Source: Paenibacillus pinihumi DSM 23905 = JCM 16419 (GTDB taxonomy: Bacteria; Bacillota; Bacilli; Paenibacillales; Paenibacillaceae). From it: a stretch of DNA of 64,000 nucleotides. The stretch's first letter is position 1. Each line of letters begins with the position of its first letter. The stretch spans positions 190,494 through 254,493 of the forward strand of contig NZ_KE383867.1 in the NCBI RefSeq assembly GCF_000422505.1. Direction: 5' to 3'. The notes beneath the pieces are model-generated. The model was not told the origin of the DNA. It did not search any database and was given only the letters and a program-made list of their open reading frames with translations. Position numbers and translations under genes: made by a program. Shown here one piece after another: positions 1 through 64,000 of this stretch.

Positions 1-1
1 T

Positions 2-1285
2 CTCACCCATATTGAAGTACCGATGGGCTGGAGGGCCTGCTATTGCGGAGTTTTTGAGCTGGAACATGACGGGGTGCGGACTTATTTTGTAGATAATGAA
101 TATTTTTTTGGCGCACGCGACGGTATCTATGGTCATGGCGACGATGAGGAACGCTTTGCGTTCTTTAACCGCGCCGTACTCGAAATTTTGCCTCATATCG
201 GATTCCAGCCGGATGTGATACACAGCCATGATTGGCATGCAGGCATGATTGCCCCTATGCTCCACAAGCATTACCGACACAATCCTTATTATCAGTCGAT
301 AAAAACCGTATTTACGATTCATAACTTACAATATCAGGGCGTATTTCCCTATTCCATATTGGGCGGCCTGCTCGGACTGGATGACTCGTATTTCCATCCC
401 GGTGGGGTGGAGTACAGGGGTGGCGTCAGTTTCATAAAAGGCGGCATCAATTATTCCGACCATGTGACGACTGTCAGCAGCACATACGCGCGGGAAATCC
501 AAAGCGAATACTACGGGGAAGGATTGGACGGCACTTTGCGTTGGCTTGGCAGCCGCCTGAGCGGCATTGTGAATGGCATTGACCAGCAGAGCTACAATCC
601 GGCAAGCGACCCGAATTTATCTCATCCGTACCGCTCCAGCCTGAACACAAAACGGCTGAACAAGATGGAGCTCCAACGCTTGCTCGGTTTGGAGCAGCAG
701 CGGAACACGCCGATGATCGGCATGGTCGGGCGGCTTACCGGGCAAAAGGGACTTGATCTTGTGGAGCGCATACTGCCTGAGCTGATGGACTATGATGATG
801 TGCAGCTTGTCATGCTCGGCAGCGGTGATGCCCATTATGAGCATGTCTTCCGTGACACCTCCAACCGTTACCCGCACAAGCTTGCTGTACAGATCAAATT
901 TGATGAAGGGCTGGCCAGGAAAATTTATGCGTCGTCCGATCTGTTCCTGATGCCGTCCAGATTCGAGCCTTGCGGGCTAAGCCAATTGATTGCCATGCGC
1001 TATGGCAGCATTCCGGTTGTAAGGGAGACAGGTGGCTTGAATGATACGGTCCTGCCTTACAATGAATTTACCGGGGAAGGCAACGGATTTACATTCACCA
1101 ATTACAATGCGCATGACATGCTGCATACCATCCGCAGAGCCTTGTCATTTTACAGACAGCCGGAGCATTGGAGCAGAATTGCGCAGCAGGCCATGGGCGG
1201 TGATTATAGCTGGGGCCGCTCGGCAGCGGAATATTATGCCCTGTATGCCCGGCTGACAGGGGTTCAGGTTCCGGATAAAGGATGA
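2..1285 (+). CDS. glgA: Glycogen synthase (ADP-glucose type), 5' truncated by window edge
   Basis: GT5 glycosyltransferase that extends alpha-1,4-glucan from ADP-glucose in the cytoplasm. The reading frame is open from the first base (LTHIEVPMGW...), so the N-terminal part with the KxGGL ADP-glucose loop lies outside the window. Visible motifs are HSHDWHAGM, TIHNLQYQG, GIVNGID, MVGRLTGQKG (start of the C-terminal Rossmann domain) and PSRFEPCGLSQLIAMRYGS followed by RETGGLNDTV, the donor-site signature of GlgA. The C-terminus ends normally. It is probably the last gene of a glycogen operon; no strong T-rich terminator was seen after it. Confidence 0.95.
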   Translation, partial: LTHIEVPMGWRACYCGVFELEHDGVRTYFVDNEYFFGARDGIYGHGDDEERFAFFNRAVLEILPHIGFQPDVIHSHDWHAGMIAPMLHKHYRHNPYYQSIKTVFTIHNLQYQGVFPYSILGGLLGLDDSYFHPGGVEYRGGVSFIKGGINYSDHVTTVSSTYAREIQSEYYGEGLDGTLRWLGSRLSGIVNGIDQQSYNPASDPNLSHPYRSSLNTKRLNKMELQRLLGLEQQRNTPMIGMVGRLTGQKGLDLVERILPELMDYDDVQLVMLGSGDAHYEHVFRDTSNRYPHKLAVQIKFDEGLARKIYASSDLFLMPSRFEPCGLSQLIAMRYGSIPVVRETGGLNDTVLPYNEFTGEGNGFTFTNYNAHDMLHTIRRALSFYRQPEHWSRIAQQAMGGDYSWGRSAAEYYALYARLTGVQVPDKG

Positions 1286-1401
1286 TACAGAGACAGATGG
1301 CTCAAATCAGGCAGTGAAGAACAGTGAAACAGTGAACGTGAAGCCGCGCAGAATTGCGCTCCCCTTCAGCTATTCCTATCCTATCAAAGAGGGGATTCTA
1401 T

Positions 1402-2208
1402 ATGTCAGTCGATGTTCTGGTACGCAATAATGTAAAAGTGCTCGGCACAGGCAGCCGGACGATTATGCTCGCGCACGGCTTTGGCTGTGATCAAGATATG
1501 TGGCGTTATATAGTTCCCGGCTTTGCCGCAGACTACCGGATCGTGCTGTTTGATTATGTCGGCTCCGGCCGATCGGAAATTAAAGACTATAACCCGGATA
1601 AATATAGCGATTTGCAAGGATATGCGCAGGATGTGCTGGATATTATGGAGGCGCTCGACTTGAGCAATGTCATTTTCGTCGGGCATTCCGTCAGCAGCAT
1701 GATCGGCATGCTTGCCTCAATCCGGGCACAAAAATATTTTGGGCATCTCGTCATGCTTGGCCCTTCACCGCGCTATATGAACGATCTACCGGATTATTAC
1801 GGGGGATTCGACAAGAGTGATATTGAAGAGCTGCTCAATATGATGCAAATGAACTTTACAGGGTGGGCCAGCTATCTGGCACCGATCGTGATGCAAAATC
1901 CTGAACGGCATGAGCTTGCCGAAGAGCTGGAGCAAAGCTTCTGTTCCAGAGATCCGCATATTGCGCGGCAGTTCGCAGAAGTTACTTTTATGTCTGATTG
2001 CCGCACCAGCCTGCCGGATGCTTTGGTTCCGACACTGATCCTGCAGTGCTCTGATGACAGCATTGCCCCGGTGGAGGTCGGTAATTATTTGCACCATCAT
2101 CTCAAGAACAGCAAGCTGCGCCAGATGACCGCCAAAGGTCACTATCCCCATTTGAGCCACCCGGAGGAGACTATTCAATTTATCAAAGAATACTTAGCGG
2201 GCGCCTAA
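1402..2208 (+). CDS. rsbQ: RsbQ-like alpha/beta hydrolase
   Basis: 268-residue alpha/beta hydrolase of the RsbQ/KAI2/D14 group. ATG at 1402 is chosen over the ATG at 1354 because AGAGGGG lies 8 bases before it and the product then begins MSVDVLVRNNVKVLGTG as in RsbQ. The nucleophile elbow is GHSVSS (Ser), with a candidate acid in LQCSDDSIAP and His in GHYPHLSHP. LAHGFGCDQDMWRY forms the oxyanion region. In Bacillus subtilis RsbQ is an obligate partner of the PAS-phosphatase RsbP in energy-stress sensing. Here the next gene, about 25 bases on, also carries a PAS domain but ends in GGDEF, so the hydrolase probably supplies a small ligand to that PAS domain. Confidence 0.85.
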   Translation: MSVDVLVRNNVKVLGTGSRTIMLAHGFGCDQDMWRYIVPGFAADYRIVLFDYVGSGRSEIKDYNPDKYSDLQGYAQDVLDIMEALDLSNVIFVGHSVSSMIGMLASIRAQKYFGHLVMLGPSPRYMNDLPDYYGGFDKSDIEELLNMMQMNFTGWASYLAPIVMQNPERHELAEELEQSFCSRDPHIARQFAEVTFMSDCRTSLPDALVPTLILQCSDDSIAPVEVGNYLHHHLKNSKLRQMTAKGHYPHLSHPEETIQFIKEYLAGA

Positions 2209-2234
2209 TAAATTTGGAGAAAGGCAATTTAGTT

Positions 2235-3227
2235 ATGGATATGCAAATGCAATTAGATACAGCCCCTTGTGGTTTTGTATCCATTTCGGATGCAGGCCTT
2301 ATTCAAGCCGTCAATCAGACATTGTTGAATATGCTCGGTTATGAACGGCATGAATTGCTGGGACAGCATATAGAGTCAACCATGTCGGTGACGAACAAGC
2401 TTTTTTTTCATACTTATTTTTATCCCTATATCCGGCTAAACGGGCATGTTAATGAGATGTATTTCTCCTTTCGGACCAGCAGCCGGCAGGAACTGCCCGT
2501 ACTTCTGAACGGGGTGCGCCAGGAACGCGGCGGGGAGCCCTTCATTGATTGTGCAATCGTTATGATGCGCAAGCGGATTGAGTACGAGAAGGATATCCTC
2601 CAGACGAAAACCAAGCTGGAACAGCTCTACAAAGAAACGCAGGAAGCGAATACGAAGCTGGAGCGGTTAAATGAGGAGTACGTACAGAAGCAGCAGGAAC
2701 TGATAAAGGTTAACGAGGAGCTGGAGATAAAGGCAACAACGGATCCGTTGACTGGGCTTCGAAACCGCCGGTATTTTCAGGAGCAGCTGATTGAGCATTT
2801 GAATATGTTCCGGACGCACGATTCGCCGTTCTCACTGCTCATTATGGACATTGACCACTTCAAGCGCATCAATGACACATTCGGCCATCCAGTCGGGGAT
2901 CTGGTGCTGACGAGCCTGGCCCGGTTGCTGCAATCGCTGGCCCGCAAAGAAGATATTATTGCGCGGTTTGGCGGGGAAGAGTTCGTTGCAATTGTTGCCG
3001 AAGCCGGCGAAGGGGAAGCCATGGGCATTGCCGAGTCATTCCGCAGAGCAGCAGCGGCGGCAGACTGGGGAGAACATAGCATTACAATCAGTATTGGCGT
3101 ATCAACGGCCATGGAAGGGGACACAGAGGAGGCTATGCTGGACAGAGCCGATACCGCGCTGTACGCTTCCAAGAGCAGCGGAAGAAATCGTGTCACACAC
3201 TCGGCAAAGCTGGCGGAAAATGAATGA
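2235..3227 (+). CDS. PAS-coiled coil-GGDEF diguanylate cyclase
   Basis: 330 residues: PAS domain (about 5-115), coiled coil (about 120-170, KTKLEQLYKETQEANTKLERL), and a GGDEF domain (about 172-322) starting TTDPLTGLRNRRYF. The active site is FGGEEF and an RKED inhibitory I-site stands five residues before it, so the enzyme should make c-di-GMP and be feedback-inhibited. No membrane segment, so cytosolic. ATG at 2235 follows GGAGAAAGG by about 10 bases; an in-frame TTG at 2214 is less likely. Close spacing with the RsbQ-like gene suggests cotranscription and that the PAS domain senses the hydrolase or its product. That link is inference from the RsbQ/RsbP precedent. Confidence 0.88.
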   Translation: MDMQMQLDTAPCGFVSISDAGLIQAVNQTLLNMLGYERHELLGQHIESTMSVTNKLFFHTYFYPYIRLNGHVNEMYFSFRTSSRQELPVLLNGVRQERGGEPFIDCAIVMMRKRIEYEKDILQTKTKLEQLYKETQEANTKLERLNEEYVQKQQELIKVNEELEIKATTDPLTGLRNRRYFQEQLIEHLNMFRTHDSPFSLLIMDIDHFKRINDTFGHPVGDLVLTSLARLLQSLARKEDIIARFGGEEFVAIVAEAGEGEAMGIAESFRRAAAAADWGEHSITISIGVSTAMEGDTEEAMLDRADTALYASKSSGRNRVTHSAKLAENE

Positions 3228-3319
3228 GGCTAACATAAAAAAGCGGACGGCAAAGCATTAGAAAGCCTGAAAGGTTTATATTCTAATGTTTTCCGATTTG
3301 TTTTATTGGAATTAAACTC

Positions 3320-3348
3320 TTGACAATTCTTTGCAATGAAATTATGAT
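3320..3348 (+). promoter_or_regulatory. Sigma-A promoter of the FMN-riboswitch transcript
   Basis: TTGACA (3320-3325), 17-bp spacer, TATGAT (3343-3348). It lies about 90 bases upstream of the riboswitch and is the best-matching promoter in the gap after the GGDEF gene. Confidence 0.75.
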
Positions 3349-3441
3349 AGGATAAATAATCAATGACACTTACTTTTTTATCGTGTGAGATTGTACAAAT
3401 GATTATCCGAAATCGAATCTTATAAAATTTAGCATACTGAT

Positions 3442-3581
3442 CTTCGGGGCAGGTGAAATTCCTGACCGGCGGTAACGCTTCTGACAGAAGCGAAGCCCGC
3501 GACTCTCTAAGCCGACAGCGGCAAGGGGACTGACTTGGTGTGAATCCAAGGCCGACGGTTAAAGTCCGGATGGGAGAAGAT
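3442..3581 (+). ncRNA. FMN riboswitch (RFN element)
   Basis: Contains the hallmark RFN segments in order: CTTCGGGGCAGGTGAAATTC near 3443, GACCGGCGGTAA, a variable stem-loop, AGCCCGCGAC near 3495, GGACTGACTTGGTGTGAATC, and AAGTCCGGATGGGAGAAGA at the 3' end near 3562. FMN binding should favour the downstream terminator (3637-3676) and shut off the following transporter gene. Confidence 0.95.
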
Positions 3582-3636
3582 CGCCATTTGAAATATGTGC
3601 CAGGCCTCTTTTGTGCTGCCGCATGTTTATTTGGCC

Positions 3637-3678
3637 AGCCCCGTTTTCGCCGTACCCAGGCGAAACGGGGCTTTCTTG
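3637..3678 (+). terminator. Riboswitch expression-platform terminator
   Basis: GCCCCGTTTTCGCC pairs with GGCGAAACGGGGC (one bulged T) and is followed by TTTCTTG. It sits between the FMN aptamer and the transporter start, as expected for transcriptional control. Confidence 0.85.
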
Positions 3679-3775
3679 CAGTATAGGGGCGGCATGCAAT
3701 ACCGTACTTATATGAATTCCATAATGAAGCTCAAGCTTCCCTGAAGGCTGGATGCGGGAGAAGGAGTATTCCATC

Positions 3776-4735
3776 ATGAATGACATGACTGCTTCAACTG
3801 TATCGAAGAACAAACGGATTAAACCTGCGTTCTGGTTTGTCGTGCTCGGTTCAGCCCTGTGGGGCGTAGACCCGCTGTTCCGCATTATTTTGCTTGATTC
3901 CCTGACTTCTACGCAGATCGTCCTGCTGGAGCATGTCATTTTGGTGCTGTTCATGGCTCCGGTACTTTGGAAGCACCGGACGCAGCTCAAGCAGCTTCGA
4001 TTGCGTCATGTAGGCGCCCTGCTGTTTATTTCATGGGGCGGTTCGGCTTTTGCCACGATTTTGTTCACGAAGGGGCTTGAACTGGGCAATCTGAATGCTG
4101 TGCTGCTACTTCAGAAGCTCCAGCCGCTGTTCGCCATTGTACTTGCCAGATGGCTGCTCAAGGAAATGCTGCCGAAATCGTTTGGTTCGCTGTTTTTGTT
4201 GGCGATTGCCGGTACCTACCTGCTGACCTTCGGCTGGACGCTGCCTTCGCTTCAAATGAGCGATTTCATCCAGTATGGCAGTCTGCTCTCCCTTGGTGCT
4301 GCCCTGTTATGGGGCGGCTCGACGGTAATGGGGCGCTACTTGCTCGGGGCAGTCAATTATGAGACGGTTACTTCGCTCCGGTTTATTTTGGCGCTTCCGA
4401 TTCTGCTGGCCTTTACACTGACCGAACGCCAGATCTGGTCGCTGCCATCCGGTGGACTGGACGTATCATTGGTCATTTTGAATCTGCTGCTTCAAGCTTT
4501 GCTGCCCGGGCTGCTGAGTTTGCTGCTGTATTACAAGGGGCTCAGCCGTATCAAGGCATCTTATGCCACATTGGCAGAACTGAGTTTCCCGATGGTTGGC
4601 GTTCTTATTAACTGGATTGCTTTCCAACAGGTCATTACCGTCACGCAGCTGATTGGATTTATGCTGATTTGGTTGACGCTGCTTCTGATCTCCCGGCAGC
4701 AGGAACGTACTGCGCAGCCGGTATCTGCTCCATAA
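3776..4735 (+). CDS. EamA/DMT-family transporter under FMN riboswitch (probable riboflavin transporter)
   Basis: 319-residue integral membrane protein with about ten hydrophobic segments in two EamA repeats; the second begins near QYGSLLSLGAALLWGGSTVMGRYLL. ATG at 3776 is preferred to ATG 3752 because GAGAAGGAG lies 9 bases upstream of it. The FMN riboswitch and terminator directly upstream mean expression rises when flavin is low, which fits uptake of riboflavin or a precursor, as known for FMN-riboswitch-controlled EamA proteins (ImpX/RibN type). No rib biosynthesis gene follows, and a terminator closes the unit, so it is monocistronic. Substrate is inferred from regulation only. Confidence 0.85.
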   Translation: MNDMTASTVSKNKRIKPAFWFVVLGSALWGVDPLFRIILLDSLTSTQIVLLEHVILVLFMAPVLWKHRTQLKQLRLRHVGALLFISWGGSAFATILFTKGLELGNLNAVLLLQKLQPLFAIVLARWLLKEMLPKSFGSLFLLAIAGTYLLTFGWTLPSLQMSDFIQYGSLLSLGAALLWGGSTVMGRYLLGAVNYETVTSLRFILALPILLAFTLTERQIWSLPSGGLDVSLVILNLLLQALLPGLLSLLLYYKGLSRIKASYATLAELSFPMVGVLINWIAFQQVITVTQLIGFMLIWLTLLLISRQQERTAQPVSAP

Positions 4736-4763
4736 ATCATGGCTATTGGTACAGGGATTCATA

Positions 4764-4808
4764 ATCCGCGGTTGTTTCCGGTTTCGGCCGGAACAGCAGC
4801 GGATTTTT
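4764..4808 (+). terminator. Rho-independent terminator after the riboswitch-controlled transporter
   Basis: Two stacked stems: ATCCGC...GCGGAT outside and TTCCGG...CCGGAA inside (loop TTTCGG), followed by a TTTTT run. Confidence 0.75.
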
Positions 4809-4920
4809 GTGTTGGTCCGATGTGTCTGCTGCGGCACTATATTCTGCAGCCTTGGAGGTTCAGGCCCAGTCTGAACGGGTAATTAGCAGTAACACAACGT
4901 CAAGAAGGGGTGACTGTATC

Positions 4921-5487
4921 ATGATGAGATTGGCGCTTGTTTGCGTAACGGCATTTGGACTCGTGGCATATATGAATCCGGCCTGGACAGCCCATGATGA
5001 GGCATTGCAGTCCACTTGGCCCATGGATACGGAACCGAAGGCGGAGACGGCGGAGCAGCCAGCGTCTTTGAACAAAAAGCAGGAGCCGTCCGATACCGGG
5101 GAAATTACGACTTTTGGAACAGTAAACGGAATTGGGCTGGATGACAGTCCGTCTGAGGTCAGGAAGAAGGCAGGGGAGCCGCTGAAGGTTGAACGGGATG
5201 AGATTTTGCAGGATCGTGAGGAGCATATTTATGCGAATGAAACGATCGGATACAGCGGCGATGAAATTGAGTTCATTAAAATAACGAATGAGCAGGATAC
5301 CGTAGATCTGGACGGGGTCAAAGTTCCGATGGAGATAGTGGAGCTCAAAAAGCGGCTGGGATCGCCGGATTTCACCGCTGAAGACGGCCTCGTCTATATC
5401 AGGGACGAGATATGCCTGAAGCTCTTCTATGAACAGGGAACGACCCAGCTGGAATCGTTACAGGTCTATTGGCTGGCAAATGTTTGA
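4921..5487 (+). CDS. Secreted hypothetical protein
   Basis: 188 residues. ATG at 4921 follows AAGGGGTGA by about 9 bases; the open frame upstream to 4807 has no comparable site. The N-terminus (MMRLALVCVTAFGLVAYMNPAWTA) is a signal peptide without a lipobox Cys, followed by an acidic linker. The rest is a soluble domain with two similar halves: GTVNGIGLDDSPSEVRKKAGEP and VPMEIVELKKRLGSPDFTAED, each ending in a helix and G-x-P turn as in small SmpA/OmlA-like repeats. Acts outside the membrane; function not recognised. Monocistronic. Confidence 0.75.
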   Translation: MMRLALVCVTAFGLVAYMNPAWTAHDEALQSTWPMDTEPKAETAEQPASLNKKQEPSDTGEITTFGTVNGIGLDDSPSEVRKKAGEPLKVERDEILQDREEHIYANETIGYSGDEIEFIKITNEQDTVDLDGVKVPMEIVELKKRLGSPDFTAEDGLVYIRDEICLKLFYEQGTTQLESLQVYWLANV

Positions 5488-5937
5488 ACTGGCGGAGAGA
5501 TGGGGCATTTTGGAGAAACGAAAACGGTAGCCTTTAAAGAGCAATCAGAAGAATGCTTCATCTCTCAGCCTTTCGCAGCAACCTCCCGCAAGCCAGGTGT
5601 CGGATCTATTTTCAAAAATAAAAAACTTGTTTCATATCAGATCAATCGGGGTAATGGTTTAAAATAGACATATATTCAGCATGATTAGCTATTTTCATAG
5701 ATGCCAGGCGCTGCAAGACAAGCTGAGTTTCCATGGGCTTGTCTTGAAATATGAGAATGAATACTTTCTTGTCACGGAATTCTTATATTTCTGCGAGAAA
5801 CGCTGCTGCCGCTGTCCGGAACGGGGCGGCTGTTTACGCTTGTATTTGCACGTATCGTCGCCTGGTATAGTACCCGAGGACAGGACACAGAACCGGTCGA
5901 GGGAAGGATTAACCTTTTGCTAGGAGGAAACCGGTTG
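5488..5937. other. 450-bp intergenic region before the giant kinase
   Basis: No supported gene. A hairpin AGACAAGC...GGCTTGTCT (about 5717-5747) stands alone without a T-run. A short open frame at 5681-5923 has a Cys-rich stretch (CEKRCCRCPERGGC) but no good ribosome-binding site and no recognisable family, so I do not call it. Confidence 0.4.
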
Positions 5938-8900
5938 ATGTTGAGAACGAAGACGAAAATGATGATCGGTTCGATCATTATGCTCAGTACGGTACTGTTG
6001 CTTGCCGGGGCAGGTATTATAAATACCCGTGTACAGAGCAAGCAGTTGGACCAGCTCTACAATGAACGATATCAAAAGCTGCTGATGGCTTACGAGTACC
6101 GGACAAATGTCAACGAGATTGCCAAAGGGATTACCAACATGCTGCTGACGCCCACAGAGGCGGTCAAGGAAACCAGTCTGGACACCATCCGCGGCGCCTG
6201 GAAAAAAGCAATGGAAGCCTACGAAAAGCTGGAGGTTGCAGGCCGGGGCCAACTGGAGAGCAAGATTTTCTCGGAAATCGAGCAGGCGCGTGCAATCTAT
6301 TCGGATTTCATTCAATCCGCACTAAAGCTGGTGGAGGACGGACAGATTGATGAAGCCGTCAAGCTGCTGAATGAGCATGGCCTGGAGGACCAGGACAATT
6401 TGCTGTACCGTACCAATGAGCTGGCGAACTACCAGATCAATGTGATGAGCGAGGCGTTCAATGAGTCGGCTGCCAGCAATAGCCGCACGGAGACGCTGAT
6501 GTGGATCATGGCGGCTGCCGGCCTGATTCTGACCTTGGGAACGATGCTGTGGAATCTGAAAAATCTCAGTCAGGGGCTGGACAGCCTGTCAGCAATTATT
6601 AGAGGCTTCGCACGCGGCACGCTTGATGCCAATGCGCGAATCGGGATTATCCGCAAGGATGAATTCGGCGAGGTTGCCCAGGTATTTAACCGGCTGGCTG
6701 ATGATATTGAAGAGAAGAACCGGCGCGAACTGGCCTACAATTTGCAGGTAGAGGAGGAGTCCTGGGTCAAGTCCAATCTGGCCGGAGTTATGACCACGCT
6801 GCAATCAGATACGGATATCGGCCATGTCAGCCGCTCCTTCATCAGCGAAATCGCCCCACTGGCCGGTGCTTCTTATGGCGCGTTGTATGTGCGTGAAGGG
6901 TTCGGAGACCAGCAGTTCTTGAGAATTCAGGGTGCCTTTGCTTTTGAAGAGGAGTCAGCCTTTGAGAAGTTGTTTGTGCCGGGGCAGGGGCTTGTCGGGC
7001 AGTGCGCGTACGAAGGCAAGCCTATTGAGTTGGACAACGTACCGGGCGATTACGTGAAAATCCACTCCGGAATCGGCAGCAGCGTGCCCGGCTACCTGCT
7101 CTTGTATCCGGTTGTGTATCAGGGCCGCACTCTGGCTGTCATTGAATTGGCGTCGACGGTTCCGTTCCAGAAGCTGCAGCGCCGGTTCCTTCAGGAGGTA
7201 TCCGACAGTCTGGGAATCTTATTTAATAACCTGTTTGACCGGATGCGCGTTGAGGAATTGCTCAAAGAGTCCCAGGCGCAATCGGAGGAACTGCAGGCTC
7301 AGTCTGAAGAGCTGATCTCCCAGCAGGAGGAGCTTCGCCGCTCCAATGACCAGTTGGAGGAACAGACCAAGCAGCTGAAGAAATCCGAGGAAATGCTGCA
7401 GACCCAGCAGGAGGAGCTGGAGCAGACAAATGAAGAGCTGTTGCAGAAGACGCATCTGCTTGAGGGGGAAATGAAGCAGACTCAACTGAAGAACGACCAG
7501 ATTGAGAAAACGAAGGCTGCGCTGGAGCAGCAGACGATACAGCTCGCCCTTTCATCCAAGTATAAAACCGAGTTTTTGACAAATATGTCCCATGAGCTGC
7601 GTACTCCGCTGAACAGCCTGCTCATTTTGTCGCAGATGCTAATGGATAATCAGGAAGGCAATCTGTCGGCCAAGCAGGTGGAGTTCGCATCGACAATTCA
7701 TTCCTCAGGCAGCGATCTGCTCAAGCTTATTGACGAAATACTGGACCTGTCCAAGATTAGTGCGGGCAAAATGGATGTTGTCGTCGAGAATGTGCCCTTA
7801 AGCAAGCTGGAGCAGTTCTTCCAGCGCAGCTTTACACCTGTTAGCGGGCAAAAAGGAATCGAATTTGCAACGGCCGTCGAGGAAGGCCTTGTCCGGGATG
7901 TGTACACGGACAGTCACAGGCTCAAGCAAATTATCAAGAATTTATTATCCAATGCCTTCAAGTTCACTTCGAAGGGCTCGGTCAAATTCAATATTCGCAG
8001 AGCGCTGCCGGAAGAGCATCCGCAACTGGAGGGACAGGGCGACCGGATTGCTTTTGAGGTGAAGGATACGGGGATTGGAATTCCGCTTGAGAAGCAGCAG
8101 TTGATCTTCGAGGCGTTCCAGCAGGTAGACGGGACTACAAGCCGGATTTACGGCGGCACCGGCCTGGGGCTTGCCATTAGCCAGGAGCTGGCTATGCTGC
8201 TGGGCGGCTTTATTTCGGTAGCGAGTGAAGAAGGCAAGGGCAGTACGTTTACACTGTATTTGCCGGAGTACCATACAGAGATTCATAAGCCAATCAGACA
8301 GCTGCATGACCATATTCTGGAGGAAGTACCGCGGCGCAAAGAGGAGTATACACTGACAAGCTCGTCCAACGAGGCCGCGGCAGCTTCCAATGCGGCAACC
8401 CAGCAGACGGTGGAGGATGATCTGGATAATTTGCAAAGCACGGACAAGGTGGTGCTGATTATTGAGGATGATGTTCACTTCGCCAAAGTGCTGCTCGATA
8501 TTGCCCGCTCGCGAGGCTTCAAGGGGATTGTGGCGCTCCAGGGTGACAAGGGCTTGTCCTATGCCAGAAGCTATGCCCCGGATGCCATCCTGCTCGATAT
8601 TCAGCTCCCGGTAGTCGACGGCTGGACAATACTCAATCAGCTAAAGCATCATGCCGAGACACGGCATATTCCGGTTCATGTCATTTCGGTCGTCGATAAT
8701 ATCCAGCAAGGGTTGTCCATGGGGGCGATTGCCTATGTGAAGAAGCCGGCGGACAAGATCAGCCTGGAGCGTGTATTTACCCAGATCGAAGGATTCCTGG
8801 AGCGTGATCTGAAGCGGTTGTTGCTGGTGGAGGATGACGAGGCGCAGCGCACAAGCATCATCCAGTTGATTGGACATGATGATGTGCTGATCAGCGCGGT

Positions 8901-9615
8901 GTCTACGGGCCGCGAAGCTTTGCTGCTGCTTGAAGAGCAGCAGTTTGACTGTATGGTGCTTGATCTGGGGCTGCCGGATATTTCAGGCTTTGAGCTGCTG
9001 GATGCGATTCGCAGCAATGAGCAAATCCGGGATATTCCGATCATTATTTACACCGGCCGCGAGTTGGACAATAAGGAAGAGCTGCAGCTGAAGAAATATG
9101 CGGGGACGATCATTATCAAGGATGTCAAATCACCCGAGAGGCTGTTGGACGAGACGACTCTGTTCCTGCACCGCGTGGAGGCCAATCTGCCTGAGGACAA
9201 GCGGAACATGCTGCGCAAGCTGCATAATATCGAGACGATATTTGAGGATAAGAGCATCCTGATTGTCGATGACGATATCCGCAATGTGTTCGCCCTCTCC
9301 AGTGTGCTGGAGAGCTACCGGATGAAAATTACTTTCGCTGAGAACGGCCGCGAGGCGCTGGAGCAGATGGAACAGAATCCGAATATTGATTTGGTTCTGA
9401 TGGATATTATGATGCCGGAGATGGATGGCTATGAGGCCATGCGTGAGATCCGGCTCCGGCCGCAGTATGACAAACTGCCGATTATCGCCGTTACTGCGAA
9501 GGCGATGAAGGATGACCGGGATAAATGCATTGAAGCCGGCGCGTCCGACTATATTGCCAAGCCGGTGAATACAGAGCAATTGTTATCTTTAATGAGGGTG
9601 TGGTTATATAAATAA
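5938..9615 (+). CDS. Giant hybrid sensor histidine kinase with GAF and three receiver domains
   Basis: 1225 residues; ATG 5938 follows TAGGAGGA. Order: TM1 (about 8-28), extracytoplasmic four-helix-type sensor, TM2 (about 187-207, WIMAAAGLILTLGTMLW), HAMP, GAF (about 280-420), long Gln/Glu-rich coiled coil (about 425-545), HisKA with phospho-His in NMSHELRTPLNS (about 551), HATPase (LSNAFKFT, DTGIGI, GGTGLGLAI), then three receivers starting at VVLIIEDD (about 838), LLLVEDDE (about 960) and ILIVDDDI (about 1107), with Asp in LLDIQLP, MVLDLGLPD and LMDIMMPEMDG. It starts an operon with a CheR-type methyltransferase and a second hybrid kinase. No output gene follows, so the phosphorelay target is elsewhere. 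Confidence 0.93.
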   Translation: MLRTKTKMMIGSIIMLSTVLLLAGAGIINTRVQSKQLDQLYNERYQKLLMAYEYRTNVNEIAKGITNMLLTPTEAVKETSLDTIRGAWKKAMEAYEKLEVAGRGQLESKIFSEIEQARAIYSDFIQSALKLVEDGQIDEAVKLLNEHGLEDQDNLLYRTNELANYQINVMSEAFNESAASNSRTETLMWIMAAAGLILTLGTMLWNLKNLSQGLDSLSAIIRGFARGTLDANARIGIIRKDEFGEVAQVFNRLADDIEEKNRRELAYNLQVEEESWVKSNLAGVMTTLQSDTDIGHVSRSFISEIAPLAGASYGALYVREGFGDQQFLRIQGAFAFEEESAFEKLFVPGQGLVGQCAYEGKPIELDNVPGDYVKIHSGIGSSVPGYLLLYPVVYQGRTLAVIELASTVPFQKLQRRFLQEVSDSLGILFNNLFDRMRVEELLKESQAQSEELQAQSEELISQQEELRRSNDQLEEQTKQLKKSEEMLQTQQEELEQTNEELLQKTHLLEGEMKQTQLKNDQIEKTKAALEQQTIQLALSSKYKTEFLTNMSHELRTPLNSLLILSQMLMDNQEGNLSAKQVEFASTIHSSGSDLLKLIDEILDLSKISAGKMDVVVENVPLSKLEQFFQRSFTPVSGQKGIEFATAVEEGLVRDVYTDSHRLKQIIKNLLSNAFKFTSKGSVKFNIRRALPEEHPQLEGQGDRIAFEVKDTGIGIPLEKQQLIFEAFQQVDGTTSRIYGGTGLGLAISQELAMLLGGFISVASEEGKGSTFTLYLPEYHTEIHKPIRQLHDHILEEVPRRKEEYTLTSSSNEAAAASNAATQQTVEDDLDNLQSTDKVVLIIEDDVHFAKVLLDIARSRGFKGIVALQGDKGLSYARSYAPDAILLDIQLPVVDGWTILNQLKHHAETRHIPVHVISVVDNIQQGLSMGAIAYVKKPADKISLERVFTQIEGFLERDLKRLLLVEDDEAQRTSIIQLIGHDDVLISAVSTGREALLLLEEQQFDCMVLDLGLPDISGFELLDAIRSNEQIRDIPIIIYTGRELDNKEELQLKKYAGTIIIKDVKSPERLLDETTLFLHRVEANLPEDKRNMLRKLHNIETIFEDKSILIVDDDIRNVFALSSVLESYRMKITFAENGREALEQMEQNPNIDLVLMDIMMPEMDGYEAMREIRLRPQYDKLPIIAVTAKAMKDDRDKCIEAGASDYIAKPVNTEQLLSLMRVWLYK

Positions 9616-9661
9616 GCAAAAGCATGAGATAGGGGAGCGGGAACGGATTGAGATTGAGCTG

Positions 9662-10447
9662 TTGCTTGAGGCGTTATTCCTCATGTATGGCTATGATTTC
9701 CGCAATTATGCCTTCTCCTCTGTGCGCCGCAGGATCTGGCACCGTGTTCACGCTGAGAAGCTGCCGACGATCACCGCTTTGCAGGAACGGGTGCTGCATG
9801 ACCGCTCCTGCATGGAGCGGCTGCTGGCGGATATGACCATTCATGTGACGGAGATGTTTCGTGATCCGGAGATGTTCCTCGCATTCCGGCAAAAGGTCGT
9901 GCCGCTGCTTCGGACTTATCCGTTCATCCGCATTTGGCATGCGGGCTGTTCGAGCGGCGAGGAGGTCTATTCCATGGCGATCCTGCTGCATGAGGAAGGG
10001 TTGTACAACAAGACCCGGATCTATGCTACGGATACGAGCAGTGATATTCTGGAACGGGCTAAGACAGGGGTTTTTCCGCTGGAGAGAATGCAGCTGTATA
10101 CGCGAAACTATATGGAAGCAGGCGGCAAGACAGCCTTTTCTGAGTACTATACGGCCAAGTATGATTCCGTCATCTTCAATTCGGAGTTCAAGCGCAATAT
10201 CGTGTTTGCGCAGCATAATTTAGTCACAGACAGTTCCTTTAATGAGTTTAACGTGATTTTATGCCGTAATGTCATGATCTACTTTAACAAACAATTGCAG
10301 GATCACGTGCATCATCTGCTGTATGACAGTCTGAGCCCGTTCGGAGTGCTGGCGCTCGGGACGAAGGAGTCGATTAATTTCACACCGCATACGGATGCTT
10401 ATGATGAATTGGATATGCAGAACCGGCTGTACCGCAAGGTCAGATAG
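9662..10447 (+). CDS. CheR-family protein methyltransferase (RsbM-like)
   Basis: SAM-dependent glutamate O-methyltransferase: N-terminal helical domain (GYDFRNYAFSSVRRRI) and Rossmann domain with WHAGCSSGEEVYSMAILL and DTSSDILERAKTG, the classic CheR motifs; NVMIYFNK near the end. No CheB or chemotaxis genes are near. It lies between two hybrid kinases, the arrangement of Bacillus cereus RsbK/RsbM where the CheR protein methylates the kinase. Start is uncertain: TTG 9662 has no ribosome-binding site at normal distance, whereas AGGGGAG (9631-9637) is ideally placed for an in-frame ATT at 9647, which would restore the usual N-terminus (IEIELLLEALFLMYGYDFR). Confidence 0.9.
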   Translation: MLEALFLMYGYDFRNYAFSSVRRRIWHRVHAEKLPTITALQERVLHDRSCMERLLADMTIHVTEMFRDPEMFLAFRQKVVPLLRTYPFIRIWHAGCSSGEEVYSMAILLHEEGLYNKTRIYATDTSSDILERAKTGVFPLERMQLYTRNYMEAGGKTAFSEYYTAKYDSVIFNSEFKRNIVFAQHNLVTDSSFNEFNVILCRNVMIYFNKQLQDHVHHLLYDSLSPFGVLALGTKESINFTPHTDAYDELDMQNRLYRKVR

Positions 10448-10481
10448 ACGGTCAGATATTAAGATATGGGGTGAAGAACCT

Positions 10482-12635
10482 GTGTTTTCAGCTGAGCAAC
10501 CGATCAACATTTTGCTGGTGGATGATAACCCGGATAATCTCCTTGCCATTGAGGCGGTCATCGGGGACCGAAACTACAATCTGGTGAAATGCTTTTCCGG
10601 TGAAGAGGCTCTTCGCCGATTGATGAAGGATGACTATGCGGTCATTGTCATGGATGTGCAAATGCCGGGCATGGACGGCTTTGAGACGGCGCGGCTGATT
10701 AAGGCCAGGGAGAAAACCAAGGAAATTCCGATTATCTTTATTTCAGCGACCAGCAAGGAATCCGAGCATTTCTATACCGGTTATTCTGTTGGGGCCATTG
10801 ACTATATGCTCAAGCCGTTCGTTCCGCAAATTTTGCGTACCAAAATCGACGGCTTCGTCAACATGTATGTGAGCAGCAAGAAGCTCCAGCTCCAGACGGA
10901 GCTACTGCACCAGAAGACGAAGGAACTGGAGAAAATTAACCATGAACTCCGATGCACCGCCAATAAGCTGAGCAAGACGGAGGCCCAGGCGAGAGTCGTC
11001 GGGGAAACATCGGTTAATACGATGATTACTTTTGATCAGGACGGCTCCATTTTGACCGTGAATCCGGCTGTGGAGCAGATGTTTTATTACTCAGCCGAGG
11101 AGACGGTGGGGCTGAATATTACACGTCTGATCCCATGCCTGGCATCCTGTGACCCGCATTTGCACAACTTCTCCCCGCAGCTTACTGCCGAGGTCAGCTC
11201 GTTCCAGCAGGTCACTCCCTGCCGCAAGGACGGCAGTGTGTTCGAGGCGGAAATCCAGCTTGGCAAGGCAGAAGTCGACAACGAACCGATCTTTGCCTGT
11301 ACGGTGATTGATATTACAGAGCGCAAGCGGTTTGAGAAGGAGCTTGTGGAGGCCAAAGAGTCTGCAGAGATTGCAGCGCAGGCTAAGACAGAATTTCTCG
11401 CGATGGTCAGCCATGAGATTCGGACTCCAATGAATGGCGTACTGGGGATGACGACGCTGCTGCTGGAGACCGAGTTGACAGAGGAGCAGCGGGAATATGC
11501 GGAAATTATCCGCAAGAGCGGAGATGCGCTGTTATCCGTCATTAATGATATTCTGGACTATTCAAAGATCGAGTCCGGCAAGATGGAACTGGAGGAGGTT
11601 CCATTCCAGCTGGAGGCCTGCATTGCTGAAACCTTCGATTTGTTTACGCCCAAGTCCAAAGGCTGCAATTTGCAAATGAGCTATGACCTGGAGCCGGGGC
11701 TGCCTGAATCCGTTGTGGGCGATGTCACCAAACTGCGCCAGGTGCTGATCAACCTGGTCGGCAACGCGGTGAAGTTTACCCAGGAAGGCGAAATTTCGGT
11801 GCATGCACGCCTGGCTGCCGATTACGGGCATGCGATGGTCATTGAAATTGCAGTGGAGGATACAGGGGTAGGCATCCCGAAGGAAAAGGTGCCGCTCTTA
11901 TTCCAGCCGTTCTCGCAGCTTGATTCCTCGATGACCCGCAAATTTGGCGGGACTGGTCTGGGGCTTGCCATCTGTAAAAATCTGATTGAGCTTATGGGCG
12001 GCTCCATTCGCATCGATATGGAGCGGACGCGCGGTGCAGCCTTTATTTTCACGCTTCGTGTCAAGCCGTTCCGGTTGAGCCGCCGTACAGCGGCGCATAA
12101 TGAGCCATTTTCCTTCTCGGCGCTGCTGCAGCAGGATATGGAGAATGAGATCAGTGCGGGCAGGGAGCCTGAGCATTCGCATGCCGGAGCAAGTGGAGGT
12201 TCACATGAACAGGATCATCCTCATTTCCGGGTACTGGTTGCCGAAGACAATGATATTAATCAGAAGCTGGCGCTGCGGCTCCTGGACCGGCTCGGATTTA
12301 CGGCCGATGTGGCAAGTGACGGACAAGAGGCGCTGGAGCTCGCATTGCGCAACCGTTATGACCTGATACTGATGGATATTCAAATGCCGGTCATGGACGG
12401 CAGAGAGTCGGCGCGGCAAATCGTCGCAGCGCTCGGTGAAGGGGATTGCCCGGTCATCATTGCGATGACAGCGAATGTCTTGTCCGGGGACCGGGAAAGC
12501 TGTCTGGAAGCCGGGATGGTGGACTTCATCAGCAAACCTGTCCAGCTGGAGACTCTCAGAGAGGCGATGGATCGCTATTGTGCATGCGATGGTGCTGAAA
12601 GACAGTTAGCGGGAGCCAATCCCTCTACTCTGTAA
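10482..12635 (+). CDS. Hybrid sensor kinase: REC-PAS-HisKA-HATPase-REC
   Basis: 717 residues, no membrane segment. GTG 10482 is chosen because GGGGTGA lies 7 bases before it and the product begins directly with INILLVDDNPDN, as usual for this family. Order: receiver (Asp in VMDVQMPGMDG), coiled coil, PAS (about 165-285), HisKA with AMVSHEIRTPMNGVLGM (His about 311), HATPase (NAVKFT, DTGVGIPK, GGTGLGLAI), and C-terminal receiver (VLVAEDNDINQKL, Asp in LMDIQMPVMDGR). The leading receiver can take phosphate from the upstream giant kinase, and the trailing one can pass it on. Third gene of the kinase-CheR-kinase operon. Confidence 0.92.
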   Translation: MFSAEQPINILLVDDNPDNLLAIEAVIGDRNYNLVKCFSGEEALRRLMKDDYAVIVMDVQMPGMDGFETARLIKAREKTKEIPIIFISATSKESEHFYTGYSVGAIDYMLKPFVPQILRTKIDGFVNMYVSSKKLQLQTELLHQKTKELEKINHELRCTANKLSKTEAQARVVGETSVNTMITFDQDGSILTVNPAVEQMFYYSAEETVGLNITRLIPCLASCDPHLHNFSPQLTAEVSSFQQVTPCRKDGSVFEAEIQLGKAEVDNEPIFACTVIDITERKRFEKELVEAKESAEIAAQAKTEFLAMVSHEIRTPMNGVLGMTTLLLETELTEEQREYAEIIRKSGDALLSVINDILDYSKIESGKMELEEVPFQLEACIAETFDLFTPKSKGCNLQMSYDLEPGLPESVVGDVTKLRQVLINLVGNAVKFTQEGEISVHARLAADYGHAMVIEIAVEDTGVGIPKEKVPLLFQPFSQLDSSMTRKFGGTGLGLAICKNLIELMGGSIRIDMERTRGAAFIFTLRVKPFRLSRRTAAHNEPFSFSALLQQDMENEISAGREPEHSHAGASGGSHEQDHPHFRVLVAEDNDINQKLALRLLDRLGFTADVASDGQEALELALRNRYDLILMDIQMPVMDGRESARQIVAALGEGDCPVIIAMTANVLSGDRESCLEAGMVDFISKPVQLETLREAMDRYCACDGAERQLAGANPSTL

Positions 12636-12737
12636 TGACGGCTTTTCTGAATAGGGAATCAGACTGAACGGACCAAATATTCAATCATCTGTTTTCAGTA
12701 ACCCGTAAGAGGAACGCACGAATAAAAGTGAACGGTG

Positions 12738-12788
12738 ACCCGCAAGAAGGACGCTTTGAAAAAAGCAGCCCTCTTGCGGGTCTTTTTT
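12738..12788 (+). terminator. Terminator of the kinase operon
   Basis: ACCCGCAAGA...TCTTGCGGGT stem followed by CTTTTTTTC; about 100 bases after the last kinase. Confidence 0.85.
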
Positions 12789-12823
12789 TCGAAAGAGAGA
12801 GGTTTGCTTATGCTTGTCACAAC

Positions 12824-12836
12824 CGTAATGATTACG
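12824..12836 (+). promoter_or_regulatory. Zur box (zinc-uptake regulator operator)
   Basis: CGTAATGATTACG, a perfect dyad that matches the core of the Bacillus Zur consensus TCGTAATnATTACGA. It lies 42 bases before the CobW-type GTPase start, so that gene should be derepressed when zinc is scarce. Confidence 0.8.
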
Positions 12837-12878
12837 ATATAATTCCGACTAGAAGCTATTCGGAGAGGATGAACACAG

Positions 12879-14018
12879 ATGGCAGTACAGGAGCGGAATA
12901 TTCCGGTTCATTTGATTACCGGTTTTTTGGGGAGCGGCAAGACTACGCTGCTGACCCGGCTGATCGATTATTACCATGCGCTGGACCAAAAAGTTGCAAT
13001 CGTCATGAATGAGCTGGGGGATGTCAATCTGGACGGAACACTGATGGACAGAGAGGTGCCCATGAGCGAGATGCTTGGCGGCTGTATCTGCTGCAGCATC
13101 CGCGGCGACCTCGGGATGGAGATTCAGGAACTGGTAGCCGCGCATCGGCCTGACGTCATTCTGATTGAGTCCACAGGCGCTGCCAACCCGCTCGAAATCA
13201 TCGACGGGGTAACAGAGGCGGCGCTGCTTGTCCGGGTGGAGCTGCAATCCGTCATTACGGTGGTGGACGGTCCGGAACTGCTGGAGCGCGGCCGCAATGG
13301 CAAAGGGGCTACCTTCCGGCTGATGAAGGAACAGATACGCTGTGCAACACATCTGATTGTGAATAAGGCGGACCGTCTGTACCCTGAGCAGGTTGTAGAA
13401 GTGCAGCAGCTCGTCCGGGAATGGAATCAGAAGGCGGAACTGGTAGTAACCGTAAAGGCTGTAGTTGATGCTGCGGTACTGCTCGGCGGTTCGGTGAAGC
13501 CGGGGAGCGGTCCGGATACAGCTGGCATCCGTGTATACGGGAAGCAAGGCGATTATTCTGAGGTTGAGGCGGAATCGGGCCATGATGCCGACAGCTACGG
13601 ACAGTCTGATGATCAATTGGCTCACGGCGGGCATAGTTGTACGCATGACGATCACGCAGATTGCAGGCATCATGAGCATGAGACAGGCCATGCAGGCGGG
13701 CATGTGCATCACAGCCACAGCCACGTGATGGCGCTGACCCACTATTTTAAGGAACCGGTCGATGGGGAAGCATTCGAAGCGCTGTTGAAACGTCTGCCTG
13801 ACGATATCTACAGAGCCAAGGGCTTAGTCACCTTCAAGGAGACCAGAAGCCGCTTCATGTTCCAGTATGCATACCGGGAGAGCGACTTTTTGCGGATTAA
13901 CCCGCAAGGGCAGGTCCATGATGTTGCCGTATTTATTGGGGAGCATTTTTCCAGGGAGCAGCTTCTGGAACAGCTTCATGAGCTGGAACGATTGTCAGCC
14001 GCTGCTGATGAAAGTTGA
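12879..14018 (+). CDS. CobW/G3E-family zinc metallochaperone GTPase
   Basis: 379 residues; ATG preceded by GGAGAGGAT. P-loop GFLGSGKTTL, the metal-binding CxCC motif in GGCICCSIRGDL, ESTGAANP, and base-recognition NKAD, giving the G3E GTPase fold. A His/Asp-rich insert (about 225-285, with HHEHETGHAGGHVHHSHSH) is a metal store typical of zinc chaperones. The C-terminal CobW_C domain follows (LPDDIYRAKGLVTF). The Zur box just upstream makes it a zinc-starvation GTPase of the ZagA/YciC kind, delivering zinc to client enzymes. Monocistronic. Confidence 0.92.
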   Translation: MAVQERNIPVHLITGFLGSGKTTLLTRLIDYYHALDQKVAIVMNELGDVNLDGTLMDREVPMSEMLGGCICCSIRGDLGMEIQELVAAHRPDVILIESTGAANPLEIIDGVTEAALLVRVELQSVITVVDGPELLERGRNGKGATFRLMKEQIRCATHLIVNKADRLYPEQVVEVQQLVREWNQKAELVVTVKAVVDAAVLLGGSVKPGSGPDTAGIRVYGKQGDYSEVEAESGHDADSYGQSDDQLAHGGHSCTHDDHADCRHHEHETGHAGGHVHHSHSHVMALTHYFKEPVDGEAFEALLKRLPDDIYRAKGLVTFKETRSRFMFQYAYRESDFLRINPQGQVHDVAVFIGEHFSREQLLEQLHELERLSAAADES

Positions 14019-14248
14019 AAATATTGAAAGTGGCGCGTTTTGCAGCTTGTCATTCTAATTTAATCGGAATTGTAGTATGATGATGTGGGCAAGCGCAGAT
14101 TTTTTCACTAGACTGAGGTCGGGGATGAAACCAGTCCTGCGCCGCTTACGTATATATACTTATTGAAGTAAGCTTAAATAAAGTGAAAATAAAGTTGGAG
14201 TACCCAGGCTTTATTGATAATTGACGGATGTGGAAAGGGGCCTGCGTA

Positions 14249-14863
14249 TTGATTCAGTCAATTTTGGATTTTTTGAAGGATTTCGGAGTGTGGGGCTTAT
14301 TCATCCACTCCTTTATTGATGCGGTTATTTTTCCTATTCCAGCTTTCTTCCTTCAGGTCTCACTTAGCCTGCTTGACCCTTCTAATGCTCTATGGCTGGC
14401 TACGGTGGGTTTCATCGCCTGTCTGCTCGGTACTCCGTTCGGCTATTTGATCGGTAAAGTTGTCGGCAAGTCACTGCTTTACAAAATATTAAAGAAGCAA
14501 TGGGTGGACACGGCGACGGAAATGTTCAAGAAAAACGGGGAGACTGCGATACTGATCGGTGCATTCACGCCGATTCCGTTTAAGGTCTTTACGATTTTAT
14601 CCGGTTGTCTGAATTTCCCGCTGTGGCGGCTGTTGGCTTATGCTGCTTTGGGGCGGGCAATCAAGTTTTATGCCATCGGCATCCTGTTTTACGTATACGG
14701 CCGTGCTGCAGAAGGTATGGTTGGCAAAGTATCATTGTACATTTTCCTTATTGGAGTACCGCTCATTTTGATTGGTTTGTGGGTACGCAAAATAATCCGT
14801 AAGAAACGGGAAGCTGAGAAAGCTGCTCCACAATCGCAACAGCAGGATATTTCTGCGGATTAG
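14249..14863 (+). CDS. VTT (DedA/YqaA-like) membrane protein
   Basis: About 204 residues; four to five membrane segments with a VTT/SNARE-associated core: FIDAVIFPIPAFFLQ, GTPFGYLIGKVVGKS, and TPIPFKVFTILSGCLNFP, the re-entrant Pro-rich motif. TTG 14249 is preferred because GGAAAGGGG lies 8 bases before it; the in-frame ATG 14228 has no good site. Family members are linked to lipid scrambling/undecaprenyl-phosphate recycling and envelope integrity. The specific substrate is not visible here. C-terminal tail is basic then Gln-rich. Confidence 0.82.
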   Translation: MIQSILDFLKDFGVWGLFIHSFIDAVIFPIPAFFLQVSLSLLDPSNALWLATVGFIACLLGTPFGYLIGKVVGKSLLYKILKKQWVDTATEMFKKNGETAILIGAFTPIPFKVFTILSGCLNFPLWRLLAYAALGRAIKFYAIGILFYVYGRAAEGMVGKVSLYIFLIGVPLILIGLWVRKIIRKKREAEKAAPQSQQQDISAD

Positions 14864-14903
14864 ATAAGGACTGCGACACACATGTAAATATCGGTTAACG
14901 GGA

Positions 14904-14942
14904 GAAGCCCCGGCTGCATGAATTGCGGCCGGGGCTTCTTTT
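14904..14942 (+). terminator. Terminator after VTT-domain gene
   Basis: GAAGCCCCGGC...GCCGGGGCTTC stem then TTTTG. Confidence 0.85.
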
Positions 14943-15111
14943 GTTTGATTCAATCATTGAATATGATGCCTATTTTTTTCATTTTTGGGCATACTTGATT
15001 TTATAGAATCATAGATTAGCGTATAGCAATAGGTGAAAGGAAGATATCAGCTTGATAGAAGATCGGATATGGCCGGCAATCTATTTCCCATAGGACGGAG
15101 GTGTCTTCCAA

Positions 15112-16626
15112 CTGAGAAAGCCCGTTATCGTTGTTGGTGCAGGTCCCGGAGGGCTGGCTGCTGCGATGCTGCTGTCGGCGCAGGGTTATCCGGTAACTGT
15201 TGTTGAGAAGCAGCCGTATGCAGGGGGCCGGACATCAGGCTTTGAAATTGGCGGCTTCCGGTTTGATAGAGGCCCGACTTTTTTAATGATGCCTCAGCTT
15301 CTGGAGGAGTTGTTCCAGGCCGCAGGACGATCTGTACATGATTACTTGTCCCTGGTGCCGGTAGACCCGCTGTACCGGTTGCAATTTGGCGATGTAAAGT
15401 TTGAACCGGGGATGGACCGGGAGAAGACGGCGCGCCAAATTGAACAGCTGTTCCCGGGTGAGGCAGCGGGGTATTTGCGGTACCTGAAGGAAGAAGGGGA
15501 CAAGTTCGACAGGGTTAGCCCTTTGCTTCGCAGGCCTTTTAGCAGGCTGTCCGATTACATCAAGACAGATATTTTTAGAGCGCTTTCCCGTTTGCACTTG
15601 ACCGATACGGTGTATGGCAGGCTTTCCCGTTATTTCAAGGATGACAGGCTGAGAAGCGCCTTTGCATTCCAGGCCAAATATTTGGGGATGTCGCCCTGGG
15701 AATGTCCGGGTACGTTTACGATTTTGTCTTATATTGAGCATGCATTCGGGCTGTGGCATCCGATTGGCGGCGTTAACCGGATTTGTGATGCGATGGCCAA
15801 GGTAACAGAGGAGCTGGGCGGTGAAATCAGGCTCTCTTGCGGTGTGAGCCGGATACTGACCCATAATGGCCGGGCAATCGGGGTGGAGCTTGAAAATGGC
15901 GAGATGCTTGAGGGAGAGCATGTTGTTCTCAATGCCGACTTCGGAACAGCAATGACGAAGCTGTTCAAGCCGGAGCAGCTGCATAAGTACAAGCCGGACA
16001 AGCTGGAGCGTCTGCGCTTCTCATGTTCTGCCTATATTCTATATCTCGGAGTGAGGCGGAAAGTGGACATGCCGCATCACACCGTGCTGTTTGCCCGTGA
16101 TTATGAGCAAAACGTCAGGGAAATGATGGACGGCCAATTGTCTGCTGATCCTTCCATCTATGTGCATCATCCGTCGGCCATTGATCCGACCATGGCCCCT
16201 CCCGGCAAATCATCACTGTATGTGCTGATGCCGGTGCCGAATCTGGACGGGGAGACGGACTGGTCTGATCCGGAGCAGCTCGATCATATACGCAGCCGGG
16301 TACTTTACCGATTGGAGCAGGAGCCGGAGCTTAGAGGGCTCTCCGGCGACATCGAGATCGAATCTGTCGTAACCCCGCTGGATTGGGAGCAATCCTTTTA
16401 CGTCTATAAAGGCGCTGCGTTTAATATCGGACATTCTGTCAGCCAGATGATGATGCTTCGTCCGCATAACCGGTTCCAGGATGTGCAGAACTGCTGGCTG
16501 GTTGGCGGAGGGACCCACCCGGGGAGCGGGCTGCCTACCATTTTGGAATCAGCAAGAATCAGCACCCGCCTGCTAATGGAGCAGGACCGGCGTACAGGCA
16601 GTTTCTCAAGCCGGGCAAGCGGGTAA
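15112..16626 (+). CDS. crtN: 4,4'-diapophytoene desaturase (CrtN-type), CTG start
   Basis: 504 residues, FAD-dependent desaturase of the CrtI/CrtN family. The dinucleotide-binding motif VVGAGPGGLAAAML lies upstream of the first ATG (15166), so the gene must begin earlier; GGAGGTG (15097-15103) is 8 bases from an in-frame CTG at 15112 and no ATG, GTG or TTG serves. Other features: FRFDRGPTFLMMP, and C-terminal LVGGGTHPGSGLPTILESARI, typical of the true desaturase. First gene of the crt operon; likely makes 4,4'-diaponeurosporene or diapolycopene from dehydrosqualene. Assignment among the three paralogues is by motif only. Confidence 0.87.
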   Translation: MRKPVIVVGAGPGGLAAAMLLSAQGYPVTVVEKQPYAGGRTSGFEIGGFRFDRGPTFLMMPQLLEELFQAAGRSVHDYLSLVPVDPLYRLQFGDVKFEPGMDREKTARQIEQLFPGEAAGYLRYLKEEGDKFDRVSPLLRRPFSRLSDYIKTDIFRALSRLHLTDTVYGRLSRYFKDDRLRSAFAFQAKYLGMSPWECPGTFTILSYIEHAFGLWHPIGGVNRICDAMAKVTEELGGEIRLSCGVSRILTHNGRAIGVELENGEMLEGEHVVLNADFGTAMTKLFKPEQLHKYKPDKLERLRFSCSAYILYLGVRRKVDMPHHTVLFARDYEQNVREMMDGQLSADPSIYVHHPSAIDPTMAPPGKSSLYVLMPVPNLDGETDWSDPEQLDHIRSRVLYRLEQEPELRGLSGDIEIESVVTPLDWEQSFYVYKGAAFNIGHSVSQMMMLRPHNRFQDVQNCWLVGGGTHPGSGLPTILESARISTRLLMEQDRRTGSFSSRASG

Positions 16627-16662
16627 GCCCCGATGACAATCCGTTTGAAGGAGCAATCAGAT

Positions 16663-18183
16663 ATGAAAATCGGAATTGTAGGCGGCGGGATTGGCGGTAT
16701 GATGACCGCGCTGCTATTGGCGGAACAAGGACGACAGACGGTCATCTATGAGCGTCAGGAGTCCCTTGGCGGCAGATTGGCCTATGAAGGAGACGGGCTG
16801 CAGTACCGGATCGATCGCGGGCCGACGATTGTGCTGCTGCCGCAAATGCTCAAGTCGCTTCTGGCAGAAGCAGGAATTGGAGAGTCTGACTGCGAGCTGC
16901 TGGAATGCGACCCGCTCTATAACATTCATTATGCAGACGGCAAAGTGCTGACGAAGTACCGGAACCCGGCACAGATGGCAGAGGAGCTGGAACGGGTTTT
17001 CCCCGGAGAGGGAGCAGGTGTCCACCGGTATTTAAATGAGCTGGGGGAGCTGTTTGAGGCAGGAAAGGCCCAGTTTTTGCAACGGTCATTTGTAAGGAAA
17101 AGAGAATTCTTCTCAGGCCGCAATCTCCGGCTGCTCGGCAAGCTTCGCGTTCATTTGAGCGCCAGACAGCTGGCTGCACGGTATTTTAGACAGGAGCAGG
17201 CAATAGATGCCTTTTCGCTGCAAACGCTGTATGTCGGCGGTCTGCCTGCCGGCTCGCCATCTTTGTATACCTTTATTCCCTATGCCGAGCATGCCTTTGG
17301 AATCTGGTATTTACGCGGAGGCTATGCAGGGTTGTCCGGGCTGCTGGCACACAGGCTGACAGAGGCCGGGGTGGAGGTCCGGACTGGGGCAGGAGGATTT
17401 GTGCGCGAAATCGTCACCCGGCAGGGAAAAGTTCAGGCTATTGAGACCCACGACGGGCTGCGCCATCTCCACAGCCAAGTCATTTTCAATGGGGATTTCC
17501 CGTATCTGCCCGCATTGCTGCCTTCGGAAAAGCTTCAGCCGCGGCGTGAATATGTGCCTTCATCCGGATCTATTCTTCTCTACATCGGGGCTGACCGAAG
17601 ATGGGGCGGAGAACAGCACAAGGACGTGGAGACGGGGAAAGTGTTGGCGCATCAATTTTTCCTCCCGCCGTCGCTAACTTCAAGTCTGGAACGGTTAAAG
17701 AGCGGGCAGGCAGATACAAGCGGGGAGGTTCCGGCTTATTATGTGTTCAACCCCTGCGCGCTTGATGCCGGGGCTGCGCCGGAAGGTCATTCCGTATTGT
17801 ATGTGCTAATTCCGATGCCGCTCCGCTCAGCTGCCGTAGACGGCAAGCGAACGGATGAACAGTGGCGGGAGATTGGGGAGCGGCTGGCCCAGCGGGTGCT
17901 GGATGATGCTGAGCAGCGGGCATTCCCCGGTCTTCGCGCTGCCATACGCTGGAAGAAGCTCCGTACGCCTGCCGACGGAGAGGCAGAGGGATGGTACCGC
18001 GGGGGAAGCTTCGGTATTGCGCCGACCTGGCTGCAATCGGGGGCCTTCCGGCCGCAAATGGTCCCGTACCATCATCTCAGCGGATTATACAGCGTGGGAG
18101 CTTCCATTCATCCGGGAGGCGGCATCCCGATTGTCATGCAGGGAGCGAAGCTGCTCGCGGATCATCTTCAATCAGGAGGATAA
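16663..18183 (+). CDS. CrtN-family carotenoid desaturase/oxidase, second paralogue
   Basis: 506 residues. ATG 16663 follows GAAGGAGC by about 8 bases and the product begins MKIGIVGGGIGGMMTA. FAD motif, YRIDRGPTIVLLP, EHAFGIWYLRGGY, and C-terminal SVGASIHPGGGIPIVMQGA. The C-terminal GG is replaced by GAS, unlike the neighbouring desaturase. By synteny with Bacillus-type C30 clusters that also carry a CruF-like hydratase, it may be the CrtNc/CrtD-like enzyme that desaturates C3-C4 next to a 1-hydroxy group; this is inference. It lies 36 bases after the first desaturase and 3 bases before crtM. Confidence 0.82.
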   Translation: MKIGIVGGGIGGMMTALLLAEQGRQTVIYERQESLGGRLAYEGDGLQYRIDRGPTIVLLPQMLKSLLAEAGIGESDCELLECDPLYNIHYADGKVLTKYRNPAQMAEELERVFPGEGAGVHRYLNELGELFEAGKAQFLQRSFVRKREFFSGRNLRLLGKLRVHLSARQLAARYFRQEQAIDAFSLQTLYVGGLPAGSPSLYTFIPYAEHAFGIWYLRGGYAGLSGLLAHRLTEAGVEVRTGAGGFVREIVTRQGKVQAIETHDGLRHLHSQVIFNGDFPYLPALLPSEKLQPRREYVPSSGSILLYIGADRRWGGEQHKDVETGKVLAHQFFLPPSLTSSLERLKSGQADTSGEVPAYYVFNPCALDAGAAPEGHSVLYVLIPMPLRSAAVDGKRTDEQWREIGERLAQRVLDDAEQRAFPGLRAAIRWKKLRTPADGEAEGWYRGGSFGIAPTWLQSGAFRPQMVPYHHLSGLYSVGASIHPGGGIPIVMQGAKLLADHLQSGG

Positions 18184-18186
18184 CCG

Positions 18187-19077
18187 ATGGATAAAGAACT
18201 CATTGGGGCACTGGATGCCTGTGAAGCCATGATTAAGGAAGGCTCGACGACCTTTCACCGGGCGTTCAGCTTCCTTCCTGCTCCGCGCAAGGAGGCGGTC
18301 TATGTGATCTATGCTTTTTGCAGGCTGATCGATAACGCTGTGGATGAGCCGGAGCAATCTGCTTTTACTTTAGAGGAGCTGGAAGAGAGCTTTACCCGGC
18401 TGGAAAGTGCTTCAGGGCATTTTATATGGCCTGCCATGCGCTGGCTGTTCACAAGCTTCCCCGTTGCCAAGGCACCTTTCTTCAAGCAGATGGAAGGGCA
18501 GCGGATGGACTACTCGAAGACGCACTACGATACGCTGGAACAGTTGGAGACATACTGTTATCTTGTAGCCGGAACGGTCGGAGAGATGCTCGTTCCTGTG
18601 CTTCATCCCGCCCCTGACGAGCGGACGGTAGAGGCTGGCATCTGGCTGGGCAAAGCGATGCAGATTGTGAATGTATTGCGCGATGTCGGAGAGGATCAAG
18701 GGCGCGGACGCCGTTACATTCCGCTGGAACTGATGAACAAGCACCAGTATTCATTGCATGATTTTCATCATGGCGTAATCAATGCGGCCTGGACGGCAGT
18801 CATGCTTGAATTGAGCACACTCTCCAAAGACTGGTTCGCAAAGGGATTGCGGGAGAAGCAGGGATACCCTCGGGCCAGCAGCTTTTGCATGGAGCTGGCG
18901 GCGAGAATGTATGCCGCCATACTGGATGATGCGGCTGCCCACCGCTATGAAGTATTTCGCCGCCGTTCGTATGTGCCGGGAAGGACAAAGGCAGCGATTT
19001 TGAGAGATCTGGTCAGCAAACACAGCTTTCCGCCGCCGGATGGCGGTCCGGATGAGAGCATTGCGGTGCCATCATGA
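18187..19077 (+). CDS. crtM: Dehydrosqualene (4,4'-diapophytoene) synthase
   Basis: 296 residues, squalene/phytoene synthase fold. Both Asp-rich prenyl-diphosphate motifs are present: DNAVDE (about 50) and DVGEDQGRGRRYIP (about 165). FHRAFSFLP and AGTVGEM are also family hallmarks. It condenses two farnesyl diphosphates, the first committed step to C30 carotenoids. Strong CAGGAGGA site; the TGA stop overlaps the next ATG (ATGA), indicating translational coupling with the CruF-like gene. C30 rather than C40 is inferred from the CrtN-type neighbours. Confidence 0.9.
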   Translation: MDKELIGALDACEAMIKEGSTTFHRAFSFLPAPRKEAVYVIYAFCRLIDNAVDEPEQSAFTLEELEESFTRLESASGHFIWPAMRWLFTSFPVAKAPFFKQMEGQRMDYSKTHYDTLEQLETYCYLVAGTVGEMLVPVLHPAPDERTVEAGIWLGKAMQIVNVLRDVGEDQGRGRRYIPLELMNKHQYSLHDFHHGVINAAWTAVMLELSTLSKDWFAKGLREKQGYPRASSFCMELAARMYAAILDDAAAHRYEVFRRRSYVPGRTKAAILRDLVSKHSFPPPDGGPDESIAVPS

Positions 19078-19889
19078 AGCAGCGCTTATCCCCTGAAAAT
19101 CAGAAGGCGCAGCATCTTGCTGTCGCCCGCTATGTATTTTGGGGCTGGATGATTATCGGGCTGCTGCTGATGCTGTTTTATCATGTGCCCCGCGGGCTGG
19201 AATTCAGCAACGGGCTGTTTAATATCTTTTTTGCCTTGTATGCATTCATCCTCCTATGGGAAGCCAGCCGCAGCAGCAGGGAAAACCAGTCTCGAGAGGC
19301 TGGCCAGCCGGACTGGATGCTGCTGCTCTGTATCGTCCTGATCGGGCTTGTGACATTTGCTGCGGAGTGGATCGGCATGAAGAGCGGACTTCCGTTTGGC
19401 GAGTATGAATATACCAATGTGCTGCGTTTTACCGGGAGTGGCGTACCGGTATCCATTGCATTTGCATGGGCAGGCATTGTCGTTTGCGGAGTGTTGGTCT
19501 CCCGTGCCCAGACCCGGATCGGCCGTGCGCTGGAAGTAGGAGTCGTAGCTTTGTGGTTCGATCTGGTATTGGACCCTGTGGCCGCTGCCCGCGAGTTCTG
19601 GATTTGGAAGGACAGTGCCGAGTGGGGCAGCTACTACGGGATTCCGTTGCAAAACTTCTTAAGCTGGCTGGTGCTTGCGATGCTCATGTCGCTGCTGCTG
19701 CCCAAGCTTGCGACACCGCCGCCGCTTCGCAAGGAAGCGCTCCGTCTGTCCCAGGGGATGCTGTTTATGTTTGGATTGCTGGCGGGCAAGGAGCTGCTCT
19801 GGTGGCCGCTCGGAATTGCCGCCGCCGGACTGATTGTGCTGGAAGGGAGAATCCGCCTTGATCGGAGCGAGCAAAAGCCGTCTCTTTAA
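19074..19889 (+). CDS. cruF: CruF-like carotenoid 1,2-hydratase (DUF422 membrane protein)
   Basis: 271 residues with about seven membrane segments, carotenoid-biosynthesis (DUF422) family. Conserved pieces: FAAEWIGMKSGLPFGEYEY, and WFDLVLDPVAAAREFWIWKD followed by YYGIPLQNFLSWL. CruF enzymes add water to the terminal psi-end double bond to give 1-hydroxy carotenoids. Its place inside a C30 operon suggests hydroxylation of the diapocarotenoid end. Starts within the crtM stop and overlaps the start of the acyltransferase gene, so the block is translated as a unit. Confidence 0.85.
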   Translation: MKQRLSPENQKAQHLAVARYVFWGWMIIGLLLMLFYHVPRGLEFSNGLFNIFFALYAFILLWEASRSSRENQSREAGQPDWMLLLCIVLIGLVTFAAEWIGMKSGLPFGEYEYTNVLRFTGSGVPVSIAFAWAGIVVCGVLVSRAQTRIGRALEVGVVALWFDLVLDPVAAAREFWIWKDSAEWGSYYGIPLQNFLSWLVLAMLMSLLLPKLATPPPLRKEALRLSQGMLFMFGLLAGKELLWWPLGIAAAGLIVLEGRIRLDRSEQKPSL

Positions 19890-20601
19890 TGCCCTGTTTT
19901 TCCGCTATAATGCGTATTATTTGCTGCGTCGCCATTTCCGTTATGTCGGCCTGTCCGGAGAGCTTGATCCCCTTCCCCGGACAGGCCTGCTGTATCTGAT
20001 GAACCACAGCTCCTGGTGGGACGGGCTAATCGTCTACCACGCCATCTGTACCTGCTCCCAAGGGGACCATTACGTAATGATGGACGAGCGCCAGCTTGCC
20101 CGCTACAGCTTCTTCCGCAAGCTGGGCGCTTTCTCTATAGACAAATCCAGCACGCGCGGCATTGTTCGCTCACTGGATTACGCCGCTGAGCTTCTGTCAG
20201 CCGGAAAAAGGGTATGGATGTTCCCGCAGGGAGACATCCGCCATCTGGAGAGCCGCCCGCTGGAATTCAAGAGCGGTGCAGCGTATCTGCTCCGGAGCTC
20301 GCCGGCTGCTGCCGTGATGACAATGACGGCATATTATTCCCTCTGCCATCATCAAAAGGCAGAGGTTACCTTGCAGGCGGCTGCCCCGCTGATGATGCCC
20401 TGGAATGAGATGGAGAGGCGGTCCATCAGCGCAGTTCTCAGGAAGCGGCTAAATGAGCAATTGGAGGCGCACAAGCAGTCGGTTGTGCAAAGTGCCCCGC
20501 TGCCATCCCCTGAATATGCGGCATTGCTTCGGGGCGGGCGGTCTACGAGCGATCACTTCGACAGCATGAAGCGGGTTCTGGGAAGCATGCGCCATCGTTG
20601 A
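19858..20601 (+). CDS. PlsC-type acyltransferase of the carotenoid operon
   Basis: 247 residues. TTG 19858 is used: GGAAGGGA lies 9 bases before it, inside the preceding gene's 3' end. The LPLAT active site NHSSWWD (NHx4D) and the FPQGDIRHLESRP block (FPEG motif variant with Gln) are visible, with LEFKSGAAYLL following. PlsC-like proteins in C30 clusters (CrtO-type role) esterify a hydroxyl or sugar with a fatty acid. No glycosyltransferase is in this operon, so the acceptor could be the hydroxyl made by the CruF-like hydratase. Alternatively it is a lipid acyltransferase that travels with the cluster. Confidence 0.8.
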   Translation: MIGASKSRLFNALFFRYNAYYLLRRHFRYVGLSGELDPLPRTGLLYLMNHSSWWDGLIVYHAICTCSQGDHYVMMDERQLARYSFFRKLGAFSIDKSSTRGIVRSLDYAAELLSAGKRVWMFPQGDIRHLESRPLEFKSGAAYLLRSSPAAAVMTMTAYYSLCHHQKAEVTLQAAAPLMMPWNEMERRSISAVLRKRLNEQLEAHKQSVVQSAPLPSPEYAALLRGGRSTSDHFDSMKRVLGSMRHR

Positions 20602-20647
20602 GCGGAATGCATGGCAGAATTGGGGGCAAACCCAGGGGGGGATGAAG

Positions 20648-22138
20648 ATGATACGCAAAGCGGAACAACGGGTAATTGTCATTGGTGCCGGACTTGGCGG
20701 CTTGTCCGCTGCTATCCGGCTTGCCAGGGCCGGGTTCAGGGTAACAGTGCTGGAGCAGCAGGAGCAGGCAGGAGGCAAGCTGCAGCAGATTGAAGCGGGC
20801 AGCTACCGGTTCGACCGGGGGCCAAGCACAATTACAATGCTGCACCGGTTCGCGGAAGTATTCTCGGCAGCGGGCCGTCATCTAGAGGATTACTTATCCG
20901 TCTATCCGCTTGAGCCTGCGGCGCGCAATATATTTGCAGACGGGACTGTTGTAGACCTGTCTTCATCCGCTGAAGCGGTAGCCGGACAGATCGCTGCCTA
21001 CAGCTCAGGGGATGCACAGGCTTATCACGGCTTTTTGAAGGAAGCCGGACGGCTGTACCGCAAATCGGAGGATCACTTTTTGAACAAGCTGCTGCTCGGT
21101 TGGCGGGATAGGCTGAATCCTGCTATGACAGCGGCTTTTTTGAGCATTAAGCCTTTTACACCGCTGCATCGTCTGCTCACACGCCATTTTCGTCATCCGC
21201 ATACACTCGCCATGTTTGGGAGGTATGCAACTTACATCGGCTCTTCGCCCTATGGTGCTCCGGCCTTGTTTGCCATGCTGGCCCATGTTGAAGCTTCATT
21301 GGGAATCTATGGTGTGAAAGGTGGAACCTATGCGATTGTTCAGGCATTTGTGAAGCTGGCCCGGGAGTTTGGGGTGGAAATTCAGACGGGGGCAAGAGTC
21401 AGGCGGATTGTAACCCGTGAAGGCAGGGCGGTAGCGGTTGAAACGGAAGAGGGGGAGCATGCGGCGGATATTATTGTTGCCAATGGCGATGTGCTGGACA
21501 TTTACAGCAGACTGCTGGACGAAGCAGAACGTCCGTCGATGGCAAATGAGAGAATAGAACGGTATGAGCCGTCGCTTTCGGGCTTTGTGAAGCTGCTTGG
21601 CGTTCCAAGAACTTATGATCGGCTGCTGCATCATACGGTGTTTTTCCCGGACAACTACGAAGAAGAGTTCAAGGCGATCTTCGGGAAAAGGCGGCCGCCG
21701 GACCAGCCGACTATCTATATTTGCAATCCGGCGGCTTCGCAGGAGGGAGTGGCCCCGTCCGGGGGAAGCAGCCTGTTTGTGCTGGCAAATGCCCCATATC
21801 TATCAGAATGTTGGGATTGGGAGATTGAGAGTGAAGCATACAGCCAACGGCTCCTTCAACGCCTGGGGCAGCTTGGCTTGGAGGGACTGGATCAGGCTGA
21901 GGTGGATCTGACCTATACGCCGCTTCAGCTTCATCGGGACACAGGCGCGCATAAAGGAGCAATCTATGGAATCTCATCCAATACGGCAGCCCAGACCTTC
22001 CTGCGTCCATCCAACCGTTCCAGAGATATTCAGAATCTCTGGTTTGTCGGCGGAACGACACATCCCGGGGGCGGAACACCAATTGTTGTCCAGTCCGGCC
22101 AGTTGGTTGCACAGCGATTAATTGAGCAATATGGCTGA
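20648..22138 (+). CDS. crtP: 4,4'-diaponeurosporene oxygenase (CrtP/CrtNb-type)
   Basis: 496 residues, third CrtN-family flavoenzyme. Motifs closer to staphylococcal CrtP than to CrtN: VIVIGAGLGGLSAAIRLA, RFDRGPSTITM, YIGSSPYGAPA, GIYGVKGGTYAI, KGAIYGISSN and LWFVGGTTHPGGGTPIVVQSGQ. CrtP/CrtNb oxidises the terminal methyl of diaponeurosporene to an aldehyde or acid. ATG 20648 is 7 bases from a G-rich AGGGGGGG site; ATG 20642 is too close to it. Last gene of the crt operon. A dedicated aldehyde dehydrogenase is not seen nearby. Confidence 0.85.
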   Translation: MIRKAEQRVIVIGAGLGGLSAAIRLARAGFRVTVLEQQEQAGGKLQQIEAGSYRFDRGPSTITMLHRFAEVFSAAGRHLEDYLSVYPLEPAARNIFADGTVVDLSSSAEAVAGQIAAYSSGDAQAYHGFLKEAGRLYRKSEDHFLNKLLLGWRDRLNPAMTAAFLSIKPFTPLHRLLTRHFRHPHTLAMFGRYATYIGSSPYGAPALFAMLAHVEASLGIYGVKGGTYAIVQAFVKLAREFGVEIQTGARVRRIVTREGRAVAVETEEGEHAADIIVANGDVLDIYSRLLDEAERPSMANERIERYEPSLSGFVKLLGVPRTYDRLLHHTVFFPDNYEEEFKAIFGKRRPPDQPTIYICNPAASQEGVAPSGGSSLFVLANAPYLSECWDWEIESEAYSQRLLQRLGQLGLEGLDQAEVDLTYTPLQLHRDTGAHKGAIYGISSNTAAQTFLRPSNRSRDIQNLWFVGGTTHPGGGTPIVVQSGQLVAQRLIEQYG

Positions 22139-22337
22139 AAAGAAGGGCCGGGTTGCAGGACAGGCAGGCGCACAGAGCAAAACTGCGAAAGACGGGTTTA
22201 TATTTCGTCTCTCAATCTCAAATATTAGGATAGGAATAATAGTTATTTAACGTTATAATGAAATGGGGCTTAAGCTGCTGTGCAAAAGGATGCAGCCTTG
22301 CCTGTTCTCAAACCCAACGATGGAGGAGTAAGAAACA

Positions 22338-23267
22338 ATGGAAAAAACGTTGATTTTTGGTCACAAAAACCCGGACACAGATACCATCTGTTCCGCGATC
22401 GCGTATGCAGACCTGAAAACCAAGCTGGGACAAAATGTGGAAGCTGTCCGTCTGGGCGAAATTAACGGCGAGACAAGCTTTGCCTTGAACTACTTTAAAG
22501 TGGATGCACCGCGTCTTGTCGAAGCCGTATCTGAGGAAGCCAAAGAAGTTATTCTCGTCGATCATAATGAGCGTCAACAAAGCGCTAACGATATTGATAA
22601 AGTAACGGTAACAGAAGTTATCGACCACCACCGTATTGCTAATTTTGAGACGGCTGGCCCGCTGTACTACCGTGCTGAGCCTGTAGGCTGCACAGCGACA
22701 ATTTTGAACAAGCTGTACAAAGAGAACGGTGTAGCGATCTCCGCTCCGATTGCCGGCCTGATGCTGTCTGCAATCATCTCCGACTCTCTGCTGTTCAAAT
22801 CCCCGACCTGCACAGACCAGGATGTGGCTGCTGCACGCGAGCTGGCTGAAATTGCCGGCGTCAATGCAGATAGTTATGGCCTTGATATGCTGAAAGCCGG
22901 CGCTGATCTGAGCGACAAAACCATTGAGCAGCTGCTGTCTGTGGATGCGAAAGAGTTCCAAATGGGCGCTTACAAGGTAGAAATCGCACAAGTGAACGCA
23001 ATTGATCCTAACGATGTCATTTCCCGGCAGGCTGAGCTTGAGGATGCGCTGAATGGAATCATTGCAAGCAAAGGCCTTGATCTGTTCGTATTGGTTGTAA
23101 CCGACATCCTGAACAGCGACTCCGTTGCCTTGGCACTCGGAAGCCAGACTGCGGCTGTTGAGAAAGCATACAATGTAACACTGGAGAACAACAAAGCGGT
23201 TCTGAAGGGTGTTGTATCCCGCAAGAAGCAAATCGTGCCTATACTTACAGAAACATTGAGCAGCTAA
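22338..23267 (+). CDS. ppaC: Manganese-dependent inorganic pyrophosphatase
   Basis: 309 residues, DHH-family class C pyrophosphatase that hydrolyses PPi to phosphate in the cytosol. Metal-binding motifs: [29 protein letters not shown], and C-terminal [10 protein letters not shown], the SRKKQ substrate motif. GGAGGAGT ribosome-binding site before ATG. Full family length. Monocistronic. Confidence 0.96.
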
Positions 23268-23481
23268 GCTTGGAATAAGGGAATTTTGGCGGATGGCGGA
23301 CAGAAGGGGACATGCAAAATTAAGCCCTGATGATCCGCTGCCCGCTGCAATCTTTGAAATGCAAGGATAGGGGCAAGGAACGGAATCCTATTTTTCTTCA
23401 AAAAAAGCTTGATAACAATTCTCATTCTTGATAAAATACAAAAAGAGAAGGAACATGGCATTGTTCCTCCCCAAAGTCAGC

Positions 23482-23628
23482 CTATTTCATTTCAAAGGTT
23501 TGGCAGTCTGTTTCAGTGGATGTTTGAGCTTCTTTATGTGCAACGATGTAAATGGTCTCAGCACCGCATTTGTTGCCGCTATCCCAGTGACGGCAGGAGT
23601 TCACTTCGCACAATACGTCTTTAGCCAT
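23482..23628 (-). CDS. DUF1540 small zinc-binding-type protein
   Basis: 48 residues beginning MAKDVLCEVNSCRHWDSG, with Cys at CEVNSC, KC and DC in the DUF1540 pattern; such proteins are small, predicted metal-binding and frequent in spore-formers. On the minus strand AAGGAGGTGT stands immediately upstream of the ATG at 23628, which decides the start over the longer open frame to 23715. An imperfect hairpin with a following TTCTCTTTTT run (about 23452-23472, minus sense) could be its terminator. Role unknown. Confidence 0.85.
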   Translation of the reverse strand: MAKDVLCEVNSCRHWDSGNKCGAETIYIVAHKEAQTSTETDCQTFEMK

Positions 23629-23914
23629 AGTTTGACACCTCCTTGGCGTTGAATTATTATGGAACACAAAATCAGATACAGCCTGCGTTGCACAAGGTGG
23701 AAGCTTGCGCAGCATGAGCTGCTACTCCCTCTATGATTAGAGGGCTATTTGTGTTTCCTGATCCTACTTCTCTATCATATCAAATCTACCAATAATCAGG
23801 CAAGCGTACAACCCGCTCTGCTCCGTATTTTACAAGTCCTGATTCATGATGAATCTAATCCTTATTCCGGCCTGATTTTATATCATGCCGTAAATATTCA
23901 ACGATGTAAAAAAA

Positions 23915-23956
23915 CCAGCCATCACCCCTGTTTCTCAAGCAGAAGGTGATGGCTGG
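23915..23956 (-). terminator. Minus-strand terminator of a decayed gene
   Basis: 12-bp perfect stem CCAGCCATCACC...GGTGATGGCTGG; on the minus strand it is followed by TTTTTTTAC. It lies at the 3' end of the AhpD-like remnant. Confidence 0.75.
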
Positions 23957-24165
23957 TCTGATTTGTGTTCATAAAGATGATTAACTCCGTAAGTTGTTTG
24001 TGGCTGAAATATTTCATGACCTTAACATATACCTTTTCCGGCAATCTGCTATTGGAAATACGGGTTACAGCTTCGGTCGGCTCAAGCACGGACTTTTCAG
24101 TCTGTATAGCAAGGGCTTTCTCTTCATACGCTGACAGGGCAGCAATATCAGAAGTGTGACCGGGA
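23922..24165 (-). pseudogene. Remnant of a carboxymuconolactone decarboxylase/AhpD-family gene
   Basis: A minus-strand open frame of about 80 codons without a start codon reads DIAALSAYEEKALA, then PTEAVTRISNSRLPEKVY and VMKYFSHKQLTELIIFMNTNQ. This spacing matches the C-terminal half of CMD/AhpD-like proteins (LTEAVT-x-IS, D-VY, hFS-x-x-ELI, NxWNR), with the final WNR decayed. The N-terminal half with the CxxC centre is absent. The terminator at its end is intact. Called by pattern memory; a profile search would decide. Confidence 0.5.
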
Positions 24166-24299
24166 CGCGTTTAGATCGGCATGTTGAGCCTGATGTTGAA
24201 ATTTTCTCAACATTTTTTCCTCAGGACTGGCACGATGTTGAGATTCAGACAATATAGTGTACGGTTAGACAATAACAAACAGTGCAGGAGGTACCCGGG

Positions 24300-24980
24300 A
24301 TGGAATGGATGTTTGTGCTTGGTCTGGCTATTGCGTCCAGCGTGGACAATTTGGGCGTAGGCATGTCTTACGGAATTCGGAAGATTAGAATCGGTGTTCT
24401 CTCCAATACGTGGATTGCGGTCATCTGCTTCTTGTTCAGCATGGGCGGAATATTGGCTGGCAGGTGGATTTCAGCGATATTGCCCGGGATACTGCCGGTC
24501 ATATTGGGAGCCTTCCTGCTGTTTATTATCGGACTGCGCATTATCCTGCTGGCAATTCCCAGACCAGCCGGGCATCAGCCCGCGGCGGACAGGGGGCAGC
24601 CAAGACCAGGGAAGATGAGCAGGATGGGGGCCAAAAAGGGGACGACTAAAAAGCTGGGCGGCTTGTCCGGCCTGCTGCAGAATCCCGAGCGCGCGGATCT
24701 CGACCGTTCAGGAGCCATCGGCTTCTGGGAATCGATGCTGCTTGGAGTAGCGCTGTCTGCCAATGCACTGACGAACGGAGTAGGGGCAGGAATGCTGGGC
24801 TTCCCGCCGCTGGCAATTTCCGCATCGGCTGCAATCGGAAGCTTTGTTACGGTGTGGCTGGGGGTATACTTGGGACGCAAACTGTCCGATGTACGAATTG
24901 GTTCCTTTTCTGTCGGACAGTTCGGGACTTTGATAAGCGGTTTGCTGCTGCTGATTATTGCGGCAGGTGCGTTCCTGTAG
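24300..24980 (+). CDS. ytaF: Sporulation membrane protein YtaF (MntP-like fold)
   Basis: 226 residues with six membrane segments in two halves: FVLGLAIASSVDNLGVGMSYGIRKI at the N-terminus and ESMLLGVALSANALTNGVGAG in the second half, the paired Asp/Asn-containing motifs of the MntP/YtaF group. ATG 24300 is 7 bases after CAGGAGGT. A charged cytosolic loop (about 95-135) separates the halves. In Bacilli YtaF is associated with sporulation; transport of a small cation is possible but unproven. Convergent with the next gene, only 9 bases between stops. Confidence 0.85.
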   Translation: MEWMFVLGLAIASSVDNLGVGMSYGIRKIRIGVLSNTWIAVICFLFSMGGILAGRWISAILPGILPVILGAFLLFIIGLRIILLAIPRPAGHQPAADRGQPRPGKMSRMGAKKGTTKKLGGLSGLLQNPERADLDRSGAIGFWESMLLGVALSANALTNGVGAGMLGFPPLAISASAAIGSFVTVWLGVYLGRKLSDVRIGSFSVGQFGTLISGLLLLIIAAGAFL

Positions 24981-24989
24981 CGTCCTCTC

Positions 24990-25643
24990 TCAGGAGTTGC
25001 GGATTTGCCTCAGTCGGTCCAAGGTCAAAGTGACCGCAATCGCATCATCCAGATAGCCGATCGGGAACAGATAATCCGGGATGATGTCTGCTGACCAGAT
25101 AAAATAAAGCAGTCCCGCACCGATGACCCTTTTTTCCATAGCAGAGGTTTGTTTATTGCAAAACGCGGCATACATATCCTCCAGGCGGTCGATGAAAGGC
25201 CCGGCACCGTCCACCTGGAGGATTTTGGCCCGGAAGCCATCATGAATCATCCGCTGGGCTTCACTGGTTTGAGCGTATTCTTCATATCCGGAAAGTGCCT
25301 GTTCCACCTGTCGCGTCGTATCCTGCCCATTAAAAAATCCGTTCGCGGCGAACATCTCCTGAATGGAATCCAGAGACTGCTTGAGTCCATGTTCAGGAGG
25401 TTGGCGGATTTCCAGACCTGCCGCTTCCAGCAATTGATGAAGCGGAACCTGAAGTGCTTCGGCAAATTTCTGGAGATGGCCCGTTCGTGCGGCCTGCTTG
25501 CCGTTCACGATCCGGGATATGGTAGCGGTATCGATCTGCGTCAGCGAGCTGGTCTTGCGCATGGATAGATTGTGCTGCTTCATCAACTCCTTGAGCATGG
25601 TGCCGAGCTTGTTCGGCCCTTCAGTCTCGGGTGAACGGGACAT
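24990..25643 (-). CDS. XRE-type regulator fused to DUF1232
   Basis: 217 residues. N-terminal helix-turn-helix (about 12-70, LSMRKTSSLTQIDTATISRIVNGKQ) and C-terminal DUF1232/YkvA-like domain (about 160-205, GAGLLYFIWSADIIPDYLFPIGYLDDA). DUF1232 normally occurs as a small membrane-associated protein, so the fusion couples DNA binding to it. AAAGGAGG ribosome-binding site. No operator identified. Confidence 0.85.
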   Translation of the reverse strand: MSRSPETEGPNKLGTMLKELMKQHNLSMRKTSSLTQIDTATISRIVNGKQAARTGHLQKFAEALQVPLHQLLEAAGLEIRQPPEHGLKQSLDSIQEMFAANGFFNGQDTTRQVEQALSGYEEYAQTSEAQRMIHDGFRAKILQVDGAGPFIDRLEDMYAAFCNKQTSAMEKRVIGAGLLYFIWSADIIPDYLFPIGYLDDAIAVTLTLDRLRQIRNS

Positions 25644-25766
25644 GGGATCTCCTCCTTTCCATGTTGCTGTCTATGATCTGAATTATATGAGGGCAGAGGG
25701 GAGAATAGACAACACCTGCGGAAGTGGCTGATGGGAATGGCCGAAATTGATCATGGGCTAGTTAAA

Positions 25767-25815
25767 CAGGCCTGCCGGCTCCCGCAATAAAGATGCGAGG
25801 GAGCCGGCAGGCCTG
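25767..25815 (-). terminator. Long hairpin downstream of the chemoreceptor gene
   Basis: 17-bp perfect stem (arms CAGGCCTGCCGGCTCCC and its complement, loop of 15). On the minus strand it follows the chemoreceptor stop; the T-run is weak (TTTAAC), so termination is likely but not classical. Confidence 0.55.
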
Positions 25816-25849
25816 GAAAATCATCAGGTAATCCATTTGAAAACAATCA

Positions 25850-27967
25850 TCAGGTTTTGAACTTGCTCATCAGTTCCACAAGCTCTTCCACCATGTTGGA
25901 CAATTGGGAAGCAGCTGCGCTGACCTCCTCCATTGTTGCGAGCTGTTCCTCGGAAGCTGTTGCTACACTTTGGGCACTGGTCGCTGATTTCTCGGCAATT
26001 TGCTCCATCTGGGCAACAGAAGCAGTCACTTCCTCAACGCTCGCAGACATCTGTTGGGAGGCAGCAGACAGCTCGTTGATCTGGCTGTTCACATCCGTCA
26101 TTTCCTGCGTGATAGTGGCAAAGATGCGGCCGCTGTTTTCTACAGCCTCAACACCGCGCCCGGTCTCCAAGGCGCCCTGCTCCATCGCTTGCGAGGCAGC
26201 AGAGACTTGCGTGAGAATCTCCTGGATCAGAACGGATATTTGGCCTGCAGCCTGGTTGGACTGCTCTGCCAGCTTGCGCACTTCTTCTGCGACGACGGCA
26301 AAGCCGCGGCCGTGCTCGCCAACCCGTGAAGCTTCAATAGCAGCATTCAGGGCCAAAATATTCGTCTGGGAGCTGATGCCCGTAATAATGCCGACAAAAC
26401 GGCCGATAGCCTCAGACTTGTCATTCAGCTCCCGGATGATGCGGGATGACTGCTCTACAGAATCCGATACGATTGCCATCTGGCGGACAGAAGCCTGTAC
26501 ATACTCATTGCCGTCGCGTGTCTGCTTCTCAACCACCTGCGAGGAGTCCGCAAGTTCAGATGCCGACGTGGCGATTTTATCGATACCGGCAGCGAGCTCA
26601 TTCATTGTCCTGGCAGTCTCAGCGGCATCATTCCGCTGGGACTCGGCGCCTGCTGCTACCTCCTGGATGGAGGCGGCAATCATCTCGGCTGCCTTCCCGG
26701 TCTGATCAGCGCTGGCTGTAAGCTGCTCGGAGGTGGCTCCAATGGACAAGGAATGATCTGATACCGTCTTGATGGTCAGTCTCAGCTTGTCCATCATTTC
26801 ATTCAAGCGTGCGGTCATGCTTCCAAGCTCATCCTGGTTGCGTACCTCCAGCTTTCCGGTGAAGTCGCCTTCGGCCAGCTTGACAGACAAGTCATTGACC
26901 CTTGCGATTTGTCTGACAATTAAATGGATAAAGGCATACATGAATGCCCCAAGCAAAATTAGCAATCCGACAGCGATCAGGATGGTAGTTAACAATGAGC
27001 TGTGGAATTCCTCCAATACGACATCTTCAGATACGACTGTCTGCATATACATCCGGTTGTCCGATCCTTCAAGTACAATCGGGGTGAACATCCGAATGAC
27101 ATTTTCATCATCCCGGTCATCCGTATAATGCTTGTAATCGCCTTGCAGCACTTGCTGCCAAATTGCCGCTTTATCGGGACTGTCTCCGAATTCGGTCTGA
27201 ATCTCCTCCGGATAGCGGCCGTTGCTTACGAAGATTCCTTTCTGGGAAATGATCGAGGAGTAACCGCCAAGCGGCTTCAGCGTCTCGGTCATTTTTTGCA
27301 GAAAGTCCAGACTGAAATCCGCACCTACAATCGCGACAAAATTGCCGTCTTTGTCCAGTACCGGTACCGTCACACTATTAAGCATCGCATTCTTGCCGTT
27401 CACGATGTAATCCATCGGCTCGGACCAGTATGTACGCTTCGTAGATTTAGGCAAGAAATAATATTGGCTCTTCTCGGAATTCGGATCCGTGTAATAATCC
27501 AATGTTTCAACGAGAATTTCGTCCCCTTCCCGGAAAACGTAAGGCAGATATCTGCCACTGTCATCATCATAGCGCTCTTTGCTCTTGTTCACCTCGTCCT
27601 GCCCGTCGAAGGCCTGGGGCTCCCACAACGTGTAAATGGCCAGCAGATCAGGCTGCTTTTTCAGTTCCTTCTCCAGCAGGCGCACACCCTCCGCGCGGCT
27701 GAACGTATTATTCTCGCTGGCATCCAGCAGCACTTCCCCCATCGTCTTCAGGGAAGCTTCGAGCCGGTTCAGCTTATCCTGGAATAAATCTGCTGCCGCA
27801 TCTGCCGACTGCATCGTCGTCAGTTCTCCCTTATCAAGCGTGAGTTTGTACATACTGCTGATGTTGGAGTAAAGCAGCGCTCCGAACGCCAGCAGCAGGG
27901 AAATGCAGATTAAGGTGACCAGTTTGGTCTTCACGCTGCGATTGGCAAACCATTTCATTAATTTCAA
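25850..27967 (-). CDS. Methyl-accepting chemotaxis protein with dCache-type sensor
   Basis: 705 residues. TM1 (about 15-33), extracellular double-Cache-like region (about 40-330; [12 protein letters not shown]-type core reads [14 protein letters not shown], plus [23 protein letters not shown]), TM2 (about 335-358), HAMP (about 360-412), and the MCP signalling domain with hairpin tip [31 protein letters not shown] split by the usual [10 protein letters not shown] chemoreceptor for a small ligand, probably an amino or organic acid by Cache type. Good AAGGAG site. Monocistronic, no che genes near. Confidence 0.93.
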
Positions 27968-28348
27968 CTCCTTGTGTATGCATGTTGGCAGGGGATTACT
28001 CGGCTATGCCGAACAGGGAAAAGTAAAATCCTGGGTACCCCTAAAAGAAAGTATAATAGATTATCGACAAAACTATCTATAAATCGACAGATAAAGATCC
28101 GAATTTAATAAATTTTTATAAAAGGATGCTAAAAAAACCATCCATACCCCCATTTGGCGGGTCTATTAACTCCGAGAGGCCGTGCACGGCTGCCCAGAAA
28201 AAAATCGTGATTTTCACAAAAGTTCTTGAAGTCCGGTTGTATCCGGGCCAATTATTTTTCCTATATAAGTGACGGCACAAGCAACAACCAATGGAGGATT
28301 CATCAATCCCCCGCAGCCTGTCATAACTTATACCAGGGAGTGATGTTG
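27968..28348. other. 380-bp divergent promoter region
   Basis: AT-rich spacer between the divergent chemoreceptor and DUF4127 genes. TATAATAGATTATC near 28052 could serve as a -10 in either direction. No hairpin-plus-T-run, riboswitch or gene was recognised. Confidence 0.35.
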
Positions 28349-30049
28349 ATGAAAAAGGTAGTGTATGTTCCGCTCGATGACCGTCCTGTCAATCTCGATG
28401 ATGTGATCACACAGGGAAGATCCGCAGGAATTCAAGTGATTACACCGGATGCTGCTGATATCCGCAATCGCCTGGATACCCAAAAGACGGTGTCCGGATC
28501 AGAGGTTGCAAGCACAAGCTCGCCCGTGTACGGAAAGCCGGCCAATATCGGACAGTTTATATTGGAGCGGGCCGGCGGGGCAGACGGGTTTATTATCTCG
28601 GTAGATATGTTGGCCTACGGCGGCCTGATCGGGAGCCGTCATTTGCGTACAGAGGATAGCGGGGCGTATCCCGGCTTTGATCCGCAAACGACACAATTGT
28701 TGGATATCATCCGCCAGATCAAGCAAGCCTGTCCCCATAAGCCGGTCTATGTCATGGACACGATTATGCGTCTGGCTACGACGGTTCACGTTGAGGGGCT
28801 TACAACGCCTGCTTATCAGGAGTCCCGAAATTTTATGCGGCGGCCGCGCAAGAGCTTTACTTCGTTTGAGGACATTTTGGAAGGTTACGATCTTAAGCCG
28901 GACGGCACGGCTTATGGGGACACGGTTCATTTTAATAAAGAGCATTTTTACAACACACGCCGCCATAAACTAAAAACGACCCATTATGTGCTGGAGTGTC
29001 TTGCCCGGGCAGGGTACATTGATTTTCTCGCCATTGGTGTAGACGATGCCTATATTGAGGGGGTTCAGGCGAATGAAATAGCCTGGGTAGAGGACCGCAT
29101 TAATACCTGGCTTGGAGGCACAGATGGCGATAATCCGGAGAGGGCTGTTATTTTGCCTGATGCGGACGGACTTGGACATTCCCTGTTGGCCCGGATGGCG
29201 GCCCGGTTGTATCATGGCAATGCCAAGCCAAGGTACAGAGTGAGTTATTACGGTCCCCATGGTTCTACCATTGTGAATCCATATGAATATATGGATGTCC
29301 ATCAAAATATCAAAAGCCATATTGATATCGTCGGCGGCAAGCTTGTTGTGAACGCCCCTTACGAGATTGATATTATAGCTGTAACTGCAGAGAATCAGGC
29401 TGCGCAGGCGGTAGCGCATGTAGAAGCAAACGGGGCATGTGGAGTGCCTTCTGTAGTCATTGATTTTACCAGCGGCGGTGTAGCCAATGAGACGGTTACC
29501 AGGGCATTGCTCGCCAGTCCTTTTACAGGAAGGCTTCTCGGGTATAGCGCATGGAATACAGCCGGGAACAAGATTGGACTCGCTGTGGGCATGGGGCAGG
29601 CCCGATATGCATTTTTGACAGCAGCCGTGCCGCCTTCTTCACTGAATGCTGCATTGAACGCACATGGATCGCTGTTGTTCAAGAGATTTCTCAAAGATTA
29701 CTATTATAAAGCTGTGACTATCAGAGAGATCCGTTTAGAAGCGGCAAGCCGGACTCCATATACAAATGTGACAGCGGATTCGAATTTGCTCCTCTTCATT
29801 TCGGAGAGCGATTATGTTGTCTTGTCCGTATTGCTGGAGGAATACATGCAAATGTATACAGCAGAGCTTGCACAGACCAATGCCTTTATGCCGGATTGTT
29901 CGCCAGCAGCACGCAATATCCGCTGCATCCAAAATGGAGTATGGTCCCTTGCGCCATACAGAAGCGTGGTTCTCCCGTCATACACAACCCGCTTTACATG
30001 GGGTCGCGCTTTTGAAATTACACTGAATCCGTGCATAACGCTTTGCTAA
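28349..30049 (+). CDS. DUF4127 family protein
   Basis: 566 residues. ATG 28349 is 8 bases after AGGGAG. N-terminus KKVVYVPLDDRPVNLDDV carries the PLDDRPVN signature of DUF4127; further blocks are SVDMLAYGGLIGSR, VMDTIMRLATT, IGVDDAYIEG, PDADGLG and GYSAWNTAGNKIGLAVG. No signal peptide or membrane segment, so cytosolic. Conserved Asp/Arg-rich motifs look enzymatic, but no reaction is known to me. The next gene, a response regulator, starts 86 bases later and may be independent. Confidence 0.85.
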   Translation: MKKVVYVPLDDRPVNLDDVITQGRSAGIQVITPDAADIRNRLDTQKTVSGSEVASTSSPVYGKPANIGQFILERAGGADGFIISVDMLAYGGLIGSRHLRTEDSGAYPGFDPQTTQLLDIIRQIKQACPHKPVYVMDTIMRLATTVHVEGLTTPAYQESRNFMRRPRKSFTSFEDILEGYDLKPDGTAYGDTVHFNKEHFYNTRRHKLKTTHYVLECLARAGYIDFLAIGVDDAYIEGVQANEIAWVEDRINTWLGGTDGDNPERAVILPDADGLGHSLLARMAARLYHGNAKPRYRVSYYGPHGSTIVNPYEYMDVHQNIKSHIDIVGGKLVVNAPYEIDIIAVTAENQAAQAVAHVEANGACGVPSVVIDFTSGGVANETVTRALLASPFTGRLLGYSAWNTAGNKIGLAVGMGQARYAFLTAAVPPSSLNAALNAHGSLLFKRFLKDYYYKAVTIREIRLEAASRTPYTNVTADSNLLLFISESDYVVLSVLLEEYMQMYTAELAQTNAFMPDCSPAARNIRCIQNGVWSLAPYRSVVLPSYTTRFTWGRAFEITLNPCITLC

Positions 30050-30135
30050 GGTGAAATGGCCATTATTTTAACAACGGGTAACAGCGCCGCACGTATGGTA
30101 TAATCAGGATAATATTAATGCTAAGTGTGGTGAAT

Positions 30136-31215
30136 ATGCAGATGATCAGGGCTTATCTGATCGATGATGAACCGCTTGCTCTTCTGTATCTGGAAAGCAT
30201 GCTGAAGGATCTGGGTGGATTCGACATTGCCGGAACATGTACGAATCCTGTTGAGGCTGTCCGTGCTGTGCCCGAAGCAAGACCGGATGTTGTCTTCCTC
30301 GATATCGATATGCCCGAGCTGGACGGCCTGCAAGCCGCAGAGTTGATTCAGGAAAACTGGCCTGCAGCAGATATCGTATTCATTACCGCTTATAACCAGT
30401 ATGCAGTAGAGGCTTTCGAGCTGAATGCGATGGATTATGTCCTCAAGCCGTTGCAGCGCAGCAGGCTGGAGAAGACGGCTGCCAAGCTTAAGAACAGGTT
30501 CAGGCTGAGGGTGGAACAGCTGATTCCTGCCGAAGCCCCGGTCATCCGCTGTCTGAACATGCTTCAGTATGAAAGGACGGAAGGTGCGCTTGAATCTTTC
30601 CGGTGGCGAACGCTTAAATCTGAGGAGTTGTTTTGCTTTCTGCTGCATAACCGGACGGGTGTGGTCAACAAAGAAACGCTGATTGACATGCTGTTTCCCG
30701 ATACTGAATATAAGAAAGCGATGACTCATCTGTATACTATTATTTATCAGATACGCAAAATGCTTGAGGAACTAAATATTGATATAGCGATCGATAAAGT
30801 GGGAGCGCAGCGGGGGTATAAGCTGGATCTGAAGCAAGTACGAATTGACTCGGATCTATGGCAGGAGGAGATGCTTCAGCTCGGGAAAGTAAATCTGCAT
30901 AACTACGAGAGGCATCAGAAGTTGATTGATAGTTACACCGGGGATTATTTCGGAGAGCAGGGTTACCTGTGGGCGGAAAGTGAACGGCACCGTCTTCGTT
31001 TGAACTGGCTGCATCATGCGCTGCAGCTTGCCTCCTTTTACGCTGGCAGCCAGATGCTGACGGCGGCTGTAGCGGTGTATCAGCGGATTGTTCAGCTTCA
31101 CCCGTATTCAGAGGAGGGGCATTTGGGGCTGATCAAGACCTATGAACAAATTGGTGATAAGCTGACTGCAGAGGAGCAGCGCCGTGCCTATCAGATGATG
31201 ATGGAAGAAGCATAA
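30136..31215 (+). CDS. SARP-type response regulator (REC-winged helix-BTAD)
   Basis: About 359 residues. Receiver (about 3-118) with DDEP acidic pair, Asp in VVFLDIDMPELDG, Thr/Lys in FITAYN and VLKPL. Then an OmpR-like winged helix (about 150-235, LLHNRTGVVNKETLIDMLFP) and a BTAD tetratricopeptide-like domain (about 240-355). This layout (response regulator plus BTAD) is frequent in Paenibacillaceae. Start uncertain: ATG 30118, 30136 and 30142 are in frame, none with a strong site; TATAAT at 30099-30104 would put the mRNA start close to 30111. No cognate kinase is adjacent. Confidence 0.87.
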   Translation: MQMIRAYLIDDEPLALLYLESMLKDLGGFDIAGTCTNPVEAVRAVPEARPDVVFLDIDMPELDGLQAAELIQENWPAADIVFITAYNQYAVEAFELNAMDYVLKPLQRSRLEKTAAKLKNRFRLRVEQLIPAEAPVIRCLNMLQYERTEGALESFRWRTLKSEELFCFLLHNRTGVVNKETLIDMLFPDTEYKKAMTHLYTIIYQIRKMLEELNIDIAIDKVGAQRGYKLDLKQVRIDSDLWQEEMLQLGKVNLHNYERHQKLIDSYTGDYFGEQGYLWAESERHRLRLNWLHHALQLASFYAGSQMLTAAVAVYQRIVQLHPYSEEGHLGLIKTYEQIGDKLTAEEQRRAYQMMMEEA

Positions 31216-31219
31216 AAAG

Positions 31220-31268
31220 AATAGCCTCCGGCACCGGGTCACAGAAACGGTACCGGAGGCTATTTTAT
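31220..31268 (+). terminator. Terminator after SARP-type regulator
   Basis: AATAGCCTCCGG...CCGGAGGCTATT stem then TTATTTT. Confidence 0.85.
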
Positions 31269-31465
31269 TTTGAATCATTAAAACGGGCAATGACCATATC
31301 GACAATCAGGTTAATCTGACCCTTATTGCAATAGGATCGTACCGGCAACCGGTCTGAAGCTATGGAAATCATGGGCGATTACCCGCGGCAGGGCCAGTTT
31401 TCTTATTGAAATGATGAAACACTTATGGTAGGATAAGGCTATTCAAAATGAATGGAGGGTTACGT

Positions 31466-31597
31466 GTGGCGAATTATTTCCGGTTAAGAAAGGCTTGCGT
31501 CTAATTGAAGCTTGCTATCTGGCTCTGCTTGTGCGGAGTAATCGGGATTGGTCTGCCTATTTACGTTAACCCATATTCAATTGATGTCAGAGATTAG
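31466..31597 (+). pseudogene. Short membrane-peptide ORF interrupted by a stop
   Basis: GTG 31466 follows GGAGGG by 6 bases and opens VANYFRLRKACV, then an in-frame TAA (31502-31504) is followed directly, in the same frame, by TTG and KLAIWLCLCGVIGIGLPIYVNPY ending at TAG 31595. Read through the stop it would be a 43-residue single-span protein. Either a decayed small gene or chance; no family recognised. Confidence 0.3.
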
Positions 31598-31741
31598 CCG
31601 CTTCCTTATTGATGTATAGGGAAGCTGTTAGGTTTCACAGAGTCATTCTGCCTCTATGAGCGGCAGCGTGTATTCTGTGTTTGCAATTTGCTGATTTCAG
31701 GCTACTGGGACAGACAGGGATACCTTTTCGTTTACGAACAG

Positions 31742-31772
31742 CACAGGCGGGCAATACGTCTGTGTTTTTTTT
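31742..31772 (+). terminator. Attenuator-like hairpin in the leader of the macrolide phosphotransferase gene
   Basis: CACAGGCG (31742-31749) pairs with CGTCTGTG (31757-31764), loop of 7, followed by eight T's. It stands only 33 bases before the mph-type start, with no other gene to terminate except a 12-codon ORF (ATG 31656, MSGSVYSVFAIC). This is the layout of inducible antibiotic-resistance leaders. Confidence 0.65.
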
Positions 31773-31804
31773 GTATTTCATATCGAGAAGGAGCGTGTGT
31801 CAGA

Positions 31805-32737
31805 ATGACGATTATGCACTCAAATGAACACCTTGCGGTGATGGAGGAAATGCTGGCTGCTGCGCGTAAGCATGGCTTGGAGTTGAACAAAGCCGGAATG
31901 GAAATTAATGAAACGGGGATGGATTTTCTTGTTGCTTTCGCGACAGATCATGAAGGAAGCCGTTGGGTGCTGAGGAAGCCTCGGCGTGAGGATGTATGGG
32001 AGAGAGCGGAGAATGAGCACAAGGTGCTCAAGCTGGTAAGCCGGTTGCTCCCGGTAAATGTTCCGGACTGGCGGATATTCTCGCCAGAGCTGATTGCTTA
32101 TCCGCTGCTGGCGGGTCACCCGGTAGCGACTGTCGACCTTGCTGCAGGCGGTTATGCGTGGAAATATGAACAGCAGTCCTTGAAAGAACTGTTTTTTGAT
32201 TCATTGGCAGGCGCTTTGGCTGCACTGCACGGCATCCAACATGAGGCAGCGGCGGAAGCGGGACTTCGTGTAAACAGCCCGGCGGAGGCGCGTGAGGGGT
32301 TTGCGCGGAATGTTACAGAGGTCCAAGAGCACTTTACGGTGCCTGCCAAGCTGCTTAAGCGCTGGGAGGCCTGGCTGGCTACCGATTCCTATTGGCCGGA
32401 CTATTCCGTGCTGAACCATGGCGATCTTCATCCGCCCCATATTGTAGTGGATGAGAATCAGCGGGTATCCGGATTGCTGGATTGGACAGAATCAGAGGTG
32501 GGTGATCCGGGCAAGGATTTTGCTATTTACTTTGCATTGTTCGGTGATGAAGGGCTGCGGGATTTGCTGCAAAGATATGAGAAGGCAGGGGGCCGGGTAT
32601 GGCCGCGTATGCCGGAACATATTGCGGAGCAGTGGGCAGCTTACCCGGCAGTGGTCGCCAAATTCGCGCTAACAACAGGGAAAGAAGCGGATTTGGAAAT
32701 GGCCAAAGGAATGCTGGAGCAGTGGAGTGCTGACTGA
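31805..32737 (+). CDS. Macrolide 2'-phosphotransferase-like (Mph family) kinase
   Basis: 310 residues, aminoglycoside-phosphotransferase-like kinase fold. Catalytic loop NHGDLHPPHIVVD and metal motif LLDWTESEVGDPGKDFA match the Mph subgroup (HGDLHPGHI, DWTDAEVGDPSKDFA) better than APH(3'). Nucleotide site near FLVAFATDHEGSRWVLRKPR. Would phosphorylate the desosamine 2'-OH of macrolides using GTP or ATP; substrate not proven. Start ATG 31805 after GAGAAGGAG; ATG 31814 possible. The terminator-like hairpin just upstream suggests induction by attenuation. Confidence 0.87.
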   Translation: MTIMHSNEHLAVMEEMLAAARKHGLELNKAGMEINETGMDFLVAFATDHEGSRWVLRKPRREDVWERAENEHKVLKLVSRLLPVNVPDWRIFSPELIAYPLLAGHPVATVDLAAGGYAWKYEQQSLKELFFDSLAGALAALHGIQHEAAAEAGLRVNSPAEAREGFARNVTEVQEHFTVPAKLLKRWEAWLATDSYWPDYSVLNHGDLHPPHIVVDENQRVSGLLDWTESEVGDPGKDFAIYFALFGDEGLRDLLQRYEKAGGRVWPRMPEHIAEQWAAYPAVVAKFALTTGKEADLEMAKGMLEQWSAD

Positions 32738-32854
32738 GCCGCCTCTATTCACCAGATCGGGCCTTGGAGTCCGGTTGAAACTTTATTCCTTCAAAAGACG
32801 TAAAAGGAAGAGATATTATTTCTATTCTTGTATACATTTGGGGGAGCATGGAGA

Positions 32855-33151
32855 ATGAAAAAGCTGATTGTAGGAGCGTTTGCATTATTTATCATTGTGT
32901 CAGTCGTAACAGTGCCCAAGAAAGCAGATTTTACAGATTGGCTGAAAAATGAGGTCAAACGCGAGGCCGACAATGCAATTGTCTCATGGGGAATTAATCT
33001 GCTGGGCGGGCTTGGCGATCAGGTAATTCAGAATATGACGGTCTGCGACAACTATGTAGTGGCCGTCCGCTGTACGGCAAAGCTGACAGAAAAAGATAAA
33101 ATTACGGCGATCGGCATGTTTAACAGATTTTTCTCATCGGATTTCAAATAG
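32855..33151 (+). CDS. DUF4359 small secreted/anchored protein
   Basis: 98 residues; ATG 32855 is 8 bases after GGGGGAG. N-terminal hydrophobic segment MKKLIVGAFALFIIVSVVTVP, then TDWLKNEVKREAD and a C-terminal VGMFNRFF-like end (ITAIGMFNRFFSSDF), the DUF4359 pattern. Two Cys (TVCDNYVVAVRCT) could form a disulphide outside the membrane. Function unknown. Confidence 0.75.
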   Translation: MKKLIVGAFALFIIVSVVTVPKKADFTDWLKNEVKREADNAIVSWGINLLGGLGDQVIQNMTVCDNYVVAVRCTAKLTEKDKITAIGMFNRFFSSDFK

Positions 33152-33171
33152 TATAAAGAAAGCTTAAGCAG

Positions 33172-33217
33172 ACGGACCTGACAGGAGAATGAAACGCTCC
33201 TTTCAGGTCTGTTTTTG
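33172..33217 (+). terminator. Terminator after DUF4359 gene
   Basis: GGACCTGA(C)AGGAG...CTCCTTTCAGGTC stem then TGTTTTTG. Confidence 0.8.
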
Positions 33218-33422
33218 TATGTCTAAAAAGCCGTTTACGACCATATGGAAACTTGTTCCTACTATTAAATAAGAATAAGCTTTCGGGATTATAATGAAAA
33301 TAGAAAACAAGACAATATTTATGACTGATGAGGATAGATCTGCTTTCAATTGAGCGGAGATAAAGCAAGCGCTCTTAGAAGGGGGGGCGAGTACAGCCAC
33401 AGGTCTGAGAAAGTGGTATTTT

Positions 33423-33577
33423 AATTCCTATAGGATTACTAAAAATTATATTGACAACATTCTGGACTCCATTTAATATTACAATATAATACCCAATTAT
33501 CATAATATAATAATGTTAGAGGCTGTCCGAATTGTAGAAGTCTCATTCTTACATTTTGGAAGAATGAGACTTTTTTT
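33423..33577 (+). promoter_or_regulatory. Leader A: promoter, dyad operator and attenuator-like terminator
   Basis: In order: AATTCCTATAGGATTA (33423-33438), TTGACA (33451-33456), 17-bp spacer, TAATAT (33474-33479), a dyad TATTA-CAATA-TAATA around the start site, ATTATCATAATATAATAAT, then hairpin AGTCTCATTCTT...AAGAATGAGACT with TTTTTTT (33539-33577). The DUF917 gene starts 68 bases further. Almost the same architecture and sequence recurs at 44856-45020. The hairpin so close to the promoter implies transcription attenuation or a short regulatory RNA. Confidence 0.75.
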
Positions 33578-33644
33578 GTATGGCTAGTATTGTAATCTGA
33601 TGGCTGTTTCGTACAAATAGCGGAAAATATGAGGAGGTAATCTT

Positions 33645-34751
33645 ATGCGTGAATTAACGAAAGAGGATGTTCTGGCAGCCGTTAAAGGCGGCTCTGTATT
33701 TGCCGCAGGGGGAGGCGGCTGGGTGGACCATGGATTGGAAATTGGTACCGCAGCGGTTACAGTAGGCAGACCGAAGCTGGTATCTGTGGACGAGCTGCCT
33801 GATGATGCCATCATTCTGACCTGTACGGCGATCGGTGCTCCAGCCGGAACAGACTGGCAGATGTTGGGCAAAGATTATATTAAAGCTGTTCAACTGGTTA
33901 TTGAACGTTATGAGGGCAAGGTTGTTGGTGTGATGACACCGCAGAACGGCATGTCAAGCACGATCAACGGCTGGCTTCCCGCAGCAGCGCTTGGTCTTGT
34001 CGTTGTGGACGCCACTGGCGACATCCGTGCGCATCCAACAGGAAAAATGGGCTCACTTGGTCTGGCATCCCGTACGGACTTCGAGACGATTCAGGCTGTA
34101 GCAGGCGGCAAGCCGGAGCTTGGCACCTACATTGAGCTTGTAACGGCAGGCACTCCGGCCAAAACTTCCAACATTTTGCGGACGGCATCGGATATGGCAG
34201 GCGGTTTTATTGCAGCTGCACGTCATCCGCTCCCTGCAAAATATATCCGGGAGCATGCTGCTGTCGGCGGTATTTCGATTGCACTTGAATTGGGTCGCGC
34301 GATCATAGAAGCAGAGCCGCAAGGCGCTGAGCATGTAATGGAGACAATCTGCAAGAAAACAGGCGGAACTTTTATCGGCAAAGGAAAAGTGACGAAGAAA
34401 GACGTACATTACTCCGGTGCATTTGATATCGGAATTATCGAGGTAGGTACTGGCAAGAAGAAGCTGAAGCTTCATGTCATGAATGAGTATATGGCGGTCG
34501 ACGACAGCAAGGGCACGCGACTCAGCACCTTCCCGGATGTAATCACGACCATCTCTCTGGAGACGGGTGAGCCTGTAAGTGTCGGTCATATAAGAGAGGG
34601 TCAGGAAATTGGCGTATTTGTTATCGATAAGTCTCTGATTCCGCTCAGCTCCAGTGTCAAAGACCCTTCTGTATATCCAGAGGTGGAGCAGGCGCTTGGA
34701 ATTGAACTGTTAAAATATGCTCTGGACGGTGTTGAAAAAGCAAATGTCTGA
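33645..34751 (+). CDS. DUF917 protein (S-methyl-thiohydantoin desulfurase family)
   Basis: 368 residues, full length for DUF917. GAGGAGGT precedes ATG. N-terminal GGSVFAAGGGGWVDHGLEIG is the family's Gly-rich start; further VDATGDIRAHPTGKMGSLGLASR, KTSNILRTASDMAGGFIAAARHPL and C-terminal VDKSLIPLSSSVKDPSVYPEVE-like end (IDKSLIPLSSSVKDP). Family halves are now named after S-methyl-thiohydantoin desulfurase activity (from memory), linked to degradation of thio-imidazole compounds. Its stop overlaps the start of the HAL-family lyase gene, so they are coupled. The role in sulfur or hydantoin catabolism is inference from family and neighbours. Confidence 0.85.
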   Translation: MRELTKEDVLAAVKGGSVFAAGGGGWVDHGLEIGTAAVTVGRPKLVSVDELPDDAIILTCTAIGAPAGTDWQMLGKDYIKAVQLVIERYEGKVVGVMTPQNGMSSTINGWLPAAALGLVVVDATGDIRAHPTGKMGSLGLASRTDFETIQAVAGGKPELGTYIELVTAGTPAKTSNILRTASDMAGGFIAAARHPLPAKYIREHAAVGGISIALELGRAIIEAEPQGAEHVMETICKKTGGTFIGKGKVTKKDVHYSGAFDIGIIEVGTGKKKLKLHVMNEYMAVDDSKGTRLSTFPDVITTISLETGEPVSVGHIREGQEIGVFVIDKSLIPLSSSVKDPSVYPEVEQALGIELLKYALDGVEKANV

Positions 34752-36321
34752 TCACGAACGAGCCGCCAGCGGAATTCCGTTAGCAGCAGCTGCGCTAATC
34801 CTGAACGGACAAGGGTTGTCTGTCCAGGAGATTTATGAGGTCGCTTGCGAATCGAGAAAAGTTACGATTGCCGAAGCAGCGTTTGCACGGGTGGGAGCAT
34901 CCCGGCAGTTGATTTTTGAGCTGGCAGAGCAGAACATTCCGGTTTATGGCTTTAACCGCGGGGTTGGCTGGAACAAGGATAAGGTAATTGACAAGGCGTT
35001 TTTTGAGCGGTTCAACCGCAATATGATTTTGTCGCACAGTGCAGGTGTAGCGCCCTATGCCTCTGAAGCGGAGGTAAGGGCGGTCATGCTTGCCAGATTA
35101 AATACGCTGCTGCTCGGCTGCACGGGTGTCCAGCCTGCAATTGTTCAGCAGTATGCGGATTTTCTCAACCTGCATATTCATCCGCGTCTGCCGCTGAGAG
35201 GCTCGATCGGAGCAGCGGATATTACATTGCTCGCCCATATCGGCCTTGCTTTCATCGGTGAGGGAGAAGTGGAACTGGCGGGCAGGCCGATGCCGGCTTT
35301 GACAGCACTGGAGCAGGCAGGGCTGGCGCCGCTCGTTCTTGGTCCCAAGGATGGACTGGCAATTATCAGCTCAAATGCGCTATCCGCAGGAACTGCAGCG
35401 CTGGCACTCCATGAATGTACAGAGCTGCTGGAGCTTGCAGATATCATCTATACCCTTTCGTTGGAAGCGATTCGTGGCAATGTCAGCCCGCTCGATCCGG
35501 CAGTTCAGTTGAAGCGGCCTTATCCCGGCCAGTTGCAAAGCGCTGCCCGCATCCGGGCATTGTTGGAAGGAAGCGATCTGTGGACGGACTACAATGCACA
35601 ATCCTTGCAGGATCCGCTCAGCTTCCGCAATGCTTCCCAAATTCACGGGGCTGCCGGAGATGCATTGCACTATGCCATAGAGCAGCTTGAAATCCAGCTT
35701 AACAGTTCGGATGACAATCCATGTGTATTGCTGGAGGAGCGCAGGATTGTATCTTGTGCCAACTTCGAAGCGCTGCCTTGGACATTGGCGTTCGAAATGC
35801 TGGGCAGCGCCCTGCATCATTTGTCCAAGAGCTCAAGCTATCGGACGCTCAAGCTGGGTACACCGGCGTTTACCGGACTTACCCGTTTCCTGACGGCGGA
35901 TGAAAATTGTTCGATAGGCTATTGCACGCTGCAAAAGACGATTACTGCACTCGATACAGAAATTCGCCACCTGATCAACCCGGCTTCCTCCGACTACTTC
36001 TCCATTGCCGGAGATATTGAGGATCATGCTGCGAACTCTCCTTTTGTCGTTTCCAAAACAAGGGAGATTTTGGACAGGTTGCGCATTGTGCTTGGCATTG
36101 AGGCCATACACGCGGTGCAGGCGATCGATCTGCGCGGCGGCTTAAGGCTAGGGCGTGGTTCGCAGGCGGCCTATGCTGCGATTCGGACTGCTGTTCCCTT
36201 TCTGGCAGAGGACCGCAATTTGTCAGCAGATATTCAGCGTGCGTATGAATTGATGAAGAGCGGACAGGTGCTTGTCCAGGTTCGCACAGCGCTGCATGGC
36301 GGAGCTGCATCTTGTCCATAA
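34744..36321 (+). CDS. HAL/PAL-family lyase lacking the MIO triad (ergothionase-like candidate)
   Basis: 525 residues, aromatic amino-acid ammonia-lyase fold: VYGFNRGVGWNKD (Tyr loop; canonical YGVNTGFG), LPLRGSIGAADITLLAHIG, GPKDGLAIISSNALSAG, QDPLSFRNASQIHGA, LNSSDDNPCV. In HutH/PAL the MIO electrophile forms from Ala-Ser-Gly in GSVGASGDLAPLAH; here the stretch is GAAD, one residue shorter with no Ser-Gly, so MIO cannot form. From memory, ergothionases (trimethylamine lyases) are HAL relatives that work without MIO. ATG 34744 overlaps the DUF917 stop. Substrate unproven; a plain histidase is unlikely. Confidence 0.85.
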   Translation: MSDHERAASGIPLAAAALILNGQGLSVQEIYEVACESRKVTIAEAAFARVGASRQLIFELAEQNIPVYGFNRGVGWNKDKVIDKAFFERFNRNMILSHSAGVAPYASEAEVRAVMLARLNTLLLGCTGVQPAIVQQYADFLNLHIHPRLPLRGSIGAADITLLAHIGLAFIGEGEVELAGRPMPALTALEQAGLAPLVLGPKDGLAIISSNALSAGTAALALHECTELLELADIIYTLSLEAIRGNVSPLDPAVQLKRPYPGQLQSAARIRALLEGSDLWTDYNAQSLQDPLSFRNASQIHGAAGDALHYAIEQLEIQLNSSDDNPCVLLEERRIVSCANFEALPWTLAFEMLGSALHHLSKSSSYRTLKLGTPAFTGLTRFLTADENCSIGYCTLQKTITALDTEIRHLINPASSDYFSIAGDIEDHAANSPFVVSKTREILDRLRIVLGIEAIHAVQAIDLRGGLRLGRGSQAAYAAIRTAVPFLAEDRNLSADIQRAYELMKSGQVLVQVRTALHGGAASCP

Positions 36322-36415
36322 ATTCATTTAAGTTATGTACTGGCAGTGGTAGCTTGAACCCATTCGGAAAAACAGCCCGGCAAGGCTGTTCCATTAAGGA
36401 AGTGCGGAAATCATC

Positions 36416-37330
36416 ATGTCAGAGCAGAAATCAGCGTTGCTGGTCCTTCTGGGTGTAGCCATGCTGTGGGGGTTCAGCTATGTCGTCAGCGCTTTTTTGC
36501 TGCATTCATTTTCACCGATTTTGTTATCCTTCTCCAAAATGTGTTTGACCTGGCTATTCATGCTCAGCGTGCTTGTCAAGACAGGCAAACAAAGATGGCC
36601 CACCCGGAAAGAATGGCTGATTATATTGCTGTCGTCCATATTCGGCACCTTGATTCAGCAGCCTTTATATTTTATTGGCCTTCAGTATTCGACAGCTGCG
36701 AATGCTTCATTAATTTATGCGGTGGCGCCGCTTGCCGCCATTATACTGGAGCGCATCTTCCTCAAGGTCCGATTGACCGGAATTAAGCTGCTGGGCGGTT
36801 TCTTGGGGTTCCTTGGCGTACTCGTCATCGTCAGCTCGGGTGGGGCTTCCTTCCGAATTTCGATGGGGGATTTGCTGCTTCTGGCGGCGATGCTGGGCAT
36901 GACCATAAGCATGCTGTTTACTCCCTTGTTGGCGAAGAGCATGTCATCCGTATCGATATACTTCTATTCAGGACCCGTCGGGGTCCTCTTAATGGCGCCT
37001 TTAGCGGGGGGAGAAGCACTCACCGGACAGATCAAAGCAAGCGGGGACACCTTGGTCATCGTGCTATTGATTGTGCTGGGCATGACAACAGCACTGTCGG
37101 GTGTATGGTGGACGCAGGGAGTTGCGGTTGCCGGGCCTGGCAAGGCTGCAATGTTTATGAATATCCCGCCGTTTATCTCGTTAATAGCGGGTCATTTTAT
37201 CCTGGGCGAGCCTATATATACAGCGCAGTTGCTTGGAGGGGTTCTCGTACTGGCGGGGGTATACATCACGAATTCCAGGCGTCGCGGCCAGGGGGTTCCG
37301 CCGGTTAGCGAGGAAAGCCTGATTAGTTGA
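36416..37330 (+). CDS. EamA/DMT-family transporter of the lyase cluster
   Basis: 304 residues, ten hydrophobic segments in two EamA repeats (LLGVAMLWGFSYVVSAFLL; LLLLAAMLGMTISMLFTPLLAKSM). AAGGAAGTG site before ATG. It follows the lyase gene by 95 bases with no terminator between, and a strong terminator comes after, so it closes the DUF917-lyase-transporter operon. Could import the lyase substrate or export a product. Unlike the DMT protein at 3776 it has no riboswitch. Confidence 0.85.
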   Translation: MSEQKSALLVLLGVAMLWGFSYVVSAFLLHSFSPILLSFSKMCLTWLFMLSVLVKTGKQRWPTRKEWLIILLSSIFGTLIQQPLYFIGLQYSTAANASLIYAVAPLAAIILERIFLKVRLTGIKLLGGFLGFLGVLVIVSSGGASFRISMGDLLLLAAMLGMTISMLFTPLLAKSMSSVSIYFYSGPVGVLLMAPLAGGEALTGQIKASGDTLVIVLLIVLGMTTALSGVWWTQGVAVAGPGKAAMFMNIPPFISLIAGHFILGEPIYTAQLLGGVLVLAGVYITNSRRRGQGVPPVSEESLIS

Positions 37331-37358
37331 ATGATCGATAGAATAGATTTTGCATAAA

Positions 37359-37423
37359 CCATAACATGAGAAGGCATCGGCTGTGCATTGCACGCCCGGC
37401 GCCTTCTTGTGTTATGGCTTTTT
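37359..37423 (+). terminator. Terminator of the DUF917-lyase-transporter operon
   Basis: CCATAACA(TG)AGAAGGC...GCCTTCTTGTGTTATGG long stem followed by CTTTTT. Confidence 0.85.
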
Positions 37424-37517
37424 CCGGCTTGAGCCTGCTTGGGATTCTATGTTCTGTGATTGGGAAGTCTGGCATAAAAGTGAATATGTAAATAATTAAC
37501 AAGGAGGAGCCCGGGAG

Positions 37518-38180
37518 ATGATAAGAGCTTATGTATTTGATATATACGGCACATTAATTAATGAGGATACAATCGAAACAACCGCAGAGAAGCTGTACCC
37601 GGGACGGGGGAGGCTTCTTGGATCGATTTGGCGGGACAAACAGAACGAGTATACGTTCCTGAGACAAATAATGGGCCGTTACCGTCCCTTCCATCAAATT
37701 GCTCTCGATTCTCTTCATTTTGCGGCTAATGCCGCACATGTCATTCTAACGCCGGAGGCGGAAGCGTGGTTAATGGATGCCTACAATCATTTGCCCCCGT
37801 TTGACGATGCTGCTGTGCTCCTTCGCGAGCTTCAGCAAAATGGCAGGCGGACGGTAGCATTATCCAATGGCTCACCGGATCTGTTGTTTCCTTTGCTCCA
37901 GAATAGCGGGCTGGCAGCTTATTTTGATCTGGTCATCAGTGTGGATGAAATCAGGCAGTATAAACCTTCGCCTGCCGCTTACAGCCTGGCGCTGGATCAT
38001 ACCGGACTGAAACGGGAGGAAATGATGTTTGTTTCTGCTCACGGATGGGATGTCTCAGGTGCAGCAAGCTTCGGATTTCGTACTGCTTGGGTGAACCGGA
38101 GAGGGGAGCCGCAGGAGGAGCTGCAGCTTCCGCCAGATTTTGAGCTGAATAATTTGGCTGCGGTAGCTGAGACCTTGTAA
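37518..38180 (+). CDS. HAD-superfamily hydrolase, haloacid dehalogenase type II-like
   Basis: 220 residues; GGAGGAG site before ATG. Motif I FDIYGTL (nucleophile Asp; type II usually FDAYGTL), motif II ALSNGSP, motif III QYKPSP, motif IV VSAHGWDVSGAASFGF. In L-2-haloacid dehalogenases the last block is SSNAWD; here Asn is replaced by His, seen in other subgroup members, so dehalogenase activity is doubtful. Cytosolic. Own promoter and terminator. Confidence 0.85.
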   Translation: MIRAYVFDIYGTLINEDTIETTAEKLYPGRGRLLGSIWRDKQNEYTFLRQIMGRYRPFHQIALDSLHFAANAAHVILTPEAEAWLMDAYNHLPPFDDAAVLLRELQQNGRRTVALSNGSPDLLFPLLQNSGLAAYFDLVISVDEIRQYKPSPAAYSLALDHTGLKREEMMFVSAHGWDVSGAASFGFRTAWVNRRGEPQEELQLPPDFELNNLAAVAETL

Positions 38181-38235
38181 TGAACAGGCAGAGTTGAGGT
38201 GCGGGGCAATGAGGATATTTTCAGCCCGCCCAATA

Positions 38236-38271
38236 GAAAAGAGCGAAGCAACGGGGGGCTTTGCTCTTTTT
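38236..38271 (+). terminator. Terminator after HAD gene
   Basis: AGAGCGAAGC...GCTTTGCTCT stem then TTTTTG. Confidence 0.8.
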
Positions 38272-39034
38272 GTATTTCAATTCTGTTGAAACGTTATCGG
38301 ACGCAAGAAGAAGCAATGTTTAAAGGGTCGGATACTTAATCAATAGGGTACGAACATATATGGTATATTATTTTTTTGATGAATAGCCGGCATACTTGTT
38401 CGGGTTTAGGATTTGGAATCGGATCATTGATTTTTATTCTCATTTACTGTATCGTTGTAAGTCTTACGATTAATTTATAGAGGATCAATTGACATTCAGT
38501 TAATTGTATGATAAAACGTTTTCATTCTCCTCTAAAGCACAATTGTAAGTTTGCATACAGTTTTTATTTAAATTGTAAAAAAAACTTGGAATTATCGGAA
38601 GAGTACGTTATATTAGAGAAATAAGCTTTGAAGACGAAGTGATTATGTCAAGTTTTATGACACGAACATGTGATCGTGTGTTAAATTTTTATTAACAAAA
38701 CAACAAGAAGTGAATGAAATAAAGGTAAAAAATATACAATATGCTACAAAAGGTTGTACATTTGTTTAAAAAAAGTTAAAATGTTCACAGAATTGAACGT
38801 TTTTTTGACGAAGTGCGCTGAAATAGTGGTCATTGCTAATATATAATGCAATAGTATCAAATTGTTCGATAATGATCATATATTGAAGTTACAATAGCTG
38901 ACATGTGTTTCGGCAGGCTCCTTTGCGGAGTTTGCCGAAATGTCATGCATTTTAATGTATTCAATATACTATATTTAAAATTATGATTGATTTCGTCATT
39001 TTTTGAAATTAATTGTCGTTAAGGGTGATTAAAT
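38272..39034. other. 760-bp AT-rich region upstream of the Opp operon
   Basis: Markedly more AT-rich than its surroundings and without any ORF of note. TTGACA (about 38489), 17-bp spacer and TAAAAC is a possible promoter; runs such as AATTGTAAAAAAAAC and repeated ATATA/TTGTA words are frequent. Such a long leader suggests complex regulation or an unrecognised small RNA. A strong hairpin is listed separately. Confidence 0.4.
38899..38945 (+). promoter_or_regulatory. Hairpin in the 5' region of the Opp operon
   Basis: TGACA(tgtg)TTTCGGCA-gg-CTCC-tttgc-GGAG-tt-TGCCGAAA-TGTCA, a near-complete 17-bp stem with a bulge, about 90 bases before oppD. It is followed only by GCATTTTAATG, so it could be a weak attenuator or an mRNA-stabilising structure. 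Confidence 0.5.
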
Positions 39035-40024
39035 TTGAGTGAAGAACTGTTGAAAATTGAAAATCTTACAACATCATTTCGAATTGTTGACGATTATTAT
39101 GCGGCCGTAGACAATGTATCACTTACAGTCAAGAAGAACGAAATATTGGCGATCGTAGGGGAGTCCGGATCTGGCAAGAGCGCGCTTGCTTTCTCTGTCA
39201 TGGGCTTGCACACAAGAGCCAAAATGGAAGGGCATATTTACTACAAGGGTCAGGATATTGTGAACCTCCCTCCGTCCAAGCTGAATAAGCTTCGCGGCAA
39301 GGAGATGGGCATGATCTTCCAGGATCCTTTGTCTGCGTTAAACCCGCTTATGATAATCGGGGACCAGATCGAAGAGATATTGATCCTTCATAATTCCAAG
39401 CTGTCTCCCAAGGAAAGAAAGACAAAAGCGATCGATTTGCTTCAAAAAGTGGGTATTCCCCGTCCTGAACATACGTATACACAGTATCCCCATCAGCTTT
39501 CTGGAGGGATGCGTCAACGGGTTATTATTGCCATTGCGATTGCAAATGAGCCCAGCCTGCTGATTGCTGATGAACCGACGACAGCGCTTGATGTGACGAT
39601 TCAATTGCAAATTTTGGATCTCCTCCGCAAGCTGAAAAATGATATTAATGCCGGCATTGTTCTCATTACACATGATCTTGGCGTCGTTGCTGAGATGGCG
39701 GATCGTGTTGCGGTCATGTATGCCGGGCAAATTGTCGAAATTGCGGACATCTACAGCCTGATTTCTAATGCCCAGCACCCGTATACAAGATCGCTGCTTA
39801 ATTCGATTCCGGCGGGGAATGAAAAGCAGGACAAGCTTCATGTTATTCAGGGCATTGTGCCTTCACTGAAAAATCTCCCCCGCAAGGGCTGCCGGTTTAA
39901 AGCCAGAATTCCTTGGATTGATGAATCAGCACATGAAGAGAACCCGCAGATGCATGAGGTAGCACCAGGGCATTTCGTACGTTGCACCTGCTATAAGGGA
40001 TTTCACTTCCCTGATCACAACTGA
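39035..40024 (+). CDS. oppD: Oligopeptide-type ABC transporter ATP-binding protein (OppD)
   Basis: 329 residues; TTG start at 39035 after AAGGGTGAT. Walker A GESGSGKSA, Q-loop FQDPLSALNPLM, signature LSGGMRQRV, Walker B LLIADEPTTALDVT, switch THD. The C-terminal oligopeptide extension is present (HPYTRSLLNSIP, RKGCRFKARIPW, FVRCTCYKG), with Cys residues that in some members hold an Fe-S cluster; the pattern is incomplete here. First gene of a five-gene D-F-B-C-A importer operon. Confidence 0.92.
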   Translation: MSEELLKIENLTTSFRIVDDYYAAVDNVSLTVKKNEILAIVGESGSGKSALAFSVMGLHTRAKMEGHIYYKGQDIVNLPPSKLNKLRGKEMGMIFQDPLSALNPLMIIGDQIEEILILHNSKLSPKERKTKAIDLLQKVGIPRPEHTYTQYPHQLSGGMRQRVIIAIAIANEPSLLIADEPTTALDVTIQLQILDLLRKLKNDINAGIVLITHDLGVVAEMADRVAVMYAGQIVEIADIYSLISNAQHPYTRSLLNSIPAGNEKQDKLHVIQGIVPSLKNLPRKGCRFKARIPWIDESAHEENPQMHEVAPGHFVRCTCYKGFHFPDHN

Positions 40025-40038
40025 GGAGGATTAAGCTT

Positions 40039-40974
40039 ATGGCACTTCTTGAAGTCAAAGATTTGAAAGTCTATTTTCCAATCCGCACCGGCCTCTTCAA
40101 TAAACATACTGGTGATGTTAAGGCCGTGGATAACGTAAATTTATCAATAGAGCAAGGCATGACATATGGACTGGTAGGAGAGTCGGGCTCTGGTAAAACG
40201 ACGACCGGACGCGCAATTATCGGGCTGAACCAGATTACCTCCGGCAATGTGATGTTCAACGGGATTGATTTGGCAAAGGGCGGCCGGCGCAGCCATTTGA
40301 ATGTCCGCAGGGACATTCAAATGATTTTCCAGGACCCATACTCCTCGCTGAATCCAAAGAAGCGGGTATGGGATATTATTGCCGAGCCGCTGCGCAATTT
40401 TGAGAAGCTCTCGCCGCAGGAAGAGAAAAAGCGTGTGCTGGAGCTGCTGGAAAAAGTCAATCTGAGTCCGGAATCAATCTTCAAATATCCGCATGAATTT
40501 TCCGGCGGACAACGTCAACGGATCGGAATCGCCAGGGCGATTGCTTTGAAGCCGAAGCTGATCATTGCGGACGAGCCCGTCTCCGCGCTGGATGTATCCG
40601 TTCAGGCGCAGGTACTGAATTTTATGCGGGAAATTCAGAAGGAATTGAACCTTACTTATCTTTTCATCAGCCATGATCTCGGCATTATCAAGCATATGTG
40701 CGACCGGATCGGCATCATGTACAAGGGTCGCTATGTGGAAGAAGGCACAACGCAAGATATATTCAACGACCCGCAGCATATTTACACGAAGCGTCTGATT
40801 GCCGCAATTCCGGATATTGATCCGACACGCCGTGAGGAAAGGCTTAAATTCCGCGATTCGGTAAAGACGGAATATGAGCAGGCTTACAGAGATTATTTCG
40901 ATGAAGAAGGCTTGGCCTATCCATTGAAATCCGTCTCTGCGACACATTCAGTGGCTTTGCCCGGGAGAGGTTGA
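40039..40974 (+). CDS. oppF: Oligopeptide-type ABC transporter ATP-binding protein (OppF)
   Basis: 311 residues; GAGGAGG site 15 bases after oppD. Walker A GESGSGKTTTGRAI, Q-loop FQDPYSSLNPKKRV, signature FSGGQRQRIGIARA, Walker B IIADEPVSALDVS, SHDLGIIKHM. Second nucleotide-binding subunit of the importer. Its TGA overlaps the next gene's ATG. Confidence 0.93.
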   Translation: MALLEVKDLKVYFPIRTGLFNKHTGDVKAVDNVNLSIEQGMTYGLVGESGSGKTTTGRAIIGLNQITSGNVMFNGIDLAKGGRRSHLNVRRDIQMIFQDPYSSLNPKKRVWDIIAEPLRNFEKLSPQEEKKRVLELLEKVNLSPESIFKYPHEFSGGQRQRIGIARAIALKPKLIIADEPVSALDVSVQAQVLNFMREIQKELNLTYLFISHDLGIIKHMCDRIGIMYKGRYVEEGTTQDIFNDPQHIYTKRLIAAIPDIDPTRREERLKFRDSVKTEYEQAYRDYFDEEGLAYPLKSVSATHSVALPGRG

Positions 40975-41942
40975 ATGATATGTGGAAGGTTATAGTACGA
41001 AGAGTTTTTGTCATGGTTCCCCAAGTTATTTTGCTGAGTGTTCTTGTGTTCCTGCTTGCAAAAGCGATGCCGGGGGACGCGCTCACCGGCATGATTGATC
41101 CGAGCATTGATCCGGCAGCGATTGAGGCACAGCGGGAGAAACTCGGCTTGAACAACCCATGGTATGTACAATACTGGGATTGGGTAACGAAAGCGGTCCA
41201 GGGCGATTTTGGCCAGTCGTTCCGCTTCAAGATGCCGGTATCGGATCTGATCGGCCAACGGCTGATGAATACCGTATGGCTGTCCCTGGCAACGCTGCTG
41301 CTCACGTATATGATTGCAATTCCGCTGGGTATCATTAGCGGACGCTACAACGACACGTGGAAGGACCGTCTGATTACGGGATATACGTACTTCGGATTTG
41401 CAGCGCCACTGTTTATTTTCGGGTTGCTGATGCTGTGGATTTTTGGTTTTACGCTGAAATGGTTCCCGACAGGCGGAAGCGTCGAGCCGGGTCTTGCTGC
41501 AGGCAGCTTCGCCTATCTGGCAAGCAAGTTTTATCATTTGATGCTTCCGGCAATGTCCATGGCCTTGATCGCAACGGTCACAACGGTTCAATACTTGCGA
41601 AGCGAAATTATTGATACGAAGCAAAGAGAATTTATTTTGACTGCAAGAGCGAAGGGTGCTTCTGAATCCCGTGTGTACAACCGTCACATTTTGCGCAACT
41701 CGCTATTGCCCATTGCCGCTTTATCCGGTTATGAAATCACGGGACTAATTGGGGGCTCGATCTTTATTGAGAGCATTTTCAGTTACCCGGGGATGGGCCA
41801 GCTGTTTATCAGCTCGATTATGATTCGTGATTTCAGTGTCGTGACAGCCTTGGTTCTGCTGTACGGAATTGCTTCTATTCTGGGAGCTTTGCTATCTGAC
41901 ATTATATTAAGTATTGTTGATCCGCGCATTCGGATTCAATAA
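40971..41942 (+). CDS. oppB: Oligopeptide-type ABC permease (OppB)
   Basis: 323 residues, six membrane segments with the N-terminal OppB/DppB signature (ILLSVLVFLLAKAMPGD) and the binding-protein-dependent permease EAA loop (RAKGASESRVYNRHILRNSLLP). Overlaps oppF by 4 bases, so translation is coupled. Confidence 0.92.
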   Translation: MNDMWKVIVRRVFVMVPQVILLSVLVFLLAKAMPGDALTGMIDPSIDPAAIEAQREKLGLNNPWYVQYWDWVTKAVQGDFGQSFRFKMPVSDLIGQRLMNTVWLSLATLLLTYMIAIPLGIISGRYNDTWKDRLITGYTYFGFAAPLFIFGLLMLWIFGFTLKWFPTGGSVEPGLAAGSFAYLASKFYHLMLPAMSMALIATVTTVQYLRSEIIDTKQREFILTARAKGASESRVYNRHILRNSLLPIAALSGYEITGLIGGSIFIESIFSYPGMGQLFISSIMIRDFSVVTALVLLYGIASILGALLSDIILSIVDPRIRIQ

Positions 41943-41969
41943 GAACTCCAAAACGCTGAGGTGAAGGAA

Positions 41970-42881
41970 ATGGGTAAGGCGAATGCGAATAATGTGACGC
42001 CTCAGCCGCAGAAATTTGAGAAGAGTCCGTCAGGACTCTCCATTCTGTGGCGGGAAATTATAAAAGATAAATTGGCGCTCATATCTTTAATATTCATCGG
42101 CCTGATTGTTGTTGCCGTATACGGAATCTCTCTGGTGCTGGACCAGAAACAAATCGTTACCGTCGATTTGTTCTCCTTGTATCAGAAGCCGTCCGCCCAA
42201 TTTTGGCTGGGTACGGACTATGGCGGCCGTGATGTGTTCGGGCAGTTGATCATTGGAACAAGAAACTCCTTGAGCATCGGTATTATTGTGACACTGATGA
42301 CCGGATTCATTGGTGTTTTGCTGGGTCTGATTTCCGGTTATTATGGCGGCACAATAGACAATATATTAATGAGGGTTCTGGATTTCTTCATGATTCTGCC
42401 TGCGATTATGGTTATTATTGCTTTTGTTACCGCTGTGCCGAATTACAGTATTGTGTCATTCTCACTCATTATGACGGCTTTCCTGTGGATGGGCATTGCA
42501 AGGATGATCCGTTCCAAGGCGCTGCAGGAGAGAGAATTGGAATATGTTCAAGCTTCCAAAACTTTGGGGTCTTCCGACTTCAAAATTATGTTTACCCAGG
42601 TGCTTCCGAACCTGAGCTCGATCATTATCGTTGCGATGACGCTGAACCTGGCCGCGAATATCGGTCTGGAATCCGGCTTGTCCTTCCTCGGCTTTGGTTT
42701 CCCTGAGAGCACGCCAAGTCTGGGGACACTCGTCAGCTATGCAAGAAATCCGCAGACGCTGGAATTCAGATGGTGGATCTGGTTACCTGCATCAATACTG
42801 ATTCTGGTATTGATGTTGAGTATAAATAATGTCGGTCAAGCGTTAAAACGCGCGACGGATGCAAGGCAAAGAAAAGGATAA
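41970..42881 (+). CDS. oppC: Oligopeptide-type ABC permease (OppC)
   Basis: 303 residues; ATG 41970 follows GAGGTGAAGG (in-frame GTG 41961 is the alternative). N-terminal TM, then LGTDYGGRDVFGQLIIGTRNSL, the OppC/DppC signature, and EAA loop (QASKTLGSSDFKIMFTQVLPN). GFPESTPSLGTLVSYAR near the end is also typical. Confidence 0.92.
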   Translation: MGKANANNVTPQPQKFEKSPSGLSILWREIIKDKLALISLIFIGLIVVAVYGISLVLDQKQIVTVDLFSLYQKPSAQFWLGTDYGGRDVFGQLIIGTRNSLSIGIIVTLMTGFIGVLLGLISGYYGGTIDNILMRVLDFFMILPAIMVIIAFVTAVPNYSIVSFSLIMTAFLWMGIARMIRSKALQERELEYVQASKTLGSSDFKIMFTQVLPNLSSIIIVAMTLNLAANIGLESGLSFLGFGFPESTPSLGTLVSYARNPQTLEFRWWIWLPASILILVLMLSINNVGQALKRATDARQRKG

Positions 42882-42897
42882 AAGGGAGGAAAAGTAA

Positions 42898-44712
42898 TTG
42901 AAAAAGTCTTTTTTGTCGGTTTTAACCCTGATGTTGGCTTTGATTGTAGTGCTGGCCGCGTGCAGCTCTGACAAAGGCAACAATACACCTTCCCCTGGTG
43001 GCAACACCGGAGGCGAAACTGGCAAGCCTGCTGAAGATGGCTTGTACAACATCAAAGATTTCAGCAATGTAAAAACCAATGAGGGTGAACCAATCAAGGG
43101 CGGTTCCATCACTTATGGTCTTGTTTCGGATACACCGTTTGAAGGAATTCTGAACTTCAACTTCTATGGCGCGAACCCGGATGCCAACGTGCTGCAATGG
43201 TTTGATGAGCCGCTGCTCACTTGGGATGCCAACTACGTCTACACCAATGACGGTGCGGCAACTTATGAGGTTTCCGAGGATGGACGTACCTTTACGTTTA
43301 CAATCCGTGACAATGTCAACTGGCAGGATGGCAAGCCGGTAACGGCTGAAGACTGGGAATTCGCTTATGAGGTAATCGGCCACAAAGACTATAACGGTCC
43401 TCGTTATGGCCAGAACTTCACAAATGTTGAAGGCATGGCAGAGTACCATGACGGCAAAGCGAAAAAAATCTCCGGTATTAAAGTACTTAGCGAGAAACAA
43501 CTGCAAATTACATTTATCAAATCCAATCCTTCCCTGCTGACAGGCGGAGTCTGGAATTACCCGCTGGCGAAACATATTTTCGGTGGTATGGAAATCTCCA
43601 AGATGTCTTCCTCCAAAGAAGTCCGCGAGAAGCCGATCGGCTTTGGACCGTTCAAATTGGAAAGCATCGTGCCAGGGGAGTCCGTTGTATTTGTGAAAAA
43701 CCCGGACTACTGGCGCGGCGAGCCTAACCTGGACAAGGTTACGCTGAAAGTCGTAAACCCGACAACAATTGTTCAACAGCTTGAGACTGGCGCAGTCGAT
43801 CTGGTAAGTGAGTTCCCGATCGAGCAGTTCCCGGACAACGCAAAAATGTCCAACGTGGAATACCTGGGCAATATTGACCGTGCATACTCTTATGTGGGCT
43901 TCAAGCTCGGTACATGGGATAAGGAAAAGAACACTGTAAAACCGAATCCGGATGCGAAAATGGCAGATGTAAACCTGCGTAAAGCAATGGCTATGGCCGT
44001 TGATAATGACCAGGTCGGCAAACGCTTCTACCATGGTCTGCGCTGGAATGCGACAACATTGATTCCACCTTCCCATCCTGAGTTCCACGATTCTTCCAAC
44101 CCGGGATTGGTATATAATCCTGAAGAAGCAAACCGCATTCTGGATGAAGCCGGCTACAAGAAGAACGGTGAATTCCGTACGAATCCGGACGGAAGTGATT
44201 TAGTAATCAACTTTATTTCTATGACGGGTTCAGACATTGCTGAGCCGCTTTCCCGTTACTATGTTCAATCCTGGGCAGCCATCGGCTTGAATGTTAATCT
44301 GGAAATGATTGAATTTAATACGTTCTATGATCGTGTCGGCAGCAAAGGCGAAGACGATCCTAAAGTAGATGTCTACCAAGCTGCTTGGGGTGTAGGTATT
44401 GACGTGAATCCGCAAAACCTGTATGGACGCGAAGCATTGTTCAACTTCTCCAGATTTGCAAGCGAGAAGAATGATGAACTGCTGGAAAAAGGGATGTCTG
44501 CAGAAGCATTCGATGTAAATGTACGTAAAGAAGTTTACAATGAATGGCAAAAGCTGATGACGGAAGAAGTTCCTGTATTCCCGACTCTGTACCGTGCGGT
44601 AGTAGTTCCAGTCAACAAACGGGTTCTGAACTACGCAATCGGTGACGGAACAAAAGTTTATCTGAACGAATTGGCTGTCAACCAAGACAAGCCGGTTGTA
44701 GCAACAAAATAA
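42898..44712 (+). CDS. oppA: Oligopeptide-type substrate-binding lipoprotein (OppA family)
   Basis: 604 residues; TTG 42898 after GGGAGGAAAAG. Lipobox LAAC at about residue 21, then a Gly/Pro/Asn-rich linker, then family-5 solute-binding protein (KGGSITYGL, FDEPLLTWDANYVY, ISGIKVLSEKQLQITF, KNPDYWRG, RKAMAMAVDNDQVG). Anchored outside the membrane. Real ligand unknown; family members take peptides, nickel, or modified small molecules. Context between two organosulfur/betaine-type clusters makes a non-peptide ligand worth considering. Confidence 0.92.
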   Translation: MKKSFLSVLTLMLALIVVLAACSSDKGNNTPSPGGNTGGETGKPAEDGLYNIKDFSNVKTNEGEPIKGGSITYGLVSDTPFEGILNFNFYGANPDANVLQWFDEPLLTWDANYVYTNDGAATYEVSEDGRTFTFTIRDNVNWQDGKPVTAEDWEFAYEVIGHKDYNGPRYGQNFTNVEGMAEYHDGKAKKISGIKVLSEKQLQITFIKSNPSLLTGGVWNYPLAKHIFGGMEISKMSSSKEVREKPIGFGPFKLESIVPGESVVFVKNPDYWRGEPNLDKVTLKVVNPTTIVQQLETGAVDLVSEFPIEQFPDNAKMSNVEYLGNIDRAYSYVGFKLGTWDKEKNTVKPNPDAKMADVNLRKAMAMAVDNDQVGKRFYHGLRWNATTLIPPSHPEFHDSSNPGLVYNPEEANRILDEAGYKKNGEFRTNPDGSDLVINFISMTGSDIAEPLSRYYVQSWAAIGLNVNLEMIEFNTFYDRVGSKGEDDPKVDVYQAAWGVGIDVNPQNLYGREALFNFSRFASEKNDELLEKGMSAEAFDVNVRKEVYNEWQKLMTEEVPVFPTLYRAVVVPVNKRVLNYAIGDGTKVYLNELAVNQDKPVVATK

Positions 44713-44723
44713 TCCGTATGATC

Positions 44724-44759
44724 AAGACAGCTTCGGTGTAATACCGGAGCTGTCTTTTA
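44724..44759 (+). terminator. Terminator of the Opp operon
   Basis: AAGACAGCTtCGG...CCGGAGCTGTCTT stem then TTTAT. Confidence 0.85.
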
Positions 44760-44855
44760 TAATTAGTAGTCGGGTTGGCCGGGTCGATTCATGTTTGCAC
44801 CAGTTCTTTCAGGTAGGATGGCAGGGATAAACTGTCTGGGAAGTTATAATCAAAT

Positions 44856-45020
44856 AATTCCAATAGGATTAATAAAATAATCATTGACAACGAATTGCGA
44901 TCATTATAATATTGCAATACAATATTTCATTATCATCATATAATAATTTATAAAGGGACTGACCTGACAACAGGAGGTCTCATTCTTCTTGCTGCTGCAT
45001 GAAGAATGAGACCTTTTTTA
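44856..45020 (+). promoter_or_regulatory. Leader B: second copy of the promoter/operator/attenuator module
   Basis: AATTCCAATAGGATTA (44856-44871), TTGACA (44884-44889), 17-bp spacer, TAATAT (44907-44912), dyad TATTG-CAATA-CAATA, ATTATCATCATATAATAAT, then hairpin GGTCTCATTCTTC...GAAGAATGAGACC with TTTTTTT (44976-45020). Element order and spacing match leader A at 33423-33577, and the dyad arms and hairpin base differ by paired (compensating) changes. It precedes the broken binding-protein gene and the flavin monooxygenase. Confidence 0.75.
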
Positions 45021-45130
45021 TTACCTATTTATTGACTAATTCAATAGGTTTAATAATAGTTTGTGTCGGTTCCGCCCGATGCTTTACGGCTGCAAAATAT
45101 ATAGCGAACATCTGAGAGGAGCAATGATTG

Positions 45131-45485
45131 ATGCGTGCAATGATGAGAGTTTTGCTAATAACGGGTTTGGCGGTGGTGACAGCCATTACCGCAGCAGGAT
45201 GAAGTCTGGTCTCCGGCAGCGGAGGAAGTTCTACCGTTACGATTGCGACCTACAGAATCGGACATTTTGGCCGATATGATTAAACTTCTTATTGAGGAGC
45301 AGATTCCGGTCATCCGTGACGGGGCATTGACGGAGCATCCGGAGCTGGAAGCAGTCATCAATAAGCTGGCCGGTAAAATTACCGATGAGGAAATGCAAAA
45401 GCTCAATGGCGAGGTGGACCAGAAGCAGCGGACATCTATTGAGGTAGCCAAAGAATGGTTGAAGGCTGAAGGACTTATTAAATAA
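45131..45485 (+). pseudogene. Wreck of an OpuCC/EgtU-type osmoprotectant/betaine binding-protein gene
   Basis: GAGAGGAGC precedes ATG 45131, opening MRAMMRVLLITGLAVVTAITAAG, a lipoprotein signal whose lipobox Cys codon is TGA (45200-45202). Past it the frame reads SGSGGSSTVTIATY, then a frameshift near 45246 leads to TESDILADMIKLLIEEQ, matching OpuCC TESEI-x-ANMI. About 200 codons are then missing, and the frame resumes at PVIRDGALTEHPELEAVINK and ITDEEMQKLNGEVD, the C-terminal end of the family. So three lesions: nonsense, frameshift, large internal deletion. Intact relatives bind glycine betaine, carnitine or ergothioneine. Confidence 0.75.
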
Positions 45486-45504
45486 GGGGCAGGAGGACTG
45501 GACA

Positions 45505-46866
45505 ATGAGTAGCAGACAAAGGCAGATGGCACTTGGCGCGATGATGTATTTCCCGGCAGGAGAACATATCTCCAGTTGGCGGCATCCCGAGGCGGATGCA
45601 CATGGCATTATGGACTTCAATTATTACAAGCAGATTGTGCAGACCGCAGAGCGGGGCAAGTTCGATATGTTTTTTTATGCGGACGAGCTATATGTCTGGG
45701 ATCGTTTTGAGTCAGGCATCAGCCAGGCCAACAGCATTCGCCCGGAGCCGTTTACGCTGCTCTCTGCACTATCAGTTGTCACCGAGCGGATCGGGCTGGC
45801 GGCGACCATTTCTACGACCTATAACGAGCCCTATCATATTGCCCGCAAGCTGGCAACACTCGATCACCTCAGCAACGGCCGGGCAGGATGGAATATTGTA
45901 ACGTCCCAGACCGATGAGGAGGCCCGCAATTTCAACCGGGAGAAGCATTTGGCACATGAAAACCGTTATGGACGCGCCGGGGAATTCGTAGAAGTTACCC
46001 AAGGCCTATGGGATAGCTGGGAGGACGATGCCCTTGTATTGGATAAAGCTTCCGGCACATTTGCGGACAAGGACAAGCTGCATAACCTGAATCATAAGAG
46101 CGGGGAGTTTGCAGTGCGGGGGCCGCTTAATGTGTCCCGTCCCCCACAAGGTTATCCGGTGCTCATTCAAGCCGGGGCGTCTGATGCGGGAAGGGAACTG
46201 GCCGCTGCTACAGCAGAGGTCGTATTTGCTCCAGGGACAGCCTTTGGGCCGCTTGACTCCTTTGAGGAGGGTAAAAGGCTGTACGATGATATCAAAGCCC
46301 GGATGTCGAAATACGGCAGACACCCGGATGAGCTGAAAATACTGCCCGGTTTCCTTCCGATTATCGGACGGACAGAGGAGGAAGCAGCGGAGCGGCTGGC
46401 GATTGTCGAGGACCTGACACCGGAGCAACTGGGGCTGGATCTTTTATCCCACTATCTAGGCAAAGATATCTCTGGTTATCCGTTGGATGAGCCGCTGCCA
46501 TTCCAACCCGCACTGGAAGGTTTTAATCAGAGCAAATCCAGTCTGGAACGGATTATCAGACTACTGGAGGAAGAGCCGCTTACGATTCGCCAATTGTACA
46601 AGCGGGTTAACTCGCGCGGAATTGCAGGCACACCTCAGCAAATTGCCGACGTGCTGGAACAATGGTTTCTTGGCGGGGCAGCGGATGGCTTCAATATTAT
46701 GTTCCCGCACTTGCCGGGAGGTCTGGACGATTTTGTTGATCTGGTTGTGCCGGAGCTGCAAAAACGGGGGCTGTTCCGTACTGAGTATACAGGCAGCACC
46801 TTGCGAAGCCATCTGGGCTTGGCGCGCCCGGTCAATCGTTATACTAAGGTACAAGCCAAAGCATAA
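45505..46866 (+). CDS. LLM-class FMN-dependent monooxygenase (NtaA/SnaA/DszA family)
   Basis: 453 residues, full length; GCAGGAGG before ATG. Luciferase-like TIM barrel of the nitrilotriacetate/DBT-monooxygenase subgroup: RHPEADAHGIMDFNYYKQI, AERGKFDMFFYADE, EPFTLLSALSVVTERIGL, STTYNEPYHIARKLATLDHLSNGRAGWNIVTS, VLIQAGASDAGRELAA. Needs FMNH2 from a separate reductase. Members oxidise organosulfur compounds or aminopolycarboxylates. It lies 19 bases after the wrecked binding-protein gene and under the same leader B, so it may still be regulated while its uptake partner is lost. Confidence 0.9.
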   Translation: MSSRQRQMALGAMMYFPAGEHISSWRHPEADAHGIMDFNYYKQIVQTAERGKFDMFFYADELYVWDRFESGISQANSIRPEPFTLLSALSVVTERIGLAATISTTYNEPYHIARKLATLDHLSNGRAGWNIVTSQTDEEARNFNREKHLAHENRYGRAGEFVEVTQGLWDSWEDDALVLDKASGTFADKDKLHNLNHKSGEFAVRGPLNVSRPPQGYPVLIQAGASDAGRELAAATAEVVFAPGTAFGPLDSFEEGKRLYDDIKARMSKYGRHPDELKILPGFLPIIGRTEEEAAERLAIVEDLTPEQLGLDLLSHYLGKDISGYPLDEPLPFQPALEGFNQSKSSLERIIRLLEEEPLTIRQLYKRVNSRGIAGTPQQIADVLEQWFLGGAADGFNIMFPHLPGGLDDFVDLVVPELQKRGLFRTEYTGSTLRSHLGLARPVNRYTKVQAKA

Positions 46867-47042
46867 ACAAATTGTGAAAGCTGGCAGGACGGATGCAGTA
46901 TTAGTAATTACCGTCATGCCGGCTTTTTGCCGACTTTTTTTGACCGCACCAAATTTTGAAATCTCCGCTCAAGACTTGTTGTGTTGAAGGGTCATCCTGG
47001 CCCGGCAGGATTAGCAGGCTGAAGGACAAGATCGAAGGATAT

Positions 47043-47080
47043 TGACAAGGAATATTATGTGATGTACTGTATATATACAT
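47043..47080 (+). promoter_or_regulatory. Promoter with dyad operator of the GntR/ABC operon
   Basis: TTGACA (47043-47048) with a possible TACTGT -10 at 16 bp, overlapped by the dyad ATGTA-ctgtata-TACAT (47062-47080). A natural target for the YtrA-type GntR repressor encoded third in the operon. Confidence 0.5.
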
Positions 47081-47122
47081 ATAAACACTATAACACCTTG
47101 ATAGTATGAGGAGGGACTTATC

Positions 47123-47605
47123 ATGGTTGAATATTTAAGAGAATGGACCTATCTGGCCGTTTTTATTCTAGCTGCGCTGCCTTGGCTTGAATCCGCTGTT
47201 GTTGTGACTCTAGGCATAGCATTCGGATTAAATCCGGTTGCAGTGAGCATCGCCGCTTTCCTGGGCAACTGGCTTGTCATGCTGTTGGTCATCTTTGCCT
47301 TTGACAGATTCCAGCAATGGCGCGCGAGAAGACGCGGGGGAAGGGGAGAGACCAAGAAAGAGGGCAGATCCCGCGAGCTTGCGCATCGTATTTTTGTGAA
47401 GTACGGACTTCCAGGCCTTGCTATTATCGGACCACTATTGATCGGCACGGAGATTGCTGCAGCGTTTGCGATGATATTCAAGGCTCCCCGGGGAGCTGTG
47501 ACGTTCTGGTTGACTTTAGGTTTGCTCGTCACAACTGTTCTAGCGGCGGTAGCGGCCTATTACGGGTTTGATGCTCTTGGAATTACTTCAGGTAGAGCGG
47601 CATGA
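47123..47605 (+). CDS. Small multidrug export-type membrane protein
   Basis: 160 residues; GAGGAGGG before ATG. Four hydrophobic segments: LAVFILAALPWLESAVVVTLGIA (with the WLE motif of the Sm_multidrug_ex family), FLGNWLVMLLVIF, GLAIIGPLLIGTEIAAAFA and LTLGLLVTTVLAAVAAYYG, and a basic cytosolic loop. The family name rests on weak evidence of drug export. First gene of a four-gene operon; its stop overlaps the next ATG. Confidence 0.75.
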   Translation: MVEYLREWTYLAVFILAALPWLESAVVVTLGIAFGLNPVAVSIAAFLGNWLVMLLVIFAFDRFQQWRARRRGGRGETKKEGRSRELAHRIFVKYGLPGLAIIGPLLIGTEIAAAFAMIFKAPRGAVTFWLTLGLLVTTVLAAVAAYYGFDALGITSGRAA

Positions 47606-48351
47606 AGGTGAATCATTTACGTTATGCGTTCATAATGGCTTGGAATGAACTCAAACCAAGATTATATTCACTGCTGCTGACGGTACTGTTCGCGATCATG
47701 CTCGGTTATGTTTGCGGCGGGGCGGTAGCAGCAGCCATTGAGGGCAGAATGCTGGCCAAGGATCTCTACAACACGTTTTACACCGATCTGTTACTGCTTG
47801 CCATGCCGGCGACATTGGGAGCACTTTCCTTCTCCAAAGAATATCTGAGCTGGAGTACGCTTACAGATGACCCGTTTTTGAAAAGATTGAGTTTTTACCG
47901 CATGTGGGCAATTCCGGTTAAAGTCATTTCCTGGAGCCGCATGATTCATATGCTGATTTGCTTTACGGCTACAATGACGGGTTTTATGATTATGTTTATT
48001 CAGACCAGTTGGCCGGTTTTTTCAGAATTTGTGAGTTTATGGGGTTATATAACCTATCTGTTAATGCTGGTGGGCTATGCGCTTGCAATCAACGGAATAC
48101 ATCCGTTGTTTGAGTTTGGTACGAAGGGGATAACACTGGTTATCGTCTCGGCTGGCACTATCGTGCTGCTGATCGGAGTCGCCTTCCTGCTTCAGCATGT
48201 ACTCGGCAAGCCCGTCTATGTGGCCATGATGGAGCTTGTACAGCATAATCTGTTCTGGCCTGCTGCTCTGGCACTTATTGCAGGATTTGCGGGCGTATGG
48301 ATATTCCAGTGGTCCTTGACGAAAAGGCTGCTCAAGCGGGATCTCTCATAG
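47602..48351 (+). CDS. Six-span membrane protein, probable ABC-2-type permease partner
   Basis: 249 residues with about six membrane segments (LYSLLLTVLFAIMLGYVCGG, DLLLLAMPATLGALSFSKEYL, MIHMLICFTATMTGFMIMFI and others). No strong family signature, but in YtrA-type operons the gene beside the GntR regulator and ATPase encodes the permease. ATGA overlap with the preceding gene. Confidence 0.65.
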   Translation: MKVNHLRYAFIMAWNELKPRLYSLLLTVLFAIMLGYVCGGAVAAAIEGRMLAKDLYNTFYTDLLLLAMPATLGALSFSKEYLSWSTLTDDPFLKRLSFYRMWAIPVKVISWSRMIHMLICFTATMTGFMIMFIQTSWPVFSEFVSLWGYITYLLMLVGYALAINGIHPLFEFGTKGITLVIVSAGTIVLLIGVAFLLQHVLGKPVYVAMMELVQHNLFWPAALALIAGFAGVWIFQWSLTKRLLKRDLS

Positions 48352-48358
48352 AAAGGGG

Positions 48359-48772
48359 GTGGCGGGGATTCAACTACCGATCCAAATCTCCGAGCATAGC
48401 CGGGAGCCGATCTATCATCAGATCGAGCAGCAGTTGATCTCTTTTATTGTGAGCGGTCATCTGAAACCAGGAATGCCGCTGCCTTCCATACGAGCCCTAG
48501 CGAGCGATTTATCCTGCAGTGTAATTACGGTCAATCGGGCATATCAAAATTTGGAGCAGCGCAAATTTATTGAAACGGTTCAGGGTAAAGGAACATTTGT
48601 AGCCAATATTCAAGCCGAAGAGAAGCAGCATGTTGCGGATGAAAGCCTGCATCAGGCTTTTCGGGCTGCTGTAGAGATGAGTCTGCGGCTGCAAAATGAT
48701 GAGGCCAGGACAAGAGAGACTTTTGAAAAGGTGCTCGCGGAAATCTTGAAGGAAAGGGGAATAAACAGGTGA
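48359..48772 (+). CDS. GntR-family transcriptional regulator, YtrA type
   Basis: About 135 residues: winged helix with REPIYHQIEQQLISFIVSGHL, PLPSIRALASDLSCSVITVNRAYQNLE, then the short YtrA tail. The start is odd: GTG 48359 touches the ribosome-binding site AAAGGGGG, while an in-frame ATT at 48368 has correct 8-base spacing and gives the usual N-terminus (xQLPIQISEHSREPIYHQI). Likely represses its own operon through the dyad at 47062-47080. The stop overlaps the start of the ATPase gene. Confidence 0.85.
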   Translation: MAGIQLPIQISEHSREPIYHQIEQQLISFIVSGHLKPGMPLPSIRALASDLSCSVITVNRAYQNLEQRKFIETVQGKGTFVANIQAEEKQHVADESLHQAFRAAVEMSLRLQNDEARTRETFEKVLAEILKERGINR

Positions 48773-49644
48773 TGAACAGCGGGATTCCATTACATATCAA
48801 GCAACTGGTAAAGAAGCAGAATGGTATCCAGCTGGGGCCGGTCGATCTGCAGCTGGAGCCTAACATGACCTATGCCCTTCTGGGAGCAAACGGCTCAGGC
48901 AAGAGTGCGTTATTAAAATGCTGTATGAATCTGATGAAGCCGTCCGCAGGCACAATTGAAATTTACGGGAAAAGCTATTGGCAGGGTGAGACAGGAATCA
49001 GGCAACTGATTGCGTTCTCTCCTGATCCGTTAGAAGGTTGTGAGCTTTTTACACTTCGCCAAATGGGAGAAATGATTGCTCCGTGGCATCCCGCTTGGGA
49101 GCATCCTGATTTCCTGAAGCGTGCGGAGCAATTCAAAATTCCACTAGATAAACGTTACGAAAGTATGTCGCCCGGAGAGAGAAAGAAGGTGGCTCTGACG
49201 CTGGCGCTAAGCACACAGGCACCGATGCTGTTATTGGATGAGCCTGCGAATGGCCTTGATATAGAGAGCCGCAACCGTCTCAAGCAGATGTTAGTCGCGG
49301 ATTCGGAACGGATAGAGCGTACAGTATTAATGACGACCCATTCTGTTGAGGATATCCGTCAGTTCGCCGACCAGATTTTACTGCTCAAGGACGGAATAAT
49401 AGAAGGGCCTTTCGATAAGGATGCGCTTGTGGAATCCTGGCGGAGGGTATGGCTCTCCATTGATAAACTGCCTGATCTTTCTAAAATTCCTGGAGTTCTG
49501 GAGTATAGTGGCAGCCCTTATCCGCATTTTGTTACCCGGGATTGGCAGTCCGCGATGAATTATCTGACTAAAGCCCAGATTGACATTATCCGTGATCAGC
49601 CCTTGTCGCTGGATGAATTAGTGGAACGGCTTCTGAATGAATAG
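48769..49644 (+). CDS. ABC transporter ATP-binding protein of the GntR operon
   Basis: 291 residues; GTG 48769 or ATG 48772, both after GGAAAGGGGA. Walker A GANGSGKSALLK, signature MSPGERKKVALTLAL (MSPGE for LSGGQ), Walker B MLLLDEPANGLD, THSVEDI switch. Partners the membrane protein at 47602; YtrA-type systems respond to cell-wall antibiotics. The role in antibiotic stress is inferred from family. Confidence 0.9.
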   Translation: MMNSGIPLHIKQLVKKQNGIQLGPVDLQLEPNMTYALLGANGSGKSALLKCCMNLMKPSAGTIEIYGKSYWQGETGIRQLIAFSPDPLEGCELFTLRQMGEMIAPWHPAWEHPDFLKRAEQFKIPLDKRYESMSPGERKKVALTLALSTQAPMLLLDEPANGLDIESRNRLKQMLVADSERIERTVLMTTHSVEDIRQFADQILLLKDGIIEGPFDKDALVESWRRVWLSIDKLPDLSKIPGVLEYSGSPYPHFVTRDWQSAMNYLTKAQIDIIRDQPLSLDELVERLLNE

Positions 49645-50025
49645 TTTGAATGACGGATAGGGGAATTCCTATGAATAAAGCATCCGGTAAAGATGCTGTG
49701 GTTATCGGGTTAATTGGAGTGTGACAGGCTGCTGCTGGCGGCCTGTTTTTTTACGCAAAACGAAACTCTTGTTTGTCAAAAAACGGCAAAGCTGTTGCGC
49801 TTGTCATCATTTATGCCTTGAATGGTTTAGAGCTGTTTTTTACCTATCTTTACTCACGCAGCCATATTTATAATGGGGCGTAAGGTGTGTATTAATAATG
49901 AACCTGCACAGCATTTTTGGAGAAAGACCGAATTGGCGACTCAAAGATCTGAAAGAAATGATAATCAAGGAATAGGTTTCAGATATTTCCATCCTATAGT
50001 ATAATTGGTGTGGAGGTGAAAACTG
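49645..50025. other. Intergenic region after the GntR/ABC operon
   Basis: Holds a 17-codon frame (ATG 49671, MNKASGKDAVVIGLIGV) ending at the terminator, and AT-rich sequence. TATAAT at 50000-50005 lies too close to the next ribosome-binding site for a normal leader. No other gene supported. Confidence 0.35.
49723..49752 (+). terminator. Terminator of the GntR/ABC operon
   Basis: ACAGGC...GCCTGT stem with loop of 11, followed by TTTTTTT. Confidence 0.8.
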
Positions 50026-50163
50026 ATGATATATAATCAATTAACTATTAAAGAAAGGCGGATACCATATATGTTGGATTTAGAGACATGCTCTATGCAA
50101 GGTCTATTGATGAACAACGGCGGTTGTTTGTATAGAGCACAGGTTAGTAACCGCTTTAAATAA
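50026..50163 (+). CDS. 45-residue ORF with strong ribosome-binding site
   Basis: GGAGGTG 7 bases before ATG 50026. The product starts MIYNQLTIKERR and continues with LETCSMQGLLMNNGG. The opening YxQLTxxERxxI resembles the first residues of IS30-family transposases, so this may be a transposase relic, but the helix-turn-helix is not preserved. Alternatively a small real peptide. Family not recognised with certainty. Confidence 0.4.
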   Translation: MIYNQLTIKERRIPYMLDLETCSMQGLLMNNGGCLYRAQVSNRFK

Positions 50164-50234
50164 AGAATCACGGATGTTCATAAGATAGACTTTGCTTCCT
50201 TGAAGATTAAAAAAAATCTAAGGAGCGAGCTATC

Positions 50235-50528
50235 ATGAAATATGTGAACGCAGATGTTATTTTTCCGGAAGAATTGCTGAAGGAAATTCAGAAGTATATA
50301 CACGGCGGGATGGTTTACATCCCCAAACCTGAAGGTACGCGCAAGCCCTGGGGCGAGAATTCGGGCAGCAGATTGTATCTGCAAGAGCGAAATCTCGATA
50401 TCCGCCGAAAATATTCGGAAGGGTCTACGATTGCTCAACTGGCGGAACAATTCTGCCTTTCGGGCGAAAGCATTAAAAAAATTATCTATTGCAAGAAAAC
50501 AGATACTGTCAAGTCACACCGGAGCTAA
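50235..50528 (+). CDS. CD3324-like small helix-turn-helix protein
   Basis: 97 residues; AAGGAGCG before ATG. MKYVNADVIFPEELLKEIQKYIHGGMVYIPKPEG is split here by family blocks KYVNADVIFPEELL and GGMVYIPKPEG, followed by RNLDIRRKYSEGSTIAQLAEQF and LSGESIKKIIY, a Mor/trp-repressor-like HTH. Found in many spore-formers; likely DNA-binding, target unknown. A terminator overlaps its last codons. Confidence 0.8.
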   Translation: MKYVNADVIFPEELLKEIQKYIHGGMVYIPKPEGTRKPWGENSGSRLYLQERNLDIRRKYSEGSTIAQLAEQFCLSGESIKKIIYCKKTDTVKSHRS

Positions 50529-50548
50529 GTTCCGGATGTGACTTTTTT
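50511..50548 (+). terminator. Terminator overlapping the end of the CD3324-like gene
   Basis: AAGTCACACCGGA...TCCGGATGTGACTT then TTTTA. The stop codon lies in the loop. Confidence 0.85.
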
Positions 50549-50602
50549 ATTTGCATATTCCCCACACCATATCCAGACGGCTTTTGGCAGCTGTAACTGG
50601 CG

Positions 50603-50628
50603 CACGGTCCTTCGGGCCGTGTTTTTTG
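50603..50628 (+). terminator. Orphan terminator
   Basis: CACGGTCC-ttc-GGGCCGTG hairpin (one G-T pair) then TTTTTT, about 60 bases after the previous terminator and with no gene between. Confidence 0.6.
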
Positions 50629-50809
50629 CGTTCAGGGTTATTTTGGATGCATCATCCGTTAACAAATTTACAATGTGGATACAAGTTTGAAATAAGTATT
50701 TGATTAAATACATACATGGCTTTAATACATGCTTAAATAGAATGATTTCCAATCATTTTGCAACAATAAATATAAGCAAGACTTACTTTGTGAATTGGGA
50801 TGTGCTGAC

Positions 50810-51997
50810 GTGAAACATAAGGCCGTTATTCTGGGCTGTAATTATTATATTGGCCTGAGTACAATTCGTTGTCTCGGCATATACGGGATTCATACAGTAG
50901 CGGTAGACTATTCGGCTGAACAAGCTTACGGAGCCCGATCTAAATATTGCTCGGAGCACTTGATTGCTCCGCATTACAAGGAGGAGAAGAAAAAGTTTAT
51001 CCGCTTCCTGATCGATTATGCCAGCAGGCAAAGTCTGCCTCCGGTACTTATTCCCTGCCATGATGCATATGTGGAAATTATCGACGAGCATTTGGCGGAA
51101 CTCAGGCAGTATTATTTGATCCCGCAGACGAAGCAGGGGCTGTATACAGAAGTAATGAACAAGGATACCCTCCATCTTGTGGCTGTACAAAATGGTGTTC
51201 CCGTGCCGGAGACAGTACGTCCAGGCGAGGAGCATTTTTTCGAAAAAATTGAGAACATTATTCACTATCCGTGCATCGTCAAGCCTGTAGATTCTCCTGC
51301 TTTTGTGGCTTATTTTCGGCGCAAGCTGTTCAAGGTACATAACCGGGAGGAGTTGACCCGGGCATTAAATGAAGCTGAGCGTGCGGGGCTGGAGGTCATT
51401 GTGCAGCGTATCATTCCGGGCTTCGACGATCATATGTACACTTTCGATGCCTATCTCAACCAGGATTCCAAAGTGACGCATTGGGTCAGTTGCCGGAAGC
51501 TCCGCCAGTATCCGATTAATTTTGGAGCTTCGGTCTATACCGAGCATCATCAGGTTCCTGAACTGCTTGAAATCGGGGGCGAATTTTTGGAGCGGATTCA
51601 GTGGAAAGGCTTTGCGGAAATTGAATTCAAGAAAGATGCGGATACCGGCCAATTTTATCTGATCGAGGTGAATGTGCGCATTACCAATTTGAATGTTCTG
51701 CTTCATCAGGTGGGAATGAACATTCCGTACATTACGTATTGCGAGTTGACGGGGCATGAGGCTGTTCCGCCCTTCAGCTTGCAGCAAAGCCAAAATCGCG
51801 TCTTCCGCTATGCCTACGAGGATCTGCTGGCGATTCGGGATTATATCAGGACAGGCCAGCTTTCACCGGCTCAAGTGGTCCGTTCCCTGTTCAGGCCAAA
51901 AGCGAGTGCTATATGGGACTGGAATGATCCACAGCCTGCTTTCGCCTATATGGGGATTGTACTGGGCAAAATTCTGAAGAAAGTGCGCAGGGGCTAA
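50810..51997 (+). CDS. ATP-grasp carboxylate-amine ligase (D-aspartate ligase-like)
   Basis: 395 residues, COG3919-like ATP-grasp. N-terminal Rossmann part VILGCNYYIGLSTIRCLG, then PCIVKPVDSPAF (ATP-binding Lys), VIVQRIIPG, GFAEIEFKKDADTGQFYLIEVNVRITN (metal-binding Glu-x-Asn). D-Asp ligases of lactic acid bacteria that build peptidoglycan side chains belong to this group, and an aspartate racemase, MurE paralogue and AsnB follow in the same direction. GTG 50810 is chosen; the in-frame TTG 50795 is the alternative and neither has a strong site. Ligation of D-Asp is inference from the neighbours. Confidence 0.8.
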   Translation: MKHKAVILGCNYYIGLSTIRCLGIYGIHTVAVDYSAEQAYGARSKYCSEHLIAPHYKEEKKKFIRFLIDYASRQSLPPVLIPCHDAYVEIIDEHLAELRQYYLIPQTKQGLYTEVMNKDTLHLVAVQNGVPVPETVRPGEEHFFEKIENIIHYPCIVKPVDSPAFVAYFRRKLFKVHNREELTRALNEAERAGLEVIVQRIIPGFDDHMYTFDAYLNQDSKVTHWVSCRKLRQYPINFGASVYTEHHQVPELLEIGGEFLERIQWKGFAEIEFKKDADTGQFYLIEVNVRITNLNVLLHQVGMNIPYITYCELTGHEAVPPFSLQQSQNRVFRYAYEDLLAIRDYIRTGQLSPAQVVRSLFRPKASAIWDWNDPQPAFAYMGIVLGKILKKVRRG

Positions 51998-52038
51998 ACA
52001 ACTATGACACAAGCTGCTTACAAAAGGAGGTCCGCGAT

Positions 52039-53541
52039 ATGTGGTTGTCATCCATCGTTGCCGGTCTAAAATTCAATCAACTGCAGGGCAGTCTGCAGGT
52101 GGAGGTGTCGTCCATTGCCTTTGATTCAAGGGAAGTGACGAAGGGCAGCATTTTCGTTGCGATTGCCGGTTTCGAAACGGACGGGCACCACTATATTCGC
52201 CAGGCGATTGAGCGGGGAGCAGTTGCAGTCGTATTGGAAAAGGAAGCCGAAGTTAAGGACGGCGTCGCTGTGCTGATGGTACAGGATTCACGGGATGCGC
52301 TGGCCCAAATCTCGGCTGCTTTCTACGGTGACCCGACGGCGGATATGAATTTGACCGGAATTACCGGAACGAACGGCAAAACATCCATTACGTTTATGAT
52401 TCAATCCATACTGGAGCAGGATGGCCGCTCGGTCGGGTTAATCGGCACGATGGGCAGCATGATCAAGGGAAACGCTCTTCAGACACGCAATACGACACCG
52501 GAATCTCTGCATCTGCAACGGCTGTTCTTGCAAATGCGCGATGAGGGTGTGGATGATTGTGTGATGGAAGTATCCTCCCACGCCCTAAGCTTGAAGCGCA
52601 CCGCATATTGCCGGTTCCGTACAGGCATATTTACGAATTTGACACCCGATCATCTGGAGCTCCATCAATCCATGGAAAGCTATTTTGAGGCCAAATCGCA
52701 GTTATTCGAGATGACATCTGAAGCCAATATCATTAATGCGGACGACAAGTACGGGCAGGTGCTGCTGCGCAGGCTTGGCAGCCGTACGGCAAAACTCATA
52801 TCTTACGGCATTCATAACGCTAGTGATGTATACGCGACGCAAATTCGGACATTAGAGGGCGGAACGACGTTTATGGCACATACACCGGCAGGGGAGATCT
52901 CCATCCGGATTCATTTTCCCGGCATGATTTATGTCTATAATGCGCTGGCGGCTATTGCATTTGGAGTCAGCCGCGGCATTAGCCTGACCGCCATTCAACA
53001 AGGTATGGACCAGCTTGCCGGAATTCGCGGCCGTCTGGAGACGGTCTATGAGGATAACGACAATAAAGTCATTGTGGATTTCGCCCATACCGAAGACGGT
53101 CTGGAGCAGGTTCTTGCGACGATTCGTTCTTTTTCGGATGCCAGGATCATACTGGTGTTTGGCGTATATGGGGCGGAAGGCATGCACGGGGAGCGGAAGC
53201 GCAGAGCGATGGGCAAAATCGCGGGGACCTATGCGGATCTGTCCGTTGTCACATCGGACAACCCCAAGCACCAGAATCCCGCCCGTATTATCCATGAAAT
53301 TGTCAGAGGCGTGAAGCAGGCCGGGGGCATGCATCATTCCTTCGTGGATCGCAAGGAAGCCATTCATTTTGCGCTGGATCAATGCCAAAAGGGAGATGTC
53401 GTGCTCATTGCCGGCAAAGGCCATGAGACCACGCAAATCATTGGAAGCACAGCACTGCCGTTTAACGAGAGAGAGATTGTACAGGAATTTATGTCTTCCA
53501 GGTATGAGGCAGAGGCCGAACTGATGAAGTCCGTGGATTAG
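52039..53541 (+). CDS. MurE-like UDP-MurNAc-peptide ligase with non-standard substrate motif
   Basis: 500 residues, Mur ligase three-domain fold; AAAAGGAGGT before ATG. DSREVTKGSIFVAI (UDP-binding N domain), P-loop GITGTNGKTS, NTTPES, MEVSSHAL, FTNLTPDHLE, carbamylated Lys in FEAKSQLF, GIRGRLE, FAHTEDGL, and GKGHET. The third-residue selector, DNPR in diaminopimelate enzymes, here reads SDNPKHQNP, so the amino acid added may not be meso-DAP. A genome of this type normally has its own murE in the dcw cluster, so this is likely a specialised paralogue acting with the D-Asp genes around it. Confidence 0.88.
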   Translation: MWLSSIVAGLKFNQLQGSLQVEVSSIAFDSREVTKGSIFVAIAGFETDGHHYIRQAIERGAVAVVLEKEAEVKDGVAVLMVQDSRDALAQISAAFYGDPTADMNLTGITGTNGKTSITFMIQSILEQDGRSVGLIGTMGSMIKGNALQTRNTTPESLHLQRLFLQMRDEGVDDCVMEVSSHALSLKRTAYCRFRTGIFTNLTPDHLELHQSMESYFEAKSQLFEMTSEANIINADDKYGQVLLRRLGSRTAKLISYGIHNASDVYATQIRTLEGGTTFMAHTPAGEISIRIHFPGMIYVYNALAAIAFGVSRGISLTAIQQGMDQLAGIRGRLETVYEDNDNKVIVDFAHTEDGLEQVLATIRSFSDARIILVFGVYGAEGMHGERKRRAMGKIAGTYADLSVVTSDNPKHQNPARIIHEIVRGVKQAGGMHHSFVDRKEAIHFALDQCQKGDVVLIAGKGHETTQIIGSTALPFNEREIVQEFMSSRYEAEAELMKSVD

Positions 53542-53575
53542 ACTTTAAGTACGAGGGGAATGTGAGGGAGAGATT

Positions 53576-55477
53576 ATGTGCGGTTTTGCAGGCTTTGTAG
53601 ACAGCCCGTCCACACTCCATCCGGAGAAGACCATTAGGGCCATGATGGACACAATCGTACATCGCGGGCCGGATAGCGGGGGCATCTATGCCGGGGAACG
53701 GGCGGTTTTTGGTTTTCGCAGGCTGAGTATTATGGATTTGACTGCCGGGGGCAGCCAGCCCATGTACAATGAAGACCGGAGCTGTGTGCTTGTTTTTAAC
53801 GGGGAAATATACAACTATGCGGAACTGCGGAAAGAGCTGCGGGGAAAAGGGCACCGATTTACAAGCCAGACAGACAGCGAGGTCATTATTCACGGCTATG
53901 AGGAATACGGAGTGGGCATTCTCCAGCGGTTAAGAGGGATGTTTGCATTCGCCATTTGGGATGACAAACGTCAATCTTTGCTTCTGGCCCGTGATTTCTT
54001 TGGCATCAAGCCGTTATATTATTCCCGGCACACCAAGGACGGGTGCCTGCTGTTCGGTTCAGAAATCAAGTCCTTTATGGCCCATTCCTCCTTCATTAAA
54101 GAGCTTAACAAGGATGCTTTGAAACCGTATTTGACATTTCAATATTCCGTGCTCGGGGAGACGTTCTTTAAAGGGGTATACAAGCTGGAGCCGGGACATT
54201 TCATGCTGTATAGCAATGGTGAGCTTGAAATCAAGCGTTATGCCGAGGTGCAATTTGATACGGTGGAGGAAACACTGGATTCGTACAGGCAGCAAATTCA
54301 ACAGACATTGCGCGAGTCAGTGAAAGCGCACCGGATCAGTGATGTGAAGGTTGGCTCTTTTCTCTCCGGGGGTGTGGATTCCAGCTATATCACGGCGCTG
54401 CTGATGCCGGATAAGACATTCTCCATCGGATTTGAGTCGTATGAGGGCAGTTTTAATGAGACTGGGCTGGCACAAGAACTATCAGATCAGCTTCATATCA
54501 GCAATTATAAAGAAATGCTTAGTGCAGAGCAGTGCTTTGAGAAACTGCCGGACATTCAATATCATATGGATGAGCCGCATTCCAATCCTTCGTGTGTGCC
54601 GCTATATTTTCTGTCAGGGCTAGCGAGCCGCCATGTCACCGTCGTTTTGTCCGGAGAAGGGGCCGATGAACTGTTCGGAGGATATGACGGATATGAGCTT
54701 ACCCCGGCAATGAAGACGTATTCCCGGCTGCCCTTTGTCGTCCGTCGAGTCACATCCAGGCTTGTCAAAGACCTGCCCAAGGGGCGCATTAGCACCTTCC
54801 TGATGAGGGGAGGCCAGACGGTGGAGGAGAGATTTATCGGGCAGGCAAAGGTCTGGGATGAAGCAGAGGCACAAGATCTGTTGCAGAACGATTATAAGCA
54901 GGGGCCTTCTGTAAGGGATATTACCAGTCCATATTTCCAGGAAGTAAAGGACAAGGATGATCTGACAAAAATGCAGTATCTCGATATGAAGCTGTGGCTG
55001 CCGGGAGATATATTGCTGAAGGCAGACAAGATGAGCATGGCTCATTCGATCGAACTGCGCGTCCCCTTCCTTGACCGTGCGGTTATGGAGCTTGCGGGCC
55101 GCCTGCCCTCGGGTCTGCGGGTTAAGAATGGCGAGACCAAGCGGGCGCTTCGTTCAGCCGCCAAAGACTACCTCCCGGAAGCCTGGGCGAAGCGCCCAAA
55201 GGTCGGCTTCCCGGTACCGATCCGGCACTGGCTGAGAGAGGAGAAATATTATCAGATACTGAAGGAGCACTTCGAATCCGGGACAGCAGCGATGTTTTTT
55301 CATCCGAAGCCGCTATTGAAACGTTTGAATGACCACTACAGCGGCAAAGCTAATCATGCGCGCGAACTGTGGACCGTCTATGTATTTTTGGTGTGGTACA
55401 AGCAATTTTTTGAAAGCAGCAGCAGACAGGCTGTGAGTAGCAGCGGACAAAACAGCCGGGAGGAGGCGCTGGTATGA
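53576..55477 (+). CDS. asnB: Asparagine synthetase B-type glutamine amidotransferase
   Basis: 633 residues, full length. N-terminal class II glutaminase with Cys2 (MCGFAGFVDS), RGPDSGG, FNGEIYNYAELR; C-terminal synthetase with PP-loop SFLSGGVDSSYI, LSGEGADELFGGYDGYE, and PFLDRAVMEL. Transfers amide from Gln to an activated carboxylate. In peptidoglycan systems AsnH/AsnB paralogues amidate D-Asp or DAP; among a racemase and ligases this is the likely job. TGA/ATG overlap with the racemase gene. Confidence 0.92.
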   Translation: MCGFAGFVDSPSTLHPEKTIRAMMDTIVHRGPDSGGIYAGERAVFGFRRLSIMDLTAGGSQPMYNEDRSCVLVFNGEIYNYAELRKELRGKGHRFTSQTDSEVIIHGYEEYGVGILQRLRGMFAFAIWDDKRQSLLLARDFFGIKPLYYSRHTKDGCLLFGSEIKSFMAHSSFIKELNKDALKPYLTFQYSVLGETFFKGVYKLEPGHFMLYSNGELEIKRYAEVQFDTVEETLDSYRQQIQQTLRESVKAHRISDVKVGSFLSGGVDSSYITALLMPDKTFSIGFESYEGSFNETGLAQELSDQLHISNYKEMLSAEQCFEKLPDIQYHMDEPHSNPSCVPLYFLSGLASRHVTVVLSGEGADELFGGYDGYELTPAMKTYSRLPFVVRRVTSRLVKDLPKGRISTFLMRGGQTVEERFIGQAKVWDEAEAQDLLQNDYKQGPSVRDITSPYFQEVKDKDDLTKMQYLDMKLWLPGDILLKADKMSMAHSIELRVPFLDRAVMELAGRLPSGLRVKNGETKRALRSAAKDYLPEAWAKRPKVGFPVPIRHWLREEKYYQILKEHFESGTAAMFFHPKPLLKRLNDHYSGKANHARELWTVYVFLVWYKQFFESSSRQAVSSSGQNSREEALV

Positions 55478-56187
55478 TAAGCTCCACACTTGGCGTATTG
55501 GGCGGAATGGGGCCGAAGGCTACGGCGGTCTTCATCGAACGGATTGTTGAACACACAGCTGCGAAGCAAGACCAGGATCATATCAATATGGTTGTGTTGA
55601 ATCATGCTGCGCTCCCTGACCGGACAGAGGCAATCGAAAGCGGGAACTATGACAATTTTACTGATGCCATTCATAGGGATTTGAAGCTGCTGGAGCAGGC
55701 GGGTGCGGCAAATATTGCAGTTCCCTGCAATACCTCGCATTTTTTCTATGGGCAGATGCAGCAGATGACTTCTGTCCCCATCATTCATATGGTGGATGAG
55801 ACAATTCGGACAGTCAGGGAGACAGACAGTTCAATTGAGAGGATCGGGTTGCTGGCAACGAACGGAACGGTCAAAAGCGGAGTCTACGCTAACAGTTGTG
55901 TTGAATATGGTCTGGATCTGGTCGTTCCGCCAAATCAGCTCCAACGGGAGATATCGGAAATCATTTATGAGCAGGTCAAACGCAACGGGGATTTGAATGC
56001 TGCCGGTCTGGTCCACATTATAGATCAGTTGATAACAGACTACAGGTGTGACCGGGTTATTATAGCCTGTACGGAATTATCCTGTATTCCATTGCCAGCC
56101 GAGCAGGGGCAACATGTGGTGGATGCCATGGAAGTTCTGGTGAAGCAGTCCATTTTGCGCTCCGGAGGGATATTAAAAGCTATTTGA
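55474..56187 (+). CDS. racD: Aspartate/glutamate racemase family enzyme (aspartate racemase)
   Basis: 237 residues, Asp/Glu racemase fold. LGVLGGMGPKATAVFIERIVE is split as GVLGGMGPKAT at the N-terminus; the two catalytic Cys are in VPCNTSHFF and IACTELSCIP. GGMGP is typical of aspartate rather than glutamate racemases. Start overlaps the asnB stop, so D-Asp production is coupled to the amidotransferase. Terminal gene of the cluster; together they can make D-Asp, ligate it and amidate it to D-Asn. Confidence 0.88.
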   Translation: MISSTLGVLGGMGPKATAVFIERIVEHTAAKQDQDHINMVVLNHAALPDRTEAIESGNYDNFTDAIHRDLKLLEQAGAANIAVPCNTSHFFYGQMQQMTSVPIIHMVDETIRTVRETDSSIERIGLLATNGTVKSGVYANSCVEYGLDLVVPPNQLQREISEIIYEQVKRNGDLNAAGLVHIIDQLITDYRCDRVIIACTELSCIPLPAEQGQHVVDAMEVLVKQSILRSGGILKAI

Positions 56188-56238
56188 ACAATAATAACAT
56201 GCCGCTGTTGCGATAAACGAACAGTGATTCAATACAAT

Positions 56239-56279
56239 GAGAATGATCGGTAAAAAATAATTCTTTACCGTTCGTTCTC
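56239..56279. promoter_or_regulatory. Palindromic operator upstream of TetR gene
   Basis: GAGAATGATCGGTAAA and TTTACCGTTCGTTCTC are inverted arms of 16 bases (14 pairs) separated by 9 bases. No T-run, so an operator rather than a terminator; lies 40 bases before the TetR start, consistent with autoregulation. Confidence 0.65.
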
Positions 56280-56318
56280 ATTTTGTTATTATCGATATCG
56301 GGAGGAGGAATGAATGAA

Positions 56319-56858
56319 GTGGCCAGAGCCAAGGCATTTGATGTGGATGAAGTATTGGTCAAAGCCATGGAGCTGTTTTGGAAACACGGCTATGAGCGGA
56401 CATCCTTGACGGACCTGGTTTTGCATACGGGTGTTCACAAGCGAAGTATGTACGACACCTTTGGCGACAAGCATACCTTGTACTTGAAGGTGTTGGAACG
56501 CTACAGCGAAATCATTGATCAATCCTCTGAGCGTATTGTGCACAATGCCCGTTCGACGAAGGAATCGCTCAAGCTGCTGCTTGAGATGGCCTTTCAGCGC
56601 GAATTTGAGTCTCCCAAAGGCTGTTTATTGGTCAATACTGCTGTCGAGCTTGCAGAGCATGATCCGCAATCCAAACTTTTAATTAATCAATGTTGGAGCT
56701 GCTCGGAAGAGCTGATGTGCGAAGTTATCGAATCCGGCCAACGATCTGGTGAAATCTCCCAGACTCTTGATGCCCTGTCTTTGGCGCAATACTTTTATAA
56801 CGCCTTTACCGGAAAATTAAAGGAAATTATCAACACCACGTTGTCCATATTGAATTAG
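56319..56858 (+). CDS. TetR/AcrR-family regulator
   Basis: 179 residues. GTG 56319 is chosen: GGGAGGAGG lies 10 bases before it and the product then begins VARAKAFDVDEVL as in its family; ATG 56310 is too near the site. HTH: AMELFWKHGYERTSLTDLVLHTGVHKRSMYDTF is split into AMELFWKHGYERTSL and GVHKRSMYDTFGDK. The C-terminal ligand domain has Cys in SPKGCLLVN. Such regulators usually control an adjacent SDR; here that SDR survives only as a fragment. Confidence 0.87.
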   Translation: MARAKAFDVDEVLVKAMELFWKHGYERTSLTDLVLHTGVHKRSMYDTFGDKHTLYLKVLERYSEIIDQSSERIVHNARSTKESLKLLLEMAFQREFESPKGCLLVNTAVELAEHDPQSKLLINQCWSCSEELMCEVIESGQRSGEISQTLDALSLAQYFYNAFTGKLKEIINTTLSILN

Positions 56859-56880
56859 ATATTTTTTTAACCATTATAGA

Positions 56881-57153
56881 ATGAACGTTCCCGTTTTTCG
56901 CGTCAATACCATTTCTCCAGGTGCGACACGAACACCTATTTGGGGACAAAAGACAGCAGAAGGCTTTGCACAATTGGAAGCTGTACTCACTCGCGGAATT
57001 CCGCTTAACCGTCTCGGGGAGCCGGAGGAAATCGCGAATGTTGCCTTGTTCCTGGCTTCTGATGAGTCCGCTTATGTCCAGGGTGCTGAAATTAGTATGG
57101 ATGGCGGGGCAGGTTCTTCGCCATTTGGTGCTCCAATTTATCGCAGGCAGTAA
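56881..57153 (+). pseudogene. Headless SDR oxidoreductase (C-terminal third only)
   Basis: Reads FRVNTISPGATRTPIWGQ, PLNRLGEPEEIANVALFLAS and GAEISMDGGAGSSPFG, the C-terminal 90 residues of a classical SDR. The TGxxxGIG cofactor motif, catalytic Ser and YxxxK are missing, and the ATG has no ribosome-binding site. It sits 22 bases after the TetR gene, so about 155 codons were deleted between them. Confidence 0.8.
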
Positions 57154-57180
57154 ATTTTACCAATCAGGAGGGACTTATAA

Positions 57181-57993
57181 ATGAGTAAAGTATGGTTTAT
57201 TACAGGTACATCGACAGGATTCGGCCGTAAGTTCGTGGAGCAGTTGATCCCGACAGGAGACAAGATCGTAGCGACCGCACGCAATGTTAATGCGATTGCG
57301 GACCTGAAAGAGAAGTCCCCGGACAATGTTCATATTACAGCCTTGGATGTCACCAACAAGGAGCAGATTCAAGCTGCAGTTCAGGAGGCAGTCGATACAT
57401 TTGGCCGTATTGATATTGTGGTCAATAATGCCGGTTACGGACTGTTTGGTATGTTGGAGGAATACACGGATGAGCAAATCAGAAATCAATTTGATGTCAA
57501 TGTATTCGGTATGCTGGATGTCATTCGTGAGACGCTGCCGGTCTTCAAGAAGCAAAAATCCGGACATTATGTGAATATCTCATCCATCTTTGGCGTATGG
57601 ACAGTTCCTGCCTACAGCCTTTATGCAGCATCAAAATTTGCAGTGGAAGGCTTCTCTAAAGCGATGGCTGATGAGCTTGCACCATTCGGTATTAAAACCA
57701 CGATTGTGGAGCCAGGTGTATTCTTGACTAAATTTATGGGTGGTTCCCAAAAACTGTCCGAACCGTTGCCGGAGTATGCACCGGTCTATGATGCCTTCAA
57801 TAAAAGCTATGATGCCGTGAAAAAAGGGGATCAGAACAAAGCCGTTGAAGCCATGATCGCGATGATCAACAGTGAAAATCCGCCTCTTCATTTCCCTGTC
57901 GGCTCCATGGCCACCTACAGCATCCGTGATGCCCTGAGCAAGCGGATTGATGAAGTGAAGGAATGGGAAAACATATCGCTGATTGCCGATTAA
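57181..57993 (+). CDS. SDR-family oxidoreductase
   Basis: 270 residues, classical SDR: WFITGTSTGFGRKFVE (TGxxxGxG), NNAGYG, SSIFG (catalytic Ser region), YAASK (Tyr and Lys). CAGGAGGGA before ATG. PGVFLTKF after the active site is typical of the oxidoreductases often paired with TetR regulators. NAD(P)-dependent; substrate unknown. Ends at a bidirectional terminator. Confidence 0.9.
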   Translation: MSKVWFITGTSTGFGRKFVEQLIPTGDKIVATARNVNAIADLKEKSPDNVHITALDVTNKEQIQAAVQEAVDTFGRIDIVVNNAGYGLFGMLEEYTDEQIRNQFDVNVFGMLDVIRETLPVFKKQKSGHYVNISSIFGVWTVPAYSLYAASKFAVEGFSKAMADELAPFGIKTTIVEPGVFLTKFMGGSQKLSEPLPEYAPVYDAFNKSYDAVKKGDQNKAVEAMIAMINSENPPLHFPVGSMATYSIRDALSKRIDEVKEWENISLIAD

Positions 57994-58025
57994 ATTCCCT
58001 TGGCTGGATAGGATCATAAAGTATA

Positions 58026-58068
58026 ACAAAAAGGATGTTTCCCAGTTGTTGGGATTCATCCTTTTTGT
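58026..58068 (+). terminator. Bidirectional terminator after SDR
   Basis: ACAAAAAGGATG...CATCCTTTTTGT stem enclosing TCCCA/TGGGA, T-run on both strands. Confidence 0.8.
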
Positions 58069-58073
58069 GTAAA

Positions 58074-58703
58074 ATGAAATTGGGCACTAGAAGTGTAAAG
58101 CATCAAGCAAGCTTGAAGACTGTGTACATCGATGAAGCTGGTTTTGCATTTATATACGATTATGGGCAGGTGATTGGTATAAAATATCATATGATCTTCC
58201 CGTTCTTACGCCGGAGTACATCACCTGTCATCATTAAAAATGATAGGGGTGAAGCTGTTGGCGCCATGGAACGGTATCATTCCAGCAAGGCTGAGGCTGG
58301 TTTGAATTTCATCTTTGATAATTTCGTTAACCATGTGAGAGTATTCGATGAGAAGCAGAATCTGGCTATCGATATTCAAGAAATAAATACGGTCAAAACA
58401 CTGATCAGGGAGAAATGGCATGTACATATCGGCAACGATGTTTTTGAGTGTATTCAGAAATCCCGGACCCGAATGAATCCCCAATTCCGATATACGAAGA
58501 AGCAGGATGAAATCTGGATTAAAAAAGATTTTGCCGACCGCAGAATCCGGTTTTTCTTGTATGAAGAGCTGATCGCAGAAGCGGCCCCTCACGGGTTCAT
58601 ACCGCCCAAGTCTAATCAAGTGACCATTAAGATTCTTGATTCCCGTTATGGAATTCATGAGCTGGCGGCGCTCTATTATATTTTTATGCTCAAAAATGTG
58701 TAA
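58074..58703 (+). CDS. Tubby C-terminal-like (LURP-one-type) domain protein
   Basis: About 209 residues. KTVYIDEAGFAFIYDYGQVIG, IIKNDRGEAVGAMERYHSS, VFDEKQNLAIDIQE and VTIKILDSRYGIHELAALY form a repeated beta-strand pattern like tubby C-terminal-like proteins of Bacillota. Cytosolic; function unknown. ATG 58074 lies directly after the terminator hairpin without a ribosome-binding site; an in-frame ATG 58035 inside the hairpin is the alternative, so translation may be weak or the start misplaced. Confidence 0.6.
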   Translation: MKLGTRSVKHQASLKTVYIDEAGFAFIYDYGQVIGIKYHMIFPFLRRSTSPVIIKNDRGEAVGAMERYHSSKAEAGLNFIFDNFVNHVRVFDEKQNLAIDIQEINTVKTLIREKWHVHIGNDVFECIQKSRTRMNPQFRYTKKQDEIWIKKDFADRRIRFFLYEELIAEAAPHGFIPPKSNQVTIKILDSRYGIHELAALYYIFMLKNV

Positions 58704-58714
58704 AGAAAATTATA

Positions 58715-58846
58715 CAGACTCATCCTGATTGTCCTCCTGCGGTTCTGCCTCCGGAATATCCAGGCTGGATGCTCGCTACCCAGGGCGCTGACCGCCTAGA
58801 GCCTGTAAGGCTGTGGGATAAGGTTACGGAGTCGGATGGGAAGTAA
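58715..58846 (+). pseudogene. Phage-like structural protein fragment
   Basis: An open frame without start reads PPEYPGWMLATQGADRL then WDKVTESDGK and stops. This resembles the PExYPxWxQPxGAHDAYxxGDKVTxxGK repeat at the C-terminus of phage structural/lysis proteins. Only about 40 codons remain. By pattern memory only. Confidence 0.35.
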
Positions 58847-58900
58847 AAATTATATATTTTGATAGTCTTCTGCAGTTAGTTAACGCTGTTCAAAATATTA

Positions 58901-58933
58901 AAAGACAGGCTTGTACTGGTGCACAGGCCTGTC
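58901..58933 (-). terminator. Terminator of the minus-strand TetR gene
   Basis: GACAGGC...GCCTGTC; in minus sense followed by TTTTAAT. Confidence 0.65.
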
Positions 58934-58968
58934 CTGGTTTTGTTCAGGGTATAAGTATTAGATATAAA

Positions 58969-59547
58969 TCAACTCGAAGCATAAACCTCATTTTTCTCAA
59001 ACAATCTCCGCACCTGATCTGCCATATATTCAGGGGGGTGCGGCATCTTATTGCGAATCCACCATTCCAAAATTCCCACGAAGGCCGAGGACATAAATTG
59101 GGCGTTGAGTTCTTTGTCGATGCCCGAGTGTGCGTCTTGCTTATCCAGCTTGTTCTTCAAGCCGGCTGAAATGAACTGCAGCAGCCGCTCCCGGAATAAA
59201 GTGCTTCTATGGTTGGAGAGCATGGCTGAGAAGAATAGAAAGTTATCCCCCACATACTCAATTATAGCTCTCAAATCCTGAACCGCTACCGTTGTTTCCG
59301 GGGGCAGATCATGTGAACTACAAAAGGAAATCAGCTTCCCCAAATGATCCTCAATGCACTTATCCAGCAGATCGTATTTATCGCTATAATGCAAATAAAT
59401 CGTCCCGCGGTTTACATTGGCCCGTTCTGCAATATCGTTTATGGTAATGTGTTCGAGTTCTTTTTCTGAAAATAGCTCCAGGAATGCTTTGTTAATGGCC
59501 TCTTTCGTTCTAAGAACCCGCCTGTCGATTTTTGTTTCCGTCTCCAT
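58969..59547 (-). CDS. TetR/AcrR-family regulator divergent from SDR
   Basis: 192 residues. Start ATG at 59547 follows GAGGGGCGGG (minus sense). HTH: RTKEAINKAFLELFSEKEL, ITINDIAERANVNRGTIYLHYSDK. C-terminal domain ends WWIRNKMPHPPEYMADQ, as in TetR_C_7/33-type regulators. Divergent from the SDR at 59797, with a perfect palindrome between, so it most likely represses both. Confidence 0.9.
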   Translation of the reverse strand: METETKIDRRVLRTKEAINKAFLELFSEKELEHITINDIAERANVNRGTIYLHYSDKYDLLDKCIEDHLGKLISFCSSHDLPPETTVAVQDLRAIIEYVGDNFLFFSAMLSNHRSTLFRERLLQFISAGLKNKLDKQDAHSGIDKELNAQFMSSAFVGILEWWIRNKMPHPPEYMADQVRRLFEKNEVYASS

Positions 59548-59653
59548 TTGGCAACCCGCCCCTCTGTTAATGAACAATATCATCTTATCTGTTGCATATC
59601 GGACGAAAGCGCAAGTATTAGCGATTGAATTGATGAAGCATCTCTATATAATA

Positions 59654-59675
59654 TTAATCAACGGCCGTTAATTAA
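59654..59675. promoter_or_regulatory. TetR operator palindrome
   Basis: Core AACGGCCGTT flanked by TTAAT(C) and (A)ATTAA, giving a 22-bp inverted repeat with only one mismatched pair, midway between divergent tetR and SDR genes. Confidence 0.75.
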
Positions 59676-59796
59676 TCAACAAATGTTTGATATCATACAA
59701 TGATTCAATTTCAAATCTCGAAAAGTGGCGAGCTGATTTGTTCAATTCTAACTTTCACAAGTTCATCCCATATTAATTCTTAAGGAGAGATAACAG

Positions 59797-60537
59797 ATGG
59801 AAAATACAAAAGGGAAAGTAGTTATTATTACGGGAGCATCCAGCGGAATTGGGGAAGCTACGGCCAGACTGCTGGCTGAAAAGGGAGCCAAGCTGGTGCT
59901 GGCGGCAAGACGAGAAGATCGTCTGCAAACGGTCGTAAATGAAATCAAACAGGCGGGCGGGGAAGCTTCCTATCTTACAGCGGATGTCGTCTCGGCCGAG
60001 GATTTGCAGCAGGTGGCTGATTTTGCTTTGAAGCAATATGGACGGATCGATGTCCTGGTTAATAACGCGGGAATTATGCCGGTATCGCAACTGAGTGAGC
60101 TGAGAGTTAAGGACTGGGATCAAATGATTGATGTTAACATAAAAGGCGTGTTGAACGGAATCGCAGCGGTGCTCCCGGTTATGCGTGAACAGCAAGGCGG
60201 TCATATTATTAATGTTTCGTCTGTAATGGGCTATGAAGTGAGTCCGACATCAGCTGTATACAGCGCTACGAAGTTTGCAGTGCGTGCAATTCTGGAGGGG
60301 CTGCGTAAAGAGGAATCCGCAACCTCCCGTATCCGGACAACAGTTATTGCACCTGGAATGACAGAAACAGAGCTGTTCAACACGGTGACAAGCCCGGCGG
60401 TTAAGGAAATGGCGAAACATTTTGATGCTGTGGCGATTTCCCCATACAGCATTGCAAGAGCGATCGCCTTTGCGGTTAATGAGCCTGAGGATGCTTCAGT
60501 CAATGAAATCATCATTAGACCAACAGCTCAGCCTTAA
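59797..60537 (+). CDS. SDR-family oxidoreductase under TetR control
   Basis: 246 residues: VVIITGASSGIGEATA, NNAGIMP, NVSSVMGYE, YSATK, and APGMTETEL. Close to YdfG/clavulanate-dehydrogenase-like SDRs. AAGGAGAG before ATG. NADP preference suggested by ARREDRL after strand 2. Inducible through the TetR gene on the other strand. Substrate unknown. Confidence 0.92.
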   Translation: MENTKGKVVIITGASSGIGEATARLLAEKGAKLVLAARREDRLQTVVNEIKQAGGEASYLTADVVSAEDLQQVADFALKQYGRIDVLVNNAGIMPVSQLSELRVKDWDQMIDVNIKGVLNGIAAVLPVMREQQGGHIINVSSVMGYEVSPTSAVYSATKFAVRAILEGLRKEESATSRIRTTVIAPGMTETELFNTVTSPAVKEMAKHFDAVAISPYSIARAIAFAVNEPEDASVNEIIIRPTAQP

Positions 60538-60568
60538 TTCATACAATGATAATTTATTTTTAATACGG

Positions 60569-60685
60569 GGCATTCAGCGCTTATGCACTAATGAGCCTGA
60601 AGATGCTTTAGTCAATGAGATGCTTATCGTCCACGGCACATCCGTTATAATGCTATGCCAAAAAGATGGCCTTTCTTCGTATTAG
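60569..60685 (+). pseudogene. Duplicated 3' tail of the SDR gene
   Basis: Right after the intact SDR stop, ATGAGCCTGAAGATGCTTTA (60591-60610) copies ATGAGCCTGAGGATGCTTCA of the SDR end; the translation NEPEDALVNEMLI parallels NEPEDASVNEIII. Only about 20 codons match. Relic of a tandem SDR copy. Confidence 0.65.
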
Positions 60686-60705
60686 CATGAGGAAGGCCAT
60701 CTTTG
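60661..60705 (+). terminator. Terminator after SDR and its duplicate tail
   Basis: AAAGATGGCC...GGCCATCTTT stem then GTTTAT. Confidence 0.8.
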
Positions 60706-60967
60706 TTTATGTATTAACCAATCTCCAATTCAAAAGCGGAATCTGCAAATTCAAGTCCGCATTCACTTCCATTTGAAAATTAACTGTTCAATTGCTCCGT
60801 GAAGGCTACCCGACGATAGCCGGAAGATTCGCATTTATTTCAAATTATAACGTGCATCAGAGGATTACGTGAATTGAAATTCAAGCTTTTCCAAATACTG
60901 CTTTTCTTTTTCTTCCTGTATGATATATTCAGAAATAGTTAGAGTAAACGTTCAGGAGGGTGTTGCA

Positions 60968-61765
60968 ATGCCGCTTATACAGTGTAATTATTTTGCGGAA
61001 TCACTTGGGCTTTCTGTCACAATGAATGTCATTCTGCCGGTTACAGGCTTCAATCATGCCAAGCAAAATGGCTCATTAGGAAGTCATCAGAAGTTCCCTG
61101 TCCTCTATTTACTGCATGGGCTGTCAGATGATCACACGATGTGGCAACGGGCCACGTCCATTGAACGCTATGTCAGCGTCTTGAATTTGGCAGTCGTTAT
61201 GCCAACTGTCTATCGCGGCTTCTACACTGATATGAAGCATGGTCATGCGTATTGGACTTTCATTAGTGAGGAGCTGCCCCATATTGCGGAGTCCTTGTTC
61301 CCGGTGTCCGGGCGCCGTGAAGACCGTTTTGCCGCGGGCCTTTCCATGGGGGGATATGGCGCGTTCAAGTTAGGGCTTCGCAATCCGGGCAGGTTTGCTG
61401 CGGTTGCCAGCCTCTCAGGAGCCTTGGATATTTCAAGCTTGGCGGACGAAGGGAGACCAATGGGCCAGGCCGAGTACGGTCATATTTTTGGTTCCCGGCA
61501 GGAGGCCGAGGGGAGCGTCAATGATCTGTTTGCATTGGCCAAGCAGCTCAAGCAGAGCGGTGAAACAGTTCCTAAGCTGTTCCAGTGTTGCGGTACGGAA
61601 GACTTTTTGTATGAGGACAATCAGCGTTTTTTGGCTCATGCCCGCAATTTGGATCTTGATTTAACTTATGAAGAAGAGACAGGGGGCCACGATTGGACAT
61701 ACTGGGATGCCAAAATACAGCGTGTACTAAACTGGCTGCCATTGGCAGAAGGGAGCCGGGCATGA
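60968..61765 (+). CDS. Esterase D/S-formylglutathione hydrolase-like esterase
   Basis: 265 residues. ATG 60968 follows [25 protein letters not shown] (oxyanion), nucleophile [18 protein letters not shown], acid in [11 protein letters not shown], His in GGHDWTYWD: the esterase/antigen-85-like (COG0627) set. Hydrolyses short acyl esters, cytosolic. The last base pair of its stop overlaps a 22-codon frame ([12 protein letters not shown]) that looks like the start of a lost gene. Confidence 0.9.
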
Positions 61766-62086
61766 GCAAATTAACAAGCGCAATGATTCCGGGATTGGTC
61801 ATCAGCGATCAGTATCTTGATCTTTGGTGACTTTGCTTAATTGGGCTCAGCAGGGGGTTCGCAGATAATACTATTTTGTTAATAACAGCCGCATAAATGC
61901 GGCTTTTTTAATGCTTTGATGTAAAATTAATACGTACAGATGGGCAGAGTGAAGTGTGTCCGCGTTGATAATGGTTTGTACGAGAAAGAAAAAGTTAGCA
62001 TGATGCGAGGTTTCTTTGGATTGGAATTGTGATGTGAAAAATTGTGGGCTAAAATGTTCAAAGCTAAATAAGGATGGTGATAATTC
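61766..62086. other. 320-bp intergenic region before the AraC-type regulator
   Basis: Contains the 22-codon frame ending at TGA near 61830, one terminator (61886-61911), and AT-rich promoter sequence. Nothing else recognised. Confidence 0.4.
61886..61911 (+). terminator. Terminator after esterase
   Basis: AGCCGCAT-aa-ATGCGGCT then TTTTTT. Confidence 0.85.
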
Positions 62087-63727
62087 TTGGCTGATCTGGA
62101 GACGAACATTAAATATCAAGAATATGCCACTCTAGAAGACATGTGCTTTAAGCTTCGGGAAATTGAACATTTCAAGAGCCGGGCGAACAAATGGGATTTA
62201 AGGCTTCAGTTTATCGAGTCTCATATGATTTTTGTGGCAGCAAGCGGCCAGGGCTGGCTGACGATTGACGGGCAATTTACGGAACTTCGCCAGGGAAGTG
62301 TTTATGTTTTTGCGCCCGGTCAACTCGTCGAAGCAGCCGCACACTCTTTTGATGAACGCGGGTTTTACTATATGCGCTTCGATGTGATGGACGATGACGG
62401 ATCATCAATCCATTCGATGCAGATTATTAAGCGGAATAGTCCATTCCCGGCCCAAGGGGAAGTTATTGTTACATCCCCTGTTTCCGTTAATTCGATGTGC
62501 GAAACCATTTGTCAATTGTTGCAGGACGAGGATCGTTTAAAACGATTTCGCGGGCAAATTCTTTTTCAAGAAATGCTGTATACCATCCTGCAAGATGCCC
62601 GACTCGTACAAGGAAATGACTTGGAAGTGGTGCTGGAATACGTGAAAGGCTACATTGAGCAGCATTATCAGCAGGAACTTTCCATCGATCACCTGGCTAA
62701 GGTGGCTGGACTCAGTACACGTCATTTTATGCGTTTATTTAAAAAAAGGTATGGCTGTAGCGCAATTGACTATTTGGCCGTATTCCGTATTAATCAGGCA
62801 CAACAGCTTATGAGATCAGGTGGGGAAAATCGTATTCGGGATATTGCAAGGCATGTCGGGTACAATGATGATCTTTACTTTCGACGCAAATTTAAACAAG
62901 TATCCGGTTTGCCGCCGGCAACATTTATGAAGAACAGCAGGAAACAAATAGTCGCTTACCATTTCTCCAACATTGGGCAACTGATTGCACTTCAAATTAA
63001 TCCTTTTGCCGCACCAGCCGATCACCCATGGACGGATTACTACAAACGGAAGTATCAGATGGATTCTTTACTGCCGTTAAGCTCAAATGCATTGATAAAG
63101 ATGGAAGAAGTTCAGCTTGCTAAGCCAGATTTTATTATTGGAATTGATATTCATTTGTCTTCCGAGGAGCAGGCCATACTTCGGGAAATTGCACCGGCAT
63201 TTTTCGTGCCCTGGATGAATAACGATTGGCGGATGCATTTGCGCTTGGTTGCGCAGTTCCTGGACCTGTCAGGAGCAGCGGAAGCTTTTCTTGATAAATA
63301 TGATCGTAAAGCCTTATTTGTTAGACAGCAATTGAGGAACACCTTCAAGGATGAGAGTCTTCTTATACTGAGAATTACCGGTGATCATTATCATGTTCTG
63401 GGTAGCCGAAGCTTGGGAGAAGTGTTTTACAATGATCTGGATGTTGTGCTTGCACAAGGTGTCGATCCGACAAGAACGGATCAGCAGGTAACGCCGGAAC
63501 AATTGGCAGATTTTGATGCGGATCGGTTATTGCTGATCGTAGACGAGGATAGCCGGTCACAATTCAGTTGGCGGGCACTCATGAACTCTGGACTATGGAG
63601 GGATCTGAAAGCTGTCAGGAATAGTCGGGTAGATTATCTCCCGTCCTACCCTTGGGTAGAATATACGGCTTTCACTCATGATCTTTTGCTCGATGAAGCG
63701 TTAAAGATTTGGCGGGATCGTGCATAA
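62087..63727 (+). CDS. AraC-family regulator fused to siderophore-binding-like domain (Btr type)
   Basis: 546 residues; TTG 62087 after AAGGATGGTGA. N-terminal cupin-like region (about 20-140), two AraC helix-turn-helices (about 190-290, LSIDHLAKVAGLSTRHFMRLFKK and IRDIARHVGYNDDLYFRRKFKQ), then a periplasmic-binding-like domain (about 300-545, AKPDFIIGIDIHL, DADRLLLIVDED). The layout is that of Bacillus Btr, which senses bacillibactin and activates siderophore uptake. The next gene is a siderophore-type binding lipoprotein with a Fur-like box before it, so this is probably its local activator. Confidence 0.9.
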   Translation: MADLETNIKYQEYATLEDMCFKLREIEHFKSRANKWDLRLQFIESHMIFVAASGQGWLTIDGQFTELRQGSVYVFAPGQLVEAAAHSFDERGFYYMRFDVMDDDGSSIHSMQIIKRNSPFPAQGEVIVTSPVSVNSMCETICQLLQDEDRLKRFRGQILFQEMLYTILQDARLVQGNDLEVVLEYVKGYIEQHYQQELSIDHLAKVAGLSTRHFMRLFKKRYGCSAIDYLAVFRINQAQQLMRSGGENRIRDIARHVGYNDDLYFRRKFKQVSGLPPATFMKNSRKQIVAYHFSNIGQLIALQINPFAAPADHPWTDYYKRKYQMDSLLPLSSNALIKMEEVQLAKPDFIIGIDIHLSSEEQAILREIAPAFFVPWMNNDWRMHLRLVAQFLDLSGAAEAFLDKYDRKALFVRQQLRNTFKDESLLILRITGDHYHVLGSRSLGEVFYNDLDVVLAQGVDPTRTDQQVTPEQLADFDADRLLLIVDEDSRSQFSWRALMNSGLWRDLKAVRNSRVDYLPSYPWVEYTAFTHDLLLDEALKIWRDRA

Positions 63728-63786
63728 AAAAATGGCGTTATCGTCAATATTATACCAATATAAATTAATCTATACTCCTATTATAT

Positions 63787-63799
63787 GATAATGATAATC
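63787..63799 (+). promoter_or_regulatory. Fur-box-like site
   Basis: GATAATGATAATC, two tandem GATAAT hexamers plus C as in the Fur repeat model, 54 bases before the siderophore-binding lipoprotein gene. TTAACTAGTGATTGTCAT follows and may extend it. Confidence 0.7.
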
Positions 63800-63853
63800 G
63801 ATGTTAACTAGTGATTGTCATAAATAATTCATTTTCAGGAGGATCATCCAAGA

Positions 63854-64000
63854 ATGAAACAACAACATCGTTTTTTAGCTGGACTGGCTATCTTAATACT
63901 AGTCATGTTTAGTACGGCCTGTGGAGCCGATAAGAACGGAACAACTACTGGAAATACTGGAAATGCGAGTGAGGAAGCCGCCGACAACCAGCGTGTAATT
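63854..64000 (+). CDS. Iron-siderophore ABC transporter substrate-binding lipoprotein, 3' truncated by window edge
   Basis: First 49 codons only. CAGGAGGAT before ATG. Signal peptide with lipobox FSTAC at about residue 23, then a Gly/Thr/Asn-rich linker and NQRVI, the usual lead into the FecB/FhuD domain (RVIALD-type). Siderophore role is inferred from the Fur-like site and the Btr-type regulator upstream. Confidence 0.8.
   Translation, partial: MKQQHRFLAGLAILILVMFSTACGADKNGTTTGNTGNASEEAADNQRVI

Follow-up and report, generated by a model that had tools for sequence, protein, structure and literature searches.

A candidate accessory peptidoglycan cassette with a MurE paralogue in Paenibacillus pinihumi

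Organization of the locus

The stretch of DNA analyzed here, hereafter the window, comprises 64,000 nucleotides of Paenibacillus pinihumi DSM 23905 = JCM 16419 (contig NZ_KE383867.1, positions 190,494 to 254,493). Four consecutive open reading frames were confirmed on its forward strand at 50810-56187 (Table 1), separated by gaps of 41, 34, and -4 bases, so that the last two frames share 4 bases. As anticipated in the original prediction, they encode an ATP-grasp enzyme, a MurE paralogue, AsnB, and a racemase, all of them matching their families above the cut-offs. The longest frame of the ligase starts at TTG 50795 and encodes 400 residues, although the family alignment favours GTG 50810, the start given in the original prediction, while the MurE homologue, AsnB, and the racemase contain 500, 633, and 237 residues, respectively. 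A terminator-like hairpin is a possible upstream limit of the operon, in a region where the promoter and terminator scan gave counts no higher than in shuffled sequence.

Table 1. Features of the four-gene locus (positions within the window)
Feature	Positions	Strand	Basis
Terminator-like hairpin upstream of the ligase gene	50602..50622	+	Terminator scan; 5 sites in region versus 6.4 expected in shuffles
ATP-grasp carboxylate-amine ligase, candidate D-Asp ligase, own clade	50810..51997	+	ORF, family scan, tree, alignment, predicted fold
MurE paralogue, DNPK class, putative third-residue ligase	52039..53541	+	ORF, family scan, motifs, tree
AsnB, glutamine-dependent amidotransferase, AsnH-like, candidate for D-Asp to D-iAsn amidation	53576..55477	+	ORF, family scan, sequence comparison
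Asp/Glu-type racemase, both catalytic cysteines, candidate D-Asp supply	55474..56187	+	ORF, family scan, alignment

The encoded proteins

The ligase matches Dala_Dala_lig_C in the family scan (31 bits, cut-off 24), and its predicted fold (pLDDT 92.3) superimposes on 50 listed structure chains, ATP-grasp enzymes by title, with Z values of 24.0-27.8. A single-sequence search of the PDB yielded no solved relative at 0.001, and a profile search matched carbamoyl-phosphate synthase, carboxylases, and D-Ala-D-Ala ligases. Residues K163, E291, N293, and R295, which we take to be catalytic, are invariant among 49 aligned sequences. In a tree of 61 rows, obtained by a quick method with long-branch warnings, 32 cassette ligases (29 from the best 80 loci described below, the window, L090, and L119) fall on one side of a branch marked 99*, and 16 AslA-type rows form another group, marked 100*. 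The AslA label is presumed here, since it rests on an adjacent racemase in 6 of the 16 rows and no annotated AslA sequence is among them; L098, an 826-residue fusion, was left out. On the basis of these separate clades, and with the same reservations about method and long branches, orthology with AslA-type ligases was rejected. In a Paenibacillus genus, 10 of the 51 genomes contain a second paralogue of the ligase (50-56% identity), and neither MurE nor racemase was seen beside the three that were examined.

The MurE homologue contains the three Mur ligase domains and passes both the general model TIGR01085 (473 bits, cut-off 257) and the diaminopimelate (DAP) ligase model NF001126 (545 versus 373). 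It retains the motifs TTPES, EVSSHAL, and AKSQLF and lacks DNPR and GGDRD. Across the family, the MurE slot of the cassette is filled by one of two distantly related classes, K (to which the window belongs) or O, neither of which has the canonical DAP motifs. Class O shares about 30% identity with the MurE of the window and has lost the DAP motif entirely. Locus L036, with no MurE, and L075, with both classes, were given no class in the AsnB count below, and the MurE tree carries a long-branch warning, with L149 placed beside class O. The host keeps two further MurE genes of the DNPR type; Ddl, MurF, and alanine racemase were also named by eye.

AsnB reaches 545 bits against asn_synth_AEB (cut-off 267) and displays Cys-2, the glutaminase and synthetase domains, and the SGGVDS loop, features that define AsnB-type activity; of 34 rows, 25 conformed to a pattern for the N-terminal end and this loop. 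It is 50-61% identical to the AsnB of four genomes in which an aslA-type ligase and a racemase are adjacent. Apart from the genome of the window, the class sample includes 19 with an AsnB of at least 50% identity, the next matches being at most 48%. Of these 19 genomes, 18 also encode an ATP-grasp relative (E 1e-10 or better), versus 68 of 397 overall, a co-occurrence that includes relatives not of the AslA type and is confounded by kinship, since 15 of the 19 genomes belong to one family. By sequence, the AsnB of the window is AsnH-like, with amidation of D-Asp as its putative activity. Its gene was detected in only 23 of 80 rows (79 of the best 80 loci plus the window, L035 being left out), and the closest relative, L009, has no AsnB within its 9.8-kb locus.

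The racemase scores 142 bits against Asp_Glu_race (cut-off 31) and 195 bits against asp_race (cut-off 93), although it also passes the model of the cysteate racemase CuyB (197.9 versus 190). Its closest solved relative is the Asp racemase 1jfl (E 1.4e-38). Both catalytic cysteines are present in all 16 aligned rows; a strict pattern for them missed 20 of 73 rows, and proved too strict, as the alignment contains PCMT and TCNT variants.

Conservation and distribution of the cassette

When loci were fetched by the ligase alone, a MurE homologue adjoined it in 79 and a racemase lay beside it in 77 of the 80 best loci among 140 ATP-grasp relatives. These frequencies, from a neighbourhood survey of the kind suggested in the original prediction, indicate that the grouping exceeds chance. 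The dedicated MurE, described there as unusual, is the rule in this family. Among 28 more distant ATP-grasp loci (L091-L118), flanks of about 1.5 kb contained MurE in none and a racemase in 6.

The ligase is present in all 22 Halobacillus genomes searched and in 9 of 11 genomes of the Ornithinibacillus genus (G443 and G447 lack it). Elsewhere it is patchy, occurring in 1 of 7 genomes of the window's genus, 25 of 51 of a Paenibacillus genus, and 10 of 36 of another sampled genus, with no match, within the class sample, in any other listed genome of the family to which the window belongs. The K-class bearer Paucisalibacillus globulus DSM 18846 falls within the Ornithinibacillus genus. Class O is found in Cohnella as well, and this genus is described as meso-DAP, so the cassette is not a one-to-one predictor of the reported wall. 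Downstream genes in the Halobacillus loci resemble, by eye, FtsX and a coiled-coil M23 peptidase, and the M23 family is found in 28 loci.

Five genomes, three of Halobacillus and two of Ornithinibacillus, were searched with an AslA-type profile and no AslA-type ligase was found. Their best match was the cassette's own ligase, which scored 122-143 bits, whereas the AslA-type members in three others of the 21 genomes profiled reached 463-654 bits; one Halobacillus genome (G400) gave one further weak match of 99 bits. Because no AslA-type enzyme was found there, the cassette ligase is the best candidate D-Asp ligase in these five genomes. The wall of Halobacillus is of the L-Orn-D-Asp type, Paenibacillus and Virgibacillus are DAP-walled genera, and we know of no K-class genus whose wall has been shown to contain D-Asp. 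Among published wall types, Ornithinibacillus is listed as A4-beta and Oceanobacillus as A1-gamma (PMC4062624), and H. campisalis is described as meso-DAP, 'unlike other Halobacillus' (PMC10868198). Open-licence papers yielded neither wall data for cassette-bearing Paenibacillus nor an assignment of genes to the ornithine/D-Asp wall found in Halobacillus and Ornithinibacillus.

Proposed function and alternative explanations

The observations above concern which genes are present, how they are conserved and co-occur, how the clades are arranged, and which motifs have changed; the substrates, products, order of steps, and time of use proposed here are inferred. The four genes probably constitute an accessory peptidoglycan cassette for a stem peptide with a non-standard third residue carrying D-Asp or D-iAsn. 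The racemase would make D-Asp, the MurE paralogue would act as the third-residue ligase, the ATP-grasp enzyme would join D-Asp to the side-chain amine of this residue, and AsnB would then amidate D-Asp to D-iAsn. Class K MurE may add a third residue new to that position. In the host of the window, this pathway would provide an additional wall precursor alongside the usual DAP one, while the ordinary ornithine/D-Asp wall of Halobacillus and Ornithinibacillus would be the product of an equivalent core combined with the other class of MurE. Points that count against the accessory cassette are the position of the ligase outside the clade of racemase-linked ligases, the single-sequence search with no solved relative, the match of the racemase to the CuyB model, the low frequency of AsnB and the kinship behind its co-occurrence, the weak 99-bit match in G400, the presence of class O in Cohnella, and the fact that we know of no K-class genus with D-Asp shown in its wall. 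A further one is that class K MurE retains D, N, and P, a positive residue, and GKGHE, which makes meso-DAP a possible substrate.

This last point leads to an alternative that we consider rather unlikely, in which meso-DAP is still the residue added by class K MurE and then receives D-Asp or D-iAsn from the ligase, giving an A4-gamma-like branch that DAP tests on hydrolysates would miss, reporting plain meso-DAP. The fetched K-class genera whose walls are known to us are DAP genera, including Paenibacillus and Virgibacillus. Oceanobacillus, with its A1-gamma wall, agrees with them, and meso-DAP walls of A4-gamma type are known in Dermabacteraceae (PMC4062624). In the E. coli enzyme, Arg-416 is described as binding the free DAP carboxyl, and Asp-413 and Glu-468 the amine (PMC3829189), contacts with which the retained DNP, positive residue, and GKGHE can be compared. 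However, the GGDRD loop is lost in class K, the same slot is elsewhere occupied by class O with its DAP motif gone, and the K-class P. globulus (G404) sits in the Ornithinibacillus genus. Moreover, the host already has two DNPR-type genes and would have no need of a third enzyme that adds DAP.

A soluble muropeptide-like metabolite or signal, one of the roles originally suggested, would suit the patchy distribution in the Paenibacillus genus and in that of the window, but it is very unlikely given the presence of the ligase throughout Halobacillus and the apparent M23 peptidase and FtsX genes downstream there. In addition, the frames at 46-62 kb of the window, inspected by eye, bear no likeness to a natural-product cluster, and no export or biosynthetic genes were recognized beside the cassette. 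The other suggested role, in spore-specific peptidoglycan of the cortex or germ wall, appears highly improbable. Most named bearers belong to spore-forming genera, but in 79 upstream regions crude sporulation-type promoter patterns showed no excess over shuffled sequence (sigma E, 20 versus 19.3; G, 0 versus 0.9; F, 1 versus 0.45; K, 1 versus 3.7; H, 0 versus 1.4), and the ligase is rare in the window's own genus and unmatched in the other listed genomes of its family. It is also universal among the Halobacillus genomes searched, whose cell wall is reported as non-DAP except in H. campisalis (PMC10868198).

Much the same cassette recurs in related bacteria, some of them classed as standard-walled. 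It is conceivable, though we hold this wider view only tentatively, that some Bacillota classed as meso-DAP possess an additional stem-peptide pathway that is switchable and in which MurE can be exchanged, consisting of a conserved ligase-racemase core, often AsnB, and either of the two MurE classes. Such a pathway could replace or supplement the DAP wall with one that is branched by D-Asp/D-iAsn and has a different third residue, hidden from the routine DAP test. The cross-link is determined by the third stem-peptide residue, which also influences the recognition of the wall by hydrolases and immune sensors. If DAP-type Bacilli do possess a further precursor pathway based on D-Asp, a species would not be tied to a single wall type. 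The comparison also yields candidate genes for the wall of ornithine and D-Asp in Halobacillus and Ornithinibacillus.

Comparison with known systems

The RacD/AslA/AsnH set, which builds the L-Lys-D-Asp/D-iAsn bridge of lactic acid bacteria, shares with the window a racemase, an ATP-grasp ligase, and an AsnB-type amidotransferase, but the window includes a dedicated MurE and its host keeps a DAP-type MurE. The parallel originally drawn with this set holds in function, as the likeliest reading, and in the AsnH-like AsnB, but not in descent of the ligase, which forms its own clade and is only 20-23% identical to AslA-type ligases. PylC, which joins a D-amino acid onto the lysine side-chain amine, as reflected in the title of structure 4ffm (L-lysine-Ne-D-ornithine), has the same ATP-grasp fold (Z 25.1, rmsd 3.1, 294 residues aligned), in favour of the proposed cassette, although its identity to the ligase is 13% and it is one among many ATP-grasp chains of similar Z. 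The canonical DAP-adding MurE has the three domains, TTPES, and EVSSHAL in common with that of the window, and differs in DNPR (DNPK in the window), the GGDRD loop (replaced by GAEGMHGER, 3 residues longer), and DYAHTPD (DFAHTED). Finally, in the cassette of Halobacillus and Ornithinibacillus, an orthologous ligase (62-66% identical to that of the window) is followed by MurE and the racemase in the same order, but this MurE is of class O instead of class K, and AsnB is absent from the Halobacillus loci and represented in those of Ornithinibacillus only by a 37-40% identical homologue some kb upstream.

Organization and Conservation of the Gene Set

The four genes of the cassette lie on contig C5 of a 6.76 Mb genome and were delimited by open reading frames and domain matches. 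The start of the ligase at GTG 50810, as given in the original prediction, is preferred over the longer reading frame from 50795, since most sequences in an alignment of 14 ligases begin near the residue matching this codon. A gene for a CD3324-family protein with a weak Mor match is located upstream, with a terminator-like hairpin between it and the cassette. Moreover, the window and its closest relative (locus L009) have in common, 5' of the ligase, a stretch with GATACAAGTTTGAAATA followed by GTAT and ATACATACA, a possible operator.

Coordinates of the cassette and of associated features
Feature	Location	Strand	Distance to next gene (bases)
ATP-grasp ligase	window:50810-51997	+	41
MurE homologue	window:52039-53541	+	34
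AsnB	window:53576-55477	+	-4
Racemase	window:55474-56187	+	
CD3324-family protein	window:50235-50528		
Common stretch 5' of ligase	window:50678-50716; upstream of L009:636		
Third MurE of the window's genome (L003)	G000:C7:266214-267695		
Second cluster, three Paenibacillus	L020:12451-17189; L039:11580-16805; L040:11549-16776	-	
C39-like peptidase	L012:12681-13745 (and 24 more loci)		
FtsX-like protein and coiled-coil M23 peptidase	L051:12319-14658 and others		

A scan with the ligase only yielded 140 relatives, the best 80 of which were retained; these belong to Paenibacillus, Cohnella, Cytobacillus, Neobacillus, Halobacillus, Ornithinibacillus, Virgibacillus, Oceanobacillus, some Clostridia and others. 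In the survey of neighbourhood conservation proposed with the original prediction, among these 80 loci, a MurE homologue adjoins the ligase in 79 (exception L036) and a racemase in 77, being absent from L036, L043 and L027, where the contig ends at that point. In a set of 80 rows that includes the window, 23 have an AsnB gene farther downstream in the same orientation. Within short flanks, MurE was found beside distant ATP-grasp genes in 0 of 28 loci. Three standalone ligase paralogues (L178, L179 and L180; 51–54%) have no MurE or racemase within 16 kb. The ligase is present in 22/22 genomes of the Halobacillus genus, 9/11 of Ornithinibacillus, 25/51 of a Paenibacillus genus, 10/36 of the genus of locus L028 and 1/7 of the window's own genus.

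Several further families accompany the cassette elsewhere. A C39-type peptidase occurs in 25 loci, in 21 of them between AsnB and the racemase and in three within a second cluster with AsnB and an AslA-type ligase; none was seen beside the window's cassette. Both members scanned carry a SpaA/prealbumin-like domain, and the N-terminus appears hydrophobic by eye; the protein is a candidate hydrolase for the modified wall. Downstream of the cassette, inspection by eye also revealed an FtsX-like protein (15 loci, Halobacillus) and a coiled-coil M23 peptidase (28 loci).

Two Classes of MurE in One Position

Among 80 MurE sequences (the window's and 79 from the loci), DNPK occurs in 29 and is absent from 51; two classes are distinguished, K, with DNPK and including the window's, and O. 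In a 24-sequence subset, eight other K members are 48–73% identical to the window's MurE and 15 O members 29–33%, while the latter are 54–84% alike across Halobacillus, Ornithinibacillus, Cohnella, Sediminibacillus, Paenibacillus and Clostridia. A quick tree of 46 sequences, which include DNPR enzymes and one long row beside class O, places each class on one side of a starred branch. On the ligase tree, MurE class requires at least eight changes; Paenibacillus harenae DSM 16969 (L018) carries class K and strain CC479 (L072) class O with common upstream gene families, and a Lentibacillus locus (L075) carries both. Thus, MurE seems to have been exchanged while ligase and racemase stayed in place.

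In DAP-type MurE, the motif is DNPR, whose Asn and Arg bind the free DAP carboxyl and whose Asp, with Glu-468, binds the amine, and the Lys-type enzyme of S. aureus has DNPA (PMC3829189). Class K has DNPK, keeps GKGHE and has the GGDRD loop swapped for one three residues longer, the window's MurE having DFAHTED; class O has lost DNPK/DNPR, GKGHE, GGDRD and DFAHTED-type motifs altogether. The window's enzyme keeps TTPES, EVSSHAL and AKSQLF, and class O carries TTPESLDL, EVSS and a Lys at the equivalent position, so that UDP-MurNAc-dipeptide is a plausible acceptor. The roles of these motifs and of the GGDRD arginine are used here as general background.

All 20 genomes searched contain at least two MurE-like genes at E 1e-30, and one fetched MurE-like gene per genome has DNPR (20/20; L128–L147). 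Besides the cassette MurE, the window's genome encodes two enzymes with DNPR; the neighbours of the one listed as third MurE are not wall-like by eye. At another locus of this genome (L006, contig C21), Ddl, a MurF paralogue and alanine racemase appear by eye in a row, possibly an alternative D-Ala ending or glycopeptide-response set.

Racemase, Ligase Fold and AsnB

The nearest solved structure to the racemase is Asp racemase 1jfl, and both cysteines are present in all 16 aligned sequences; the protein also narrowly clears the cut-off of the cysteate racemase model. For the ligase, the predicted structure (pLDDT 92.3, pTM 0.89), also compared by Foldseek, matches 2pn1 (Z 27.8, rmsd 3.3, 299 aligned) and PylC 4ffr (Z 25.1, rmsd 3.1, 294 aligned); the predicted fold is that of ATP-grasp enzymes in general and does not tell the substrate.

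AsnB at 50% identity or more was found in 19 genomes besides the window's among 398 of the class, and an ATP-grasp relative reaching E <= 1e-10 is present in 18 of these 19, versus 68/397 overall (Fisher p 3e-14). The association is inflated by kinship (15 of the 19 belong to one family, f4), and not every one of the 68 is AslA-type. The best AsnB matches in five genomes that carry AslA-type ligases share 45–61% identity with the window's over the full length. AsnB accompanies both MurE classes (12/28 K, 11/50 O), a pattern in better agreement with amidation of D-Asp than with that of DAP.

Relation to Wall Type

Halobacillus walls are generally of the L-Orn-D-Asp type and those of Cytobacillus contain meso-DAP; A4-beta is used in its customary sense. 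Class O is also found in Cohnella and Cytobacillus, and these meso-DAP genera speak against a simple link between cassette and wall type. Ornithinibacillus is described as A4-beta and Oceanobacillus as A1-gamma, the latter from hydrolysate chromatography for DAP and inference from kinship (PMC4062624). We note that a D-Asp branch would escape such a DAP test. Cohnella is described as meso-DAP (PMC11668882), H. campisalis as meso-DAP 'unlike other Halobacillus' (PMC10868198), and L-Orn-D-Asp as infrequent in Bacillus (PMC9781867).

Most likely, this is an accessory cassette for peptidoglycan precursors whose third residue is non-standard and bears D-Asp or D-iAsn; the substrates, the order of steps and the time of use are inferred. 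Confidence in this reading is slightly lowered by the fact that the clade used for comparison owes its AslA label to inference. The gene set, its conservation, the clades, the motif losses and the co-occurrence are direct observations. No description of this cassette was found in a search of open-licence papers.

Comparison with the AslA System

In lactic acid bacteria, D-Asp/D-iAsn bridges are made by the ATP-grasp ligase AslA with RacD and AsnH, and in L. lactis racD is part of the operon of aslA (PMC4155827). Six ligase relatives in the class sample have an adjacent racemase and were taken as aslA-racD. A profile of ten AslA-type ligases, run on 21 genomes, found strong members in three (G403, G411 and G412; 463–654 bits); in the five genomes from Halobacillus (three) and Ornithinibacillus (two), the top match was the cassette ligase itself (122–143 bits), and G400 gave one additional weak match (99 bits).

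Three Paenibacillus loci contain, beside the cassette, a second cluster of AsnB, an AslA-type ligase, a FemX-like aminoacyl transferase and a C39 peptidase, which possibly makes a bridge of D-Asp plus an L-amino acid; the second ligases of P. nanensis and P. paeoniae sit in this company.

The original prediction had drawn a parallel with AslA. Taken as orthology of the ligases, it was not borne out: in the ligase tree, 32 cassette ligases form one set (starred, 99) and 16 AslA-type sequences, among them the six racemase-linked ligases and the second ligases of P. nanensis and P. paeoniae, another (starred, 100), the AslA label being assigned from the adjacent racemase, with no annotated AslA sequence in the comparison. 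Given these separate branches, the cassette ligase appears not to be orthologous to AslA.
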